Assembly: GCF_001612555.1 (NCBI RefSeq)
Contig: NZ_CP015110.1
Span: 620,001 to 684,000 of the forward strand
Length of the DNA: 64,000 bases
Reading direction: 5' to 3'
Source of the DNA: Acinetobacter sp. TGL-Y2
Lineage (GTDB): Bacteria > Pseudomonadota > Gammaproteobacteria > Pseudomonadales > Moraxellaceae
The notes beneath the pieces were generated by a model that saw only the letters and a list, made by a program, of their open reading frames with translations, did not search any database and had not been told where the DNA came from. How positions within the stretch are numbered: position 1 is the stretch's first letter; the number at the start of each line of letters is the position of its first letter. This document shows positions 1-64,000 of the stretch, piece after piece. Position numbers and translations under genes: made by a program.

Positions 1-909
1 AAATGATTGGTTCTGCAAATGAAATAGCAATTGTGTGAATTGTTCATTCAAACCCCCATCAAAAGGTTCAAGTGCGCCATCTGAACAAATAATGAAACGC
101 GCATAACGACTTAATACGCATTCTTGTTCTTCAATTTCAAAATCGGCAGTCAAACCCAACGGAAAACTACTGGTATTTAAGATACGGGGCGGTTGGTTCG
201 GCTCAAAGATAATCGCAGGTGGATAATGCCCAGCACTTGACCATTTTAAATGATGGGTTTCCAAATTCAATACACCCGCTAACATGGTGATATGTTTTTC
301 AATATTCTCTTGCAACAACATGCCGTTAAGTTTCTTTAATAGCTCTCGCGGTGTTTTAGAACGACCATGAAAGGCTGCCATCCAAGAGGTGAGTAATGAA
401 CTGGTCACACCGTGCCCAGAGACATCAGCTAAATAAAAAATGACTTCTTTATCACTAATTTTCCAGTAATCGTACCAATCCCCAGATAAATAAGCAGACG
501 GTTGAAACAAGGTTTCGACTTTATAGTTTTGTAGTTCAATCGGATTGGGTAAAAGCTTCTTCTGTAATGCCGCAGCTGAAGGCAAATCACGACTGTCTTG
601 ATTACGCTTGTACTGCGCATCAATTTTTGACAGTGCCTTTTCAGGATTTACTGGCAAGCGAGACCATAACCAACCAGCGAGGGCACCCATTTCCCAGGCT
701 TGAGACAATTGTGCCCCTTCATGTTCATAGGCAATCACAATTGTTGGTAATGACCATTGATAATCTAGAAAATCATTGACATCAGCAATTGCGATAATAG
801 TTGGATCATATAAATGAATATCTTCTATATTGATCATTTGCAGGCTCGGAAGCGTATCTAGAACTTGATCTAAATTGGGAATGTTACGCGTGGGCTGAAT
901 GAAATACAT
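1..909 (-). CDS. SpoIIE-family PP2C serine phosphatase, C-terminus cut by the window edge
   Basis: Reading leftward from an ATG at 909, the frame stays open for 303 codons to the window edge, so the C-terminus is missing. Residues 1-100 look like a degenerate receiver-like domain (no clear phospho-acceptor aspartate). From about residue 130 a SpoIIE/PP2C-type phosphatase follows, with the metal-binding signatures SGDWYD (142-147), ADVSGHG (161-167) and CSDG (275-278). Such enzymes dephosphorylate serine or threonine on partner-switching proteins such as anti-sigma antagonists; the partner here is not visible. Alternative: a fused response regulator/phosphatase whose receiver has lost function. 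The fold is clear, the target unknown. Confidence 0.85.
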   Translation of the reverse strand, partial: MYFIQPTRNIPNLDQVLDTLPSLQMINIEDIHLYDPTIIAIADVNDFLDYQWSLPTIVIAYEHEGAQLSQAWEMGALAGWLWSRLPVNPEKALSKIDAQYKRNQDSRDLPSAAALQKKLLPNPIELQNYKVETLFQPSAYLSGDWYDYWKISDKEVIFYLADVSGHGVTSSLLTSWMAAFHGRSKTPRELLKKLNGMLLQENIEKHITMLAGVLNLETHHLKWSSAGHYPPAIIFEPNQPPRILNTSSFPLGLTADFEIEEQECVLSRYARFIICSDGALEPFDGGLNEQFTQLLFHLQNQSF

Positions 910-977
910 AGAATTGAACGATGATCCTGATTAATAGTCGCTTAAGTTATCTTAGACGATGTAAGAGGCTTATCCAA

Positions 978-1014
978 GCATTGAGGGGAATTCATAGTGA
1001 ATCCCCCTCAATGC
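978..1014. terminator. Stem-loop between mlaA and the phosphatase gene
   Basis: A 17-base inverted repeat with one mismatch (arm GCATTGAGGGGAATTCA) and a three-base loop lies 37 bases downstream of the mlaA stop. No clear T-run follows on the minus strand, so it could be a weak terminator or an mRNA 3'-end stabiliser. Confidence 0.5.
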
Positions 1015-1051
1015 AATTAGAATCAAGAAAATACAAAATCGTATGGCTTAA

Positions 1052-1951
1052 TTATTTAATAAAATCGGCATCGCCGTCTGAATCAATAAATAAGTCTGCG
1101 CCAGTTTCACCACCTTTTTTCTGAGCAATTTGGAAATTTTTACGCTGTAAATAAATATCACGAATAGCCGCGTATTTGTCACCTTGTAAAACATCTTCTA
1201 CATCGAGCAGTTGCGAACGCGCATCAATGCCACGCATCACTTGTTCTGAGTAGTACAAGCGATCATTGTCTTCGAGTAGATATTTCTGAGGACGTGCTTG
1301 ACTGTCCACAATACTACTTAAGCCATCCCTAAGCGTACTAGGACCCATCAATGGCAGCATCAAATAAGGACCAGAAGGTACACCGTAGTAGCCCAATGTG
1401 GTTCCTAAAGATTCATCTTCAGTGCCTAGACCTAAACGTCGCGCTGGATCTGCAAAACCCAATGTGGTCACTGTATTAAGGGTAAAGCGACCTAAGGTTT
1501 GTGCGGCACGGCCAAAACGACCTTGCGCCACTTGGTTGACTGCATTCCAAGGTTCACCTAAATTTTTACGAAACTGTCGGTATGAACCACGAACTTCAGT
1601 TGGCACTTTTTCTGTGTACTGAACAGCAAGCGGACGCGCCACATTACGGTCAAGCATATCGTTAAATTCATAGATCTGACGGTTTAAAGGTTGCAGCGGG
1701 TCTTTAATACCATCTGACTGAGCAGCAGACGCATTCACCTTTAAATCATCAACTTTTAAATTTTTAAGTTCTTTTAGTGACTCAAGGCGTGGATGCTTCA
1801 CATCAGATTTTGTCTCAACTACTGGTGACTCATTCATTTTAGGCACAGCAGAATCAGTCGTATTGTTATTGATGCTTTCATCTTGTGCAAAAACAGGAGT
1901 CGATAAACTAAAACTCAGCATACCGACCCATATAAGAGAAGAACGATGCAT
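1052..1951 (-). CDS. mlaA: MlaA/VacJ-family outer-membrane lipid-transport protein without lipobox
   Basis: This 299-residue protein carries the MlaA (VacJ) domain from about residue 84 (DPLQPLNRQIYEFND) to 270, including the conserved GLGTEDESLGTTLG and GPYLMLPLMGPST stretches. MlaA works with outer-membrane porins and the periplasmic MlaC shuttle to remove misplaced phospholipids from the outer leaflet. The N-terminus is a signal peptide with a probable signal peptidase I site after residue 22 (VFA|QD). Classical MlaA is a lipoprotein, but no cysteine occurs anywhere in this sequence, so it cannot be lipid-modified in the usual way. A low-complexity linker fills residues 25-80. It stands alone, facing away from the rRNA operon. 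Confidence 0.9.
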   Translation of the reverse strand: MHRSSLIWVGMLSFSLSTPVFAQDESINNNTTDSAVPKMNESPVVETKSDVKHPRLESLKELKNLKVDDLKVNASAAQSDGIKDPLQPLNRQIYEFNDMLDRNVARPLAVQYTEKVPTEVRGSYRQFRKNLGEPWNAVNQVAQGRFGRAAQTLGRFTLNTVTTLGFADPARRLGLGTEDESLGTTLGYYGVPSGPYLMLPLMGPSTLRDGLSSIVDSQARPQKYLLEDNDRLYYSEQVMRGIDARSQLLDVEDVLQGDKYAAIRDIYLQRKNFQIAQKKGGETGADLFIDSDGDADFIK

Positions 1952-2144
1952 AAAAAGTTCCTAAATTCTAAAAAAAATATTCATTATGTATGGAAATATA
2001 GCATTTCAACATTCTAGCAGGTCTTATCTGATAAGTATTAAGCTAAATTTGATCAAATAATGTTAGAAATCGTCATAAAAATACCGATTTTGTACACAGA
2101 ACAACCACTCGTTGGATTTATTTTAAAATAATTGAGAAAGGGGG

Positions 2145-2172
2145 TTGTATGGCGTTAGAAATGCTGTAGAAT
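2145..2172 (+). promoter_or_regulatory. rRNA operon promoter P1
   Basis: A -35 TTGTAT (2145-2150) and a -10 TAGAAT (2167-2172) are separated by 16 bases, with an AT-rich stretch upstream that could act as an UP element. The position about 340 bases before 16S and the short spacer fit rRNA promoters. Inferred from sequence only. Confidence 0.65.
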
Positions 2173-2283
2173 GCACATCCATCGGCGGTGATGTTGATTA
2201 AAACTTGTTGATAAACAATAGCTTAGTCCAAGTGGTTAAATTTAAGTTTATTGAACGAGTTAAAAAATAATTAGCAAAACCTG

Positions 2284-2311
2284 TTGACTATTCTTCGAAA
2301 GAGAGTAGTAT
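2284..2311 (+). promoter_or_regulatory. rRNA operon promoter P2
   Basis: A -35 TTGACT (2284-2289) and a -10 TAGTAT (2306-2311) have a 16-base spacer and are followed by the GC-rich discriminator AGCCGACC, a hallmark of growth-rate and stringently controlled rRNA promoters. It lies about 200 bases before mature 16S. Confidence 0.75.
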
Positions 2312-2362
2312 AGCCGACCTAGCTTGCTGGTGACGAACCAACAAGAAGATCATTAAGAGATT

Positions 2363-2406
2363 ATGAAGAACAACTTGTGTGGATTTTTACTGATTGATCG
2401 ATCGAA
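2363..2406 (+). other. 5' arm of the 16S rRNA processing stem
   Basis: Bases 2363-2406, beginning ATGAAGAACAACTTGTGTGG, are nearly complementary to 4062-4100 after the 16S gene. The two arms would pair around the 16S precursor and form the double-stranded RNase III substrate. Confidence 0.75.
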
Positions 2407-2515
2407 ATTATTTTCATTGATTTACTGGTAGAAATTACTCGAAGTTTATTTGAGAAATATTTGTCAGAAGATTGATGAGCCAAGATTGGTACCCTTTAAG
2501 GTACTAAGCAATATT

Positions 2516-4053
<1,538 letters not shown>

Positions 4054-4059
4054 ACGAAA

Positions 4060-4100
4060 GATTGACGATCGGTAAGAATCCACAACAAGTTGTTCTTCAT
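4060..4100 (+). other. 3' arm of the 16S rRNA processing stem
   Basis: This stretch ends in AACAAGTTGTTCTTCAT and is the reverse complement, with few mismatches, of 2363-2406. It is the second strand of the presumed RNase III stem that releases pre-16S. Confidence 0.75.
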
Positions 4101-4114
4101 GAAGATGTATCTGA

Positions 4115-4191
<77 letters not shown>

Positions 4192-4264
4192 ATCTAACGA
4201 ACGAAGATGAAGCAATTCATCGGAGTGAAGGATAAGAAGATATATCGAATCTATATGATAAGCT

Positions 4265-4340
4265 GGGGACTTAGCTTAGTTGGTAGAGCGCCTGCTTTGC
4301 ACGCAGGAGGTCAACGGTTCGACTCCGTTAGTCTCCACCA
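4265..4340 (+). tRNA. alaT: tRNA-Ala (TGC anticodon)
   Basis: A 76-base cloverleaf. The acceptor arm GGGGACT pairs with AGTCTCC with one G-T pair, the anticodon loop CTTTGCACG carries TGC, the T-arm is GGTTCGACTCC, and CCA is encoded. It is the second spacer tRNA, 73 bases after tRNA-Ile. Confidence 0.97.
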
Positions 4341-4819
4341 AATTTCAAGACAAGAAAAGCATGCTTTTCCTTGAAATTTAAAGCAAGAAGCTATGCTTCG
4401 CGCAGGCTTTAATCAAACGAAGCGATGTTCGAATGCAAAACAAGCAAACAGCTAGATAGCTTATAGAGATTAACAAGTACAAGCATTAAGATATGCGGAC
4501 TTGGTAATCTCTGTGATTTATCACAGTTTCTAGACCTGACGAAGGCTAGAGCAATCATTAACAGAATATATTTGAGTTGAAATAAATTGTTTAAGGCTCA
4601 GAACTAAATTGACATTGAATTGTTACACGCAAGTGAAACGATTGAATGAAAGTGAAGTGATGAGAAACTAGCGATTAACTGAATCAAGCGTTTTGGTATA
4701 TGAATTAGATTGAAGCTATATAGTGTTTAAATACACGAAACAACGAACTGTATGAAGTAACGTAAGTGACTTCTGTCCTAGTACTGCTTGTAAAGTACTA
4801 CGACTGTTTGGGGTTGTAT
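4341..4819 (+). other. tRNA-Ala to 23S spacer with 5' arm of the 23S processing stem
   Basis: About 480 transcribed bases without a gene. The last 20 (4801-4820, CTGTTTGGGGTTGTATA core) pair with 7711-7730 after the 23S gene, extending the 23S terminal helix into a processing stem. No clear boxA antiterminator was recognised. Confidence 0.7.
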
Positions 4820-7705
<2,886 letters not shown>

Positions 7706-7714
<9 letters not shown>

Positions 7715-7730
7715 ACAACACCCAAACAGT
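7706..7730 (+). other. 3' arm of the 23S rRNA processing stem
   Basis: GACTATACAACACCCAAACAG pairs with the stretch preceding 23S (4801-4826) with one bulge. It is the presumed RNase III substrate that frees pre-23S. Confidence 0.7.
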
Positions 7731-7879
7731 TGGTGTTGTTGATCTAATTGATACAAAAACCTTGATTTAGTAATCGCAAGTACCTAAACTGCAACTCAAA
7801 TATTATTCTGTTAATAACTCTTTTGGTAGAACGCCTTGGCATCTAAATAAGACCAATGCAAGTATCCATAAACAGTTGT

Positions 7880-7994
7880 GCTGGCGACAATAGCAAGAGT
7901 GAACCACCTGATCCCTTCCCGAACTCAGAAGTGAAACCTCTTCGCGCTGATGGTAGTGTGGGGTTACCCATGTGAGAGTAAGTCATCGCCAGCT
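7880..7994 (+). rRNA. rrf: 5S ribosomal RNA
   Basis: About 115 bases. The terminal helix GCTGGCGA pairs with TCGCCAGC, and the conserved interior GAACCACCTGATCCCTTCCC and GAACTCAGAAGTGAAACC is present. It follows 23S by 165 bases and closes the operon. Confidence 0.96.
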
Positions 7995-8009
7995 CATTAA
8001 TTCCTAAAA

Positions 8010-8048
8010 CACCCCCTTCATCTTAATGATGAAGGGGGTGTTTTTTTT
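8010..8048 (+). terminator. Terminator of the rRNA operon
   Basis: A perfect 13-bp stem (CACCCCCTTCATC with GATGAAGGGGGTG) and a 5-base loop are followed by eight T residues. It lies 16 bases after 5S. Confidence 0.95.
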
Positions 8049-8164
8049 GCTTAGAAAAAAAATCTGAACAACATAGCTTGTCTTATTGGTTAATGTAAAT
8101 CTTAATTAGCATGAGGAAGAGTGCAAAATAGAAGTAAAATATTGAAATATCCTAAAATTTTAGA

Positions 8165-8501
8165 ATGATGATGAAATTCAAAATAGATGACGATATCGAA
8201 TATCGCTATAAATCTTGTGCTTTGAAGCTTGTTTGCCCCAAATTTTATTTTCGGACCTCAAAATAACTGCAACTGATTTTTTGAAGGGCAGACTGCTCAA
8301 ATACCAAACTGTCTATTTTGCTTATTATGTTGAATGTGGCAACATTTTTTATAGAGATATTAATGTTCTGCAAGTCTTTAATATTCAAGAATGTGATGTC
8401 AAAGTGATCTCAGTAAAATTGAAGTTATTGAATATTGTGATGCGATTGATGAGAATTTTGAAGTGTTGAAAAAGTCCAATTTGAATTTATTTGTCCTCTA
8501 G
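8165..8501 (+). pseudogene. Possible decayed gene fragment, three frames
   Basis: Protein-like sequence runs through all three frames in turn. It begins MMKFKIDDDIEYRYKSCALK from an ATG at 8165, continues with KITATDFLKGRLLKYQTVYF around 8260, and ends KIEVIEYCDAIDENFEVLKK with a stop at 8499-8501. Two indels would join them into one product of about 110 residues. No family was recognised. The frames could be chance in AT-rich DNA. Otherwise 8049-8698 holds nothing that could be supported, and no promoter for the next gene was recognised. Confidence 0.3.
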
Positions 8502-8698
8502 AATCACTGAATCTTACAAGATTGTTATTAAAATTAAATCATAAATTTTAATAACTCTTCAATAATCAATCTCATAGTGTCTGAAAATTAGATGATTGTT
8601 GATTTATGCCAAAAAAATGATGCTTCTTGCTATTAAATAAACATCAGTAAATGTCAGTATGAAAAGGAAGGATTTAAATAATTTCAGGGACATAGATA

Positions 8699-9862
8699 AT
8701 GCAATACAATCCAATTTACTATACAGATGAGCACTTTGCCTTTGCCAATGCAGTTAAAAAATTCGTAGAAAAAGAAATTACGCCTTTTGTGAATGAATGG
8801 GATGAGGCTGGAACATTTCCACGTGAACTTTATAAAAAAGCGGCAGATATTGGATTGATGGCATCAGGTTTTGATGAGAGATATGGTGGTACCACGGAGA
8901 CAGATGCATTCTATACCTTACTGGCCTGTGTCGAATTAGCGAAATGTGCTTCAGGAGGTTTAGTTGCATCATTGCTTTCGCATATGATTGGTGCACCACC
9001 GATCAATAGTTTCGCAAGTGAAGAGATAAAAGCAGAAGTTTTACCACAAATTTTATCGGGTGAAAAAATATCAGCCTTAGCCATTACTGAACCGGGCGGT
9101 GGCTCAGATGTGGCTGCTTTGCAGACCAAAGCGATTAAAGAGGGTGATGATTATATAGTGACAGGCGAAAAAACCTTTATTACCTCAGGCATTCGCGCTG
9201 ATTATTATACGGTTGCAGTACGCACGGATCCTGAAGCCAAAGGCCCAAATGGGATTTCGATGTTATTGATTGATGCGCATTCTGCAGGAATTACTAAAAC
9301 TAAATTAGATAAAATGGGTTGGTGGGCATCTGATACAGCACATCTACATTTTGATCAAGTACGTGTACCTGCGAAAAATTTAATTGGTCCTGAAAATATG
9401 GGATTCTTTGTGATCATGAATAATTTTAATATGGAGCGCTTTTTCTTAGCCGCGGGCAGTTATGGTTATGCCCAAGTGTGTTATAAAGAAGCACTCGATT
9501 GGGCGCAACAGCGTAAAACTTTTGGTAAACGTCTAGTTGATCATCAAGTGGTGCGTCATAAATTAGTCGATATGGCGACACGTCTGCAAATGACCAGAAC
9601 CATGCTCGAAGACACCGCATATAAAATGGGACGTCCTGAATTACAAGGCAATGAACTGATTGCACAAATTTGTATGCTCAAAAATGTTGCGACACAAACC
9701 ATGCAGTTTTGTGCAGATGCTGCGGTGCAAACGTTGGGTGGTATGGGGTTTATGCGCGGAATGAAATCAGAGCGAATCTACCGTGAAGTGAAGGTGAATA
9801 TGATTGGTGGTGGTGCAGAAGAAATCATGAAAGATTTGGCCAGTCGTCAATTGGGCTTCTAA
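8699..9862 (+). CDS. Acyl-CoA dehydrogenase beside the atu cluster
   Basis: A 387-residue flavoenzyme of the acyl-CoA dehydrogenase family that forms the alpha,beta double bond of an acyl-CoA. It has the N-terminal helical domain, the FAD/substrate segment AITEPGGGSD (128-137), and the C-terminal domain with the QRKTFGK signature (271-277). The position of the medium-chain-type C-terminal catalytic glutamate is glycine (IGGGAEEI). ERFFLAAG (246-253) instead provides a glutamate at the isovaleryl-CoA-dehydrogenase-type position, suggesting branched substrates. It is convergent with atuR and outside the atu operon, but its nearness and kinship to AtuD suggest a role in the same or a related catabolic route. 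Substrate unknown. Confidence 0.88.
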   Translation: MQYNPIYYTDEHFAFANAVKKFVEKEITPFVNEWDEAGTFPRELYKKAADIGLMASGFDERYGGTTETDAFYTLLACVELAKCASGGLVASLLSHMIGAPPINSFASEEIKAEVLPQILSGEKISALAITEPGGGSDVAALQTKAIKEGDDYIVTGEKTFITSGIRADYYTVAVRTDPEAKGPNGISMLLIDAHSAGITKTKLDKMGWWASDTAHLHFDQVRVPAKNLIGPENMGFFVIMNNFNMERFFLAAGSYGYAQVCYKEALDWAQQRKTFGKRLVDHQVVRHKLVDMATRLQMTRTMLEDTAYKMGRPELQGNELIAQICMLKNVATQTMQFCADAAVQTLGGMGFMRGMKSERIYREVKVNMIGGGAEEIMKDLASRQLGF

Positions 9863-9901
9863 TGATTTAAGTTGAATGAATTAAGTTAAATGAATAATAA
9901 T

Positions 9902-9934
9902 GGGTGGCTCATGAGTCACCTATGTTTTATTTTG
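9902..9934 (+). terminator. Terminator between acyl-CoA dehydrogenase and atuR
   Basis: Stem GGTGGCTC with GAGTCACC (one G-T pair) is followed by a T-rich run TATGTTTTATTTT. It lies between two convergent genes and could serve both. Confidence 0.6.
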
Positions 9935-9946
9935 AGGTGTAAGAGC

Positions 9947-10552
9947 TTATGTCGGATTGAGGGTCATTTCCCAGACGATATCGGTCAATTGATCCAAACT
10001 TAATTTTCCTTCTGGCTTATACCATGTCACCGTCCATGCAATAGCCCCCCCAATTAAGCGGCGCCAAATAAATGGATCGTGTTTAATTTTTCCTTGATCA
10101 TGTAATACTTGAATCACATTCAGCCAAATACGTTCATAATCATTTCTAAGTTTGAGTAATTTTTTCTGATTTTCTGGCGAAAGCGCAAACCATTCATACA
10201 CCAAGACCGCCATAGCAGATCCTGTATCACCGGAAATCGCTTCGAGTTCGGCTTTAATCAATTCCTTAAGTTGCAGTTCAGGATCATCTGATGTGGCTAT
10301 CGCACCTTCAAGACAAGCATTATTGTAGATAATGGTTTGTTCCATCACATTGGCTAAAATATCGTCTTTGGTTTTGAAATGGTGAAATAAACTGCCCGAT
10401 TGGATCCCGATAAATTGCGCCAATTCTCTGACTGTGGTTTTGGCATAACCTTGTTTATGGAATAGATAAGCCGCACCTAACAGTAAACGCCCACGGGGGG
10501 TGTCATCAAAACATGCAATCGGTTGAATGTGTTCAATTGAAGAAGCAATCAT
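9947..10552 (-). CDS. atuR: TetR-family repressor, probable AtuR
   Basis: A 201-residue TetR-family regulator. Residues about 20-70 are the N-terminal helix-turn-helix (GRLLLGAAYLF...TTVRELAQFIGIQSGSLFHHF), and the rest is a helical ligand-binding domain. It is divergent from atuA with a 163-base shared promoter region holding an 18-base inverted repeat. P. aeruginosa AtuR, in the same position, represses the atu genes and is relieved by pathway acyl-CoAs, so the same is inferred here. The position and family are observed; the ligand is not. Confidence 0.85.
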   Translation of the reverse strand: MIASSIEHIQPIACFDDTPRGRLLLGAAYLFHKQGYAKTTVRELAQFIGIQSGSLFHHFKTKDDILANVMEQTIIYNNACLEGAIATSDDPELQLKELIKAELEAISGDTGSAMAVLVYEWFALSPENQKKLLKLRNDYERIWLNVIQVLHDQGKIKHDPFIWRRLIGGAIAWTVTWYKPEGKLSLDQLTDIVWEMTLNPT

Positions 10553-10655
10553 TTTATTATTTTATCCCGTTCTATTGGCGAAAGCCTTGCTGTATCAGTA
10601 TCTAAATTTAAGTTAAGCAGATTTGCCAAGAATAATAACATTTTGCACTTTACAA

Positions 10656-10673
10656 ACCAAGCGCTTGCTTGGT
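10656..10673. promoter_or_regulatory. Probable AtuR operator
   Basis: A perfect inverted repeat, ACCAAGC-GCTT-GCTTGGT, lies in the atuR-atuA intergenic region 43 bases before the chosen atuA start. The size and symmetry fit a TetR-family dimer site. It also contains the self-complementary core CAAGCGCTTG. Confidence 0.7.
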
Positions 10674-10715
10674 AGATTGTGTTTAAAGTTTAAACATAAT
10701 AATGAGAAGGCAATA

Positions 10716-12536
10716 ATGACTACACATCAGGATGATCAAAAAATTGTAAAAATTGGCTGTGCTTCTGGTTTTTGGGGGGATACCAATACCGCGGCATTCC
10801 AACTGGTGCACATGTCCGATATTGATTATTTAGTGTTTGACTATCTTTCAGAAATTACCATGTCGATAATGGCCAAGGCGAAAATGACAGAGCCTTCGCA
10901 TGGCTATGCACTTGATTTTGTCAGTCGTGTGATGACGCCCCTCATTAAAAAAATTGCCGATAAAAAAATAAAAGTGATCAGCAATGCAGGTGGAGTCAAT
11001 CCATTGGCATGCCGTGATGCCTTAGTCAAAGTGATTGAAAATGCAGGACTTGATTTGAAAGTCGCGGTGGTATTGGGTGATGATTTAATGGATCAACATA
11101 CCACTTTGCAAAAACAAAATATCAATGAGATGTTTAGCGGCGAAGATTTACCTGCGCATGTGGCAAGTAGTAATGCTTACTTAGGTGCTGTTGCGATTCG
11201 TGATGCTCTAGATTTGGGCGCAGATATCGTCATTACCGGGCGTGTGGTGGATTCAGCAGTAGTGTTGGGTCCACTTTTACATGAATACAAGTGGTCATTG
11301 GACGATTATGACAAACTGTCTCAAGGATCACTTGCAGGTCACGTGATTGAGTGTGGTGTGCAGTGTACCGGGGGTAATTTTACCGATTGGCGTTTGGTTG
11401 AAGGCTTTGACAACATGGGTTTTCCCATTGTTGAAGTGGCAGCAGACGGTACATTTGTGGTGACTAAACCTGCAGGCACCGGCGGTCTGGTTTCGGTGGG
11501 TACAGTCGCTGAACAAGTGGTGTATGAAATTGGTCATCCGCAAGCATATTTATTGCCAGATGTGACTGCAGATTTCACTCAAGTGAAGTTGGAGCAAGTC
11601 GGCGAGCACCGCGTCAAAGTCTCTGGGGCTTTAGGATCCGCACCCAGCTCACACTATAAAGTCAGCACCACCTACCCAGATGGTCACCGCGTATTGGTCA
11701 GTTTCTTACTTGCCGGTCAAGATGCTGAAGAAAAAGCTTTAGCTGTTTCAAATGCAATCTTAACCAAAGTTGAACGTGTGCTTGCAATGCGTTCAGTTCC
11801 ACCATTTAGTGAAAAGTCAGTGGAAATTTTGGGAACTGAAACCACCTATGGCGCGAACCGCCGCGTACAAGGCAACCGTGAGGTGGTGGTGAAAATTGCG
11901 GTAAAGCATATGTTTAAAGAAGCCTGTATGTTTTTTGCATCTGAAATTGCACAAGCATCAACCGGTATGGCACCTGCATTGACTGGCATTGTGGGGGGAC
12001 GTCCTAAACCATCTCCTGTGATTAAACTGTTTTCTTTCTTGGTGGATAAATCATCTTTGAAGGTTGAAGTGGATCTTAATGGTGAACGTCATCCCGTTCA
12101 AATTCCAGTGGGTTCCGCTGTGCAGACGCAAACATTGCCTGCGGGTGAAGTGGCGGAATTTAAAGGCGATGAAATTGAAGTGCCTTTGGTCAAAGTGGCG
12201 CATGCGCGCAGTGGGGATAAAGGCAATTACAGCAATATCGGGGTGATTGCGCGTCGACCAGAATTTCTGCCTTGGATTCGTGCATCACTGACTGAAGTGA
12301 ATGTCGCGGAATACATGAAGCATGTGTTCGAAGCTGTAGATAATCAAGAAAATAAAGTGCAACGTTATGAAATTCCAGGGTTTCATGCGCTGAATTTCTT
12401 ACTACTTGATGCTTTGGGCGGTGGTGGAGTGGCGAGTTTACGCATTGACCCCCAAGGTAAAGCCTTTGCGCAACAACTTTTAGATATGCCTGTCAAAGTA
12501 CCTGTATCATTATTGAATCAAGCGGCTAATCGTTGA
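10716..12536 (+). CDS. atuA: Acyclic terpene utilisation protein AtuA
   Basis: A 606-residue DUF1446/AtuA-family protein, first gene of the atu operon. The N-terminal 450 residues hold the DUF1446 domain (for example KIGCASGFWGD and VLGDDLMDQ), and a C-terminal domain carries VKVAHARSGDKGNYSNIG. P. aeruginosa atuA is required for growth on citronellol and geraniol, but its reaction is not firmly assigned. The ATG at 10716 has a GAGAAGG ribosome site six bases upstream. An in-frame ATG at 10623 would put the operator inside the gene, so it was not used. This family member is the strongest marker separating atu from the related leucine (liu) clusters. Confidence 0.9.
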   Translation: MTTHQDDQKIVKIGCASGFWGDTNTAAFQLVHMSDIDYLVFDYLSEITMSIMAKAKMTEPSHGYALDFVSRVMTPLIKKIADKKIKVISNAGGVNPLACRDALVKVIENAGLDLKVAVVLGDDLMDQHTTLQKQNINEMFSGEDLPAHVASSNAYLGAVAIRDALDLGADIVITGRVVDSAVVLGPLLHEYKWSLDDYDKLSQGSLAGHVIECGVQCTGGNFTDWRLVEGFDNMGFPIVEVAADGTFVVTKPAGTGGLVSVGTVAEQVVYEIGHPQAYLLPDVTADFTQVKLEQVGEHRVKVSGALGSAPSSHYKVSTTYPDGHRVLVSFLLAGQDAEEKALAVSNAILTKVERVLAMRSVPPFSEKSVEILGTETTYGANRRVQGNREVVVKIAVKHMFKEACMFFASEIAQASTGMAPALTGIVGGRPKPSPVIKLFSFLVDKSSLKVEVDLNGERHPVQIPVGSAVQTQTLPAGEVAEFKGDEIEVPLVKVAHARSGDKGNYSNIGVIARRPEFLPWIRASLTEVNVAEYMKHVFEAVDNQENKVQRYEIPGFHALNFLLLDALGGGGVASLRIDPQGKAFAQQLLDMPVKVPVSLLNQAANR

Positions 12537-12604
12537 AATTGTAAAAAATTGAATCAGAAAAACTGTAAAAAATAAGTGTGAATTAATAAAGGAAGAAAAT
12601 CAGG

Positions 12605-13486
12605 ATGAGTTATCGCTCGATATTTAGACCCGATGCATTTGCCGAAAAAGTCGTGATTGTGACGGGTGGTGGTTCAGGGATAGGACGTTGTACGGCACAT
12701 GAGCTTGCTGCACTGGGTGCACAAGTGGTGATCACTGGTCGAAAGATTGAAAAACTTCAACATGTCAGCAACGAAATTACTGAAGATGGTGGCAAGGTTC
12801 ATTTCATCGTCTGTGATAACCGTGAAGAACAACAAGTCAAAGACATGATTGCTGAAGTGATTGAAACATTTGGCAGAATCGATGGTTTAGTGAATAACGC
12901 GGGCGGTCAATTTCCATCAAGTTTAGAAGGGATTTCTGCCAATGGTTTTGATGCGGTCATCCGTAATAACCTGCATTCAACCTTTTATTTAATGCGCGAA
13001 GCGTATAACCAGTGGATGGAAAAAAATGGCGGCAGCATCGTCAATATGACGGCTGATATGTGGGGCGGGATGCCAGGTATGGGACATTCAGGGGCAGCAC
13101 GTTCTGGGGTGGATAATTTGACCAAGACTGCATCTGTTGAATGGGGTAAATCTGGGGTGCGGGTCAATGCTGTGGCACCGGGCTGGATTTTATCATCAGG
13201 CATGGATACGTATTCGGGCGTATTTGCGGAAGTGATTATTCCGAGTTTATCCAATAATGTCCCTCTACAGCGTATGGGGACCGAATCAGAAGTCTCATCT
13301 GCAATTGTGTATTTGCTGTCTGAAGCGGCAGGATTTGTCTCGGGTGTCACGCTCAGAATAGATGGTGCAGCATCGCAAGGCACACGCATGTATCCATTAT
13401 CAGATGCAAAAAACAGTGAATCCTATAACGGCTTTCACCGTGCATTTATTCCTGATGTCATTAAAAAAAGAAATCATCAAGCTTAA
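12605..13486 (+). CDS. atuB: AtuB-like short-chain dehydrogenase/reductase with unusual active site
   Basis: A 293-residue short-chain dehydrogenase. The Rossmann signature GGGSGIG (21-27) and VNNAG (96-100) are intact, so a nicotinamide cofactor is likely bound. The usual catalytic YxxxK is absent: the aligned segment is HSGAARSG (161-168), with Ser162 and Arg166 in place of Tyr and Lys. 2,4-Dienoyl-CoA reductase-like members of the family also deviate here. It lies between atuA and atuC as atuB does in P. aeruginosa; its exact step in citronellol breakdown is not settled. It is preceded by the ribosome site GGAAG. Confidence 0.85.
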   Translation: MSYRSIFRPDAFAEKVVIVTGGGSGIGRCTAHELAALGAQVVITGRKIEKLQHVSNEITEDGGKVHFIVCDNREEQQVKDMIAEVIETFGRIDGLVNNAGGQFPSSLEGISANGFDAVIRNNLHSTFYLMREAYNQWMEKNGGSIVNMTADMWGGMPGMGHSGAARSGVDNLTKTASVEWGKSGVRVNAVAPGWILSSGMDTYSGVFAEVIIPSLSNNVPLQRMGTESEVSSAIVYLLSEAAGFVSGVTLRIDGAASQGTRMYPLSDAKNSESYNGFHRAFIPDVIKKRNHQA

Positions 13487-13497
13487 GGAGCGAAGTC

Positions 13498-15111
13498 ATG
13501 CCGATACTCCAATCTGAAGTGGCTGTGGGCAGTGAAGTATTTGAAAGCAATAGAGCGTCGCTACTGGCACAGCTTGAAGAAGTGCGTGCAGTCCAACAAA
13601 AAGGTGTGGATAAATCTTATGCCGCTAAAGCTAAATTTGAAAAGAAAGGCAAAATTTTGCCTTATGAGCGTGTGCGTTTATTACTCGATTCCGACTCTCC
13701 ATTTGTAGAACTCTGTGGCCTAGTGGGCTATAACATGCATGATGATAAGGATGGCTCAGATGCTGGCGGGGGTATTATTGCGGGAATCGGTTTCATTAAT
13801 GGTGTGCGTAGTTTAGTCACTGCTAGTAATAGTGCAATCAAAGGCGGCACGATGGCACCGATGGGTGTGCATAAAACCTTACGTCTACAACAGATCGCGA
13901 TGCAGCAAAAATTGCCGATCGTGACCTTGGCGGAAAGTGGTGGTGCAAACCTAAACTATGCTGCTGAAGTGTTTACAGCAGGTGGAACCACATTTGCCAA
14001 TCAAGCCCGCATGTCTGCGATGGGGATTCCACAAATTTCAGTGGTACATGGTAATGCAACTGCGGGTGGAGCCTATCAGCCAGGTCTTTCTGATTATGTG
14101 ATTACGGTACGTAAACAAACTGAAATGCTTCTTGCTGGACCGCCACTCCTTTTGGCCGCAACAGGTGAAGTGGCAACCGCTGAAGAACTCGGCGGGGCAG
14201 AAATGCATGCTCAAGTAGCAGGAACTGCAGAATTTTTAGCTGAAAATGATGCTGATGGAATTCTTATTGCACGTGAAATTTGTGGACATTTAAACTGGAA
14301 GGAACAAACCCAAAGCTTAGATGTGGATTATAAAGAACCACGCTTTGATGTTGAAGAATTGCTGGGCATTATTCCAGCTGATCCGAAACAGCCTTTGGAT
14401 ATGAAAGAAATTATTGCACGTCTGGTGGATGATTCTGATTTCTTCGAGTTTAAAGCAGAATATGACGCACATACGGTGTGTGGCTGGTCGAAAATCGGGG
14501 GGCTACATATTGGGATAATCACCAATAATGGTCCAATTACCCCGCAAGGTGCAGCCAAGGCTGCGCAGTTTATTCATCTGTGTGAGCAAACGCGTCGTCC
14601 ACTATTGTTCTTGCACAACACCACAGGCTTTATGGTGGGAACCGATGCTGAGCAAAACGGGATTATTAAACATGGTTCAAAACTGATTCAAGCCGTTGCC
14701 AATTGTACTGTACCCAAAATTTCAATCATTGCGCATGGCTCATATGGCGCAGGCAACTATGCGATGTGTGGACGTCCACTGGCGCCAGATTTTATTTTTG
14801 CATGGCCGAATTCACATGTGGCGGTCATGGGTTCAGCGCAGGCAGGCAAAGTGCTGCGGATTGTTACCGAAGGCAAACAGCGCGCATCCGGCATGGAACC
14901 CAATGAGCAAATGCTGGATTTCTTGGAGCAAAGTACCGCAGTAAAGTTGGAATCGCAATCGACGGCTTTGTTCAATACGGCCATGTTGCATGACGATGGC
15001 ATTATTGACCCACGGGATACCCGTAAAGTGCTGATCTTCCTTCTGCAAACCATTTATGAAGCAGAAAACCGTAATTTGAATCCAACACGATTTGGTGTAT
15101 CGCGGTTCTAA
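13498..15111 (+). CDS. atuC: Geranyl-CoA carboxylase carboxyltransferase (beta) subunit
   Basis: A 537-residue carboxyltransferase of the propionyl/methylcrotonyl/geranyl-CoA carboxylase beta family. It transfers CO2 from carboxybiotin on AtuF to the gamma-methyl carbon of an alpha,beta-unsaturated acyl-CoA. Two crotonase-like halves are visible, with GGANLNYAAEVF and GNATAGGAYQPG in the first and SYGAGNYAMCGR in the second. By context (AtuA, AtuB, order as in Pseudomonas) geranyl-CoA is the likely substrate; methylcrotonyl-CoA cannot be excluded by eye. The ribosome site AAGGAG sits 7 bases before the ATG and 11 bases separate it from atuB, so the two are probably translated from one message. 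Confidence 0.88.
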   Translation: MPILQSEVAVGSEVFESNRASLLAQLEEVRAVQQKGVDKSYAAKAKFEKKGKILPYERVRLLLDSDSPFVELCGLVGYNMHDDKDGSDAGGGIIAGIGFINGVRSLVTASNSAIKGGTMAPMGVHKTLRLQQIAMQQKLPIVTLAESGGANLNYAAEVFTAGGTTFANQARMSAMGIPQISVVHGNATAGGAYQPGLSDYVITVRKQTEMLLAGPPLLLAATGEVATAEELGGAEMHAQVAGTAEFLAENDADGILIAREICGHLNWKEQTQSLDVDYKEPRFDVEELLGIIPADPKQPLDMKEIIARLVDDSDFFEFKAEYDAHTVCGWSKIGGLHIGIITNNGPITPQGAAKAAQFIHLCEQTRRPLLFLHNTTGFMVGTDAEQNGIIKHGSKLIQAVANCTVPKISIIAHGSYGAGNYAMCGRPLAPDFIFAWPNSHVAVMGSAQAGKVLRIVTEGKQRASGMEPNEQMLDFLEQSTAVKLESQSTALFNTAMLHDDGIIDPRDTRKVLIFLLQTIYEAENRNLNPTRFGVSRF

Positions 15112-15119
15112 CGATTTAC

Positions 15120-15239
15120 AACCTCCCTTGCGGCATATATGCCTCACCTCTCCTAAAAGGAGAGAGAGCCTCTTTACTAAGGAGGGACTTTCCCCTCTTT
15201 TCAAAGAGGTGAGAAGCATCGCTTCGCAAGGGAGGGATT
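15120..15239. repeat. 120-bp palindromic intergenic element
   Basis: The gap between atuC and atuD is filled by an element with terminal inverted repeats AACCTCCCTTGCG (15120-15132) and CGCAAGGGAGGG (15225-15236). Inside are smaller hairpins such as CTCTCC-TAAAA-GGAGAG and TCACCTC pairing with GAGGTGA. It looks like a dispersed, folded intergenic repeat (MITE or REP-like). Whether other copies exist cannot be seen here. Confidence 0.6.
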
Positions 15240-15269
15240 AAAACATAATTAAAATTAAGGATATAAAAA

Positions 15270-16427
15270 ATGAAATTTACCGCAGAACATGATGCATTAC
15301 GTCGTACCACACGCCAATTTATTGACAGCGAAATCAATCCATTCGTCGCGGAGTGGGAAGCAGCCGGTCAATTCCCGATTCATCAAGTGTTTAAAAAAAT
15401 GGGCGATTTGGGTTTGCTGGGTATTTGTAAGCCTGAAGAAAATGGCGGACTCGGGTTAGATTATTCATACAATTTGGTGGTCGCAGAAGAGTTGGGTCGT
15501 ATTAATTGTGGGGGTGTGCCGCTGGCAATGGGCGTGCAAACTGATATGGCAACCCCTGCAATTGCACGTTTTGGCAGTAAAGAATTGCGCGATGAGTTTT
15601 TAACACCCGCCATTGCGGGTGACTATGTGGCTGCGATTGCCGTCTCAGAAGTTCAAGCAGGTTCTGATGTTGCAGCACTAAAAACCACAGCAGTGAAAGA
15701 CGGTGATGATTACATTATTAATGGTCATAAAATGTGGATCACCAATTCACTCCAAGCAGATTTTTTCTGTTTATTGGCCAACACTTCTGATGGGAAACCA
15801 CACTTTAATAAATCGATGATTATTGTTCCTGCAAAAACGCCAGGCATTAGTTTCTCAGAACCTTTAGATAAATTGGGGATGCGTTCTAGTACCACAGCGC
15901 AAGTCTTCTTCGATAATGTCCGAGTACCCCAGCGAAACTTGGTGGGTACTGAAGGTATGGGTTTTATGATGCAAATGCTTCAATTTCAAGAAGAGCGTAT
16001 GTGGGGTGCAGCCAATGCCATGGGGGGGATGCTGAGTTGTATTGAAAAGACCATCCAATACACCAGAGAACGCACGACTTTTGGTCAGCCACTCATTGAT
16101 AACCAGTATATTCATTTTCGTTTTGCAGAACTGATGACTGAAGTCGAAGCGCTTAAGGCATTGAATTATCGTGCATGTGAATTACACATTGCTGGCGAAG
16201 ATGTCACCCAAATCGCCTCTATGGCAAAACTCAAAGCAGGTCGTTTGACTCGTGAAGTGGCAGATAGTTGTTTACAGTTCTGGGGTGGAAATGGTTTTAT
16301 GAATGATAACCCTGCTGCACAATTTTTCCGTGATGGTCGTTTGGTTTCCATTGGTGGAGGTGCAGATGAAATCATGCTCGGCATTATCTGTAAACTGATG
16401 GATACCTTGCCAAGCAAACGTAAATAA
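15270..16427 (+). CDS. atuD: Citronellyl-CoA dehydrogenase-like enzyme AtuD
   Basis: A 385-residue acyl-CoA dehydrogenase-family flavoenzyme, expected to oxidise citronellyl-CoA to cis-geranyl-CoA. It has AVSEVQAGSD (124-133) for flavin and substrate binding, the RERTTFGQ helix (266-273), and IGGGADEI near the C-terminus, so the medium-chain-type catalytic glutamate is absent. QEERMWGAA (240-248) supplies glutamates at the isovaleryl-CoA-type base position, as in branched-chain dehydrogenases. It follows atuC after the palindromic element and is 8 bases from atuE. Assignment rests on gene order; the substrate is inferred. Confidence 0.87.
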   Translation: MKFTAEHDALRRTTRQFIDSEINPFVAEWEAAGQFPIHQVFKKMGDLGLLGICKPEENGGLGLDYSYNLVVAEELGRINCGGVPLAMGVQTDMATPAIARFGSKELRDEFLTPAIAGDYVAAIAVSEVQAGSDVAALKTTAVKDGDDYIINGHKMWITNSLQADFFCLLANTSDGKPHFNKSMIIVPAKTPGISFSEPLDKLGMRSSTTAQVFFDNVRVPQRNLVGTEGMGFMMQMLQFQEERMWGAANAMGGMLSCIEKTIQYTRERTTFGQPLIDNQYIHFRFAELMTEVEALKALNYRACELHIAGEDVTQIASMAKLKAGRLTREVADSCLQFWGGNGFMNDNPAAQFFRDGRLVSIGGGADEIMLGIICKLMDTLPSKRK

Positions 16428-16435
16428 GGAGATAG

Positions 16436-17275
16436 ATGATGTCCTATTCACATCCACTCAATAGCATCTTGGAAGATGACAGTATTCAGCTTGAGCAACA
16501 TGGCTCGATACTTAAAATTTGGTTAAATCGTCCAGACAGCCGTAATGCCATGAGTTTAAACATGGTCAAATCGATCATGAGTGTCTTTAACGCGATTGCG
16601 GATGATACCTCTATTCGTGCTGTGGTTTTCCGTGGGCATGGCAATCATTTTTGTGCAGGTGGTGACATTAAAGACATGGCAGGCATTCGTGCTGAAGCAA
16701 TGAGTCTAGGGAACAACACGCCTTATATCGCATTTAACCGCCAATTTGGCGCCATGCTTGAACTGGTTGAACAAGCACCACAAACGGTTGTAGCGGTATT
16801 GGAAGGAGCTGTGCTTGGCGGTGGTTTTGGATTGGCCTGTGTATCGGATATCGCAATCAGTCATGCGGATGCTCAATTTGGTTTGCCTGAAACTGGGCTT
16901 GGTATTTTACCTGCACAAATTGCACCATTTGTCGTGAAACGTGTTGGTTTAACACAGGCACGCCGTTTAGCGCTGTTAGGTGGACGTTTTAGTGGTGAAA
17001 AAGCCTTACATTTTGGTGTTGTGCATGAAGTTGCTGATACCACGATGGCGCTTGAGCAAATCATTGAAACCACGCTTGAGCAAATCAAACGTACAGCGCC
17101 ATTGGCATCACGTGCAACCAAAGCGTTATTACATCGTGCATCGAATCAAGAAGCGTTAAGTACATTATTGGATGATGCAGCAGCGCAGTTTGCAGAGGCT
17201 GTCAACAGTGCAGAGGGTATGGAAGGAACCATGGCCTTTATTCAAAAAAGAAAACCAAGTTGGGCAGATGAATAG
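16436..17275 (+). CDS. atuE: Isohexenylglutaconyl-CoA hydratase-like enzyme AtuE
   Basis: A 279-residue crotonase-family enzyme with the oxyanion-hole segments NHFCAGGDI (70-78) and EGAVLGGGFGLA. In the atu route the hydratase adds water to the carboxylated product, isohexenylglutaconyl-CoA, giving the 3-hydroxy-3-isohexenylglutaryl-CoA precursor. Two ATGs are adjacent (16436, 16439); AAGGAG lies 5 bases before the first. It sits between atuD and atuF, as in P. aeruginosa. No 3-hydroxyglutaryl-CoA-type lyase is visible in this window. Confidence 0.87.
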   Translation: MMSYSHPLNSILEDDSIQLEQHGSILKIWLNRPDSRNAMSLNMVKSIMSVFNAIADDTSIRAVVFRGHGNHFCAGGDIKDMAGIRAEAMSLGNNTPYIAFNRQFGAMLELVEQAPQTVVAVLEGAVLGGGFGLACVSDIAISHADAQFGLPETGLGILPAQIAPFVVKRVGLTQARRLALLGGRFSGEKALHFGVVHEVADTTMALEQIIETTLEQIKRTAPLASRATKALLHRASNQEALSTLLDDAAAQFAEAVNSAEGMEGTMAFIQKRKPSWADE

Positions 17276-17318
17276 GGATCACACTCTATGTTCTATACCC
17301 AAATAAAAAATGAAAATC

Positions 17319-17339
17319 ACCTCCTTGGATAAAGGAGGT
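17319..17339 (+). promoter_or_regulatory. Hairpin covering a strong Shine-Dalgarno-like sequence before atuF
   Basis: ACCTCCTT-GGATA-AAGGAGGT forms an 8-bp perfect stem-loop between atuE and atuF. The 3' arm is an ideal ribosome-binding sequence, but it is 23 bases from the atuF ATG and sequestered. No T-run follows, so it is not a terminator. It may tune mRNA processing or atuF translation. Confidence 0.45.
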
Positions 17340-17362
17340 CTGATAAAAATAGTGGTGGTGAT

Positions 17363-19303
17363 ATGGCGTTTTCTAAAGTCTTAGTGGCGAATCGTGGTGA
17401 AATTGCGGTACGTGTAATGCAAACAGCTAAAGCAATGGGCTACAAAACAGTTGCAGTGTATTCAGATGCAGACCAACATGCACGTCATGTACAGGTCGCA
17501 GATGAAGCCGTGTATATCGGACCTTCAAAAGTATCCGCATCATATTTATCTATTCCCAATATTATTGAAGCATGTAAAAAAACCGGAGCCAATGCCGTGC
17601 ATCCAGGCTATGGCTTTTTGTCTGAAAATACTGATTTTGCACAAGCTTGTATTGAGAATGGTATCACCTTCATTGGACCGACCGCAGCAGCGATTGAGCT
17701 GATGGGCAGTAAACGTCTGTCTAAAATTGCGATGATTCAAGCGGGTGTACCCTGCGTACCGGGTTATGAAGGCGACAATCAAGAGATCGATTTTCTGGCA
17801 GAGCAAGCACGTAAGGTGGGTTTCCCGCTGATGGTCAAAGCTTCGGCAGGCGGCGGCGGACGCGGAATGCGTTTGGTGCATCAGGAATCTGAACTGCTGG
17901 AGTCACTCAACACAGCGCGCTCAGAAGCTGAAAATGCTTTTGGTTCAGGCGAGCTGATTATTGAAAAAGCAGTGATAGCACCTCGTCACGTGGAGATTCA
18001 AGTCTTTGGTGATACCCATGGCAATTATGTCTATCTGTTTGAGCGTGATTGCTCAATTCAGCGCCGTCACCAAAAAGTGGTGGAGGAAGCACCTTGTCCG
18101 GTGATGACACCAGATTTGCGTCAACGTATGGGGGAAGCGGCAGTCGCTGCGGCAAAATCATGTGATTATGTGGGTGCAGGCACGGTTGAATTTTTATTGG
18201 ACGCATCGGGTGCATTTTATTTTCTAGAGATGAATACCCGTCTGCAAGTTGAGCATCCGGTGACCGAAATGATCACTGGACTAGATTTGGTCGAATGGCA
18301 ACTCCGTGTGGCCAATGGTGAGACATTACCCTTACGACAATCTGAATTGACTTTCAAAGGTCATGCGATTGAAGTACGTTTATATGCAGAAGATCCACGT
18401 TTAGATTTTTTGCCGCAAACAGGTCAAATTTTACGTTGGGAATCTGCACAGTTGCCGAATGTTCGTATTGATCATGGCATGTTATCCCAAGGTGAGATTA
18501 GTCCGTTTTATGACCCTATGGTTGCAAAAGTGATTGCCTATGGTAAAAACCGCAAGGATGCCATTCGCATACTGGCGGCGGCGGTAGAAGAGAGCGTTTT
18601 GCTCGGTGTGAACAGCAATAAAGAGTTCTTGGTGAATTTGCTACGTCACCCCGTGGTCGTGGCAGGGGATACCAACACCGCCTTTATTCAACAACATTTC
18701 CAAGAAGATGTCAGTTTAAATAAACAGAGTTTAAGTCTTGAAAGCTTAGCGTTGATTGCAGCATTGTTCTCAAATGCATCCACACAAAGTAGCTGGAACA
18801 CTGGCATTGCATTGTCACTGCCATTAAAGCTTCGTTACGATGAGCAAAAGCTAGATTTGATTGTGAAACTTGATGCCTCCAAAGTCAGCGTTGAGATTTG
18901 CGGTGAGCAGCAAACTATTGAAATTGTGGAGCAAAATACGCAGCAGCTGATTTATCTGATCAATGGGGTGCGCCGTAAAATCAGTTATGTGCTTGTAGGT
19001 GATCAAGTGTATCTAGATACCGCCAACGGCAATGTGAGTGTTGAAAACATTACCTATTTACCGCCAGAAACGGCTCAAGTGGCAGGTGATGGTAAAATCC
19101 GCGCCCCAATGGATGGATCCATTATTAATGTGGTCGTGAATCCCGGCGATACAGTAACTAAAGGGCAGACCTTATTGATCTTAGAAGCCATGAAGATTCA
19201 GCAGCAGATTAAATCCGATGTCGATGGGGTTGTGGGTGAGATTGTGGGACAGGTTGGTCAGCAAGTGAAAAAACGTCAAGTTTTATTGAGTGTTGAGCTG
19301 TAA
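17363..19303 (+). CDS. atuF: Geranyl-CoA carboxylase biotin-carrying (alpha) subunit
   Basis: A 646-residue biotin carboxylase. The N-terminal carboxylase domains begin VLVANRGEIAVRV, with the ATP-grasp glycine loop KASAGGGGRGMR (residues about 154-165) and EMNTRLQVEHPVTE. A C-terminal biotinyl domain contains EAMKI with the biotinylated lysine at residue 611 (the more common motif is EAMKM). It carboxylates biotin with bicarbonate and ATP and partners with AtuC. The start is preceded by a GGTGGTG stretch and an unusual hairpin. It ends the atu operon at a bidirectional terminator. Confidence 0.9.
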   Translation: MAFSKVLVANRGEIAVRVMQTAKAMGYKTVAVYSDADQHARHVQVADEAVYIGPSKVSASYLSIPNIIEACKKTGANAVHPGYGFLSENTDFAQACIENGITFIGPTAAAIELMGSKRLSKIAMIQAGVPCVPGYEGDNQEIDFLAEQARKVGFPLMVKASAGGGGRGMRLVHQESELLESLNTARSEAENAFGSGELIIEKAVIAPRHVEIQVFGDTHGNYVYLFERDCSIQRRHQKVVEEAPCPVMTPDLRQRMGEAAVAAAKSCDYVGAGTVEFLLDASGAFYFLEMNTRLQVEHPVTEMITGLDLVEWQLRVANGETLPLRQSELTFKGHAIEVRLYAEDPRLDFLPQTGQILRWESAQLPNVRIDHGMLSQGEISPFYDPMVAKVIAYGKNRKDAIRILAAAVEESVLLGVNSNKEFLVNLLRHPVVVAGDTNTAFIQQHFQEDVSLNKQSLSLESLALIAALFSNASTQSSWNTGIALSLPLKLRYDEQKLDLIVKLDASKVSVEICGEQQTIEIVEQNTQQLIYLINGVRRKISYVLVGDQVYLDTANGNVSVENITYLPPETAQVAGDGKIRAPMDGSIINVVVNPGDTVTKGQTLLILEAMKIQQQIKSDVDGVVGEIVGQVGQQVKKRQVLLSVEL

Positions 19304-19311
19304 TTATGAAC

Positions 19312-19342
19312 TAAAAAAAACCCGCTGATAGCGGGTTTTTTT
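19312..19342. terminator. Bidirectional terminator between atuF and the Roadblock operon
   Basis: CCCGCT-GAT-AGCGGG is flanked by an A-run (19312-19320) and a T-run (19336-19342), so it can terminate transcription from both sides of these convergent operons. Confidence 0.92.
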
Positions 19343-19353
19343 AACGAAATAGA

Positions 19354-19767
19354 TTATTGATCAGCTTCAATGATGGCATTTTTGGCTTGCTTTAAACTGT
19401 AGAGCAGCTGACCCAATAGCACATCTTTGGCTGCCAATGTGACGATCACCATCGGATGTTGATTTGAGGGTACGGAGGTCAAAATCGCTTTACCATTTTC
19501 AGCATCCAGCGTCATACTATTACAACCTGTAAGTTGAATCTCATTCAAAAATGCGCTCACCATGGCAAGAATTGAGCTGCTGACAGCAGCAAGCTTACTG
19601 GAGTTGAAGTCGGTACGTCGTGAAACGGATTCGAGTTCAAAACCGTCAGATGAGCAGATCATAATATAATCGACCCCTTTCACATGCATCAATACATCAT
19701 GAATCTGCTCTTTTGCAAATTGCACTAACTTTTCTGGCGCTTGTCTTTGTTTAAATGCTGGAATCAT
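19354..19767 (-). CDS. Roadblock/LC7-domain protein
   Basis: A 137-residue protein with a Roadblock/LC7 fold over most of its length, seen in GVDYIMICSSDGFELESVSR (31-50) followed by the helix and strand pattern to about residue 125. Bacterial Roadblock proteins, such as MglB, bind small Ras-like GTPases and act as activating proteins or scaffolds. It lies 10 bases after the GTPase gene, so the two are very likely co-translated partners. Last gene of the operon; cytoplasmic. Confidence 0.85.
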   Translation of the reverse strand: MIPAFKQRQAPEKLVQFAKEQIHDVLMHVKGVDYIMICSSDGFELESVSRRTDFNSSKLAAVSSSILAMVSAFLNEIQLTGCNSMTLDAENGKAILTSVPSNQHPMVIVTLAAKDVLLGQLLYSLKQAKNAIIEADQ

Positions 19768-19777
19768 ATCAATCGCC

Positions 19778-20311
19778 TTACATATGCTCTATTTCTAACT
19801 TGGTGATGAGTGTTTCAATCAACATTAAAACATCTTCTTTTTTGCGTGCATCGATAAAAAATAGCGGGTAATTGAGATGATTAGAGACTAACCATTCCCG
19901 ATATTGGTGCGTGGAGTGGTCAAGGTTTTCATCAATATGGGTCACACCAATAGCAATATTTTCAGCGTGATGTTTAAAGAAATCTAAATAATATTGAAGC
20001 TCATCAAGGGGAGCATTTACATTGTGATCAATCAGAATAATCGTGCCAATCGCTCCTTGGCTAATGACACCCCACATAAAATTAAAACGCTCTTGACCAG
20101 GTGTACCGTATAAACCTATTTTTGCCCCATCTTCTAAAGTGATTTCGCCATAATCAATCCCTACAGTGGTTAACATTTTTTTATGGCTAGCATCGTCTGT
20201 ATTCAGCGTTTCCGTGGCGAGAACTGGAATTTCCGAAAGCGACTTAATGGCCTCTGTTTTACCTGATCCCATTGAACCAGCAAATACAATTTTATATTTT
20301 TGAATAATCAT
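19778..20311 (-). CDS. Small Ras-like GTPase of the Roadblock operon
   Basis: A 177-residue P-loop GTPase. G1 is GSMGSGKT (12-19), a candidate G2 threonine lies in TTVGIDYG (48-55), and G3 is GTPGQERF (69-76). The G4 motif that normally reads NKxD is THID (124-127), as in the COG2229-type GTPases found beside Roadblock proteins. It is a likely nucleotide-controlled switch, regulated by the Roadblock proteins encoded on both sides. Effector and cellular role are unknown; polarity or surface motility, as with MglA, is one possibility. Confidence 0.87.
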   Translation of the reverse strand: MIIQKYKIVFAGSMGSGKTEAIKSLSEIPVLATETLNTDDASHKKMLTTVGIDYGEITLEDGAKIGLYGTPGQERFNFMWGVISQGAIGTIILIDHNVNAPLDELQYYLDFFKHHAENIAIGVTHIDENLDHSTHQYREWLVSNHLNYPLFFIDARKKEDVLMLIETLITKLEIEHM

Positions 20312-20323
20312 ACGAACCTTGAT

Positions 20324-21271
20324 TTAAAAACCGAATCGACGTTTTAATTTCTGGAAAAAGTTTGCTATTTGGGAAGATTCAGCTGATTCTTGAATCTTGG
20401 TATTTTGCACAGAAAATCGAACATCTTTAAGCGATATTTTTTCAATATTTTTGATGGCTTGATTGGCGATAACAAACTTTTTAACAGTCATCAATGAAAT
20501 ATTCAGTTTTTCTGAAACTGTGGAAACCTGTGCGCCTAGACTAAATGCTGCCGATAGTTGCAAAATGATTTTTTGATCCGTCACAATAGGCTGTGGCCAA
20601 TAATGCAATCTAAAAGTGGCAAAATCATCTGGTAGGTGCATAAAGTGAGGTGAATTCCAAATCAGTTCAAACAACCAATTTTCTAAATTTTTTTGATGTT
20701 TACGTGAAATTCTTAAAAAATCTGAGGTTGTTGCATCCACATACATAATACTTTCATTGGTCATAAATGTTTGGCGAGTAGTATCGGGCCATGCCCAGTG
20801 TGCATGGTGATCCAACACCGCAATGGTTCCATACTGATCTTTCAATAATAGTTTTCGGCTGTATTCATTGTATATTTGATTAAAAAGCTGGGAATCCATA
20901 GCTGAGTTTGAATCAAGGTCTGATGGTTGGAATTGCACAGGGGTATTTGATATCATTTTCAGACAGGATTGAATCAAATTTTGTAGAGCTGCCTCATCTG
21001 TGATTGGTGTACATAATAAATGTGGATCATTTGCTCGTTTAACTTTAGATACTTTCAGATAAGGAATATTTTTTTCATTAATAATTTTTTGGATATTATT
21101 ATTTTCAAAAAAATCTTCATTGATAACCAAGCAATCTAATTTATTGTCTGTAATATGTGTCCAGTTAATTTGAGTGGAATGTGGTAATCCATTTATTAAT
21201 CTCTTCTTAATATCATCTATGGTTAATAATCCTAATCCCGATATTGCTATATTTACACAGTTATTATTCAT
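20324..21271 (-). CDS. Unrecognised protein of the Roadblock/GTPase operon, receiver-like N-terminus
   Basis: A 315-residue protein not assigned to a family. Residues 5-105 alternate strands and helices (VNIAISG, DCLVINED, PYLKVSK, HLLCTPIT) like a receiver domain, without the acidic pair or clear phosphorylation site. The middle contains GTIAVLDHHAHWAWPD (148-163). Residues 234-272 (KIILQLSAAF...VSEKLNISLMTVKKFVIAN) look like a helix-turn-helix. It lies 12 bases before the GTPase gene. A role as effector or adaptor of the GTPase is inferred from position only. Confidence 0.75.
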   Translation of the reverse strand: MNNNCVNIAISGLGLLTIDDIKKRLINGLPHSTQINWTHITDNKLDCLVINEDFFENNNIQKIINEKNIPYLKVSKVKRANDPHLLCTPITDEAALQNLIQSCLKMISNTPVQFQPSDLDSNSAMDSQLFNQIYNEYSRKLLLKDQYGTIAVLDHHAHWAWPDTTRQTFMTNESIMYVDATTSDFLRISRKHQKNLENWLFELIWNSPHFMHLPDDFATFRLHYWPQPIVTDQKIILQLSAAFSLGAQVSTVSEKLNISLMTVKKFVIANQAIKNIEKISLKDVRFSVQNTKIQESAESSQIANFFQKLKRRFGF

Positions 21272-21335
21272 AGCTACACTTTAATATTTATTCGAGAAAA
21301 GCCCATTTATGAAATAATAAATGGGCATTAAAGCA

Positions 21336-21695
21336 TTACGAAAAATCTAATTCATTTTCAAAGCTTTTTAACTCATGTCGTGCCATAGCAAGATTCGATT
21401 TGCTCCGGTCTAATACTAAATAAAGGAAAATATTCTGATTTTTTTCTAAGGGACGAATTAAATGATATTGTTTCCCTAAGGTAATCAAGATATCTTCAAT
21501 ATTATCGTTCAAGTTGAGTGCTTTAGCAACTTTGCGCTTTGATCGAATGACTTCTGTATTACCTGCGGCTGCTAGCTCAAGGTCAATCCCACCTCCACCT
21601 TGCGTCGCTAGTGCTAATCCACTTTCACCATCTACTAATGCAGCAGCACAGAAGCCATCAATTGATTCTAGTGATTGTAATGTTACTTTACCCAT
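21336..21695 (-). CDS. Roadblock-like small protein, first gene of the operon
   Basis: A 119-residue protein from the ATG at 21695 (a GTG four codons upstream is possible). Segments [20 protein letters not shown] (15-34) and [19 protein letters not shown] (86-104) resemble the strand pattern of Roadblock/LC7 domains, though less clearly than the last gene of this operon. A GAGTGAG stretch about 8 bases before the ATG is the likely ribosome site. It leads an operon read leftward with the 315-residue protein, the GTPase and the second Roadblock protein. Confidence 0.75.
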
Positions 21696-21923
21696 GCTTT
21701 TTCTCACTCTATTTATTTATATGTATGAAGTTATATTAAATTTTATTTAGCTAAAAAATAACTGACTGGTATACTCAGTTTTTTTTACTTATTTTAGTAT
21801 AGTGGAGAAGATTATAAATGCAATAACTTGAATATTAATTTTTCATATTTTAATTAATGCCTTTATAATTGTGATTTTAATCACGTATTAATTATATTGT
21901 TGTGATTTAAACTGATTTAAAAT

Positions 21924-21952
21924 AAAAAAAGCGACCTAATGATCGCTTTTTT
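21924..21952 (-). terminator. Terminator downstream of the 216-residue membrane protein gene
   Basis: AAAAAAAGCGA and TCGCTTTTTT flank an 8-base loop. On the minus strand the stem ends in a T-run and lies 13 bases after the stop at 21965. Confidence 0.75.
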
Positions 21953-21964
21953 ATTTAAAACAAA

Positions 21965-22615
21965 TTAAGCAAATATGGTTTGCAAGGCACAGTACAGTAC
22001 AGCGAGAATAAAGATTGCAACGGCAGGCTCTACAATTTTTGACCATGTTGGTACAGTAACAACAATTGGCTCAGCAACTATAGGAGTATCTACGTGTGGA
22101 TGGGTGACCATATGATTAAATTCCTTCATCGTTTGGTCTAATGATAACTCTTCTTGCTCTACAGGTTGAGAACCAATCAGTTCAGTTAGTTCGTTTGTTG
22201 ACCAAACCCAGTCTTTTGCATGACCGGAAAGATGCTCAATTTGCCCAAGAAGCAATTCACGCATACCACGAACCTTATATTGACCGGTAACATCAAGCTG
22301 TTTGAGTTCATTGATTTGTAGAGTCAAAATTTCACTGGTTGCCGCTTCAAGTTCAGTTTTGGATAAGGTCGACTGATTGTGCTTTGAGGTGGTCAGGTGT
22401 CGTGCCACTTCTTGAATATAAAGTTGATCTTGAGAATGAATTTCATGATAGATTTTATCTTCATCTTTACGCCACAAACTAATCAACTTACCCAGGCTTA
22501 AGGTATTGATTTCATTTAAATACTCGCAGCGCTCTTCTGAAGAATATTGGCGAAGAAGCTGAGGCTTTTGAATCTTAATCTGCTCAGCAAAATATTGTAC
22601 TAAATCAAAAGCCAT
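21965..22615 (-). CDS. Hypothetical protein with C-terminal membrane anchor
   Basis: A 216-residue protein, family not recognised. Residues 1-150 are helical and charged, 150-190 a flexible linker, and 193-214 a hydrophobic segment (VAIFILAVLYCALQTIFA) that would anchor it in the membrane with the bulk in the cytoplasm. A very good ribosome site AGAGGAG lies 6 bases before the ATG. It is 18 bases downstream of sspB and probably co-transcribed with sspA-sspB. Confidence 0.7.
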   Translation of the reverse strand: MAFDLVQYFAEQIKIQKPQLLRQYSSEERCEYLNEINTLSLGKLISLWRKDEDKIYHEIHSQDQLYIQEVARHLTTSKHNQSTLSKTELEAATSEILTLQINELKQLDVTGQYKVRGMRELLLGQIEHLSGHAKDWVWSTNELTELIGSQPVEQEELSLDQTMKEFNHMVTHPHVDTPIVAEPIVVTVPTWSKIVEPAVAIFILAVLYCALQTIFA

Positions 22616-22633
22616 TCATTTCTCCTCTTATAT

Positions 22634-23068
22634 TTAATCTAGAATTCTTAAACTTGGTTTTTTCTTCGGTGTTTCTGTTTCTAATACTTCTGGCTGTGTT
22701 GATTCTAAAGCATTTTGCTCTGTTTGTGCATTTGCATATTCATCTGGATCAAAGAACAAGCCTTGACCATTTTCTTTGGCATATAAACCTAAAACTGCCG
22801 CCATTGGAACATAAATATCTTTAGATGCCCCACCAAAACGTGCAGAAAAGGTAATGGCATCATTGCTCATATTTAGCTTGTGTACTGCATGCGGCACGAT
22901 ATTGAGGACAATTTGACCATCTTGAATAAACTGAGTCGGCACATCTGTATAAGGCTTTGTCGCATCGACCAATAGATAAGGCGTCAGATTGTTATCACAA
23001 ATCCATTCATAAATTCCACGTGCTAGATAGGGACGTGTCGGGCTTAGATTTAATTCTTGATCAGACAT
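22634..23068 (-). CDS. sspB: ClpXP specificity-enhancing factor SspB
   Basis: A 144-residue SspB. The N-terminal domain (SPTRPYLARGIYEWICDN and following) binds ssrA-tagged proteins from stalled ribosomes. The tail ends in PSLRILD, the ClpX-docking motif, after an acidic linker. It delivers tagged proteins to ClpXP. The ATG at 23068 was chosen; a TTG eight codons upstream starts two bases from the sspA stop and adds unconserved residues. Co-transcribed with sspA, as in other Gammaproteobacteria. Confidence 0.93.
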   Translation of the reverse strand: MSDQELNLSPTRPYLARGIYEWICDNNLTPYLLVDATKPYTDVPTQFIQDGQIVLNIVPHAVHKLNMSNDAITFSARFGGASKDIYVPMAAVLGLYAKENGQGLFFDPDEYANAQTEQNALESTQPEVLETETPKKKPSLRILD

Positions 23069-23093
23069 GGTACATAACTCTTTTGAAGACAAA

Positions 23094-23747
23094 CTATTGA
23101 TTGGCTAAAACTGCGCTAAAACGGCTTTTTTCTTGAACAGTCATTGACTTAATAAAAGCAGGGCGACTAAAAACTCTTTGGCAATAGAGATGGATTGGGC
23201 GACACTGCTGTTTAGGCAACTCAATGCCCATCACATTTAACCGTATAAAAATTGGGGCTAACATGCAATCTAAAATTGTAAATTGCTCGGACATAAAATA
23301 CGGATAATGTTGGAATAATGGCGTAAGCGAAATTAAGGTATCACGTAATTTTTTTTGTGCTTGCGCTTTGGCTTTTACATCTAAGGTATCCGCATGACGT
23401 AGCATAGTATCTGCCAATCCCAACCAATCCTGTTCAAAACGCCAAATGTATTGACGCTGTTCGGCACGTGGTGCGGGCGCATCTGCATACAATTTATTTT
23501 GACGATATCGATCATCTAAATATTCAGAAATGATGGCAGTATTGAAAATTTTGAGTTCATTTTCAATCATCATAGGAAGTTGGTTATATGGATTCAGGTT
23601 GGCTAAATCTTCGTCTTGATCATCCACTAAAATTAAATGATGCTTAATTTGCTTTTCAGCAAGGAGAAAGCGAATCCAATGTGAACGAAAGTCATCTGCA
23701 TGGCTATAAAGCGTAATTCCTTGAAGCGGAGCATTCTCGACAGACAT
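23094..23747 (-). CDS. sspA: Stringent starvation protein A
   Basis: A 217-residue glutathione-S-transferase-fold protein. The N-terminal thioredoxin-like domain begins ITLYSHADDFRSHWIRFLLAEK, followed by NPYNQLPMMIENELKIFNTAIISEYLDDRY; a helical C-terminal domain follows. SspA binds RNA polymerase and alters transcription in starvation and stress, without glutathione-transferase activity in characterised members. It lies upstream of sspB in a conserved pair and downstream of rplM-rpsI. Confidence 0.93.
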   Translation of the reverse strand: MSVENAPLQGITLYSHADDFRSHWIRFLLAEKQIKHHLILVDDQDEDLANLNPYNQLPMMIENELKIFNTAIISEYLDDRYRQNKLYADAPAPRAEQRQYIWRFEQDWLGLADTMLRHADTLDVKAKAQAQKKLRDTLISLTPLFQHYPYFMSEQFTILDCMLAPIFIRLNVMGIELPKQQCRPIHLYCQRVFSRPAFIKSMTVQEKSRFSAVLANQ

Positions 23748-24016
23748 ATATACAAACTAAGCAGAGTGAATCAGATAGGATACTAAAATTGGACAACAAA
23801 ATCACGGATACTTTGATTTCATCAAATAATCGCTGGTTAAAAAGAATAAAACTAATCTTGAAATGAAAATTTGGCCTGAGTAATTTATTATTTTATTCGC
23901 GTTTTTAAAGTGGTTAAGCGAAGAAAAATTGATAACGAAATGGAAGATTAAAATGCATATATATTTCTGAGTATCAAGATATCAGTAATTAGATTTTTAA
24001 TATAGATTGATGGTAT

Positions 24017-24047
24017 AAAAAAACCTCGGCATAAGCCGAGGTTTTTT
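24017..24047 (-). terminator. Terminator after rpsI
   Basis: A perfect stem CCTCGGC-ATAA-GCCGAGG flanked by A- and T-runs lies 20 bases after the rpsI stop on the minus strand. Between it and sspA (23748-24016) nothing else could be supported. Confidence 0.92.
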
Positions 24048-24066
24048 GTCCGAGTTCGTAAACGTA

Positions 24067-24453
24067 TTAACGTTTAGAGAACTGTGGACGCTTACGTGCT
24101 TTACGTAAACCAAGTTTCTTACGTTCAACTTCACGAGCATCACGAGTAACGAAACCTGCTTGACGAAGAGCAGGTTTTAAAGTTTCGTCAGAAGCGATCA
24201 ACGCACGAGTAATACCGTGACGGATAGCGCCAGCTTGACCACCAATACCACCACCAGCAACAGTGATGTAAAGGTCAAACTTTTCAGTAACTTCAAGAAG
24301 TTCTAAAGGTTGACGAACAACCATACGAGCAGTTTCACGACCGAAATATTGCTCAAGAGTACGATTGTTGATTACGAGTTTACCAGTACCAGCTGATAGG
24401 AAAACACGTGCAGTTGCGGTCTTACGGCGACCTGTACCATAATTAGTAGCCAT
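24067..24453 (-). CDS. rpsI: 30S ribosomal protein S9
   Basis: A 128-residue S9. [12 protein letters not shown], the [15 protein letters not shown] segment and the basic C-terminus [12 protein letters not shown], whose last residues reach the P-site tRNA, are all present. It follows rplM by 13 bases, the usual pairing. Confidence 0.98.
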
Positions 24454-24466
24454 GTGCTGTTATCCC

Positions 24467-24895
24467 TTAGATGTCCAAAACTTGTGGCTGTTGAGCAGTA
24501 TGTGGGTGCTCAGTACCAGCATACACTTTCATTTTCTTGATCATTGCATAACCAAGAGGACCTTTTGGTAACATACCTTTCACAGCTTTTTCTAAAACTG
24601 TTTCTGGTTTGTGAGCAATTAACTTCTCGAAGTTAGTCTCACGGATACCACCAGGGAAACCAGTGTGGCGATAGTATTTCTTATCGTGAGCTTTTTTACC
24701 AGTCACAGTAATCAATTCAGCATTAACGACAACGATATAATCGCCAGTGTCAACGTGAGGAGTATAAGACGTTTTATGCTTACCGCGTAAACGACGAGCG
24801 ATTTCAGTCGCAAGACGACCTAAAGTTTTGCCAGAAGCATCAACAACATACCAGTCGTGTTGAACTTCAGCTGGCTTAGCGCTGAGAGTTTTCAT
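24467..24895 (-). CDS. rplM: 50S ribosomal protein L13
   Basis: A 142-residue L13, beginning [20 protein letters not shown] and carrying [18 protein letters not shown] and [12 protein letters not shown]. It is first in the rplM-rpsI operon. A stem-loop in its leader (24918-24943) is a candidate for L13 autoregulation, known for this operon in E. coli. Confidence 0.98.
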
Positions 24896-25492
24896 TAACC
24901 ACTACCTATTATAGTTGGTTTGGACGATGGAGTCTGTCCAAACAAAAAGGAGAGCGAATTCTATCTGAAAATCGGTAGATTCACAATCGAAATATATAAA
25001 TTTCAAGGGCTACATTATATAGAGAAAAACCCAATATGGATAGTATTTACCCGTTTTAATTTAAACCTGCTCTTAAAATAATGTTAGTCCATTTTTTACC
25101 TATTTAAACTTATAAATAACAGTGGTATATGATTTTTTATCTGACATTTAAGCCCTTTTCTATAGGGTCTTTGAGATTTATTGTCGATTAAATTATATTT
25201 TCGAGGAATCAATAAGTTGATTTGAGTCACATATATTAAATAAAATGAAGGGTATATTTATTAGTTGAATCGTATTTTAGATTAAAGCGAATTTTTAACC
25301 GCTGCCTATTTAGCCAAATGTTCCAAAAGTATTAAACCTGAATTTGGGTCATCACTGTTATTCATTTTACTCATTTCAGCTCAGCTTAAGTTTCCGATAA
25401 TGATGCGCTTTGAAGATAAAGTTGATCTTTTATCAAGTTAACACTGAAGTTTTCGCTAAGACATTTTATAATGAGGCATCAGTGGGGATGGG
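24896..25492. other. Divergent intergenic region rplM-pdxA
   Basis: About 600 AT-rich bases between divergent genes. On the rplM side lie the leader hairpin and a TATAAT-like -10 on the minus strand (25014-25019) without a convincing -35. No small gene or repeat was recognised in the remainder, which is long for this genome. Confidence 0.5.
24918..24943 (-). promoter_or_regulatory. Leader hairpin of rplM, possible L13 binding site
   Basis: GTTTGGAC and GTCCAAAC form an 8-bp stem with a 10-base loop in the mRNA leader, 22 bases before the rplM ATG. L13 is known to repress its own operon in E. coli. The link to this hairpin is inferred. Confidence 0.45.
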
Positions 25493-26470
25493 ATGTGTGT
25501 AATGTTGCCTTTATATGTGACCAGCGGTGAGCCAGCAGGCATTGGACCAGATATCTGTTTGAGCTTGGCAGAACGTATAGATGAGCGTCCTGTTGTGGTA
25601 TTGGTTGATCAAAAATTACTACAACAACGTGCTGAAATGTTAAATCATAAGATCAATTTCATTGAATATCAAGGGCAAACACAGGCATCGTCTCAAGGAG
25701 AACTTTATATTGAGCATGTTCCTTTAACGGCAAATGTCCTCTGCGGTCAACTTAATGCTCAAAATGCTGCCTATGTGTTAGAGCAACTTCGCCGCTCCGC
25801 TGACTATGCCATGTCTGGTCAAAGTGTAGGTGTGGCAACAGCACCTGTGCAAAAGTCTGTGATCAATGAAGCGGGTATTCATTTTAGTGGACATACTGAA
25901 TATTATCAAGAATTTGCAGGTGTTGAGCGGGTAGTGATGATGCTGGCAACCAAGACGCTTCGGGTAGCACTTGCGACAACGCATTTACCTTTACGTGATG
26001 TAGCGGATGCAATTACCTCAGAGCGACTCCATCAAGTGATTGATATCTTGATTCATGATTTGAAAAGCAAGTTTAAAATTGATCATCCGCGTATATTGGT
26101 TTGTGGGTTAAATCCACATGCAGGAGAAGATGGCTATTTGGGCCTTGAAGAAATTGAAGTGATTAATCCAGTACTTGAATGCTATCGCGCACAAGGCATT
26201 AACATAAGTTTAAGTTTACCCGCAGACACACTCTTTACCCCAGAAAATTTAAAAGATGCAGATGCTGTACTTGCGATGTATCACGATCAAGGTTTACCTG
26301 TGTTAAAATCCCAAGGCTTTGGTGAAGCCATCAATATTACTTTAGGCTTACCTTTTATTCGTACCTCTGTAGATCATGGCACAGCGCTCTCCCTTGCAGG
26401 CACGGGACTTGCAAAAAGTTCGAGCTTGCATGTTGCTGTGGATTTAGCTCTTGATCTGGCACGTCACTAA
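25493..26470 (+). CDS. pdxA: 4-hydroxythreonine-4-phosphate dehydrogenase
   Basis: A 325-residue PdxA, which oxidises 4-phosphohydroxy-L-threonine in the DXP-dependent route to pyridoxal phosphate. Family segments are VTSGEPAGIGPDI near the N-terminus, the metal-binding HTEY, CGLNPHAGEDGYLG, and MYHDQGLPVLK. The first ATG (25493) is 9 bases before a second in-frame ATG that could also start the protein; GGGATGGG lies just upstream. It heads a run with rsmA and apaH, the classic gammaproteobacterial neighbourhood. Confidence 0.95.
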   Translation: MCVMLPLYVTSGEPAGIGPDICLSLAERIDERPVVVLVDQKLLQQRAEMLNHKINFIEYQGQTQASSQGELYIEHVPLTANVLCGQLNAQNAAYVLEQLRRSADYAMSGQSVGVATAPVQKSVINEAGIHFSGHTEYYQEFAGVERVVMMLATKTLRVALATTHLPLRDVADAITSERLHQVIDILIHDLKSKFKIDHPRILVCGLNPHAGEDGYLGLEEIEVINPVLECYRAQGINISLSLPADTLFTPENLKDADAVLAMYHDQGLPVLKSQGFGEAINITLGLPFIRTSVDHGTALSLAGTGLAKSSSLHVAVDLALDLARH

Positions 26471-26500
26471 TTCACTATTTACTCACGTTGGAAATGTTTT

Positions 26501-27313
26501 ATGTATCAAATTAATGCCTTAAACCCAAAACAAGAAGGGCACCAGGCTCGTAAACGATTTGGTCAAAACTTTTTACATGACCAACGTGTGATTGCGAAAA
26601 TTGTGCGTTCAGTCAATCCGCGTCCAGGTCAAAATATTCTAGAGATTGGCCCAGGTTTAGCTGCGTTAACTTCGCCTTTAATCGGTGAGTGTGATGCTTT
26701 AACTGTGATCGAACTGGATCGTGATTTGGCGGCAGGTTTACCGGGTCGTGTGCCTCATCCTGAACGTTTAACTATTATTGAAGCGGATGCATTGAAATAC
26801 GACTATACCGAGCTGTTTGAAGAAGGTCGTCCTTTACGTGTAGTTGGTAATTTACCGTATAACATTTCAACCCCACTACTGTTTCATCTTTTGCAGTTCG
26901 GTGACAAAGTTCAAGACATGCATTTTATGTTGCAAAAAGAAGTGGTTGATCGTATTACCGCTGAGCCGAATACCAAAGAATATGGTCGTCTCTCAGTGAT
27001 GATTCAGTATTTCTGTAAACCGACGTATTTGTTTGAAGTGCCACCGGGTTCATTTAATCCACCACCAAAAGTGACTTCTGCCGTTTTTCGCTTAGAACCT
27101 TATGCAACCAAACCAATCATTGCTAAAAATGAAAAAGCGTTGGCACGTTTGGTGTCACATGTCTTTACTCAGCGTCGTAAAACCTTGCGTAATAGCTTAA
27201 AAGGTATGTTGGCTGAAGATGGTTTTGAAAAGGCAGGCGTTGATCCAATGGCGCGTCCAGAGACGTTGACTTTGGCTCAATTTGTTGCATTAGCAGACAA
27301 CATGGTGAATTAA
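26501..27313 (+). CDS. rsmA: 16S rRNA dimethyladenosine transferase
   Basis: A 270-residue KsgA/RsmA, which dimethylates two adjacent adenines near the 16S 3' end during small-subunit maturation. The SAM-binding motif ILEIGPGLAALT and the catalytic NLPYN are present, with a C-terminal RNA-binding domain containing HVFTQRRKTLRNSLKG. It lies 30 bases after pdxA and 1 base before apaH. Confidence 0.97.
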   Translation: MYQINALNPKQEGHQARKRFGQNFLHDQRVIAKIVRSVNPRPGQNILEIGPGLAALTSPLIGECDALTVIELDRDLAAGLPGRVPHPERLTIIEADALKYDYTELFEEGRPLRVVGNLPYNISTPLLFHLLQFGDKVQDMHFMLQKEVVDRITAEPNTKEYGRLSVMIQYFCKPTYLFEVPPGSFNPPPKVTSAVFRLEPYATKPIIAKNEKALARLVSHVFTQRRKTLRNSLKGMLAEDGFEKAGVDPMARPETLTLAQFVALADNMVN

Positions 27314-27314
27314 A

Positions 27315-28184
27315 ATGCCTTCAGATCAAATCCGCTACAATTATGTCATTGGTGATGTGCAGGGTTGTTTTGAAGCACTCAAAGCATTGTTGAAAGAGAT
27401 TAAGTTTGATCCAGATCAAGATTTCATTTGGTTTGCAGGGGATTTGGTCGCACGCGGTGAAAATTCTCTTGGGGTTTTGCGCTTTGTTAAAAAGCTGGTC
27501 GATCGTGGTGTTGCTGCAACCGTCTTGGGTAATCATGATTTAACATTGCTGGCTGGTGCACGTGGCATTAAGGCAGTCAAAGAAAAAGACAATACACGTG
27601 ATGTGATCGACGCGATTGATTCAGATGATTTGATTGACTGGTTACGTAAACAACCTTTATGTTTATTCCCGAATGATCAGACCATTTTGACCCATGCCGG
27701 TATCCCCCTGAACTGGACAGCAGAGCAAACAGCTCAGCTCGCAAATGAAGTGGAGCATGTGCTTGGTCATGAAGATTTTGAACAACTCGATGCGTTTCTG
27801 TCTGAAATGTATGGCAAAGAGCCCACCTTGTGGTCAAATGATTTACAAGGCAATGCACGTCTACGTTGTATCGTTAATTATTTGACTCGTATGCGGTTAA
27901 CAGATAGCAATGGACGTCTTGAATTCAGCTTTAAAGACGCTTTAGATGATCCAATGCCTGCAGGATTTAAACCGTGGTTCGAGTTTGAATCTCAGGCGGT
28001 AAAAACTCATCAGGTGATTTTTGGACATTGGGCGGCCCTTCAAGGTAAAACGGTGTCAGATAAAATTCAGAATGTAGATGGTGGGTGTGTTTGGGGACAT
28101 CAGTTGATTGCTTACCGTTTAGAAGATCAACTTTCCATTGCGGTAAATAATCCTTTGTCTGATTCACCCGTTAATTTCGCATAA
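27315..28184 (+). CDS. apaH: Symmetrical bis(5'-nucleosyl)-tetraphosphatase
   Basis: A 289-residue calcineurin-like phosphoesterase of the ApaH family, which splits Ap4A to two ADP. The metal ligands lie in YVIGDVQGC, FAGDLVARGENS, VLGNHD and the later GHWAAL. Its ATG is 1 base after the rsmA stop, suggesting translational coupling. Confidence 0.95.
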   Translation: MPSDQIRYNYVIGDVQGCFEALKALLKEIKFDPDQDFIWFAGDLVARGENSLGVLRFVKKLVDRGVAATVLGNHDLTLLAGARGIKAVKEKDNTRDVIDAIDSDDLIDWLRKQPLCLFPNDQTILTHAGIPLNWTAEQTAQLANEVEHVLGHEDFEQLDAFLSEMYGKEPTLWSNDLQGNARLRCIVNYLTRMRLTDSNGRLEFSFKDALDDPMPAGFKPWFEFESQAVKTHQVIFGHWAALQGKTVSDKIQNVDGGCVWGHQLIAYRLEDQLSIAVNNPLSDSPVNFA

Positions 28185-28339
28185 TTCAAATATGAGATGT
28201 TTAAGCTTGGCTTTGGCGGAATAGATTAAATATCTGAGCCGGCCTAAAGTTTAAAAATTGAGTGATTGGGGAATGGATTTTTTATATTGATTCAATAAAA
28301 AGCGAGATTTATATCGTTCATTAAAGCGTATATAGTGTT

Positions 28340-28365
28340 AAAAAAGCCACATCATGTGGCTTTTT
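28340..28365. terminator. Bidirectional terminator, apaH and DUF2147 gene
   Basis: AAAAAGCCACA-TCA-TGTGGCTTTTT, a perfect stem with A- and T-runs, directly follows the convergent DUF2147 stop and lies about 155 bases after apaH. Confidence 0.88.
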
Positions 28366-28366
28366 A

Positions 28367-28822
28367 TTATTGAACAGCAGTGTTTCTAATCCACGTTTGG
28401 CTACGACCGATCGCAGAAATACCGACGTAGCCACGCATTTGCAGACGATTACCATTTGGGCTTAACTTGGCATTCATGGAGTAAATTTTACCCGAGAGTG
28501 GGTCTAAAATTTTACCACTATTGTACATATTGCCTTTATCAAACTTTAAACCTTTGAGCACATCCAAACCAAGTATTGGCTTGTTGGTGTAGGGTGCAGG
28601 ACAGTTAATACAGGTCTCTTTTGGCGTATAGCCTTCGCGTGGAGTGACTTTAATAATTTTACCCGTGTAGGTACCATTGGCTTCTTTACGGATTTCAATA
28701 TGTGCTTTGGATGTTCCAGTTTTGTCATCGATATGACGCCAAACTCCAGAGATATCTTGCGCCATGACGGAGGTGCTGATCAAGCCAAAGCCTAAAACAG
28801 CAAATAGTATTTTCTTTATCAT
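28367..28822 (-). CDS. DUF2147 secreted protein, copy 1
   Basis: A 151-residue protein with a signal peptide (1-21, cleavage near VMA|QD) and one DUF2147 domain. It starts DISGVWRHIDDKTG and contains GKIIKVTPREGY, CINCP and GRSQTWIRN. Members are periplasmic or outer-membrane-associated beta-rich proteins of uncertain function; some bind lipophilic ligands. A CxxC pair may form a disulfide. It shares strong similarity along its full length with the adjacent gene upstream, so the pair arose by tandem duplication. Confidence 0.85.
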   Translation of the reverse strand: MIKKILFAVLGFGLISTSVMAQDISGVWRHIDDKTGTSKAHIEIRKEANGTYTGKIIKVTPREGYTPKETCINCPAPYTNKPILGLDVLKGLKFDKGNMYNSGKILDPLSGKIYSMNAKLSPNGNRLQMRGYVGISAIGRSQTWIRNTAVQ

Positions 28823-28943
28823 TTCAGTTCCATTGATTGATATAGGTAAGCGGATTGGTATTGATCTTTAAATGTGTGGTTAAAAAAAAACCAATATCAG
28901 CTTAAGTTAAAGGATATTTTTATTTTTAACAAGTCGTTGAGTT

Positions 28944-28972
28944 AAATAAAGCCACTGTGCGTGGCTTTATTT
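28944..28972. terminator. Terminator between the two DUF2147 genes
   Basis: AATAAAGCCAC-TGTGC-GTGGCTTTATT, an 11-bp stem flanked by A- and T-rich sequence, sits directly after the stop of copy 2 on the minus strand. The two copies are therefore probably transcribed separately. Confidence 0.85.
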
Positions 28973-28973
28973 T

Positions 28974-29423
28974 TTAGTTTTGTCGAATCCAGGTTTGACT
29001 TCGTCCTAGGGTAGAAACCCCGATATAAGCTTTGACTGTAAGACGGGTACCCGCAGTATTCATTTTCACTTTGGCCGAATAAATTTTACCTGCCAAGGGG
29101 TCAATAATTTGACCTTTTTCATAGTTATTCGAATTATTGACCGGAATCAATCCTTTTAAAATATCCATGCCTAAAATTGCTTGATTGGTGTAAGGTGCTG
29201 GACATTTATTACACTGCGCGCGCGGGGTATAGCCTGGGCGAGGTGTGATTTTAATAATCTTACCCGTATAAGTATTATTCACCTCTTTGCGGATTTGAAT
29301 GACTGCCTTAGGTGCACCGCTTTTATCATCAATCTGTTGCCAAATTCCTGAAATATCTTGAGCGAAAGTTGTTCCACTGAATAAAGAAAAACCAAGTACT
29401 AAACCCAGTATATTGAATTTCAT
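28974..29423 (-). CDS. DUF2147 secreted protein, copy 2
   Basis: About 149 residues from the ATG at 29423; an ATG five codons upstream (29438) is possible. Signal peptide then DISGIWQQIDDKSG, GKIIKITPRPGY, CNKCP and GRSQTWIRQ, in the same order as copy 1. It has its own leader and terminator. The function is unknown, but retention of both copies suggests different ligands or expression. Confidence 0.83.
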   Translation of the reverse strand: MKFNILGLVLGFSLFSGTTFAQDISGIWQQIDDKSGAPKAVIQIRKEVNNTYTGKIIKITPRPGYTPRAQCNKCPAPYTNQAILGMDILKGLIPVNNSNNYEKGQIIDPLAGKIYSAKVKMNTAGTRLTVKAYIGVSTLGRSQTWIRQN

Positions 29424-29516
29424 TCTTTTTTGTCCCATGTGCTAAAAGCAATAAATATCATGCTCCATAATAAGATGAAAAAATATGCTAATCAATCACA
29501 TGAATAGTGATGCATT

Positions 29517-30191
29517 TCATACTTTATTAAGATACAGTATAAGGGTTGGCAGCCAGAGTGCGGTAAATACGGCATTAACTGCCATACCAAAGGCGGCATA
29601 ACGACCAGCGATACTTCCACGTTGCCATGCTTGCGCCGTTCCAATGGCATGGGCTGCGAGTCCCAAGGCTAAACCAGAAGCACGTTCATCATTTATATGT
29701 CTTAAAATAAGCGGTGAAAAAGCAGCACCAATGACCCCTGAAAGAATCACGATGAGAATCGCCAAACTGATCGGTGCATCGAGTAAGGTCGCAATGTTAA
29801 TTGCAATTGGTGTGGTCACCGCACGTGTCGCGAATGCCATGATGGTGGAATCTGCCATATGTAATAAATAAGCCAAACTCATTGGTAAAGCCACAGCACT
29901 TAAACTGGCAAAGATCAAAATCCCAATAATGCCTTTTAAAGGTAAATCGTCATAGCGCATTGCAGCTAAAGGAATTGCCAAAGCCACGGTGACATAACCC
30001 AGTAAATGATTAAATAATGGATTAACCTCTGCCATATAAGACTCATAAGGAATGCCGACCAGCATTAAAAAACCAATAACAAAGCACATTCCGAAAACCA
30101 GTACGGGAATTTGAGGAATTTTTTTATTGAAAGGTTTGGCAACCAAATAGGCAACTAAAGTCAGTAGAAAACCATAAAGTACAGTCAGCAT
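29517..30191 (-). CDS. LrgB/CidB-family membrane protein
   Basis: A 224-residue inner-membrane protein with six or seven hydrophobic helices and the LrgB-family segment FATRAVTTPIAINIA followed by GVIGAAFSPLILR. It forms a pair with a CidA/LrgA-type protein. Such pairs are studied as holin/antiholin-like controls of murein hydrolase activity, and some as transporters of small metabolites. The start overlaps nothing and lies 9 bases after the cidA-like stop. Confidence 0.85.
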   Translation of the reverse strand: MLTVLYGFLLTLVAYLVAKPFNKKIPQIPVLVFGMCFVIGFLMLVGIPYESYMAEVNPLFNHLLGYVTVALAIPLAAMRYDDLPLKGIIGILIFASLSAVALPMSLAYLLHMADSTIMAFATRAVTTPIAINIATLLDAPISLAILIVILSGVIGAAFSPLILRHINDERASGLALGLAAHAIGTAQAWQRGSIAGRYAAFGMAVNAVFTALWLPTLILYLNKV

Positions 30192-30200
30192 TGTGATCTC

Positions 30201-30572
30201 CTATAACCAGCGTTTGGCCATTTTGGCGTAAATCCATAATGGAATTAAGGTGCTGACGGTAAGCACCACCAAAAAAAGTGGAATTTCTTTTCCCATGTGA
30301 AGCAGCATCATCAGTGAGCCCGCGCTGATGGGTAAAAATGCAAAAGCACTTTCCTTCATGATTTTATTATTCACATCGACAATACGGATAGGGACACTTT
30401 TCCATTTGCGCCATATAAATAATACCACCAGCAAGCTAAGCAGTCCCACCAAATTACCCAGTTCAGGACGATTCAGTTGGGTCATTAACCAAACCGAAGC
30501 TTCTCGAAACCCGATAATCAAAATGAGTAGACCAATCCATGCTGGCCAATCGATACTTTTAATAAATTGCAT
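30201..30572 (-). CDS. CidA/LrgA-family membrane protein
   Basis: A 123-residue protein from the ATG at 30572 (a GTG at 30602 would add ten residues). Four hydrophobic segments, with LNRPELGNLVGLLSLLVV and ESAFAFLPISAGSLMML, match the CidA/LrgA family. It is the small partner of the LrgB-like protein encoded 9 bases downstream. Confidence 0.82.
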   Translation of the reverse strand: MQFIKSIDWPAWIGLLILIIGFREASVWLMTQLNRPELGNLVGLLSLLVVLFIWRKWKSVPIRIVDVNNKIMKESAFAFLPISAGSLMMLLHMGKEIPLFLVVLTVSTLIPLWIYAKMAKRWL

Positions 30573-30614
30573 AATTTTTAAACTTTTAATTGCACTTATC
30601 ACGTTTTAACGCAT

Positions 30615-31946
30615 TTAATCTTCGATTTCAAACTCTTCTAGAGGTCTTTTAAATTGTTCCGCCTTCATACCCAAGATTTCATCAAGAGGTAAGTGGGCTT
30701 GTCGAATCAATTGCTCAAGTTTTTGCGGAGCCATATTCACCCTTAAAATGAGATGACCGAGATCATCATGACGTTCAGCTTGAATTACATTTAATGCATA
30801 AAGCTGGGTACGAAGTTTGCCGTATTCAGGCTTCAGTACCACATCAAAGCTTTGAATCTGCCCCATGAGGCACTCTTGAACCGCTTGCTTAAGTAAATCT
30901 AAGCCTTGACTTGAATGAGCCGATACATAGACACGATCGGGTTGATGCGGTTTGGCATAAATGATTTTCGCATCTTCACCAGATTGATCAATTTTGTTGT
31001 AAACCCGAAGAATCGGCACGTCTGTACCAATTTCCTTAAGCACTTTTTCAACGGCTTCAATTTGCTCCAACATGTCAGGGCTACTTGAATCGATCACATG
31101 CAGCAGTAAGGTCGCTTCTAGTGTTTCTTCAAGCGTGGCTTTAAATGAGTCGACCAAAGCATGCGCAAGGTTACGCACGAAACCTACTGTATCTGCAAGT
31201 ACCAGCGCGCCTATGCCATCCCAATTTAAACGGCGTAAGGTAGGGTCCAATGTTGCAAACAATTGATCTGCCGCATAAACATCGCTTTCTGCGAGAATAT
31301 TAAACAGGGTTGATTTGCCCGCATTGGTATAACCGACCAAAGATACGGTGGGGATAGAGGCTTTTTGACGCGCTGCACGACCTTGAATACGGGTTAAACG
31401 CACTTTTTCTAATTTTTCTTTGAGTTGACTGATGCGTAAACGGAGCAGTCGACGGTCGGTTTCGAGTTGTGTCTCACCTGGACCACGTAAGCCAATCCCG
31501 CCTTTTTGACTATCCAGTCCCATGCGACCACCGACCAGACGTGAGGACAAATGATCAAGCTGAGCCAGCTCAACCTGTAGCTTTCCTTCATGCGTTCGCG
31601 CACGCTGCGCGAAAATATCTAAAATGAGGCGAGTACGATCAATGACGCGGCACTGAATAACACGTTCTAGGTTACGTTCTTGGGAAGGGCTAAGTGAGTG
31701 ATCAAAAATCACGATATCGGCTTCAATGGCTTTGACCAATTCTGCAATTTCTTCTGCCTTACCTGAGCCGATAAAATATTTAGGGTCAGGCTTCACGCGT
31801 TGAGCTTGAACATGTTCAAGAATGTCAGCACCTGCTGATTTTGCCAGTAATCGAAATTCTTCTTGATCAAGGTCTTGCAGTATTTGTACAGAAACACTGA
31901 CTAAGACAGCGCGTTCACTTCCTTGATGTTGCTCAAAATCTTCCAC
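30615..31946 (-). CDS. hflX: Ribosome-associated GTPase HflX
   Basis: A 443-residue HflX. The N-terminal nucleotide-binding domain includes KPDPKYFIGSGK and VIFDHSLSPSQERNLE. A glycine-rich linker GGRMGLDSQKGGIGLRGPGETQ precedes the G domain with G1 GYTNAGKST, G3 DTVGF and G4 NKID. HflX splits stalled or heat-damaged 70S ribosomes. The hfq gene often next to it is not here. Confidence 0.95.
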   Translation of the reverse strand: MEDFEQHQGSERAVLVSVSVQILQDLDQEEFRLLAKSAGADILEHVQAQRVKPDPKYFIGSGKAEEIAELVKAIEADIVIFDHSLSPSQERNLERVIQCRVIDRTRLILDIFAQRARTHEGKLQVELAQLDHLSSRLVGGRMGLDSQKGGIGLRGPGETQLETDRRLLRLRISQLKEKLEKVRLTRIQGRAARQKASIPTVSLVGYTNAGKSTLFNILAESDVYAADQLFATLDPTLRRLNWDGIGALVLADTVGFVRNLAHALVDSFKATLEETLEATLLLHVIDSSSPDMLEQIEAVEKVLKEIGTDVPILRVYNKIDQSGEDAKIIYAKPHQPDRVYVSAHSSQGLDLLKQAVQECLMGQIQSFDVVLKPEYGKLRTQLYALNVIQAERHDDLGHLILRVNMAPQKLEQLIRQAHLPLDEILGMKAEQFKRPLEEFEIED

Positions 31947-31984
31947 TCAGGCCTAACTCCACTTCAAAATTGTATTTTAGTGGA

Positions 31985-32006
31985 AATTCACCTGCTCGGG
32001 TGAATT
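31985..32006 (-). other. Stem-loop upstream of hflX
   Basis: AATTCACC-TGCTCG-GGTGAATT lies between the stop of the small reading frame and the hflX start. Without a clear T-run it may be a weak terminator or a leader structure. Confidence 0.4.
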
Positions 32007-32015
32007 AGATACCAA

Positions 32016-32153
32016 TTAACCTAATTGTGACTGAAACAGTCGCACAAAACCAAATAGACACAGCACCATAAACATCACATTGATGAAAATATAGAACAGT
32101 GCATGAGGGATAGATAAAGAACACGGTTCTGATTGAGCAGGGATATTGATCAT
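32016..32153 (-). CDS. Small membrane protein, 45 residues
   Basis: From the ATG at 32153 a 45-residue frame begins MINIPAQSEPCSLSIPHALF and continues with a hydrophobic stretch (19-38, ending CLFGFVRLF) that would span the membrane once, ending QSQLG. It lies 69 bases upstream of hflX on the same strand. The ribosome site is weak. No family was recognised. The coherent membrane segment and position support a real gene, but only comparison with other Acinetobacter would prove it. Confidence 0.5.
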   Translation of the reverse strand: MINIPAQSEPCSLSIPHALFYIFINVMFMVLCLFGFVRLFQSQLG

Positions 32154-32331
32154 TATGATAAATCTATATTTTCGATTAATTTATAATAATTGATTTAATT
32201 ATTGAATTAAAATTGAATTTATTAATCGGGCTTTTCGGTTTTTATAATCAATGCAAGGATGCTTGGAAACGTATAGAATATTTGAAAATGAACGATAAAA
32301 AGCCAACAGGGCTTTGATTAGTGAAGAATCT

Positions 32332-33138
32332 ATGACTCAGGTAATACCCCAAAAATTGAATATTTTTACTAAACCATGGCTTTATACTCGAAAAATTGCT
32401 GCAGGTACTGCGGCAGTGACCGAAGGTTTTTATCTGATTTTCAGACATCAAATGTATCAGCAGCCAAATAATCCAAACAATACGCGCTACGTACAACATT
32501 TTTGTCGCCGTCTATGTCAGGTGTTTAATATTGAGGTGCAAGTCCATGGCGAAATTCCAAGACAGCCAGCGCTTTGGGTTAGCAATCATATTTCTTGGTT
32601 AGATATTGCGGTGTTGGGCTCAAGCGCGCGGGTATTTTTTTTAGCAAAAGCTGAAATCGAAAATTGGCCAATTTTTGGGAAATTGGCAAAAGGTGGCGGA
32701 ACGCTGTTTATTAAACGCGGTTCAGGAGACTCGATCCGGATTAAAGAACAAATCACGGAATTCTTAAAACAAGATATTCCAGTGCTGTTTTTCCCAGAAG
32801 CCACCACCACGGACGGCAGTACAGTCAAAAAAGTTCATGGACGTATATTGGCAGCTGCAATTGACGCCAATAAGCCTGTTCAAGTGTGTTTGATTTGCTA
32901 TGTCAATAAACAAGGCGAGCTTGATAGCATCGCGCCGTATATCGGCAATATTCGTTTTGCCGATCATGTCAAAGCGATGCTCGAGATGTCAAAAGTTGTT
33001 GCCCACTTGAAAGCTTTGCCTGCAATTGATGTAGAAGGACATACTGTGGATAGCTTAACCAAGTTGGTACAGGAAAAAATGCGACAGGGTTTGGCAGAGT
33101 TGCAACAGGCCGTTTTAGTTAAAGCTGAAATAGAATGA
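32332..33138 (+). CDS. 1-acyl-glycerol-3-phosphate acyltransferase-like protein
   Basis: About 268 residues from the ATG at 32332, with GAAGAA upstream (a TTG at 32314 is less likely). The PlsC fold has the catalytic NHISWLD (H and D of HX4D) and FFPEATTTDG, the family's acyl-acceptor loop. It transfers an acyl chain to a lysophospholipid at the inner membrane; the exact acceptor cannot be told. The N-terminus is basic and weakly hydrophobic. Confidence 0.87.
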   Translation: MTQVIPQKLNIFTKPWLYTRKIAAGTAAVTEGFYLIFRHQMYQQPNNPNNTRYVQHFCRRLCQVFNIEVQVHGEIPRQPALWVSNHISWLDIAVLGSSARVFFLAKAEIENWPIFGKLAKGGGTLFIKRGSGDSIRIKEQITEFLKQDIPVLFFPEATTTDGSTVKKVHGRILAAAIDANKPVQVCLICYVNKQGELDSIAPYIGNIRFADHVKAMLEMSKVVAHLKALPAIDVEGHTVDSLTKLVQEKMRQGLAELQQAVLVKAEIE

Positions 33139-33229
33139 GATATGAATGGGGCTTAATGCTTGCAAACTTTCTTCCAGAAAATATAGACATCTGACAAGTG
33201 ATCAACGCTAGAATTAAAGGTTGATCAAG

Positions 33230-33262
33230 AAAAATAAGGCCGAACATCAGCCTTATTTTTAC
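33230..33262 (+). terminator. Terminator after the plsC-like gene
   Basis: AAAATAAGGC-CGAACATCA-GCCTTATTTT forms a 10-bp stem ending in T residues, about 90 bases after the acyltransferase stop. Confidence 0.75.
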
Positions 33263-33338
33263 TCAAAATTTTATAAAAATTATATTCCAATTGGATAAAG
33301 GTTTAAATAAAGATCTGCATAAATGGATGAAGTTGCCT

Positions 33339-34970
33339 TTACATGAAACCTTCAATCGGTAACCATGAAATAACTTTAATCCCTGCTTTTTGCCACCATT
33401 TCATTTTTGGCTCAGACGTTAAAGTCTTTATGCCAGCAGGTGTGCTGTGCTCCCAATTAATGTTGTTCTTCGAGTCTAAAACCAATTTATAGGCGTACTT
33501 CTTTAGATTGGCATCCATAGTCTTATGCACGGCATCCGCCAGTGGCTTGCTGTCTAAAATCACTCCAATTTCAGTATTTAAATTGGCTGAGCGTGGATCA
33601 AAGTTAAACGAGCCAATAAACACCTGTTTGTCATCCAGTGTCATCATTTTGGCATGAAGACTTGAACGGCTGAGACCCTTGAGGCTGACTTTAGATTCTT
33701 TTGAGATTTGCGGATTATTTTTGTTTTGAAATTCTTCAGGAATTGCAGGCAAGAACTCATACAGCTGTACGCCATTTTTAAGCAAGTCTTCACGGTACTT
33801 TGCATAAAATGCATGCACCAATGCGACATCATTGGCTTTAAAGGAGTTGGTGAGCACACGAACTTGCACCCCAGACTGTGCCAATGCACTTAAACGTTGT
33901 TCGCCTTTTTTCTCGGGTACAAAGTAAGCTGAAATAATATCGACCGTTTCCTCAGGTTTTTCTAAACGTCCCACTAGTTGAAAGTTGAGATGCTCTTCCT
34001 TTTTAGCTTTGGCATTGATCTTTTCTGGCGAGTCTTTAATCACTTGTGCTTTGACCCAATCGAGTTGAATATCATGATTTAACCAATGATCAAAGTCGTG
34101 GGTTCTGTTGCTCAAGTCTAAATAGTTTTGAACTGAAATTTCTCGATAATGCTGGCTGAGCTGTGCTTTTAAGCTGTCATAACGCAAGGTATATTGTTGA
34201 TGATTGACAATATTTCGCACAGGATAAGCAAAACTATGGTTCCAGTATTCGTCAAATGAGTGAGTAATGTCATCGACTGCATGTCCAACCAACATCACAT
34301 CGACATCTGAAAATTGGTAACTGTCACTGACGTTATAATATTGATTACTCATATTACGCCCGCCAATCAAGGTAATTTGATTGTCGGCTGTAAACGTTTT
34401 GTTATGCATTCGACGGTTAATACGCTTTAAATCTAAGACCATATCGACAGGTCTAAAGCGCCGAAACTTATAGGGGTTAAACAGTTTTACATCGATATTT
34501 TGATGTTGATCCAAAGCCAAATAAATGCTTTCCATCGCTTTGGCATTATTATCATCCATCAGTAAACGAACTTTGACACCACGGTCAGCTGCTTGAATAA
34601 TTTTATAAAGTGCCAGTGCTCCAACTTTATCATTATCCCAAATATAATATTGTAAATCTAAGGTTTTTTCTGCTTTATCAATCAGTTGGATGCGTGCAGC
34701 AATCGCTTCCAAAGGTTCGTATAAAATATGATATCCGGTCAATTCCGGGTATTGTATTTTAAGCGGATTGATAATCTTCGCCAAAGGAGTCTGATCGGTT
34801 TCAATATCATAAGCAAATTGTGGTGTGATCGGCTGTTGTTTGGGTAAAGTCGTACACGCAGGCAAGCCAAAGATCAAACATGAACTTAAAATGAAGACGG
34901 CTTTACCAGATGTCTTCGGTTTGTGAGCCAATTGCGGTAATTGGTTCGTGTTGTTGTTCATGTCTTGCAT
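33339..34970 (-). CDS. Phospholipase D/cardiolipin synthase-family lipoprotein
   Basis: A 543-residue protein with a lipoprotein signal ending LPAC (Cys39). Two HKD-type catalytic motifs are present: the first with H189, K191 and D196 (HNKTFTAD), followed by GGRNMSNQYY, and a later HAKMMTLDDKQVFIGSFNFDPRS. The architecture resembles ClsC-type enzymes, which make cardiolipin from phosphatidylglycerol and phosphatidylethanolamine, or a surface phospholipase D. It stands alone with its own leader. Confidence 0.87.
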   Translation of the reverse strand: MQDMNNNTNQLPQLAHKPKTSGKAVFILSSCLIFGLPACTTLPKQQPITPQFAYDIETDQTPLAKIINPLKIQYPELTGYHILYEPLEAIAARIQLIDKAEKTLDLQYYIWDNDKVGALALYKIIQAADRGVKVRLLMDDNNAKAMESIYLALDQHQNIDVKLFNPYKFRRFRPVDMVLDLKRINRRMHNKTFTADNQITLIGGRNMSNQYYNVSDSYQFSDVDVMLVGHAVDDITHSFDEYWNHSFAYPVRNIVNHQQYTLRYDSLKAQLSQHYREISVQNYLDLSNRTHDFDHWLNHDIQLDWVKAQVIKDSPEKINAKAKKEEHLNFQLVGRLEKPEETVDIISAYFVPEKKGEQRLSALAQSGVQVRVLTNSFKANDVALVHAFYAKYREDLLKNGVQLYEFLPAIPEEFQNKNNPQISKESKVSLKGLSRSSLHAKMMTLDDKQVFIGSFNFDPRSANLNTEIGVILDSKPLADAVHKTMDANLKKYAYKLVLDSKNNINWEHSTPAGIKTLTSEPKMKWWQKAGIKVISWLPIEGFM

Positions 34971-35064
34971 ATCTATGTCTGAGAACTCGCTAGGCTAGAG
35001 TATAATTGGCTGGCGTCTAAAGATAAATAAAGTGATCCGACGTTCATCGTCTAAGAGATTAAAT

Positions 35065-36075
35065 ATGCTTACCATCAACATCATCCTAAACGGATTTTAT
35101 ATCAGCTTTGCAATGCTTGCCATATGGGGCATTGGGCAGGCTTGGCTGAGTCAATCTCGAACTGAAACGATCCATCCGTTTAAAGCATTCGTACATTTGT
35201 TGGCATTTTACTTATCTTATTTATTAATTCCACTGTTCTTCTTTAGTATTTTTGCAGGATGGATTGGATATTTTTCACTCCATCAAAGTATATTCGTTTT
35301 CCTACTCAGTGGCTTACTGATTTATGCACGTTTTATCGAACCACATTCAATTAAAATAAATCATGTGCAGTATACACTCAGTTCAGACCAGCCTTTTGCT
35401 CGTCCTGTCCGTGTTGCTCTTATTGCAGATTTGCATATTGGTTTATTTTCAGGGCATGAGCGTCAGCTACGTATGATTGTAGACAAAATTAATCAGCAAA
35501 AGCCCGATTTTGTCGTGGTTGCTGGGGATTGGACGTATGAGCCTGAAAATAAACTCGCAGAAGAGTTGGCGGTATTAAAAAACATTCAAGCACCGGTCTA
35601 TTCGGTGAATGGTAATCATGATGAACAATATCCCGGTCCTCCGATTCAAGAACTTTTAAGACACGCCCTTGAAGTGAATAATGTCATGGATATCGAAGGG
35701 AAGATTGTTGAATTTGATGATTTTCGTTTAATTGGTGTCGGTGACTTGTGGGCAGGCAAAGCGGATATGCGTTATATGCCAGAGCTTCCACAAGACAAGC
35801 CTTGGCTGATTTTGTCGCATAATCCCGATACAGTCGATATGGTGCCTAAACTGCCCACCCATCCTTTAATGCTCTCTGGGCACACACATGGCGGTCAAGT
35901 TGAACTGCCGTGGTTAACCGATTATGTGATGAAGAAAGTCTCGATATTGGGGCACAAACGCGGTCTGTATCAGCATGATCATGCCAACGTTTTTGTGTCA
36001 GTCGGAACGGGGATGGTCGGTGTGCCTTTTCGTTTTCGCGCCCCCCCAATGATTGATATTATTGAATTGAGTTAG
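35065..36075 (+). CDS. Membrane-anchored metallophosphoesterase
   Basis: About 336 residues from the ATG at 35065 with AAGAGA upstream (a GTG at 35032 would add eleven). Hydrophobic helices fill residues 1-90, followed by a calcineurin-like phosphoesterase with ADLHIG, GDWTYEPEN, NGNHDEQYPG, LSHNPD and SGHTHGGQ as metal ligands. The UDP-2,3-diacylglucosamine/YkuE-like family is suggested; the substrate is unknown. A TATAAT at 35001-35006 is a probable -10. Confidence 0.85.
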   Translation: MLTINIILNGFYISFAMLAIWGIGQAWLSQSRTETIHPFKAFVHLLAFYLSYLLIPLFFFSIFAGWIGYFSLHQSIFVFLLSGLLIYARFIEPHSIKINHVQYTLSSDQPFARPVRVALIADLHIGLFSGHERQLRMIVDKINQQKPDFVVVAGDWTYEPENKLAEELAVLKNIQAPVYSVNGNHDEQYPGPPIQELLRHALEVNNVMDIEGKIVEFDDFRLIGVGDLWAGKADMRYMPELPQDKPWLILSHNPDTVDMVPKLPTHPLMLSGHTHGGQVELPWLTDYVMKKVSILGHKRGLYQHDHANVFVSVGTGMVGVPFRFRAPPMIDIIELS

Positions 36076-36101
36076 TGGATGAAAATCCCTTGAATTGAGT
36101 G

Positions 36102-36131
36102 AAAAAAGCCGGCAATTAAGCCGGCTTTTTT
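36102..36131. terminator. Bidirectional terminator, phosphoesterase and MFS genes
   Basis: AAAAAAGCCGGC-AATTA-GCCGGCTTTTTT, a perfect 12-bp stem between convergent genes. Confidence 0.9.
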
Positions 36132-36147
36132 AAAGTGTTAAATACAC

Positions 36148-37461
36148 TTAAATTTGATTATTGACATCATCATTTTTGGTTTCACGAATCATTAAGAATG
36201 CGACTAATGACAGTAATGAAGCTGCCGTTAAGTAGTAACCAACCGCATATAAACCGTAGGTAGTTGCCAATTTGGTTGCAATCAGTGGAGCGAATGACGC
36301 ACCAAAAATACCCGCCATATTGAAGGTTAAAGCTGAACCCGTATAACGAACTGAGGTAGGGAAAATTTCAGACAGTACTGTACCAATTGGACCATAGGTT
36401 AAGCCCATAATCGCTAAACCAATACACAAGAATAAGAACACCACCAGTGTGCTGCCTGATTCAAGTAAATCCGCAAAGAATAGACCGAAAATCGCAGAAA
36501 TGACACATACCCCAATTGAGGTTGCTCGGCGACCAAATTTTTCAGCAAGCACTGCAGACAGTGGAATAAATGCCGCAAAACATAGCGTTGCCACCAGCTG
36601 AAGTTTTAAGAATTCTTCACGGCTATAGCCCAGCTTGGTGGTACCCCATTGTAATGCAAATACGGTGGTTAAGTAGAACACCACAAAGGTACAGATGGCA
36701 GCAATGGTCCCTAAAACTAACATGCGTGAATGTTTTTTGAAGACTTGAATAAAAGGAACGTTCACTTCTTTTTGTTTGTCTAACACGTTTTGGAACGCAG
36801 GTGTTTCATGTAGTTTTAAACGAATCCAAAGTCCGACAATCACAAGTAATGCACTTGAGATAAACGGAATACGCCAGCCCCATTGCATAAAGTCTTGTTC
36901 AGACATAAGCGCACCCAGCGTTAAGAATGAACCTGTTGCAAGAATGAAACCGATTGGCGCACCGAGTTGTGGAAACATGCCATACCAAGCACGTTTACCT
37001 TCAGGTGCATTTTCTGTTGCTAAAAGTACTGCACCACTCCATTCACCGCCCAGACCCAAACCTTGACCTAAGCGACACAGTGCAAGTAATAATGGCGCAA
37101 AAATACCAATTTGAGCGTATGTCGGCAATAGACCGATACATACTGTTGAAATCCCCATGGTGAGCAGTGCGGCAACTAAAGTTGCTTTACGCCCAATACG
37201 ATCTCCCAAATGTCCAAATAATGCAGCACCGATCGGGCGGGCAATAAAGGCAATCGCAAACGTGGCTAAAGACTGAATGGTCGCCGTCATTGGATCCGTG
37301 CTTGCTGCGAAGAACAAGTAAGGGAAAATAATGACTGCCGCAGTCGCATAAATATAAAAATCGAAGAATTCGATCGTCGTACCTACAAGGCTTGCTGTAA
37401 GTACACGTGTTTTTGAGTTAGCGGGTTGAACTGCCGCTGTATTTGAGTTTAATGACGCCAT
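36148..37461 (-). CDS. MHS-family major facilitator transporter
   Basis: A 437-residue MFS permease with twelve membrane segments. It has GTTIEFFDFYIYATAAVIIFP near the start and the loop 2-3 motif GHLGDRIGRK, both typical of the metabolite:H+ symporter (MHS) group that includes ShiA, ProP and KgtP. GLGLGGEWSGAVLLATENAP is also diagnostic of MHS. The substrate (an organic acid or betaine) cannot be read. Single gene ending at the shared terminator. Confidence 0.9.
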   Translation of the reverse strand: MASLNSNTAAVQPANSKTRVLTASLVGTTIEFFDFYIYATAAVIIFPYLFFAASTDPMTATIQSLATFAIAFIARPIGAALFGHLGDRIGRKATLVAALLTMGISTVCIGLLPTYAQIGIFAPLLLALCRLGQGLGLGGEWSGAVLLATENAPEGKRAWYGMFPQLGAPIGFILATGSFLTLGALMSEQDFMQWGWRIPFISSALLVIVGLWIRLKLHETPAFQNVLDKQKEVNVPFIQVFKKHSRMLVLGTIAAICTFVVFYLTTVFALQWGTTKLGYSREEFLKLQLVATLCFAAFIPLSAVLAEKFGRRATSIGVCVISAIFGLFFADLLESGSTLVVFLFLCIGLAIMGLTYGPIGTVLSEIFPTSVRYTGSALTFNMAGIFGASFAPLIATKLATTYGLYAVGYYLTAASLLSLVAFLMIRETKNDDVNNQI

Positions 37462-37604
37462 GATGAACCTTACACTTACTAAAAATAAAAGAAATTAGTT
37501 TTAAAAGCGTCATCTTTTTAAAAAAGGCGTAATTTTTTAAAAAAACACGAACTCCCAAATGAATCCACGGTTTTAGGGTGACTAAAGAGTGTGGATAAAA
37601 TGAG

Positions 37605-38246
37605 CTATATCACGTAAAGATAAATCGCGAAGAAATGTGATCCCGCACCAATCAGTACAAAAATATGCCAGATAGCGTGTGTATATCTTACCTTTTTTAA
37701 TGCATAAAACAATGCGCCAATAGTGTAAGCCAGTCCACCAATGATGAGAAGGGTTAAACTTTGATCGCTTAAATATTGTTTCATATCATCCATGACCAAG
37801 AGCGCAAGCCAGCCCATGACCAGATAAGCAATCAGCGAAACTTTCTGAAAACGATGAATGAAAACCAATTTGAATAAGGTGCCAATGGCAGCAATCACCC
37901 AAAGTGCAATCAATAAATAATCTGCTTTGGCTGTAGGCAGTGCAATCGATAGAAAAGGCGTGTATGTACCTGCGATTAAATAATAAATCGCAGTGTGATC
38001 CAGTTTTTTATAAAACTGACGTCGCTGTTCAACTTTGGCAAAATGGTACAGGGTTGAGCTACTAAAAAGCAAAATCATACTGAGACCGTATACCCATAAA
38101 CCAATGTATTGCCCTGTAGGTAAATAACTGCCTTTGACCAACATCATAATAGTGGCCACAACGGCCAGAATTGCACCAAGGGCATGACTGAGCGCATTGA
38201 TCTGCTCTTCACGAGGGTCGTAACTCTGAAGGGTTGCTGAACTCAT
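37605..38246 (-). CDS. Hemolysin III-family (PAQR-like) membrane protein
   Basis: A 213-residue protein with seven membrane segments and the family's polar residues in INALSHALGAI (first helix), LYHFAKVEQRR and HAIWHIFVLIGAGSHFFA. This HlyIII/YqfA/TrhA group is related to PAQR receptors; members affect membrane energetics or fluidity. Function in this organism unknown. Confidence 0.85.
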   Translation of the reverse strand: MSSATLQSYDPREEQINALSHALGAILAVVATIMMLVKGSYLPTGQYIGLWVYGLSMILLFSSSTLYHFAKVEQRRQFYKKLDHTAIYYLIAGTYTPFLSIALPTAKADYLLIALWVIAAIGTLFKLVFIHRFQKVSLIAYLVMGWLALLVMDDMKQYLSDQSLTLLIIGGLAYTIGALFYALKKVRYTHAIWHIFVLIGAGSHFFAIYLYVI

Positions 38247-38348
38247 AGCGGATTAAATTCTTGAAAAACACCAAATCATCATAATGAAGTTTTACCTTTA
38301 AAGTAAGACGCTTTAAAATACAGGCCTAGATTGATTTGAGTTTTGCAT

Positions 38349-39584
38349 ATGTCACAGATGGCTTCTTTGTTTCCAGAGGAACAACAATTTTTGGATGCTG
38401 TACAGCAAGCCATTGAAACCCAAACCATTGATCGACTGATTTTGAGTCAATATCGTGGTGATATTGCAGATTTAGAAAAAATAACCTGTCGTGTGATTCA
38501 ATTACAAAATGAGCAAGTTTTAAATTGTCTGTATCGTCATAAAACCCAAGATGTCACTAAAAACTATCTACTGTCTGAAGCAAAGGCTGTGATTAAAGAC
38601 TTATCTAGCTCATGTAAACAAGCGAATTTGTTCACAGTCGATGAAGAGCTACAACTGAAGAAAAATAAGAAAAAGGCATTGTTAACCAGAACTGTTTTGA
38701 CCAAAATAACTCAAACTGCGTCCACACAGACAGGACAGGTGCAGCAAGGTCATGATCGTATAAAACATCGTTATGTTGATCAAGATCGCGTGTTTTTACA
38801 GCATCTCGGCATTACAGATCAGAAAGCGCAAATCATTCCGAGCATGGCAAGGAAGTGGAAGCAAATTAATAAATTTGTCGAGATTTTTGCAGGTGCTTTG
38901 ACGCATATTGAGCAAAAAGAGCAAGCGCTAAAAGTGGTCGACTTTGGTTCAGGTAAAGGGTATCTGACCTGCGCCTTATATGATTATTTGGATCAAAATC
39001 TAGAGACGCCTTTTGTAACGGGAGTCGAACTGAATCCTAAAATGGTCGAATTTTGTCAAAATGTGGCACAAGCATCAAACTATACCCAGTTGGATTTTTT
39101 CCAAGGCGATGTTCGAACGTATTCGCCTGAACATTTAGATGTGATGATTGCGCTACATGCCTGTGATGTCGCAACCGATTTCGCCATTCATACCGGTATT
39201 CGTTTAAATGCACAAATGATTATGTGTGCGCCGTGTTGCCACAAAGAACTGCGTCCACAAATGCAAAGTCCGCAAGTGTTAAAACCCATGCTCCAGTTTG
39301 GTATTCATGCTGGGCAACAAGCAGAAATGTTGACCGATACCATTCGTGCGTTGTTACTCAAAGCCTATGGTTATGAAACCAAAGTTTTCGAATTCGTGGC
39401 CTTGGAACATACCAGTAAAAATAAAATGATTTTGGCCACCAAACGTAAAAATTATGAAACACCGGACGCCGAAGTTCTGGCACAGATTGTCGCTCTAAAG
39501 CAGATGTATGGGATTCAAAAACACTCTTTAGAACTGCTGCTCAATGATCAGTGGGATCAGCAAAATCTGGGTGAAAAATGTTAA
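38349..39584 (+). CDS. Class I SAM methyltransferase with CCHKEL motif
   Basis: About 411 residues from the ATG at 38349 (TTG at 38343 not used). An N-terminal helical region of about 170 residues precedes a Rossmann-type methyltransferase with VDFGSGKGYLT as SAM loop, ALHACD, and CAPCCHKEL. The last motif resembles the Methyltransf_32 group (METTL25/RRNAD1-like). The substrate is not known; an RNA or protein target is possible. Confidence 0.8.
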   Translation: MSQMASLFPEEQQFLDAVQQAIETQTIDRLILSQYRGDIADLEKITCRVIQLQNEQVLNCLYRHKTQDVTKNYLLSEAKAVIKDLSSSCKQANLFTVDEELQLKKNKKKALLTRTVLTKITQTASTQTGQVQQGHDRIKHRYVDQDRVFLQHLGITDQKAQIIPSMARKWKQINKFVEIFAGALTHIEQKEQALKVVDFGSGKGYLTCALYDYLDQNLETPFVTGVELNPKMVEFCQNVAQASNYTQLDFFQGDVRTYSPEHLDVMIALHACDVATDFAIHTGIRLNAQMIMCAPCCHKELRPQMQSPQVLKPMLQFGIHAGQQAEMLTDTIRALLLKAYGYETKVFEFVALEHTSKNKMILATKRKNYETPDAEVLAQIVALKQMYGIQKHSLELLLNDQWDQQNLGEKC

Positions 39585-39595
39585 TTTGAGTGCCT

Positions 39596-39621
39596 AAGAG
39601 CAGTGATAGACTGCTCTTTTT
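39596..39621 (+). terminator. Terminator after the methyltransferase gene
   Basis: AAGAGCAGT-GATAG-ACTGCTCTT followed by T residues, a 9-bp perfect stem immediately before the GNAT gene leader. Confidence 0.8.
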
Positions 39622-39636
39622 GATGAGGGAAATGTC

Positions 39637-40059
39637 ATGTCTAAATTCAACATTGTTTCAGCAGATTGGGCAACGCTAAAGCAAGATGCTCAATATATTC
39701 GTGAGTTGGTGTTTATTCAGGAACAGCAGATTGATGCGATAGATGAATGGGATGCGCAAGATCCAATATCTTTACATTTTGTGGTGTATGGCGACTTAAA
39801 GCCGATTGCGACGGCACGATTATTGGACAACAACAGCATTGGACGAGTTGCTGTTTTAAAGGAATATCGTGGACAAGGGATTGGAAAGATTTTGATGTTG
39901 GATATTATTCAACAAGCTAAAATTCAAAAAAGAGAAACTTTAAAACTGTCTGCTCAAGTCCACGCCATCGCATTTTATCAACGTTTAGGTTTTAAAGCTG
40001 AAGGTGCTGAATATTTAGATTGTGGTATTCCTCATAGGGATATGACTTTAATCTTTTAA
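39637..40059 (+). CDS. GNAT-family N-acetyltransferase
   Basis: A 140-residue acetyltransferase. Motif A, IGRVAVLKEYRGQGIGKILM, binds the pyrophosphate of acetyl-CoA, and AIAFYQRLGFKAEGAEY is the usual C-terminal strand-helix. The acceptor is unknown. It is followed by a HAD hydrolase on the same strand after 23 bases. Confidence 0.88.
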   Translation: MSKFNIVSADWATLKQDAQYIRELVFIQEQQIDAIDEWDAQDPISLHFVVYGDLKPIATARLLDNNSIGRVAVLKEYRGQGIGKILMLDIIQQAKIQKRETLKLSAQVHAIAFYQRLGFKAEGAEYLDCGIPHRDMTLIF

Positions 40060-40082
40060 AGCCTTCAAAATATGGAATCCCT

Positions 40083-40754
40083 ATGACCAAAAACAAAGAT
40101 ATTCATGCTGTCATTTTTGATTTAGATCAGACACTTTTAGATCGTGAAAGTTCCTTAGAAAAATTTTTAGATTGGCAAATCAATTTTTTTCAAATTGTAC
40201 CTCAGCAAAAAAAGAAGGCGTTTATAAACAGGTTTATGAAGCTTGACTGTCATGGATCAGTTTGGAAAGATAGTGTTTATACACAACTGATCAAAGAATT
40301 TTCTTTAACGCAATCTGTTGATACCTTACTGCGAAGTTATATTGAAGATTTTAATCAGTTTGCGACTGCATTTGAAGGTGTGGAACTTGCGATAAAAACG
40401 CTATACCAACAAGGCTATCGATTAGGATTAATTTCGAATGGTCGATCACCTTTTCAAGAAAATAACTTTAAGGCTTTAGGATTGAATGAGTTTTTCAGTA
40501 GCGTGCTCGTCTCTGAAGCGATAGGGATAAGAAAACCTGATCCTGAAATTTTCAATAGGTCATGTCTGCAACTGAATACTGCGCCAGAACACTGTGTTTT
40601 TATTGGAGATAATGAAATTGCTGATATTCAAGGTGCGCACAAAGCCGGAATGAAGACGATTTATTTTAATCAAAACCCGAATAAGCGTTCGCAACTTTCA
40701 AATGAAAATTTACATTACTTTAAAGATTTAGATCTCATCATTTCAAACTTATAA
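40083..40754 (+). CDS. HAD-superfamily hydrolase
   Basis: A 223-residue haloacid dehalogenase-like phosphatase. Motif I is DLDQT (15-19), motif II LISNGRSP, motif III lysine in RKPDPEIF, and motif IV FIGDNEIADIQGA. A helical cap lies between motifs I and II, so small phosphorylated metabolites are likely substrates. No terminator was seen between it and the convergent patatin gene. Confidence 0.87.
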   Translation: MTKNKDIHAVIFDLDQTLLDRESSLEKFLDWQINFFQIVPQQKKKAFINRFMKLDCHGSVWKDSVYTQLIKEFSLTQSVDTLLRSYIEDFNQFATAFEGVELAIKTLYQQGYRLGLISNGRSPFQENNFKALGLNEFFSSVLVSEAIGIRKPDPEIFNRSCLQLNTAPEHCVFIGDNEIADIQGAHKAGMKTIYFNQNPNKRSQLSNENLHYFKDLDLIISNL

Positions 40755-40815
40755 AAAAGAGATCGTATTTAAACAATTTCACTATTCCAGCGCTCTATGG
40801 CTTTTGCACCTGTTT

Positions 40816-41628
40816 CTAAACCGACTTGATAGCTGTATTGCAGAAACGATCTGCAAGCCGCTTGTCATTCGGTGGGCAAATTTCAAGAATGCGCTGTGGG
40901 ATATGCTCTTGAGTAGATTGACGTACAAAATTCACCGCTTCATTATAACGAGCACAGCGGTTTTTCAAACTTGAAGCAAAACCTTGATGTTTTTTTACCA
41001 CGTATTTTGCTAAAAACTCATCACCTTTTGAGCTGGCTTTAAAATAATCCTGTGGGCGAGTACGAAGCACCAAAAGATTTTGCACATGGCTTTGCTCAGC
41101 TGCCCATTTCACAGGTAATGCATCGGCAACGCCACCATCAAAATAAGGCTCACCCATAATGTTAACGGCTTGACGGGTTAAAACCGGAATAGAGCTTGAG
41201 GCACGTAAAGCGTCAATTAAAGTATCCTGACCGGCATGCAAATATTCAGCACGACCTGTTCTTGCATGAGTCAGCACTGTATAGAAATCAGGATTGTTGG
41301 CAAATAACGCCTGCTGGTCGAGCGGATTTTCACGTTCAACCACTTCCCACATCCACTGCATATCCAGAAGATCACCGCCTTTAAAAAAGCGACCATACCG
41401 AATAAATTCAGGACGTAGGGAGTGATCTAAATAGAGTTCAATATTGCGACCCTTTTGACCGGCTAAAAAGTTAGCAACATTGGTTGAGCCAGAAGACACA
41501 CCCACGTAGAGATCAAAAGGATTGAAGTTGTTTTCTAAAAAAGCATCCAGCACGCCACAGGTAAACGCCCCGCGCATGCCGCCGCCTTCGACCACCAATG
41601 CATTACGATGAAATATGCTCATCAGCAT
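40816..41628 (-). CDS. Patatin-like phospholipase/esterase
   Basis: A 270-residue cytoplasmic patatin-family hydrolase. The oxyanion loop VEGGGMRGAF, nucleophile elbow GVSSGS (GxSxG) and DGGVADALP (DG dyad partner) are all intact. No signal peptide is seen. It starts on the last base of the preceding stop codon (TAATG), so it is translationally coupled to the small membrane protein upstream. Confidence 0.9.
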   Translation of the reverse strand: MLMSIFHRNALVVEGGGMRGAFTCGVLDAFLENNFNPFDLYVGVSSGSTNVANFLAGQKGRNIELYLDHSLRPEFIRYGRFFKGGDLLDMQWMWEVVERENPLDQQALFANNPDFYTVLTHARTGRAEYLHAGQDTLIDALRASSSIPVLTRQAVNIMGEPYFDGGVADALPVKWAAEQSHVQNLLVLRTRPQDYFKASSKGDEFLAKYVVKKHQGFASSLKNRCARYNEAVNFVRQSTQEHIPQRILEICPPNDKRLADRFCNTAIKSV

Positions 41629-41981
41629 TAATGACCATGAGTTGTACCTTGAGCGTGTTCAGCATTGTCATTCGACATTGCCGCATGTTCTTCTGCACTC
41701 ATATTATGCTGAGTAACCGATGCTTCAGTCGATGCTGCGGCATTAGCTTCACGCGCAAGTTTCTGTTTTTCAGCTTCGGCTAAATCTTCTGCAGACATGA
41801 CAGGAGAATCTTTAAAAGCATGGTGTTGACTGGTCTCTTTATTTTTCTGACTTGGCATGTAATCAGGTTCATTTGAAATGGCCGCATAAAAAATAATCAT
41901 GAAAATGATACTTAAAATGATAGCAATGATTAAGGCTTTCCAGCCCCAAGGCGATTTTTCAGGAGAAGAGTGATCAGTCAT
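41628..41981 (-). CDS. Small membrane-anchored protein with Met/His-rich tail
   Basis: A 117-residue protein, family not recognised. Residues 15-34 (ALIIAIILSIIFMIIFYAAI) form one membrane segment; the rest is acidic and hydrophilic, with a C-terminal Met/His-rich stretch (HNMSAEEHAAMSN and GTTHGH) of the kind that can bind metal ions. Coupled to the patatin gene by a TAATG overlap. The role is unknown; anchoring or regulating the lipase is conceivable. Confidence 0.7.
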   Translation of the reverse strand: MTDHSSPEKSPWGWKALIIAIILSIIFMIIFYAAISNEPDYMPSQKNKETSQHHAFKDSPVMSAEDLAEAEKQKLAREANAAASTEASVTQHNMSAEEHAAMSNDNAEHAQGTTHGH

Positions 41982-42109
41982 AGGTACATACCCAGCAGTT
42001 AAATTGCATCTTTATTAGGTAACTTTATAACACAGATTGGCACTAAAACTGACCTAAAAGCATAAACACCTATTTTTTTATGGGATTAATAAAACATTAG
42101 GGTCTGTCC

Positions 42110-42865
42110 TCATTTGGATTTACACCAAATGAATGAGCAAGCCAAAAATAACATTGATTTGTAATTACGAGCTAACTTTTCAAAACGAGTGGCAATACCC
42201 CGGAAATGTTTTAAGCGAGCAAACGCATTTTCAACGAGATGTCTTAATCCATAAAGATAATGATCAAATTCAACGTTTACTTTCTTACTATTAGATTTTC
42301 TTGGAATGATCGGAATCATATGATGATTTCGAGCAACTTCCCGGATATTCTCTGAATCATAGCCTTTGTCTGCAATCAAATACTCTGCTTCACCCACCAA
42401 TTCAATTAATTGGCTTGCAACTTGACTGTCGTGGACTTCACCGCCAGTGATTTCAAAATCAATCGGATATCCACTCGCATCGACGGCAAGGTGAATTTTT
42501 GTAGTCGCTCCACCTCTTGATTTTCCAATTGCTCTCTCTTCACCATGCCGAGCTCCACTTGCATGCTGATGCGCGCGGATATAGCTTCCGTCAATGAATA
42601 CCCATTCTTTATCCAATACGCCTCGTAATTTAAAAACAAATTCTCCCAGAGCCCTTTGTTCGCCCAACGATTAAACCGGTTGTAAGCCGTTTGCCATGGG
42701 CAAAGATCTTCAGGAACATCACGCCAAGGAGCACCAGTGCGAAGCTTCCATAGGATGGCTTCCATAATATTCTTACTATTACTTACGTGAACGATAACAG
42801 CCATAAAATTGCATAGTTTGTTGGATTTGGTTCCAAATTTCGTCTGTGATGACTCTACGTGACAT
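42110..42865 (-). pseudogene. IS5-family transposase, disrupted by a 4-bp duplication
   Basis: From the ATG at 42865 (MSRRVITDEIWNQIQQTMQF) the frame stops after 28 codons because GTAA is duplicated at 42779-42786. Removing one copy restores a reading frame into KNIMEAILWKLRTGAPWRDV. A second shift, at the slippery T TTA AAT (42628-42634 on the minus strand), is the kind used for programmed -1 frameshifting in this group and leads to FKLRGVLDKEWVFIDGSYIR. The DDE residues are visible in FIDGSYI, IADKGYDS and HLVENAFARLKHFR. It looks inactive because of the first defect. Confidence 0.85.
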
Positions 42866-42896
42866 GATCTGAAGCTTAATTCTAGACAACGAGTTA

Positions 42897-43925
42897 AGCT
42901 ATTTTAATAGAATGAAACTGATGAGTGAAATATAGCTGGATTTAAATTTTAAGCTACATTGCCTTCAAGCCTAAATCGAGCGCTTCTTCTATGTTTTTGT
43001 CAAAACGGACAGCGATACTTTTAACTTTGGATTTTAGCACTGACCATGCTTTTTCAATTGGATTTAAATCTGGACTGTAAGCAGGCAAGTACATGATTCT
43101 ACAGTTAAAGTCTTTGGCTAGTTTTTTGATATCTCCGTTCTTATGAATCGAAGCGTTATCTAGAATCAGCAGATGTCTTTTGGTCTTATCTTGATTATCT
43201 TTGGTTAAATTTTCAAGTAGATATCTCAACCATCCCGTGAACATTGCTCGATCGCATGAACCTTGAAAAATCAAAGGGTAAAGGAACTGATACGCTGAAT
43301 TAGACCTCACAGCACTGATGATACTTAATCTTTTACCATGACCACCCAATTTTAAAGCAGCGCAACGACTGCCTAGTTTAGACCAACCATATTGCGCTGT
43401 ATCTGTGGTGTTTATCCCAGACTCATCAATATAAAGAATCTGATCTTCCCCAAACGCCTCTTTCCATTGCGGAAGAAACCAGTTGAATACAGCCCTTGTT
43501 ATTTTGTCGGCTTGCTTATAGAGAAAACTCTTTTTTTACGTGTCCAACCAAGTCTATGAATGGCTTTTAACAGGGTTGAGTAAAGGATTGGATACCCAAA
43601 CTTTTGTTCAAATAAAGGGATGAGATCTTTCACTTGAGAAAATTCAGTAGTTTCAATAAAGTGTTTGAAAGCATCCATATCCTTGATTTTAGTGGGTCGA
43701 CCTGCATTGATTTTAGGCTGTTTCAATTCTCCAGTGGTGTTTTGAAGAAGAATCCAATCATCCAAAGTGGTTCTAGATATTTTAAAGGTTTTACATGTAT
43801 ATGATTTGTGATTATTTTCTTCATAAAACTGCATGACTTTTTCACGTAAATCCACTGAATATACTTTAGGCATGATCTTGAACAAATTAATTTTTTATCA
43901 TTGTATCCTAAAATAAGATTGCAGC
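42897..43925. mobile_element. IS630-family element nested in the IS5 element
   Basis: The element carries an IS630 transposase and sits between the IS5 start codon and the IS5 right terminal repeat. Its inner ends contain similar inverted motifs (CTATTTTAATAGAATGA at 42899-42915, and CTTATTTTAGGATACAATGA read from the right), and TA occurs at both flanks (42895-42896 and 43926-43927), the target used by IS630. The precise boundaries are uncertain by several bases. Confidence 0.65.
42954..43873 (-). CDS. IS630-family transposase in two frames joined at a poly-A run
   Basis: From the ATG at 43873 (MPKVYSVDLREKVMQFYEEN) comes a helix-turn-helix DNA-binding part. At seven A residues (43531-43537 on the complementary strand) a -1 shift links it to a second frame with the catalytic domain: LYIDESG, LLILDNASIHKN and PDLNPIEKAW, the intact DDE triad. 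Without the shift the first frame ends at 43499. Programmed slippage at A-runs is known in insertion sequences, so it may still be functional. Confidence 0.82.
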
Positions 43926-43991
43926 TATACATACTTCAAATGAGGACACGCCCTAGAATCTTGAGTCATAAAATTTAGAAGTACCTTCATT

Positions 43992-44645
43992 TTAATTCAG
44001 ATGCATAATTTTGTTCAAAAGCATATAGGTTGCTAAGGATGCTAATATCAGGGCAATCGCTTTTAATAAGCGTTGCTGATTGCTTTTTATGCTTAAAAAA
44101 CGCTTCATTTTGATTGCTGAAAAAATATATAGACCACCAACAAGTAATAAAATAACGATAGTTAAAGTGATCATAATCATCAGAGAGGAATAAGAGATGA
44201 CGAAACTTGAACCGAAGATGCTAGGAACAATCGCAAGATAAAAAGTGATGGTTTTAGGATTACTTAAGGTCAAACTTAATCCATTGAAATAATCTAAAAA
44301 AAATAATTTAGGTTCGTTTGATGGATTTTTTATATTTGATAAAATCAACAAGTCTGCTTTGGTTTGCCATAATTTGAACGCAATATAATATAAGTAGGCA
44401 CAAGCACAGCAGATGAAAATTAAAGAAAATATTCCATCGAGTAGATTGGTAATCGTGCTGATACCAAATAATGCAATCATTAAATAACATAGGTCACCTG
44501 TGATTAGACCCAATAACATCATCAAGCCGTTTCTATAATGGCTGGTCAGTGTTTTTAGGAGGAGTGCTGTCATTCCTGGTCCTGGAATGAGTGCTGCAAG
44601 ACCTAAAGTGAAGATGTATAAAATGAGTGTTGATGGACTAAACAT
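43992..44645 (-). CDS. LysE/RhtB-family amino-acid exporter
   Basis: A 217-residue inner-membrane protein with about six hydrophobic helices and the family signature GPGMTALLLKT near residue 21. LysE/RhtB members export amino acids such as lysine, threonine, homoserine or leucine. It is divergent from an Lrp-family regulator, the usual arrangement when excess amino acid induces its own export. Confidence 0.87.
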   Translation of the reverse strand: MFSPSTLILYIFTLGLAALIPGPGMTALLLKTLTSHYRNGLMMLLGLITGDLCYLMIALFGISTITNLLDGIFSLIFICCACAYLYYIAFKLWQTKADLLILSNIKNPSNEPKLFFLDYFNGLSLTLSNPKTITFYLAIVPSIFGSSFVISYSSLMIMITLTIVILLLVGGLYIFSAIKMKRFLSIKSNQQRLLKAIALILASLATYMLLNKIMHLN

Positions 44646-44778
44646 GATGATCTCGTTTTAATTTTTCATGATTTTCGATTATTTTTTTGGGTCAAAATTA
44701 TCTATTTCTTCCTCGTTTTTTATTGTTTAAGGTATAAATTTAATAATATATTTTAATTTTGGGTAAAAAATTTCAAAA

Positions 44779-45252
44779 ATGAAAATAGACCGCGTTGATG
44801 AGAAAATTTTAAAAGTTTTACAGCAAGATTCTAGAACGACCAACCTACAGTTGTCTGAACACATTGGTGTATCTGCATCACCGTGTTGGCGACGAGTAAA
44901 GCGTTTGGAAGACGAAAAAATCATTAAAGGTTATGGTGTTTTATTGGATCGAAGAAAACTCGGCTTAGGGGTCATGGTTTTTATTCGAGTCTCTATAGAT
45001 AGTCATAGCGAAGCAGAAGCTAAAAAATTTGAAGAAAAAGTATTGGAGCTTGAAAATGTAGTGGCTTGTTACAGTATTGGAGGAGATGCAGATTTTCTAT
45101 TACAGGTGGTATCCCAAGATTTAGATACGTATGCAGATTTTTCAATGTCAACGATTCGACGTTTACCAGGCATTAAGGAAATGCAAAGTATGTTTATTCT
45201 CAAAGAAATTAAACCCTTTAAAGGGTTTCCTATTGGCAAAACATTTAATTAA
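44779..45252 (+). CDS. Lrp/AsnC-family transcriptional regulator
   Basis: A 157-residue regulator. An N-terminal helix-turn-helix (ILKVLQQDSRTTNLQLSEHI, then GVSASPCWRRVKRLEDEKII) is followed by the RAM ligand-binding domain. It probably senses an amino acid and controls the divergent LysE-type exporter. The 133-base intergenic region is very AT-rich and likely contains its operator. Confidence 0.9.
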   Translation: MKIDRVDEKILKVLQQDSRTTNLQLSEHIGVSASPCWRRVKRLEDEKIIKGYGVLLDRRKLGLGVMVFIRVSIDSHSEAEAKKFEEKVLELENVVACYSIGGDADFLLQVVSQDLDTYADFSMSTIRRLPGIKEMQSMFILKEIKPFKGFPIGKTFN

Positions 45253-45294
45253 TTCTGTAAAGATAATTTAGAGCGGAATAATGTATTGAGAATT

Positions 45295-45327
45295 AAAAAA
45301 AACCTCTCGATTAGAGAGGTTTTTTTT
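45295..45327. terminator. Bidirectional terminator, lrp-type gene and fadB-like gene
   Basis: AAACCTCTC-GATTA-GAGAGGTTT with A- and T-runs on either side, between two convergent genes. Confidence 0.9.
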
Positions 45328-45345
45328 AACTGATTTGATGAAGAC

Positions 45346-47490
45346 TTAAATTTTTTCGCCTGACTTGGCTTTATCTAATAAAAGCTGAGGTGCTTTAAAA
45401 CGCTCACCATATTTGGCTTCTAAAGCTTGCGCGCGTGTCACCGCTTTGCTTAATCCATATTGATTTAAGAACTGTAAAGCACCGCCAGTCCAAGGTGCAA
45501 AACCAATACCAAAAATTGATCCGATATTCCCATCGACCACTGATTCAAGCACACCTTCCTCAAGACAGCGTAGGGTGTCTAGAGACTGCACAAACAAGAA
45601 ACGGTCAATGATTTCTTGTTCAGAGATATCGTTGTCTTTTTTCCAGTGCGTTAAACCGTCCCATAAATGCTTTTTACCATCTTGAGGATAGTCATAGAAG
45701 CCTGACCCAGCAGCTTTGCCTTTACGGTTAAACTGATGAATCATGGTTTCAATCACTTCATCTGCACCTGAGCGAGGTAAGTCTTTGCCTTCAGCCTGTA
45801 GGGCCTTACGTGTTTCACTTGTAACATGCTCAGATAAGGTTAAAGAAACTTCATCTTGAATCGCCAGTGGCCCAATTGGCATACCTGCTTTAAGCGCTGC
45901 CATTTCGATTTTGGCAGGATGAACGCCTTCTGACAGTAAACGTAAGCCTTCTTGAACGAAAGTACCAAAGACTCGACTGGTAAAGAAGCCACGGCTGTCA
46001 TTCACTACAATCGGGGTTTTGCCAATTTGCTGCACGTAGTCATAGGCTTTGGCCAATGTTTCAGCAGAAGTTTCTTTGCCTTTAATGATTTCAACCAATT
46101 GCATTTTGTCCACAGGACTAAAGAAATGCAGACCAATAAAGTTTTTCGCATTTTGACTTGCTTGCGCTAAACCAGAAATCGGCAAAGTCGAGGTATTCGA
46201 TGCCATGACACCGCCAGCAATCAAGTGTTTTTCAGCCTCTTGGGTGACTTTGGCTTTGAGTTCCTGATTTTCAAAGACGGCTTCAATAATGAGATCACAG
46301 CCTTTTAAATCTTCACTCGACGCTGTAGCGGTAATCAGACTTAAAACTTGGTCACGCTTTTCTGCGGTCATACGACCTTGAGAAACACGTTTGTCCAGCA
46401 ATTTTTGGCTATAAGCTTTGCCTTTATCCGCAGCTTCCTGTGACACATCTTTGAGTACCACTTGAATGCCTTTGATCGCGCTTGAGTACGCAATGCCTGC
46501 GCCCATCATGCCTGCACCCAAAACACCTAATTTAGTCGCTTGCCACTTTTCTACATTTTGCGGACGGCTTGCACCTGATTTAATCGCATTGAGTCCATGC
46601 CAAAACGTACCGATCATATTTTTAGAAATCTGACCTGTTGCAAGATAAGTAAAGTAACGTGATTCAATGGTCAGTGCTGTATCTACATCGACCTGAGCAC
46701 CTTCCACCGCAGCTGACATAATGGCTTCAGGGGCAGGGTAACAACCTTTGGTTTTATCTCGCAGCATAGCTGGAGCAATCGCAAGGACTTGCGCCACTTG
46801 TGGTGAAGAAGGCGTGCCGCCCGGAATTTTATAACCTTTTACATCAAAGGGTTGTTGTGAGGCTTTTATAGATGGGGGATTAGCTTTGACCCAAGCGATC
46901 GCTTTTTCAAACAGTTCTTCATTTGATTCGGCAGTGTCATGAATTAAACCCAATGACTTCGCTTTATCCACGCCAAACTGTTTGCCTTCCATTAAAAATG
47001 GGAAGGCATTTTGTAAACCCAGCAAGCGAACCATGCGCACGATCCCGCCGCCACCTGGCAGCAAACCTAAAGTGACTTCAGGCAAACCAAATTTTGCTTT
47101 TGGATCATTTAATGCAATACGGTAATGACAGCCTAAGGCAATTTCCCAACCACCACCGAGTGCGGTACCGTTTAAGGCTGCAACGACAGGCACGCCTAAG
47201 GTTTCGATATAGCGAAACTCAGCTTTCATCTTTTGAATCATGCCAAAAAATTCAGTTGCATGTTCAGGTTGTGCTTGAATCAGCTCATCTAGATCACCGC
47301 CAGCAAAAAACGTTTTTTTCGCAGATTTAAAAATAATCCCTGTAATACCCGACTCAGCTTTGAGTTTGGCAACAGTGTCTTCTAAAGCCACACGAAAATC
47401 GCCGTTCATGGTGTTGGCAGATTGGTTTGGAGAATCTAAGGTCAGAATCACAATGCCATCAGCATTTTTTTCAAATTGAATTGCACTCAT
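45346..47490 (-). CDS. FadB/FadJ-type fatty acid oxidation alpha subunit
   Basis: A 714-residue bifunctional enzyme. The N-terminal enoyl-CoA hydratase (1-190) has FFAGGDLDEL and GTALGGGWEIALG, then LPEVTLGLLPGGGG with the second catalytic glutamate. The 3-hydroxyacyl-CoA dehydrogenase follows with LGAGMMGAGIAY for NAD and GLHFFSPVDKM with the catalytic histidine. It catalyses two central steps of beta-oxidation and partners with the thiolase encoded 11 bases upstream. Whether this is the main or a second Fad complex in the genome is not known. Confidence 0.92.
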   Translation of the reverse strand: MSAIQFEKNADGIVILTLDSPNQSANTMNGDFRVALEDTVAKLKAESGITGIIFKSAKKTFFAGGDLDELIQAQPEHATEFFGMIQKMKAEFRYIETLGVPVVAALNGTALGGGWEIALGCHYRIALNDPKAKFGLPEVTLGLLPGGGGIVRMVRLLGLQNAFPFLMEGKQFGVDKAKSLGLIHDTAESNEELFEKAIAWVKANPPSIKASQQPFDVKGYKIPGGTPSSPQVAQVLAIAPAMLRDKTKGCYPAPEAIMSAAVEGAQVDVDTALTIESRYFTYLATGQISKNMIGTFWHGLNAIKSGASRPQNVEKWQATKLGVLGAGMMGAGIAYSSAIKGIQVVLKDVSQEAADKGKAYSQKLLDKRVSQGRMTAEKRDQVLSLITATASSEDLKGCDLIIEAVFENQELKAKVTQEAEKHLIAGGVMASNTSTLPISGLAQASQNAKNFIGLHFFSPVDKMQLVEIIKGKETSAETLAKAYDYVQQIGKTPIVVNDSRGFFTSRVFGTFVQEGLRLLSEGVHPAKIEMAALKAGMPIGPLAIQDEVSLTLSEHVTSETRKALQAEGKDLPRSGADEVIETMIHQFNRKGKAAGSGFYDYPQDGKKHLWDGLTHWKKDNDISEQEIIDRFLFVQSLDTLRCLEEGVLESVVDGNIGSIFGIGFAPWTGGALQFLNQYGLSKAVTRAQALEAKYGERFKAPQLLLDKAKSGEKI

Positions 47491-47501
47491 TATTCTTCTC
47501 C

Positions 47502-48707
47502 TTAAACCAACTCAATAATGGTCGCGATACCCATACCACCACCCACACATAAGGTTGCCAAGCCACGCTTTTTACCTTGGCGTTCCAGTTCATCAAGCAA
47601 AATGCCCAAGATCATGGCACCCGTTGCGCCAAGTGGATGCCCCATGGCAATCGAGCCACCGTTCACGTTGACTTTTGCAGGGTCAACTTTAAGTTCTGTA
47701 ATGAAACGCATGACGACTGCAGCAAATGCTTCATTGACTTCAAATAAATCAATGTCATCAATGGTGAGACCTGCTTTCTCCAAAGCCTTACGCGCAGCAG
47801 GCGCAGGGCCAGTCAACATAATCGTGGGGTCAGTACCCACCAGTGCAGTTGAGAGAATTTTGGCACGTGGTTTTAAACCTTGCTCTTTAACTGCTTTTTC
47901 AGAGGCAATCAAGACCACTGCAGCACCATCGACAATGCCTGATGAGTTTCCAGCATGATGTACGTGATTAATTTTTTGCGCTTCTGGATATTTCTGTAAG
48001 GCAACAGCATCGAAGCCCATACCACCCATCATTTCAAAACTTGGATTAAGCCGAGCTAAACCTTCAGCCGTAGTGGTGGGTTTAATAAATTCATCTTTGT
48101 CTAAAATCACAACGCCAGCTTTGTCTTTGACAGGCACGATGGATTTATCAAAATGTCCGGCAGTTTGTGCTGCTGCTGCTTTTTGTTGTGAATTTGCAGC
48201 AAATGCATCGACATCAGCACGCGTGTAACCATCTAAAGTCGCAATTAAATCAGCACCAATGCCTTGTGGGACAAAGGTCGATTTTAAATTGGTTTCAGGA
48301 TCAAGCGCCCAAGGACCACCATCTGAACCCATCGGAATACGAGACATGGATTCAACGCCACCCGCCACCACAACATCTTCCCAACCTGAGCGGACTTTTT
48401 GTGCAGCTAAGTTGACTGCTTCAAGACCAGAAGCACAAAAACGGTTAATTTGCACACCCGCAACATCATCATTCCAACCTGCAGCAATCGCGGCAGTTTT
48501 TGCAATATCAGAGCCTTGGTCACCAATTGGAGTAACACAGCCCAACACAATGTCATCCACCTTTGATGTGTCGAGCTGATGACGTTCTTGTAATTCATTC
48601 AACAGGGTGGTCAATAAAGTGATGGGTTTAACTTCATAAAGTGAACCATCTTTTTTTCCTTTTCCGCGTGGTGTGCGAATGGCGTCAATGATATATGCCT
48701 CGCTCAT
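47502..48707 (-). CDS. Acetyl-CoA acyltransferase (thiolase)
   Basis: About 401 residues. The ATG at 48707 has AAGGA six bases upstream; an ATG two codons earlier overlaps that site. The thiolase catalytic cysteine lies in [12 protein letters not shown], with [15 protein letters not shown] (histidine) and CVGGGMGIA (second cysteine) near the C-terminus. It cleaves 3-ketoacyl-CoA with CoA to complete the beta-oxidation cycle with the FadB-like product. First gene of the two-gene operon. Confidence 0.92.
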
Positions 48708-48713
48708 ATGCAT

Positions 48714-49300
48714 TCCTTTTTTATAAATTAAACATTGTTATGGTGTCTTCGAGTGTAATTGATCTTATACATTCTGCAATGACGAGAACGAATCAGGTCA
48801 ATGGAGGTTTCTGCCAATATCAAATTTATAGACACTTAACCGCAAACCGTAAAAAAACCAAAAAAGATCAGTATTCAAACGTGGTTCAAATTTTTAATAT
48901 CTTTAAAATAGTGTGTCTACATGCGATCAGTCTGAATGATTGGAATCAATAAAGTATAATCAGTGAAAGATCTGAATCAGTTTCGAACATCAGTATCAAC
49001 ATGGGATACCCCTATCGGCTATATCGAAAATAGAGTCCAAACTTTTGGAATTACGTTGCGGCACGTTCTTATTTTAATTTTTTAATGATGATGTCAGGTT
49101 GCTTTTTATGCGTAGAGGATCTATGACCATAATTTCTTTTAAAATCTATCTGCGCTGGACGAGTTTGGTATGAGGAGGAGAGCTTAGTCGGATATTTTCT
49201 GAAATGAGATTTTAGCGATAAGCATCTCAATCGTTTTTATTCTTATATTAAGTATCTATTTTGCACGCTTTAAAAATAAGGCATCCTCAAATTTAAGACG
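48714..49300. other. Intergenic region without recognised gene
   Basis: About 590 AT-rich bases between the thiolase gene and the csp terminator. A 258-base open frame on the plus strand (48695-48952) has no family resemblance and no good ribosome site, so it was not called. No promoter for the fad operon was convincing. Confidence 0.4.
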
Positions 49301-49330
49301 AAAAAAAAAGCCGAACAGGTCGGCTTTTTT
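49301..49330 (-). terminator. Terminator after the cold-shock gene
   Basis: AAAAAGCCGA-ACAGG-TCGGCTTTTT, a 10-bp stem with T-run on the minus strand, 50 bases downstream of the csp stop. Confidence 0.88.
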
Positions 49331-49379
49331 ATCACTATAAGAACAAGATCAGATCTTATTCTTCATAGTTCAGTATTTT

Positions 49380-49595
49380 TTAAACTGCAACGATGTTTAC
49401 AGCATTTGGACCTTTTTGGCCTTGAGCAACGCTGAATTCAACTTGCTGACCTTCGATCAATGTTTTGAAACCAGAGCTTGCGATTTCGCTGAAATGAGCA
49501 AAAACGTCAGGACCATTTTCTTGTTGAATGAAACCGAAACCTTTAGTTTCGTTGAACCATTTAACAGTACCTTTAACAACAGCTGAATTTGACAT
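49380..49595 (-). CDS. Cold-shock-domain protein
   Basis: A 71-residue single CSD protein. It has RNA-binding motifs KGFGFI (RNP1) and VFAHF (RNP2) and the start [15 protein letters not shown]. CspA-family proteins melt RNA structure. The ribosome site AGGA lies 7 bases before the ATG. A long leader, typical of csp genes, may extend through 49596-49780. Confidence 0.95.
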
Positions 49596-50124
49596 AATAA
49601 ATCCTATAGATTTTAATAATTTTAAGTCTTTTTATAGACCAATGATAACTTTGAAAATATAAAGAATGGAACTTAAAATCTAAAAAACGAAGGATTATGA
49701 CTAAAACTGCGATACTTAAAGAAGATTTACCGAAACAAGACTTTTTTTCTAGTTGAGTTAATCTTACATCAATTTAATAATTATTCAAGTTATTTATACC
49801 AAATATTTATTATTCTGATATTTAATAGGGTATTAAGCTCGAATTTAAATTCAAATTAGACATTAATACTCAATTTTGTCCCTATAAACGTACAAAAAAG
49901 CCCAACATCCTGCTGAACTCTTTTTTGTATAGGTTTAATTCGATATGACTCCTGTCGTATCTCACGTTCCTTATGATGGTATTTATTTATTGTATTTTAT
50001 AAAGAACATCCTGTTCTGTATGCCCACATGTTAGGAAAATCTAAACCAATCATCTAGAGGCAATGAACCTAGATCATAGTCAGTCAATCAATGCTTCTAG
50101 GCTCATTACTTGGTTTATGTTTAA
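49596..50124. other. csp leader region and intergenic DNA
   Basis: About 530 bases. The part next to csp is AT-rich and probably its untranslated leader and promoter. A stem-loop at 49881-49933 has arms CCTATA/TATAGG and ACAAAAAAG/CTTTTTTGT around a partly folded loop and could be a terminator for the AraC gene read leftward. Nothing else was supported. Confidence 0.4.
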
Positions 50125-51135
50125 TTAATGATAACCATGCAGTTGGCGATACAGACCCGGAGTCACCCCAGTCCATTTTTTAAATGCACGGTGGAATGTA
50201 CTGGTTTCACTAAAACCGACTTGCTGTGCCACGTCTTCTAAAGTCAAAGAAGGATTAAGCAATAAATGAATCGCAGCATCACGACGTAGCGCATCTTTTA
50301 CACCCTGATAGCTCTTACCTTCGGCAGCCAAGCGACGACGTAAGGTTTGCGGTGATAAATATAGCATTGCCGCTACATCATTCAAGGTCGGCATTTCTTC
50401 ACCAATCTGACTCTTTAAGACTTCACGAATACGTGAGGTAAGAGAATTGGTATTTTTGAATTTCACCAACAGCTTGGCAGGTGCGCCTTTTAAAAATTCC
50501 TCAAGGGTATTCTCATCTTGGCGAATCGGTAGATCTAAATAATCTGCTGCAAAGGTGATTTCTGTTCGCGCTGAATCAAATTGAATCACGGGTGCAAAGA
50601 ATAGGGCATCGTATTCATCTGCATGTTGCGGACGTGGATAAGCGAAATGCACGCGTTCTAATGGAATACGGCGTTCAATTAACCAAGATGCCAAGCCATG
50701 CCAAATCATCAGCATACTTTCAGTAATGAAATGATCTGGATCCATGCTTCTTGGAATAATCGGAACCAAGCGTGCTTCATGTTTATCACGCTCTAAACTC
50801 ACCGACCATTCATCGCCAAACAATTTGTAAAATTGCGAAGAAAGCTCTAAGGCTTCACCCAGCGTTTTAGCATGGATGATGAGCTGACTCATGATGGCAA
50901 ACGTCCCTAGACGACGGGGCTGGATATCAAATCCAACGTGTTCGTCTTGGGTGACCATCCATAACATTTTGACAAACCGGGTGTATTGCTCTGGAGAGAT
51001 ACGTGCTTTAGGTTGACGAAGGAGTTCAGCTTCGATTCCGACGTGCGAAAGCAAAGTATCAACATCCATCCCTAGACGTTTGACGCCGGTGAGGGCAGCA
51101 TTCACGAAATGGATACTAATCGTATCGCGGCTCAT
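50125..51135 (-). CDS. AraC-family regulator with arabinose-binding-like N-terminal domain
   Basis: A 336-residue regulator from the ATG at 51135, with AAGGA 7 bases upstream; a GTG at 51165 was rejected. The N-terminal 200 residues resemble the PF12625-type ligand domain. The C-terminal double helix-turn-helix is clear (LNDVAAMLYLSPQTLRRRLA, then LEDVAQQVGFSETSTFHRAF and WTGVTPGLYR). Divergent from the CaiB-family gene, which it probably controls. Its ligand could be a fatty-acid-like molecule; unproven. Confidence 0.88.
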   Translation of the reverse strand: MSRDTISIHFVNAALTGVKRLGMDVDTLLSHVGIEAELLRQPKARISPEQYTRFVKMLWMVTQDEHVGFDIQPRRLGTFAIMSQLIIHAKTLGEALELSSQFYKLFGDEWSVSLERDKHEARLVPIIPRSMDPDHFITESMLMIWHGLASWLIERRIPLERVHFAYPRPQHADEYDALFFAPVIQFDSARTEITFAADYLDLPIRQDENTLEEFLKGAPAKLLVKFKNTNSLTSRIREVLKSQIGEEMPTLNDVAAMLYLSPQTLRRRLAAEGKSYQGVKDALRRDAAIHLLLNPSLTLEDVAQQVGFSETSTFHRAFKKWTGVTPGLYRQLHGYH

Positions 51136-51345
51136 GTTAAATCCTTCAGTCTCTTTGATGTTCACTTCTTCTTGACCTAAATGACGCTAAGAAAATTAAA
51201 ATTAGCAATTTACACTAGAGTAATTGCTCTTTTACATCATAAATTGCCGAAACTATCAAGGTAAATGGCTGAACATGACATTGTATAGATACTTTTATAT
51301 TTCTATGATGGATGAAAAATCAACATTATTGGGATTATTTGTATT

Positions 51346-52464
51346 ATGACAGCAGCACTCAAAGGATTAAGAGTTCTTGATTTTTCAACCTTACTGCCTG
51401 GACCTTTTGCAACCTTATATCTGGCAGATTTAGGTGCAGAGGTAGTTCATATTGAATCGCCAACACGACCTGATTTGGTTCGAATGTTACCGCCTTATGC
51501 CAATGGTCAGGCTACCTCTCATAGTTATTTAAACCGTAATAAACAATCAGTTACACTGGATTTAAAAGACCCCAAAAGTATTGAAGCGGTCAAACAAAAA
51601 ATTTCTGATTATGATGTGGTCATTGAACAGTTTCGTCCAGGGGTAATGCAACGCTTGGGATTGGACTATCAAACCTTGGCCGAGATCAATCCCCGCTTAA
51701 TTTATTGTTCCATTACGGGTTATGGTCAAACGAGTGCCTATAAAGATAAGGCCGGACATGACATTAATTATGTGGCGTTATCTGGCATTGCGGGTCATTC
51801 AGGTCGTGCAGAGAGTGGTCCGCCGCCTATGGGAATTCAAATTGCAGACGTGGCAGGTGGTTCTCTGCATGCCGTGATTGGGGTTTTAACTGCGGTGATC
51901 GAGCGCCAGCAAAGTGGTCTAGGTCAGTATATTGATATTTCTATGACCGATTGTGTGGTTGGCTTAAACAATATGGCAGCAGCGGCAGTGCTTGCGGGTT
52001 CACAAAAACAGCAGCCTGAGCAAGAGCATTTAAATGGCGGCACTTTTTATGACTACTATGCAACGCTTGATGGTCGTTATATCTCCATTGGTAGTTTAGA
52101 ACCGCAGTTTATGACAGGCCTTGCAACCACACTCGAATTGCCGATACTTATACAAAAAGGCACGTCTTTTGATGCTGAAGACCGTCAGGCGGTGAAAGAG
52201 GCAATAGGGCAAAAAATTAAAAGTAAAACCTGGGACGAATGGAAAACCATTTTCTCATCTCTGGATGTGTGTGTGGAACCGGTTATGCATTTAGATGAAG
52301 CACTGAATTCTGATCTGGCTCAGCAGCGTGGTTGGGTGGTCGATGTCCCATTAAAACCAAATTCGACCGAAACAGAACGACAACTGGCCTGTCCGATTAA
52401 GTTCTCCAGATCACAAGCGAGCTACCATTATATTGGTCAAGAACTAGGTGAGGGAAAGTGGTAA
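51346..52464 (+). CDS. Alpha-methylacyl-CoA racemase-like, CaiB/BaiF-family
   Basis: A 372-residue family III CoA-transferase fold. The start LKGLRVLDFSTLLPGPFATLYLADLGAEVVHIE and the segment KAGHDINYVALSG match alpha-methylacyl-CoA racemases, in which a histidine and an aspartate abstract and return the alpha proton. Such enzymes invert (2R)-methylacyl-CoA so that beta-oxidation can act, for example on pristanoyl-type isoprenoids. A different CoA-transferase activity cannot be excluded. A divergent AraC regulator lies 210 bases upstream. Confidence 0.82.
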   Translation: MTAALKGLRVLDFSTLLPGPFATLYLADLGAEVVHIESPTRPDLVRMLPPYANGQATSHSYLNRNKQSVTLDLKDPKSIEAVKQKISDYDVVIEQFRPGVMQRLGLDYQTLAEINPRLIYCSITGYGQTSAYKDKAGHDINYVALSGIAGHSGRAESGPPPMGIQIADVAGGSLHAVIGVLTAVIERQQSGLGQYIDISMTDCVVGLNNMAAAAVLAGSQKQQPEQEHLNGGTFYDYYATLDGRYISIGSLEPQFMTGLATTLELPILIQKGTSFDAEDRQAVKEAIGQKIKSKTWDEWKTIFSSLDVCVEPVMHLDEALNSDLAQQRGWVVDVPLKPNSTETERQLACPIKFSRSQASYHYIGQELGEGKW

Positions 52465-52495
52465 TCATTTTTTATCTTTAACGTATGCTTTGCTT

Positions 52496-52526
52496 AAAAA
52501 AGCCAGCTTGATCACTGGCTTTTTTT
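52496..52526 (+). terminator. Terminator after the CaiB-family gene
   Basis: AAAAAAGCCAG-CTTGATCA-CTGGCTTTTTTT, an 11-bp stem with a T-run, 32 bases after the stop. Confidence 0.9.
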
Positions 52527-52634
52527 ATTTTTTGCTGTGTTTTCTGGTTCGATAATTCAACATTTTCATAAATAATAAAAATAGGTAATAATGACAATAG
52601 TCGACTAAAGTCTAACCTTATTCAAAGTTGGACA

Positions 52635-53645
52635 ATGGAAAAGTTTTCAATGGATTTGATACAAGCAAATGGACAGCCACGTTATGGCCGCTTTAGTGAG
52701 CCACCCAGTGCAATTACGGTTGAACGTTATATTTATAAAACGCCTTATGGCAAACCCTTAAATGGTTGGCGAAAAAAACTAAAATATAAGAAATTTAAAT
52801 TTTGCAGCATTCAGCATGAGCACTATAGCATTGGCATTGCTATAGTCGATATTGCATGGGCGGGACATGGCTTTATTTATATTTATGATCATCAAACCCA
52901 GCAAGTGTTGGAGTGGAATGCCATTAATGTCATGGCACATCATACCGTTTTGGATGAACAGCCGCTCTATAACCACAGTCATTTTCACAGTTCGCCTTTT
53001 AGTTTGGATATTCAACATGCCAATGGTGTGCGCTATATTAGTGTCAAAAAACATGGTGAAGAAAAGCTAAAAGCACGTATTTTTTGTGCTGGAACGGATT
53101 CCTTAAGTATGTGTAGTCCGACGGGTATTAATGGTTGGACTTATACCCAAAAGCTGAGCACCTTGACGGTGGAAGGCTTTTTCATGAACAAAGAAAATGA
53201 AAAAAATGAATTTAACGAACGCAGTTTTGCATCGCTTGATGACACCTGTGGTTTTTTAAGACCTGAAACAGCGTGGTTTTGGTTGTCGTGTAACTTTTGG
53301 GATAAACAAGGCAATCGTATCGGATTGAATCTAGCCTCTGGCGTCAATGAAAGTTTTGGCAATGAGAACTGTCTTTGGATCAATGGGCATTTGTTTGGAC
53401 TGTCGGATGTATTATTTGAAATGCAAAGTGAGCAGGTCTGGAGCATTCGTTCGCTGGATGAAAAGCTTAATCTGACTGTAAACACCGGTTGGCGACGCTA
53501 TGAAAACCTAAATTTGCGTATGGTCTGTAGTCAATTTAGTCAATGGCAATCCAAAATTACAGGGCAGATTGAAACAGAAGATCAGGGTATTGTTCATTTT
53601 GATCAACAATATGGATTGCTTGAGCAACACTACGCGAAGTGGTGA
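52635..53645 (+). CDS. DUF2804-family protein
   Basis: A 336-residue protein of the DUF2804 type, with conserved stretches FCSIQHEHYSIGIAIVDIAWAGHGFIYIYD, RPETAWFWLSCNFWD and NLASGVNESFGNENCLW. A soluble beta-rich fold is likely; no signal peptide is seen. Function unknown. It is flanked by terminators on both sides and so is probably a single-gene unit. Confidence 0.8.
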   Translation: MEKFSMDLIQANGQPRYGRFSEPPSAITVERYIYKTPYGKPLNGWRKKLKYKKFKFCSIQHEHYSIGIAIVDIAWAGHGFIYIYDHQTQQVLEWNAINVMAHHTVLDEQPLYNHSHFHSSPFSLDIQHANGVRYISVKKHGEEKLKARIFCAGTDSLSMCSPTGINGWTYTQKLSTLTVEGFFMNKENEKNEFNERSFASLDDTCGFLRPETAWFWLSCNFWDKQGNRIGLNLASGVNESFGNENCLWINGHLFGLSDVLFEMQSEQVWSIRSLDEKLNLTVNTGWRRYENLNLRMVCSQFSQWQSKITGQIETEDQGIVHFDQQYGLLEQHYAKW

Positions 53646-53662
53646 TTGTTTGAGATCCTAAT

Positions 53663-53692
53663 AAAAGCTCATCTAATCAGGTGAGCTTTTTT
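53663..53692. terminator. Bidirectional terminator, DUF2804 and PF10118 genes
   Basis: AAAAGCTCATCT-AATC-AGGTGAGCTTTT with one wobble pair and a T-run, between convergent genes. Confidence 0.85.
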
Positions 53693-53707
53693 CTTTAAAT
53701 GATGATA

Positions 53708-54583
53708 TTAGTGAGCTGCCTGCCAAAAAGCCTCACCTGCGACAATTGGATCTTGTGTTGTATTTAAAGTATCTACCCAAACTTGATATTGTTGAATAAT
53801 CGGATGTTGACTCGGGTGAAATTTAGGATCAAACCAATCTAAATAGTCCTGTTTTTTTACGGTCAGTATGCCTTTTTGACCAAGTAACCATTTCAAGCCT
53901 TCTTTAAACATTTTGACTCTTTCAATACGAGTAAATCCATCTTGTTTTAATAAACCATGAGTTCGTTGCATGGTAAAACCAAACATCATGATCGTAACCA
54001 AAATCAGAGCGGTATACCGAACTACGTTTGAAGTTTTCGCAACATCGACCATCACATCATAAGCAACGTCACGGTGCTCCATTTCCTCAATACTATGCCA
54101 AGCAAAAAGTCCGCGAATAAAGGGGTGTGCACCCTGCATGGTACTTTTTTCGCTAAAAAATGTGGTCGCCATCAATGCTGTCAAATGCTCGCATGATGCT
54201 GTAATCGCAATATTAAAGGTGTTTGGATACCGTTTTAGGGCGTGTTTGAAACGTTGATTGACCTGTCGAATATATTTTTCAATAGGCATTCCTTGATTGA
54301 TCAAAATTTTATTCATTTTGTCATGTGAAATGCCATGTTGTGCTTCTTGTTGAATGAAAACTTTCACACGATTCGCTAATTCAGGATCTTCGATTTGATT
54401 TTGAAAAAGTCGTACACACTGAATGAAATAACGTTCGCCATCTGGAAAGGTCAAACTCAACGCATCAAAGAGTCTTGATTTAAAAGGATCATTATCGAAC
54501 CAGAAGCGAGGCACTTCATCTAAGCGAAAATCTAGATTTTTACGAACGACTGGATCTAAAGAAGGATGATTGATTGCATTCAT
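53708..54583 (-). CDS. PF10118 metal-dependent hydrolase-like protein, copy 1
   Basis: 291 residues from the ATG at 54583, chosen because it gives the same length and start (MNA...PVVRKN) as the neighbouring copy; a frame 14 codons longer is open. Conserved EAQHGISHDKMN and EEMEHRDVAYDV hold candidate metal ligands of this diiron/oxygenase-like, uncharacterised family. A hydrophobic stretch follows near residue 190-210. Closely similar to the gene upstream, so a tandem duplication. Confidence 0.83.
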   Translation of the reverse strand: MNAINHPSLDPVVRKNLDFRLDEVPRFWFDNDPFKSRLFDALSLTFPDGERYFIQCVRLFQNQIEDPELANRVKVFIQQEAQHGISHDKMNKILINQGMPIEKYIRQVNQRFKHALKRYPNTFNIAITASCEHLTALMATTFFSEKSTMQGAHPFIRGLFAWHSIEEMEHRDVAYDVMVDVAKTSNVVRYTALILVTIMMFGFTMQRTHGLLKQDGFTRIERVKMFKEGLKWLLGQKGILTVKKQDYLDWFDPKFHPSQHPIIQQYQVWVDTLNTTQDPIVAGEAFWQAAH

Positions 54584-54781
54584 TTTATTTTTATCACTCA
54601 AATCAATTGAATTAAGATTATGCAAAAAAAATTAAATAGGATCTCTATCATTAAAGATCATTTCATTTGTCATAATGCTCTTTATGAATACCCAACAATT
54701 CAGTGCATCGACTCCGTGTATCGAGGTCAACGTGATCAATTGATTTTAAAATGTTAAGCAATCAAGCACTTCGCACCTAAT

Positions 54782-55657
54782 TTATTTACCTGCTTGCCAA
54801 AACGCTTCACCCGCTTGGATAGGATCATTGGTTTCCGCCAGTGTTTTTAACCAAACATCATATTGGGCAATAATCGGATGCTGGCTGGGATGAAAATCTT
54901 GCTTAAACCATTCAGCATAAGGTTTACGCATTTTGGTGAGCATACCATTGCTTCCGACAAACCAAGGCAGACCTTTAACGGTCATTTTCAGTCTAGATAA
55001 ACGGTCAAAACCATCATGCTTGAGCATGATATTGGCACGATATGTGGTAAATCCAAGCATCAATACCGTGGTGAATGCTAAGGCAAATTTTCGGGTAAGT
55101 TCGGGAACTTCACCAACTTGTTTCATTACATCAAAAGCAACATCACGATGTTCCATTTCTTCAATCGCATGCCAAGCCAATAATGCACGAACATAGGGAT
55201 GAGCATCCTGCAACGTTTCTTTATGACTGTAAAAAGTATCTGCCATCAATGCCGTTAAATGTTCTGCGGCAGCCGTCATTGCAATGTTATAAGCAGGAGA
55301 GCGTTTAGTCAGCTCGAATTTAAACATTTTGTTCAATGTTTGAATGAATTGATCAACAGGCATGCCTTGATCTTTCATCACTTGATTCATTTTGTCATGC
55401 GCCATACCGTGCTGGGCTTCTTGACGAATAAAATCAGCCACGCGCAGTTGTAGTTTCGGATCTTTAATTTTGTCTCTAAATAAACGTACCGACTCAATAA
55501 AATAACGCTCGCCGTCTGGAAAAGTCAGGCTTAAAGCATCAAACATGCGGGTTTTAAATGGATCACCCCCAAACCAAAAACGCGGAATCTCCTCTAATTT
55601 AAAATTAAGATTTTTACGAACCACGGGTTCAACAGTGTATTGGGTGAAAGCATTCAT
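54782..55657 (-). CDS. PF10118 metal-dependent hydrolase-like protein, copy 2
   Basis: A 291-residue paralogue of the preceding entry, matching along its whole length (FPDGERYFIESVRLF, EAQHGMAHDKMN, EEMEHRDVAFDV). The two are separated by about 200 bases and lack a clear terminator between them. A divergent AraC-type regulator starts 149 bases upstream, suggesting the pair is a regulated unit that may act on fatty acids or alkanes. Function unproven. Confidence 0.83.
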   Translation of the reverse strand: MNAFTQYTVEPVVRKNLNFKLEEIPRFWFGGDPFKTRMFDALSLTFPDGERYFIESVRLFRDKIKDPKLQLRVADFIRQEAQHGMAHDKMNQVMKDQGMPVDQFIQTLNKMFKFELTKRSPAYNIAMTAAAEHLTALMADTFYSHKETLQDAHPYVRALLAWHAIEEMEHRDVAFDVMKQVGEVPELTRKFALAFTTVLMLGFTTYRANIMLKHDGFDRLSRLKMTVKGLPWFVGSNGMLTKMRKPYAEWFKQDFHPSQHPIIAQYDVWLKTLAETNDPIQAGEAFWQAGK

Positions 55658-55805
55658 TTTAATTTTACTGGCATCACTTCAGATCATGTCAGTATGGCGT
55701 TCATTCATCGCTTTGTTTTGACAATTCTTGCCATTTTTTATACATTTTACGACAAAAGAAAATCTAAAATGTCAGCATCTAACCTAATGAACGGAATGGA
55801 ATAAG

Positions 55806-56851
55806 ATGAAAGATGTATACATTCCCAATGGTTATTTTCATTTGTGGTATCGGTACATATGTGAGCTTCATCTTGATCAGATTCTTTTGCTTAATATTGG
55901 GGAAGATCGTAGTTATCTTGATGAAATTTTGAATTTGCCTTTGGCGGGGCAGTCCTCGCATGCTTTTTTTATTGAATTAATTGAACAGACACGTCAAGTG
56001 GCACCGCCTGATTTTATTTTTCAAATGGCAGAATATGTCAAAGCCGAACATTTCGGTGTCCTTGGGTATATGGCAACCCGAAGTGGCAGCGTGGCAGCGT
56101 GGCAGAGGCATTGCAATACATTTTAAAGTTCAGCCGTTTGGTCATTGATGGCGATGAGATTACGCCGATGCACATTCAGCAAGAAGGGACATTGCTGAAA
56201 CTCAGTTGGCCTTTGATTACTGAGGAATATGCTTGGATCAATGAAATCACCACTGCCATGATGATCAAACTGGCGAAACACATTTTACCTGAAGGGTTAT
56301 TTCCATTAGAAAAAGTGTTGCTGGCACATGAGCCATTGATGGCAAGTTATCATTATCAAAAGTTCTATGGCTGTGAGGTGCTGTTTAAACACAGCGAATA
56401 TGCGCTGATGCTGAGTTTAGGAAGTCTTGCGCTAAAACCCCAACACGCAGATCCGTCATTGATTCATTTGCTGATCCAGCAAGCTGAAGATGCAATCGCC
56501 TCTAAAATAAGCCACGATTCGATTGATCAACAGTTGCATGGGATTGTGGCGGAATATTTAAGGCTCAAACAAACCGTACCTAAAATTGAAGACATTGCGT
56601 ATGAGCTGCATGTGTCTGTCAGAACCTTACAGCGGCAACTGAGCGCTTTAAACACATCTTTTAAAAACATTATTGAAACTGAACGCATGGCGCGCTGTGA
56701 AAATTTACTACTACAGCTGAGTTTCACTGAAATAGCGCTAGCGCTGGGCTATTCAGATCAATCTGCTCTAGCAAGAGCTTATAAATCATTTCATGGGCAT
56801 ACTTTATTAGAACGCAAGAAAATGCTAAAAAGTGCACATAAAAAAAAGTAA
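55806..56851 (+). pseudogene. AraC-family regulator broken by an 8-bp tandem duplication
   Basis: The first frame (55806-56126) encodes the start of an AraC regulator (MKDVYIPNGYFHLWYRYICE to VLGYMATRSGSVA), then reads out of frame to a stop. The second frame holds the rest, ending in the DNA-binding domain (KIEDIAYELHVSVRTLQRQL, FTEIALALGYSDQSALARAY). The break is at GTGGCAGC repeated at 56083-56090 and 56091-56098, followed by a partial third copy. Removing one copy gives one frame of 345 codons. It may be dead, or reversibly switched by repeat slippage. It is divergent from the PF10118 pair. Confidence 0.85.
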
Positions 56852-56870
56852 GTATGTACTTACCTTTTTA
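56848..56870 (+). terminator. Terminator at the end of the AraC gene
   Basis: GTAAGTA-TG-TACTTAC followed by CTTTTT overlaps the AraC stop codon. The loop is tight, so inner pairs probably open. Confidence 0.55.
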
Positions 56871-56915
56871 AATTTAACCAAGCGTATTTTTAGGTTTGAT
56901 TGTGAGCTTACTTAT

Positions 56916-58247
56916 TTATGCCTGTTTCAGCCGTGGATAGCGGAATATAATCGATAATACTGCAATCACTGCCAGCACCCAACAATAGTAAACCGAGCCG
57001 ATCAATTCAACAGGTGATAATTTTGCAATGGAACATGCCAACAGCAACTGTGCGCCAAAGGGAATCAGACCTTGAACCACACATGAAAAAATATCCAGTA
57101 AGGCAGCAGCACGCTTTGGGTCGACACCATATTCTTTGGCCACTTCACGTGCCATGTCACCCGATAAAATAATCGCAACGGTATTATTGGCCACAAAGAA
57201 GTTGGAAAAGACCACCAAGAAACAAATGCCAATTTCACCTGCACGTTGTTTACCGACCTTAAACCATCGCGTCAAACTATAAATGCGTTGTATCAGCCAT
57301 TCTAAACCGCCTTCTTTTTGCATGATGGCAGAAATCCCGCCCAAGAACATGGACAATAATGCCACTTCAAACATGCCGACAAAGCCATCAAAAATGGCAT
57401 TATTCAGTTTTAGCACATCAAAATCAGCTTGGACAATGAGTCCTGCCAAACCTGAAATGATGATGCCCAAACTCAGTACGGCCAGTACATGCAAGCGGGT
57501 AAATGCCAAAATGAAGACCGCTAAATAGGGCAGAATTAACCAAAAGTTATAGGCAGTATATGCAACATTTTGTGCATTAAATTTTAGCAACATATAGCCG
57601 CATATTGTCAGTAGCGCAGCGGGGACTGCAATCCAAACATTCACTCTAAATTTGTCTCTGAGCTCGACATTTTGACTGCGTGTTGCTGCAATGGTGGTGT
57701 CGGAAATCATCGATAAATTGTCACCAAACATCGCCCCTCCGACGACTGCACCAATGGCAAGTGCAGGATTAATATCCGTGACTTGAGTGAAGCCAAAAGC
57801 AATCGGGGCACAGGCTGCAATCGTGCCCATGGATGTGCCCATGGCGGTCGCAATAAAGGCTGAGATAAAAAACAGCATTGGGAGGACAAATTCTGGTGGA
57901 ATAATCGATAGCCCAAATTGCACCGTTGCATCTACACTGCCAATAGCGCTGCTCACACTGGCAAACGCGCCTGCTAGCATAAAAACCATAAACATGAGAA
58001 TCAGGTTGGGATGACTGGCACCTTTAAAAAACTCCTCAATACCCGCGTTGAGTTTGCCGCGGTAAAGCACGACTGCAAGAATAATCGCAGGGAGCGCAGC
58101 CACCGGTGCCTTCACTTGATAGAAGGCAAACTCAGTGCCGATCAAGGTGTGATAAATACCACTGCCTAAGAAAATAGCTAAAAAAACAATAAGCGGTAGA
58201 AGGGCAAGCGCTCTGGGAGGAGCTTTACCTTGGGAGTATGTGGTCAT
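56916..58247 (-). CDS. NhaC-family Na+/H+ antiporter-like protein
   Basis: A 443-residue membrane protein with about ten to twelve helices and the NhaC-type segments FIATAMGTSMGTIAACAPIAFGF, GGAMFGDNLSMISDTTIAATRSQ and NFFVANNTVAIILSGDMAREVAKEYG. It exchanges sodium for protons, or a carboxylate/amine antiport variant. Single gene. Confidence 0.87.
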   Translation of the reverse strand: MTTYSQGKAPPRALALLPLIVFLAIFLGSGIYHTLIGTEFAFYQVKAPVAALPAIILAVVLYRGKLNAGIEEFFKGASHPNLILMFMVFMLAGAFASVSSAIGSVDATVQFGLSIIPPEFVLPMLFFISAFIATAMGTSMGTIAACAPIAFGFTQVTDINPALAIGAVVGGAMFGDNLSMISDTTIAATRSQNVELRDKFRVNVWIAVPAALLTICGYMLLKFNAQNVAYTAYNFWLILPYLAVFILAFTRLHVLAVLSLGIIISGLAGLIVQADFDVLKLNNAIFDGFVGMFEVALLSMFLGGISAIMQKEGGLEWLIQRIYSLTRWFKVGKQRAGEIGICFLVVFSNFFVANNTVAIILSGDMAREVAKEYGVDPKRAAALLDIFSCVVQGLIPFGAQLLLACSIAKLSPVELIGSVYYCWVLAVIAVLSIIFRYPRLKQA

Positions 58248-58598
58248 AACAAAAGTAATAAATAAGTAAGCCGCTATAGTATAGAACAGCTTTGGTTAAT
58301 TCAGAAAAATTAAAATGTAATGCATAACGTGCTTTTTTTTAACCATTTTTCGGGCTGATCGCTAAGCTAATCTTCAAATTGAACCTTTTAAAAAAGCCAA
58401 AAAAACGAGCTATTTGATCATTGTGAAAAAAGCCAAAACATTGATAAATATGCACTCGGGTTGTTCAATGAATATGAGATGGATTTGTCAGTGCGCATGC
58501 TCTGTTCAATGAGTAAAAAATAGCGTTACAATGAGCTGTCTTGTATTCATACAAAACAAACTCCTCAATTTTATACAATTCAAGGAATGCACAACCCT
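58248..58598. other. Intergenic region upstream of trpA
   Basis: About 350 AT-rich bases between divergent genes. A possible trpA promoter is TTCAAT (58505-58510), 16 bases, TACAAT (58527-58532). No trp leader peptide or attenuator was recognised. Confidence 0.4.
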
Positions 58599-59402
58599 AT
58601 GTCACGTTTAGCCACACGATTTGCACAGCTTAAATCTCAACAGCGTAAGGCTCTTGTTTCTTATGTCATGGCGGGTGACCCTCAACCACAAGTAACAGTT
58701 CCGCTGTTGCATGACATGGTCGAGGCAGGGGTGGATGTGATTGAACTTGGATTGCCATTTTCTGACCCAATGGCAGATGGTCCTGTGATTGCTTTAGCCG
58801 CTGAGCGTGCTTTAGCTGCGGGCACCAATACCCTTGATGCATTGAATATGGTCAAGCAATTCCGTGAAAAAGATACAGAAACACCAGTGGTTTTAATGGG
58901 CTATTTGAACCCAGTAGAAGTCATTGGCTATGAGCGTTTTGTATCGATTGCACATGATAGCGGTGTAGACGGCATTCTTTTGGTGGACTTACCCCCTGAA
59001 GAAGCCAAAGATTTGGCCGTAGTACTGAAAAAGTATCAGATGGATCAAATCTTCTTACTTGCACCGACCTCTACGGATGAGCGTATTCAACACGTGGCAA
59101 ATCAAGCCAGCGGCTTTATTTATTACGTGTCATTAAAAGGGGTGACCGGTGCTGCAACTTTGGATGTCGCAGATGCTGCTGCACGCATTCAAAAAATCAA
59201 AGCGGTGACCCATGTGCCAGTGGGTGTTGGATTCGGAATTAGTGATGCTGCTTCTGCGAAAGCAATGGGTAGCGTTGCAGATGCTGTGATTGTGGGAAGT
59301 GCTTTTGTCAAACCATTTGCCAACATTGCACCTGAACAAGCTGCTGAGCAAGCGGTCAACAAAGTCAAGGAGCTTCGAGCTGCGCTCGATGAGTTAGTAT
59401 GA
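58599..59402 (+). CDS. trpA: Tryptophan synthase alpha chain
   Basis: 267 residues from the ATG at 58599; an ATG at 58587 would overlap the AAGGA ribosome site. The catalytic glutamate and aspartate lie in VIELGLPFSDPMADGP, and GFGISDAASAKAMGS is the phosphate-binding loop region. It cleaves indole-3-glycerol phosphate and passes indole to TrpB. trpB is not next to it here, but accD, folC and SPOR follow. Stop and the accD start overlap (ATGA). Confidence 0.96.
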   Translation: MSRLATRFAQLKSQQRKALVSYVMAGDPQPQVTVPLLHDMVEAGVDVIELGLPFSDPMADGPVIALAAERALAAGTNTLDALNMVKQFREKDTETPVVLMGYLNPVEVIGYERFVSIAHDSGVDGILLVDLPPEEAKDLAVVLKKYQMDQIFLLAPTSTDERIQHVANQASGFIYYVSLKGVTGAATLDVADAAARIQKIKAVTHVPVGVGFGISDAASAKAMGSVADAVIVGSAFVKPFANIAPEQAAEQAVNKVKELRAALDELV

Positions 59403-60295
59403 ATCAAGAAGTGAAATCAGGGAAAATTTTAAGTCCAGTTACACCATGGACTGACCGCTCAGTGCCGGGGATTCACGTACCTGATGAACAACAAACATTA
59501 AAAGCCACATTTACAGAGCCAACGATTGAATGCCCTGAATGTCATGCTTTAGTCACGCGTACCGCGATGTCGTTCAATGCTTATGTATGTCCGCAGTGTG
59601 ATGAACATTTGAAAATGAAGGCACGCGATCGTCTGAATTGGTTTTTTGACCAAACCACAGGCGAGCTGGGACAAGAGTTTGTAGCCAAAGACCCACTCAA
59701 ATTTGAAGATTCAAAGCCATATCCAGTGCGTATGAAAGAAGCACAGGAAAAAACCGGTGAAACTGAAGCTTTGGTGGTGATGCAAGGTCAGATTAAAGGT
59801 TTATCTCTCATCGCATGTGCATTCGAATTCGACTTTATGGGCGGATCAATGGGCACTGTGGTGGGTGATCGTTTTGTGCAAGCGGCAGAAAAAGCCATTG
59901 CGACTAAACAACCGATGGTCTGTTTTGCAGCGTCTGGCGGTGCACGTATGCAAGAAGGCATGTTGTCTTTAATGCAAATGGCACGTACAGCAGCTGCGAT
60001 TCAAAAAATGAAAGATGCACACATTCCGTATATCGTGGTGCTTACCCATCCTGTGTATGGCGGTGTGACTGCATCACTTGCAATGCTGGGTGATGTACAT
60101 ATTGCTGAACCGAAAGCTATGATTGGTTTTGCGGGTAAACGTGTGATTGAGCAAACCGTGCGTGAGAAATTGGAAGAACCGTTCCAACGTGCAGAATTTT
60201 TGCTTGATCATGGTGTAATCGACCAAATTGTTCATCGTCATGCATTACGTGATACTGTATACCGAATCGTATCAAAGTTGATGAATTTGCCTTGA
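59399..60295 (+). CDS. accD: Acetyl-CoA carboxylase carboxyltransferase beta subunit
   Basis: A 298-residue AccD. An N-terminal zinc ribbon (CPECHAL...YVCPQCD, about residues 43-66) precedes the crotonase-fold carboxyltransferase with ASGGARMQEGMLSL, HPVYGGVTAS and GFAGKRVIEQT. With AccA it transfers CO2 to acetyl-CoA to make malonyl-CoA for fatty acid synthesis. Its start overlaps trpA by four bases. Confidence 0.97.
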   Translation: MNQEVKSGKILSPVTPWTDRSVPGIHVPDEQQTLKATFTEPTIECPECHALVTRTAMSFNAYVCPQCDEHLKMKARDRLNWFFDQTTGELGQEFVAKDPLKFEDSKPYPVRMKEAQEKTGETEALVVMQGQIKGLSLIACAFEFDFMGGSMGTVVGDRFVQAAEKAIATKQPMVCFAASGGARMQEGMLSLMQMARTAAAIQKMKDAHIPYIVVLTHPVYGGVTASLAMLGDVHIAEPKAMIGFAGKRVIEQTVREKLEEPFQRAEFLLDHGVIDQIVHRHALRDTVYRIVSKLMNLP

Positions 60296-61581
60296 AGCTG
60301 AATGCTCCATTAGAAACTGATGATTTAAAAACATGGCTCGATTATTGGAGCCATGTTCACGTTACAGGGATTGATTTAGGTTTAGAACGCGTCATTCCTG
60401 TGGCGGAAAAGTTAGGTGTTGTATCCCCCAATGCAACAGTATTCACCGTTGCTGGAACCAATGGTAAAGGGTCAACTTCGACCACTTTAGCCTCGATTTT
60501 ACAGGCACAGGGTTACCATGTTGGGCTATATCAATCGCCGCATATTTATCGTTTTAATGAACGAGTCAAATTGTCTGGGATTGAAGTAGATGATCAAGCG
60601 CTTGTAAATGCTTTTGTGTTGGTAGATCAAGCACGCCGCGAATGTGGGTTAAGCCTGTCTTTTTTTGAAGCCACGACACTTGCGGCTTTTGTTATTTTTA
60701 AACATAAAAAATGTGATGTTTGGGTGCTTGAAGTCGGGCTTGGCGGTCGTCTAGATGTGGTCAATGTCGTGAATCCAAATCTTGCTGTCATCACCAATAT
60801 AGGACTTGATCATACCGATTGGTTGGGTGATACCATTGAAAAAATTGCATTTGAAAAAGCAGGCATTATTCGTCCGAATATTCCGGTAATTTTTGCTGGT
60901 CAGCAAGATATGCCTCAAGCCATTCAAGATAAAGTTGATCAGTGCCATGCACAGCTGTACGCATTAAATCGTGATTATTTTTATGTAGAAGCGGAAGATG
61001 GTCTAAGCTGGAATTTTGCATCTGCTGGTACGACGCTTAAACTTCCACATGGTACTCTGGCTGTCGATAATATTTCAACGGCGGTAGCAGCAGTTTTACT
61101 CAGTGGGCTGGATGTAGATCAGGCATCGATTGCTCAAGGCATTGTGGACGCTCATTTACCAGGTCGTTTTGAAATTCGAGAAATTGCGAGAAAAACCGTC
61201 ATTTTCGATGCGGGTCATAATCCTCATGGTGTTGAGTTTTTGTTAAAGCAATTGCGAAAATTCTTAGAATACAATAAACAGTACACAGAAGTTGTCGCTG
61301 TTTTCTCGATGCTTGCAGATAAAGACATAAATTCTGTGGTTAAGTTATTGAAAAACACTGTATTCAAGTGGAAAATTGCAGAGATGGGTGTACCAAGAGC
61401 AGCACCATTAAAGCAATTGGAATCTGCGCTTTCGGGCGAAACAGTACAACATTACCAACATGTACAAGCAGCATTTCAATCAGCGCTTGAAGAATCAAAT
61501 AATAATCAGCTGATTTTGGTGTGTGGTTCGTTTCATACCTTAGAGGCGGTCTGGGAGTATTTAGACAATGTCAATGAATAA
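60292..61581 (+). CDS. folC: Folylpolyglutamate/dihydrofolate synthase
   Basis: A 429-residue FolC. P-loop TVAGTNGKGSTSTTLASIL and the later NIGLDHTDWLGDT and FDAGHNPHG identify this Mur-ligase-like enzyme, which adds glutamate to dihydropteroate and folates. The start is unusual: TTG at 60292, overlapping the accD stop (cTTGA). The first ATG inside the frame is far downstream, so TTG is likely. It couples accD and folC tightly. Confidence 0.95.
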   Translation: MKLNAPLETDDLKTWLDYWSHVHVTGIDLGLERVIPVAEKLGVVSPNATVFTVAGTNGKGSTSTTLASILQAQGYHVGLYQSPHIYRFNERVKLSGIEVDDQALVNAFVLVDQARRECGLSLSFFEATTLAAFVIFKHKKCDVWVLEVGLGGRLDVVNVVNPNLAVITNIGLDHTDWLGDTIEKIAFEKAGIIRPNIPVIFAGQQDMPQAIQDKVDQCHAQLYALNRDYFYVEAEDGLSWNFASAGTTLKLPHGTLAVDNISTAVAAVLLSGLDVDQASIAQGIVDAHLPGRFEIREIARKTVIFDAGHNPHGVEFLLKQLRKFLEYNKQYTEVVAVFSMLADKDINSVVKLLKNTVFKWKIAEMGVPRAAPLKQLESALSGETVQHYQHVQAAFQSALEESNNNQLILVCGSFHTLEAVWEYLDNVNE

Positions 61582-62581
61582 CAAACAACGCTGGATGGGA
61601 GGCGTTGTGCTATTGGGTGGTGGTGTTTTATTGGCCGCGCTTTTACTCAAAGGTAAAGAAGAAATACATCAGAACCAAATGCCAAGCCCAAATCAACCGG
61701 TCGAAACGGTTCGACAGGGCAATGCCGCATCTGAAACGGTACAGCTGCAACCGTTGACGGTAGATGTTGAAACTGAAAAACGGTTGCTTGAAGAACAGCG
61801 CCGTTCACGTGAAAAAGCAGTGGCTGAACAAGAAGCCCGATCTGCTGAATTTTTACGTACTCAGCAGCAAGCTGAAGCTGAAGCTGCCCGTCGTGCCGCT
61901 GAAGAATATGCAGCGATGAATGCTAATCGTACAGGTGCTCAGCAAAGTTCAGACAATATTCCACCTGAACTGATTGAGGACGAAAAAGCCAAGGCACAAC
62001 GCTTAGCTGAAGACAAAAAAGCAGAACAGAAAAAACTGGAACAGCAAAAAGCCAAAACAGAGCAAACCACTGCTGAGCAAAAACGCGTCGCAGATGAAGC
62101 CAAGAAAAAAGCACAGGCTGAGCAGTTAGCTGCAGATAAAAAATTAGCAGACAAGAAAGCTGCTGAGAAGAAAGCGGTCGAAGATAAGCGTAAAGCTGAA
62201 GACGCCAAGAAAAAATCAGATATAGATAAGCTTGCGGCGGAGAAGAAAGCTGCGGATGAGAAAAAACGTAAAGCCGAAGAAGCCAAGAAAAAAGCTGAAG
62301 CCGATAAAGCACGTGAATTATTGGAAAATGGCGATAAGCAGTGGATGGTTCAGGTCGCTTTGGCAGCCAACGAAGCCAATGCGGACGCTGTTGCTGCAAA
62401 ATTACGTGCCAAAGGCTACAAAGTTACCAAAAGTCCAACCTCAAAAGGTATTCGGATCATGGTGGGTCCATCAAAAGATCGTGAATCGGCAGATGCTGCG
62501 CGCAAGAAAATTAACACTGATCCGAGCTTAAACATGAAGTCGGCTTGGGTTATCGATTGGGTGCCACTCGAGAATCGTTAA
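61568..62581 (+). CDS. SPOR-domain membrane protein with long charged coil
   Basis: A 337-residue protein: cytoplasmic N-terminus, one membrane helix (10-28), a Lys/Ala/Glu-rich TolA-like coil (about 68-250), and a C-terminal SPOR domain (about 255-335) beginning KQWMVQVALAANEANA. SPOR domains bind denuded septal glycan strands, so it is likely a division-site protein like DedD. It starts 14 bases before the folC stop (ATG 61568 or 61574). The gene order accD-folC-SPOR is standard; cvpA and purF, which often follow, are absent. Confidence 0.9.
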   Translation: MSMNNKQRWMGGVVLLGGGVLLAALLLKGKEEIHQNQMPSPNQPVETVRQGNAASETVQLQPLTVDVETEKRLLEEQRRSREKAVAEQEARSAEFLRTQQQAEAEAARRAAEEYAAMNANRTGAQQSSDNIPPELIEDEKAKAQRLAEDKKAEQKKLEQQKAKTEQTTAEQKRVADEAKKKAQAEQLAADKKLADKKAAEKKAVEDKRKAEDAKKKSDIDKLAAEKKAADEKKRKAEEAKKKAEADKARELLENGDKQWMVQVALAANEANADAVAAKLRAKGYKVTKSPTSKGIRIMVGPSKDRESADAARKKINTDPSLNMKSAWVIDWVPLENR

Positions 62582-62607
62582 TTAAACTTAACGAAATAAA
62601 GACTATT

Positions 62608-62645
62608 AAAATGGATTCGAGAGCTGCTCTCGAATCCATTTTTTC
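62608..62645 (+). terminator. Terminator of the trpA-accD-folC-SPOR operon
   Basis: ATGGATTCGAGAG-CTG-CTCTCGAATCCAT followed by TTTTTT forms a perfect 13-bp stem 29 bases after the stop. The rest of 62646-62925 holds nothing that could be supported. Confidence 0.95.
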
Positions 62646-62925
62646 TGGTGAGGACGAAAGATTTTCTCGTTGTTGATTTAAATCTGATGAAAAATATGAC
62701 TGCTGTATTTGACATGATTTAAAACGACTTGGTTCGCCAACTTCGACAAGATACCCGTACCGGTTTGATAAAAAATTTTGATAAAAATGTGGACTTGATG
62801 AATCACACTGCATCATTATTTTGGATGCTATTGATTTGCTAAGGGCGCTTTGGATATACGTCTTTTGGGAGTGACATCATTTCAACCGAATCAAGCAACA
62901 TCTATGGGTTACTTCACTGATTACA

Positions 62926-63738
62926 TCATGATTGATAGCGGCCGAATTCAATCGGATCATGCGCACAAATGATTTCAATTTCAGGATGATTTTGCGCGAG
63001 CAGTTGAATCTGCTTTAAGCTCTGTATGCGCTGTAGATTATCATGAGCAAATAAGCGCTCAGTCATCTCTAAAGCAGGGAGTTGGGTCTTCGGGTTCAAT
63101 TGTTGATGTGAATAATACGCATCGCCACAGAACAATAGCCAATGCGCTTTTTGTTGAATTGCAATTCCGCAGTGACCCTCACTATGACCTAACAGCGGAA
63201 TCATCAAAATCTCGTCTTGAAAGATTTTAAAATTTTGTACTTTGGAGAAGTGATACCAAGACTCACCAAACTCAGGCTCAATAAAATTCCAATAACGATG
63301 CTGTTTTAACTGCTCTGACTTATAGCGAATTTTATTTTTATAATTGAAGTTTTGTGTCGCATTAAATTCACTAGAAAGGACATGCACCATGGCCTGTGGA
63401 AAATCTGAAATTCCACCTGCATGATCAAAGTCTAAATGCGTCACCAAAATATGTTTCACATCGGACGGTTTAAAGCCGAGTTTTTGAATCTGTGCGATGG
63501 CAGTCAAATTGATATCGTTTTTGATCGTACCAAACTTGGAAATGATCGTGCCTAAACGCTTTTGGGTGTGCAAATAATCCTGCATGCCAAGTCCAGTATC
63601 AACCAGTACCAAACCTTGATTTGTTTCGAGCAAGAGACAATGACAAACCAATTTTGCCTTGAATCCGCGTTGACCGAACAGAGGCGCACAGTAAGGACAG
63701 AAGCTTCCGCAATTTAAATGATGAATCTTATGAATCAT
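62926..63738 (-). CDS. Metallo-beta-lactamase-fold hydrolase
   Basis: A 270-residue MBL-fold enzyme. The zinc motif is HLDFDH (an HxxxDH form), with downstream GHSEGHCG, FCGDAYYS and CAHDPIEF supplying further ligands. A short CPYC motif lies near the N-terminus. The family includes AHL lactonases and glyoxalase-type hydrolases; the substrate cannot be told. No signal peptide is seen. Confidence 0.88.
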   Translation of the reverse strand: MIHKIHHLNCGSFCPYCAPLFGQRGFKAKLVCHCLLLETNQGLVLVDTGLGMQDYLHTQKRLGTIISKFGTIKNDINLTAIAQIQKLGFKPSDVKHILVTHLDFDHAGGISDFPQAMVHVLSSEFNATQNFNYKNKIRYKSEQLKQHRYWNFIEPEFGESWYHFSKVQNFKIFQDEILMIPLLGHSEGHCGIAIQQKAHWLLFCGDAYYSHQQLNPKTQLPALEMTERLFAHDNLQRIQSLKQIQLLAQNHPEIEIICAHDPIEFGRYQS

Positions 63739-63915
63739 AGTCAGTTTTTTTTGAATTATTTAAACTGTTATAGCGCAAATCATTCACAGCAATAAAGATA
63801 TTTAAAGCGCACGCTTAAAATAGTCAGTGATTTTGATGCTAAAGCAATAAAAACCTGCCCGAAGACAGGCAATCGACATTTAAGGCGACTCGTCAAATGT
63901 GTCTTAAATGATTTT

Positions 63916-63946
63916 AAATTTAGGTAGTTCAAAAACACCTAAATTT
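63916..63946. other. Stem-loop near the window end
   Basis: AAATTTAGGT and ACCTAAATTT pair around an 11-base loop in a 262-base noncoding tail. CCTG/CAGG pairs around 63857-63873 form another small hairpin. Possibly terminators of genes beyond the window. Confidence 0.35.
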
Positions 63947-64000
63947 GTCTTTGTTTCAATTTTATTAGGGGCTTAACTTCTCAGATCGTATCGATCGGAT

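Follow-up and report, generated by a model that had tools for sequence, protein, structure and literature searches.

Genome comparisons published in 2014 by Wuichet and Sogaard-Andersen divided the prokaryotic MglA GTPases into five groups (PMC4316618). According to this work, the Group 3 systems are almost exclusively found in beta- and gamma-Proteobacteria, and their typical set consists of a protein with a receiver-like N-terminal and a winged-helix C-terminal region (hereafter, the partner), an MglA GTPase, and one or two MglB homologues. In Groups 2 to 5 a threonine replaces the G2 arginine, G3 reads GTPGQ and the MglB proteins share a common Asp-Gly pair; in Groups 2 and 3 the G4 lysine is often missing and G5 reads DAR (PMC4316618). 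The same authors suggested that the Group 3 partner acts as a transcription regulator. The mgl operon of Snodgrassella has been published as a Group 3 system (PMC11112851), and the only experimental work on this group recognised in the open-access literature concerns an orphan mglB of that organism; no experimental study of the Acinetobacter operon described below was found there.

RomR, which contains a receiver domain (PMC6785124), and RomX constitute the exchange factor (GEF) of MglA (PMC9481161), and the conservon protein MfpC is likely a GEF as well (PMC13343842). In eukaryotes, Npr2 and Npr3 combine C-terminal winged helices with a longin domain related to Roadblock (PMC3521125). The genes called mglA and mglB in PMC10806987 belong to type VI secretion and share nothing but the name with those considered here.

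Layout of the Acinetobacter operon

The window, that is, the whole stretch of 64,000 nucleotides of Acinetobacter sp. TGL-Y2 that was analysed, contains four genes arranged as a single tight operon, with intergenic gaps of 64, 12 and 10 nt. The operon and its bordering signals are the following, in the direction of transcription:

21925..21952, minus strand: terminator-like site dividing the upstream unit (sspA, sspB and a 216-aa ORF) from the operon (terminator scan)
21336..21695, minus strand: RbA, Roadblock-like protein of 119 aa, first gene (ORF list, Pfam and profile searches)
21301..21326, minus strand: stem-loop right behind RbA, then TTTTCT, terminator- or attenuator-like (terminator scan)
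20324..21271, minus strand: receiver/winged-helix partner protein of 315 aa, second gene
19778..20311, minus strand: small Ras-like GTPase of the Group 3 MglA type, 177 aa, third gene
19354..19767, minus strand: RbB, Roadblock/LC7 (MglB-like) protein of 137 aa, last gene

The original prediction of a tight four-gene operon encoding two Roadblock-like proteins, a GTPase and a receiver/helix-turn-helix protein is thus borne out. The same applies to its proposal that a receiver-like protein stands where a kinase is missing, as none of the four proteins matches a kinase model and no kinase was recognised by eye among the neighbouring ORFs. At the downstream end, the operon is separated from a convergent carboxylase gene by an inverted repeat near 19312-19340 that has runs of A and of T; it was detected by eye and is absent from the list of the automated terminator scan. 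The names sspA, sspB, rpsI, glnA, trpG and carboxylase are those we presume from the translations. The 216-aa protein (window 21965-22615) is hydrophobic in a C-terminal segment and matches no Pfam family; its ORF adjoins sspB in all seven loci examined, and the terminator-like site parts it from the operon.

A variant of the Group 3 MglA systems

Very probably, the operon belongs to the Group 3 MglA GTPase systems as an Acinetobacter variant. The traits of this group present in the window are the Thr-Thr pair of G2, GTPGQ, THID, DAR, the Asp-Gly pair of RbB and an adjacent, homologous receiver/winged-helix partner. With the systems of Neisseria, Xanthomonas, Stenotrophomonas and Snodgrassella it shares the GTPase motifs, the partner, the adjacency of both genes and an Asp-Gly MglB-type Roadblock protein, and the described Group 3 core likewise has no kinase gene. 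Unlike its described counterparts, the receiver in the window is devoid of the phospho-acceptor and the Lys, and no TPR gene is seen upstream of the operon. The additional Roadblock protein also differs: in the window it is RbA, in first place, whereas elsewhere in Group 3 it is a 219-aa type located between the GTPase and MglB (61 of 69 gap ORFs). What is new in the variant is the receiver without phospho-acceptor residues, the RbA-type Roadblock protein in front, and the hairpin after RbA.

The locus had been singled out as a conservon-like, undescribed signalling module. The first part of that description holds insofar as this is an MglA-family GTPase/Roadblock operon that shares with the Actinobacterial conservons (AGPS; Group 2, CvnA-D) a Roadblock protein, a GTPase and a third protein, a G4 without Lys and a DAR G5. 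However, the operon is nearer to Group 3 than to Group 2, and membership of the conservons is ruled out by the missing histidine kinase CvnA and by a G4 that reads THID instead of the NxFD of Group 2 (definition in PMC4316618). The second part has to be abandoned, since the operon fits a type of system already described in silico in 2014 (PMC4316618). The Myxococcus MglA/MglB/RomR module (Group 1) resembles the window in having a GTPase, a Roadblock GAP and a receiver-domain partner, but the GTPase in the window lacks the G2 Arg and has GTPGQ instead of TVPGQ (PMC4316618), and its partner, whose gene lies within the operon, carries a winged helix.

The GTPase

The motifs of the GTPase are located as follows:

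20255..20278, minus strand: G1/P-loop GSMGSGKT, residues 12-19
20165..20170, minus strand: G2 Thr-Thr, residues 48-49, without Arg
20093..20107, minus strand: G3 GTPGQ, residues 69-73
19931..19942, minus strand: G4 THID, residues 124-127, T-x-x-D without Lys
19844..19852, minus strand: G5 DAR, residues 154-156

The G4 motif had been regarded as aberrant. Although it does read THID and has no Lys, all 26 GTPases compared across the class carry T-x-x-D or T-x-x-E at this position, so a G4 of this kind characterises the group and does not set the operon apart. A Lys as second residue of G4 occurs in four of these 26 proteins and also in the Snodgrassella GTPase (TKMD), and G5 is DAR in 22 of the 26. 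A profile search of the PDB with the alignment of class GTPases gave 207 matches, the best 60 of which bear mostly Rab-type names and include no MglA; the kinship with MglA therefore rests on the motifs, the genetic context and the comparison with the Snodgrassella GTPase, to which the window protein is 39% identical over 169 residues.

The partner protein: receiver, winged helix and tail

Three regions can be distinguished in the partner:

20948..21271, minus strand: residues 1-108, receiver fold without the phospho-acceptor Asp or conserved Lys in the aligned columns (model and alignment)
20426..20647, minus strand: residues 209-282, winged helix-turn-helix (model)
20327..20380, minus strand: C-terminal basic amphipathic helix ANFFQKLKRRFGF

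The receiver columns were counted in an alignment from which the window itself (L062) and two further loci (L088 and L144) had been left out, and whose 102 rows from outside the genus represent 98 distinct sequences, some genomes having been met in two collections. Neither the Asp nor the Lys stands in its aligned column in any of the 13 Acinetobacter rows, a count that depends on the alignment because these rows are gapped at the Lys column; on the aligned columns, we reject the reading as a canonical response regulator. In one of the 13 (L014), an Asp was seen by eye near the end of strand 3. Outside the genus, the Asp is present in 67 of 102 rows and the Lys in 83, and 58 of the 74 rows with all three receiver columns filled have both. 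The receiver fold itself and these frequencies would suit a functional two-component output that receives its phosphate from a histidine kinase encoded elsewhere, but with both residues missing from these columns in all 13 Acinetobacter rows we regard such a role as very unlikely. As the receiver lacks phospho-acceptor residues, the switch is probably driven by a binding partner or a ligand and not by a kinase.

In an hhalign comparison with Group 3-type partners, to which the protein is homologous (E 2.3e-8, probability 95), only the C-terminal domain was aligned. A receiver fold and a winged helix in one chain are what would be expected of a DNA-binding, response-regulator-like transcription factor, whose activity would be switched by the GTPase/Roadblock pair and whose output would be gene expression, as proposed for Group 3 in the 2014 survey (PMC4316618). 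In agreement with this, the Pfam model HTH_40 gives weak matches in 6 of 79 partner C-domains (best E 4e-4), and helix 3 of the window protein, LMTVKKFVIANQA, contains two Lys. Only nine of the 79 rows, the window protein among them, have two such residues in this helix, however; the other 70 have none or one basic residue (counted without a control set). Moreover, the solved structures closest to the winged-helix model are domains of the GTPase-regulatory GATOR1/SEA (NPRL2/NPRL3) and of FAM91A1, with scores near the noise level of the method, while solved DNA-binding winged helices score about 5 or less. The basic amphipathic tail, whose pattern recurs in 95 of 102 non-Acinetobacter rows (again counted without a control set), is suited to membrane docking. 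On this evidence, we consider a transcription factor unlikely, although it deserves to be kept in mind more than a phosphorylated output.

We place at close to even odds the alternative that the partner is a GTPase-binding GEF and/or scaffold whose tail docks at the membrane or the pole. This proposal draws on the low content of basic residues in helix 3, on the adjacency of partner and GTPase genes and their fusion in locus L088 (see below), and on the precedent of RomR/RomX and MfpC. A far bolder extension would class the C-domain with the GTPase-regulatory winged helices of NPRL2/NPRL3 and FAM91A1, treat the Group 3 systems as a bacterial counterpart of GATOR1-Rag-Ragulator, and see the Acinetobacter module as a phosphorylation-free switch based purely on protein interactions. 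Both sides do have a winged helix of similar shape, which in the eukaryotes belongs to small-GTPase controllers, a likeness that is tentative, but the window partner carries a receiver instead of a longin domain and no sequence similarity emerged from the PDB profile search, in which its C-domain retrieved nothing at E <= 10. Foldseek gave no significant match with the full-length partner and no significant E-values with the winged-helix model. We regard this extension as improbable. In conservons, CvnC is a DUF742 protein; the window partner has no match to DUF742 at E <= 1 (Pfam), and of the 39 families matched by the other 78 partner C-domains, the 25 listed do not include it, although a distant relationship may exist.

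Two Roadblock proteins and a hairpin

RbB matches the Pfam Robl_LC7 model above the cut-off, and its Asp-Gly pair (residues 41-42) is invariant in 14 aligned rows. RbA reaches that model only below the cut-off. Nevertheless, the profile of its homologues matches the Roadblock/LC7 chain 7yh1_D of the PDB (E 4.9e-4) and can be aligned to that of RbB along 109 columns (E 3.8e-4, probability 36), results that support the predicted Roadblock-like nature of the first gene product. The Asp corresponding to that of RbB is kept in 17 of 17 RbA rows, followed by G in some and by S in others.

RbA relatives were seen outside the genus in four loci (L023, L063, L177 and L183). Homologues 38-39% identical to RbA occur at L060/L196 and L061/L202, where no GTPase of the operon's family was found in the 10-13 kb of sequence retrieved, and other congeners hold further copies with 34-36% identity.

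The stem-loop behind RbA is one of two terminator-like sites in the scanned stretch, a number to be read against 1.6 (sd 1.4) in shuffled sequences. A hairpin recurs in the same gap of the orthologous operons, with z <= -2 in 15 of 17 folded gaps and a weak signal in the other two; the set comprises 17 of the 18 four-gene operons, the window included and L017 dropped. Because of this hairpin, RbA may be produced in larger amounts than the proteins of the downstream genes.

Conservation in Acinetobacter and in the class

Searches detected the GTPase in 19 of 36 congeners; over all 58 genomes searched, its own included, the number is 22. RbA is likewise present in 19 of the 36 congeners; both occur together in 18 and are both absent from 16 (Fisher p 5.8e-8, a value that ignores kinship). 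In 17 of the 36, the complete set of four genes is present in the order of the window. One further congener is without RbA at the head (G005), and another has the partner-GTPase pair only (G022). The surroundings recur too, with sspA, sspB and the 216-aa ORF adjoining all seven main loci fetched (L187-L192 and L203), six of which have the four genes. The operon is hence not scattered in relatives, as the original prediction also required.

Identity to the window in orthologous operons is about 80-83% for RbA, 60-74% for the GTPase, 58-71% for RbB and about 23-46% for the partner. A decaying operon without present function might be suspected from the patchy presence of the GTPase among congeners and from the degraded GTPase of a second copy in the same genome (see below). 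Yet the identities of RbA and GTPase, the retention of all GTPase motifs in the orthologous operons, and the fixed place and order of the genes speak against it, and we give this possibility next to no weight.

Across the class, related GTPases occur in 68 of 369 sampled genomes, own included. In 80 named loci, the best 80 of 450 relatives, a partner gene adjoins the GTPase in 76 (assigned by script) and an RbB-like gene lies no more than 3.5 kb away in 73; the four cases without an adjacent partner are three contig ends and one over-long ORF (L119). In Snodgrassella (L171) the order is TPR protein, partner (381 aa), GTPase, 219-aa Roadblock protein and 121-aa MglB. The TPR-like protein encoded there upstream of the partner gene (L171:1325-2830) has an N-terminal hydrophobic stretch, and ORFs resembling it were detected by phmmer in 23 of 110 loci (L062-L171, L171 included). 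One genome of the class that belongs to another family (L063, G317:C12) shows the same order as the window, RbA-partner-GTPase-RbB, with an RbA 71% identical.

Paralogues, fusions and rearranged relatives

Elsewhere in the genome, a second pair of partner and GTPase genes (G000:C1:2362510-2363031 and upstream; L186) is flanked by a glnA-like and a trpG-like gene. The GTPase of this pair retains G1, THLD and DAR, has SS in G2 and lacks GTPGQ; judged by the degraded G2 and G3, it is possibly locked or non-hydrolysing. In this genome the Pfam Roadblock model finds RbB alone (RbA escapes it), and tblastn queries with both Roadblock proteins gave nothing in 13 kb around the second pair, which therefore seems to lack a Roadblock protein of its own.

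Paralogous modules in three congener loci (L193, L197 and L201) follow the order GTPase, RbB (in L201), partner and RbA. In L200 (G031:C82) a single GTPase is clustered with three ORFs similar to the partner and three similar to Roadblock proteins, the latter of varying strength.

Partner and GTPase form one 513-aa ORF in L088 (499-2037), where a stretch similar to the amphipathic tail is kept ahead of the GTPase. Since a second single ORF, in L144, contains ambiguous bases and may be a run-on, L088 is the sole fusion of this kind counted. Fusions were also looked for in 14 longer GTPase ORFs fetched from the 369-genome class search. In four of them (L173:691-2187, L175:1547-3067, L176:592-2319 and L185:1665-3116) a Pkinase domain (Pfam, E 3e-35 to 4e-41) precedes a Group 3-like GTPase, and some relatives therefore do have a built-in kinase. 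Seven others (L172, L174, L178, L180, L181, L183 and L184) were judged by eye to be out-of-frame or run-on extensions and were not counted; L177, L179 and L182 have extensions too.

Type IV pili as a candidate output

MglA and MglB act on type IV pili in Myxococcus and Thermus, and by analogy the operon might set the placement or activity of these pili, and with it twitching and transformation, an idea compatible with either mechanism, GTPase regulation or transcription. Type IV pili or surface behaviour are the leading guess for the output, albeit a tentative one that we hold to be less likely than not. Besides the action of Mgl systems on type IV pili elsewhere (PMC11112851), this guess is favoured by the changed soft-agar spreading of Snodgrassella, a Group 3 host, upon mutation of its orphan mglB (PMC11112851), and by the TPR protein with an N-terminal hydrophobic segment ahead of the Snodgrassella operon. 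Against it, every one of the 58 relatives has pilT-family genes (57 of them above the curated cut-off), operon-free congeners included, so the operon is dispensable for having genes of this family, and we reject a role essential for having pili. As the same search gave matches in 13 of 14 control genomes but only five over the cut-off, the cut-off count (57 of 58) is the safer one. In the window and the fetched loci no pilus gene was recognised beside the operon, and none of the neighbouring genes points to a target.

A model for the switch and its significance

The operon is real and conserved, and systems of its general type were already predicted in 2014 by genome comparison. The explanation of the whole that we find best, and moderately probable, is a Group 3 switch with Roadblock proteins as GAP or co-regulators, the partner as GEF or scaffold, and an input other than a kinase. 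The GTPase, whose motifs are observed, would cycle between its GDP and GTP forms. By its MglB-type family, RbB, and probably an assembly of RbA and RbB, would serve as GAP or co-regulator. The partner would bind the GTPase as exchange factor and/or scaffold rather than act as a phosphorylation-driven transcription factor, and its basic amphipathic tail may dock the complex at the membrane or the pole.

The receiver of the Acinetobacter protein looks unable to be phosphorylated, which would mean that the wiring of the GTPase is separable from kinase input, and the compactness of the operon makes the roles of the partner and of the Roadblock proteins directly testable. If the winged helix is indeed a regulator of the GTPase, the published guess of a transcription factor for Group 3 would be wrong.
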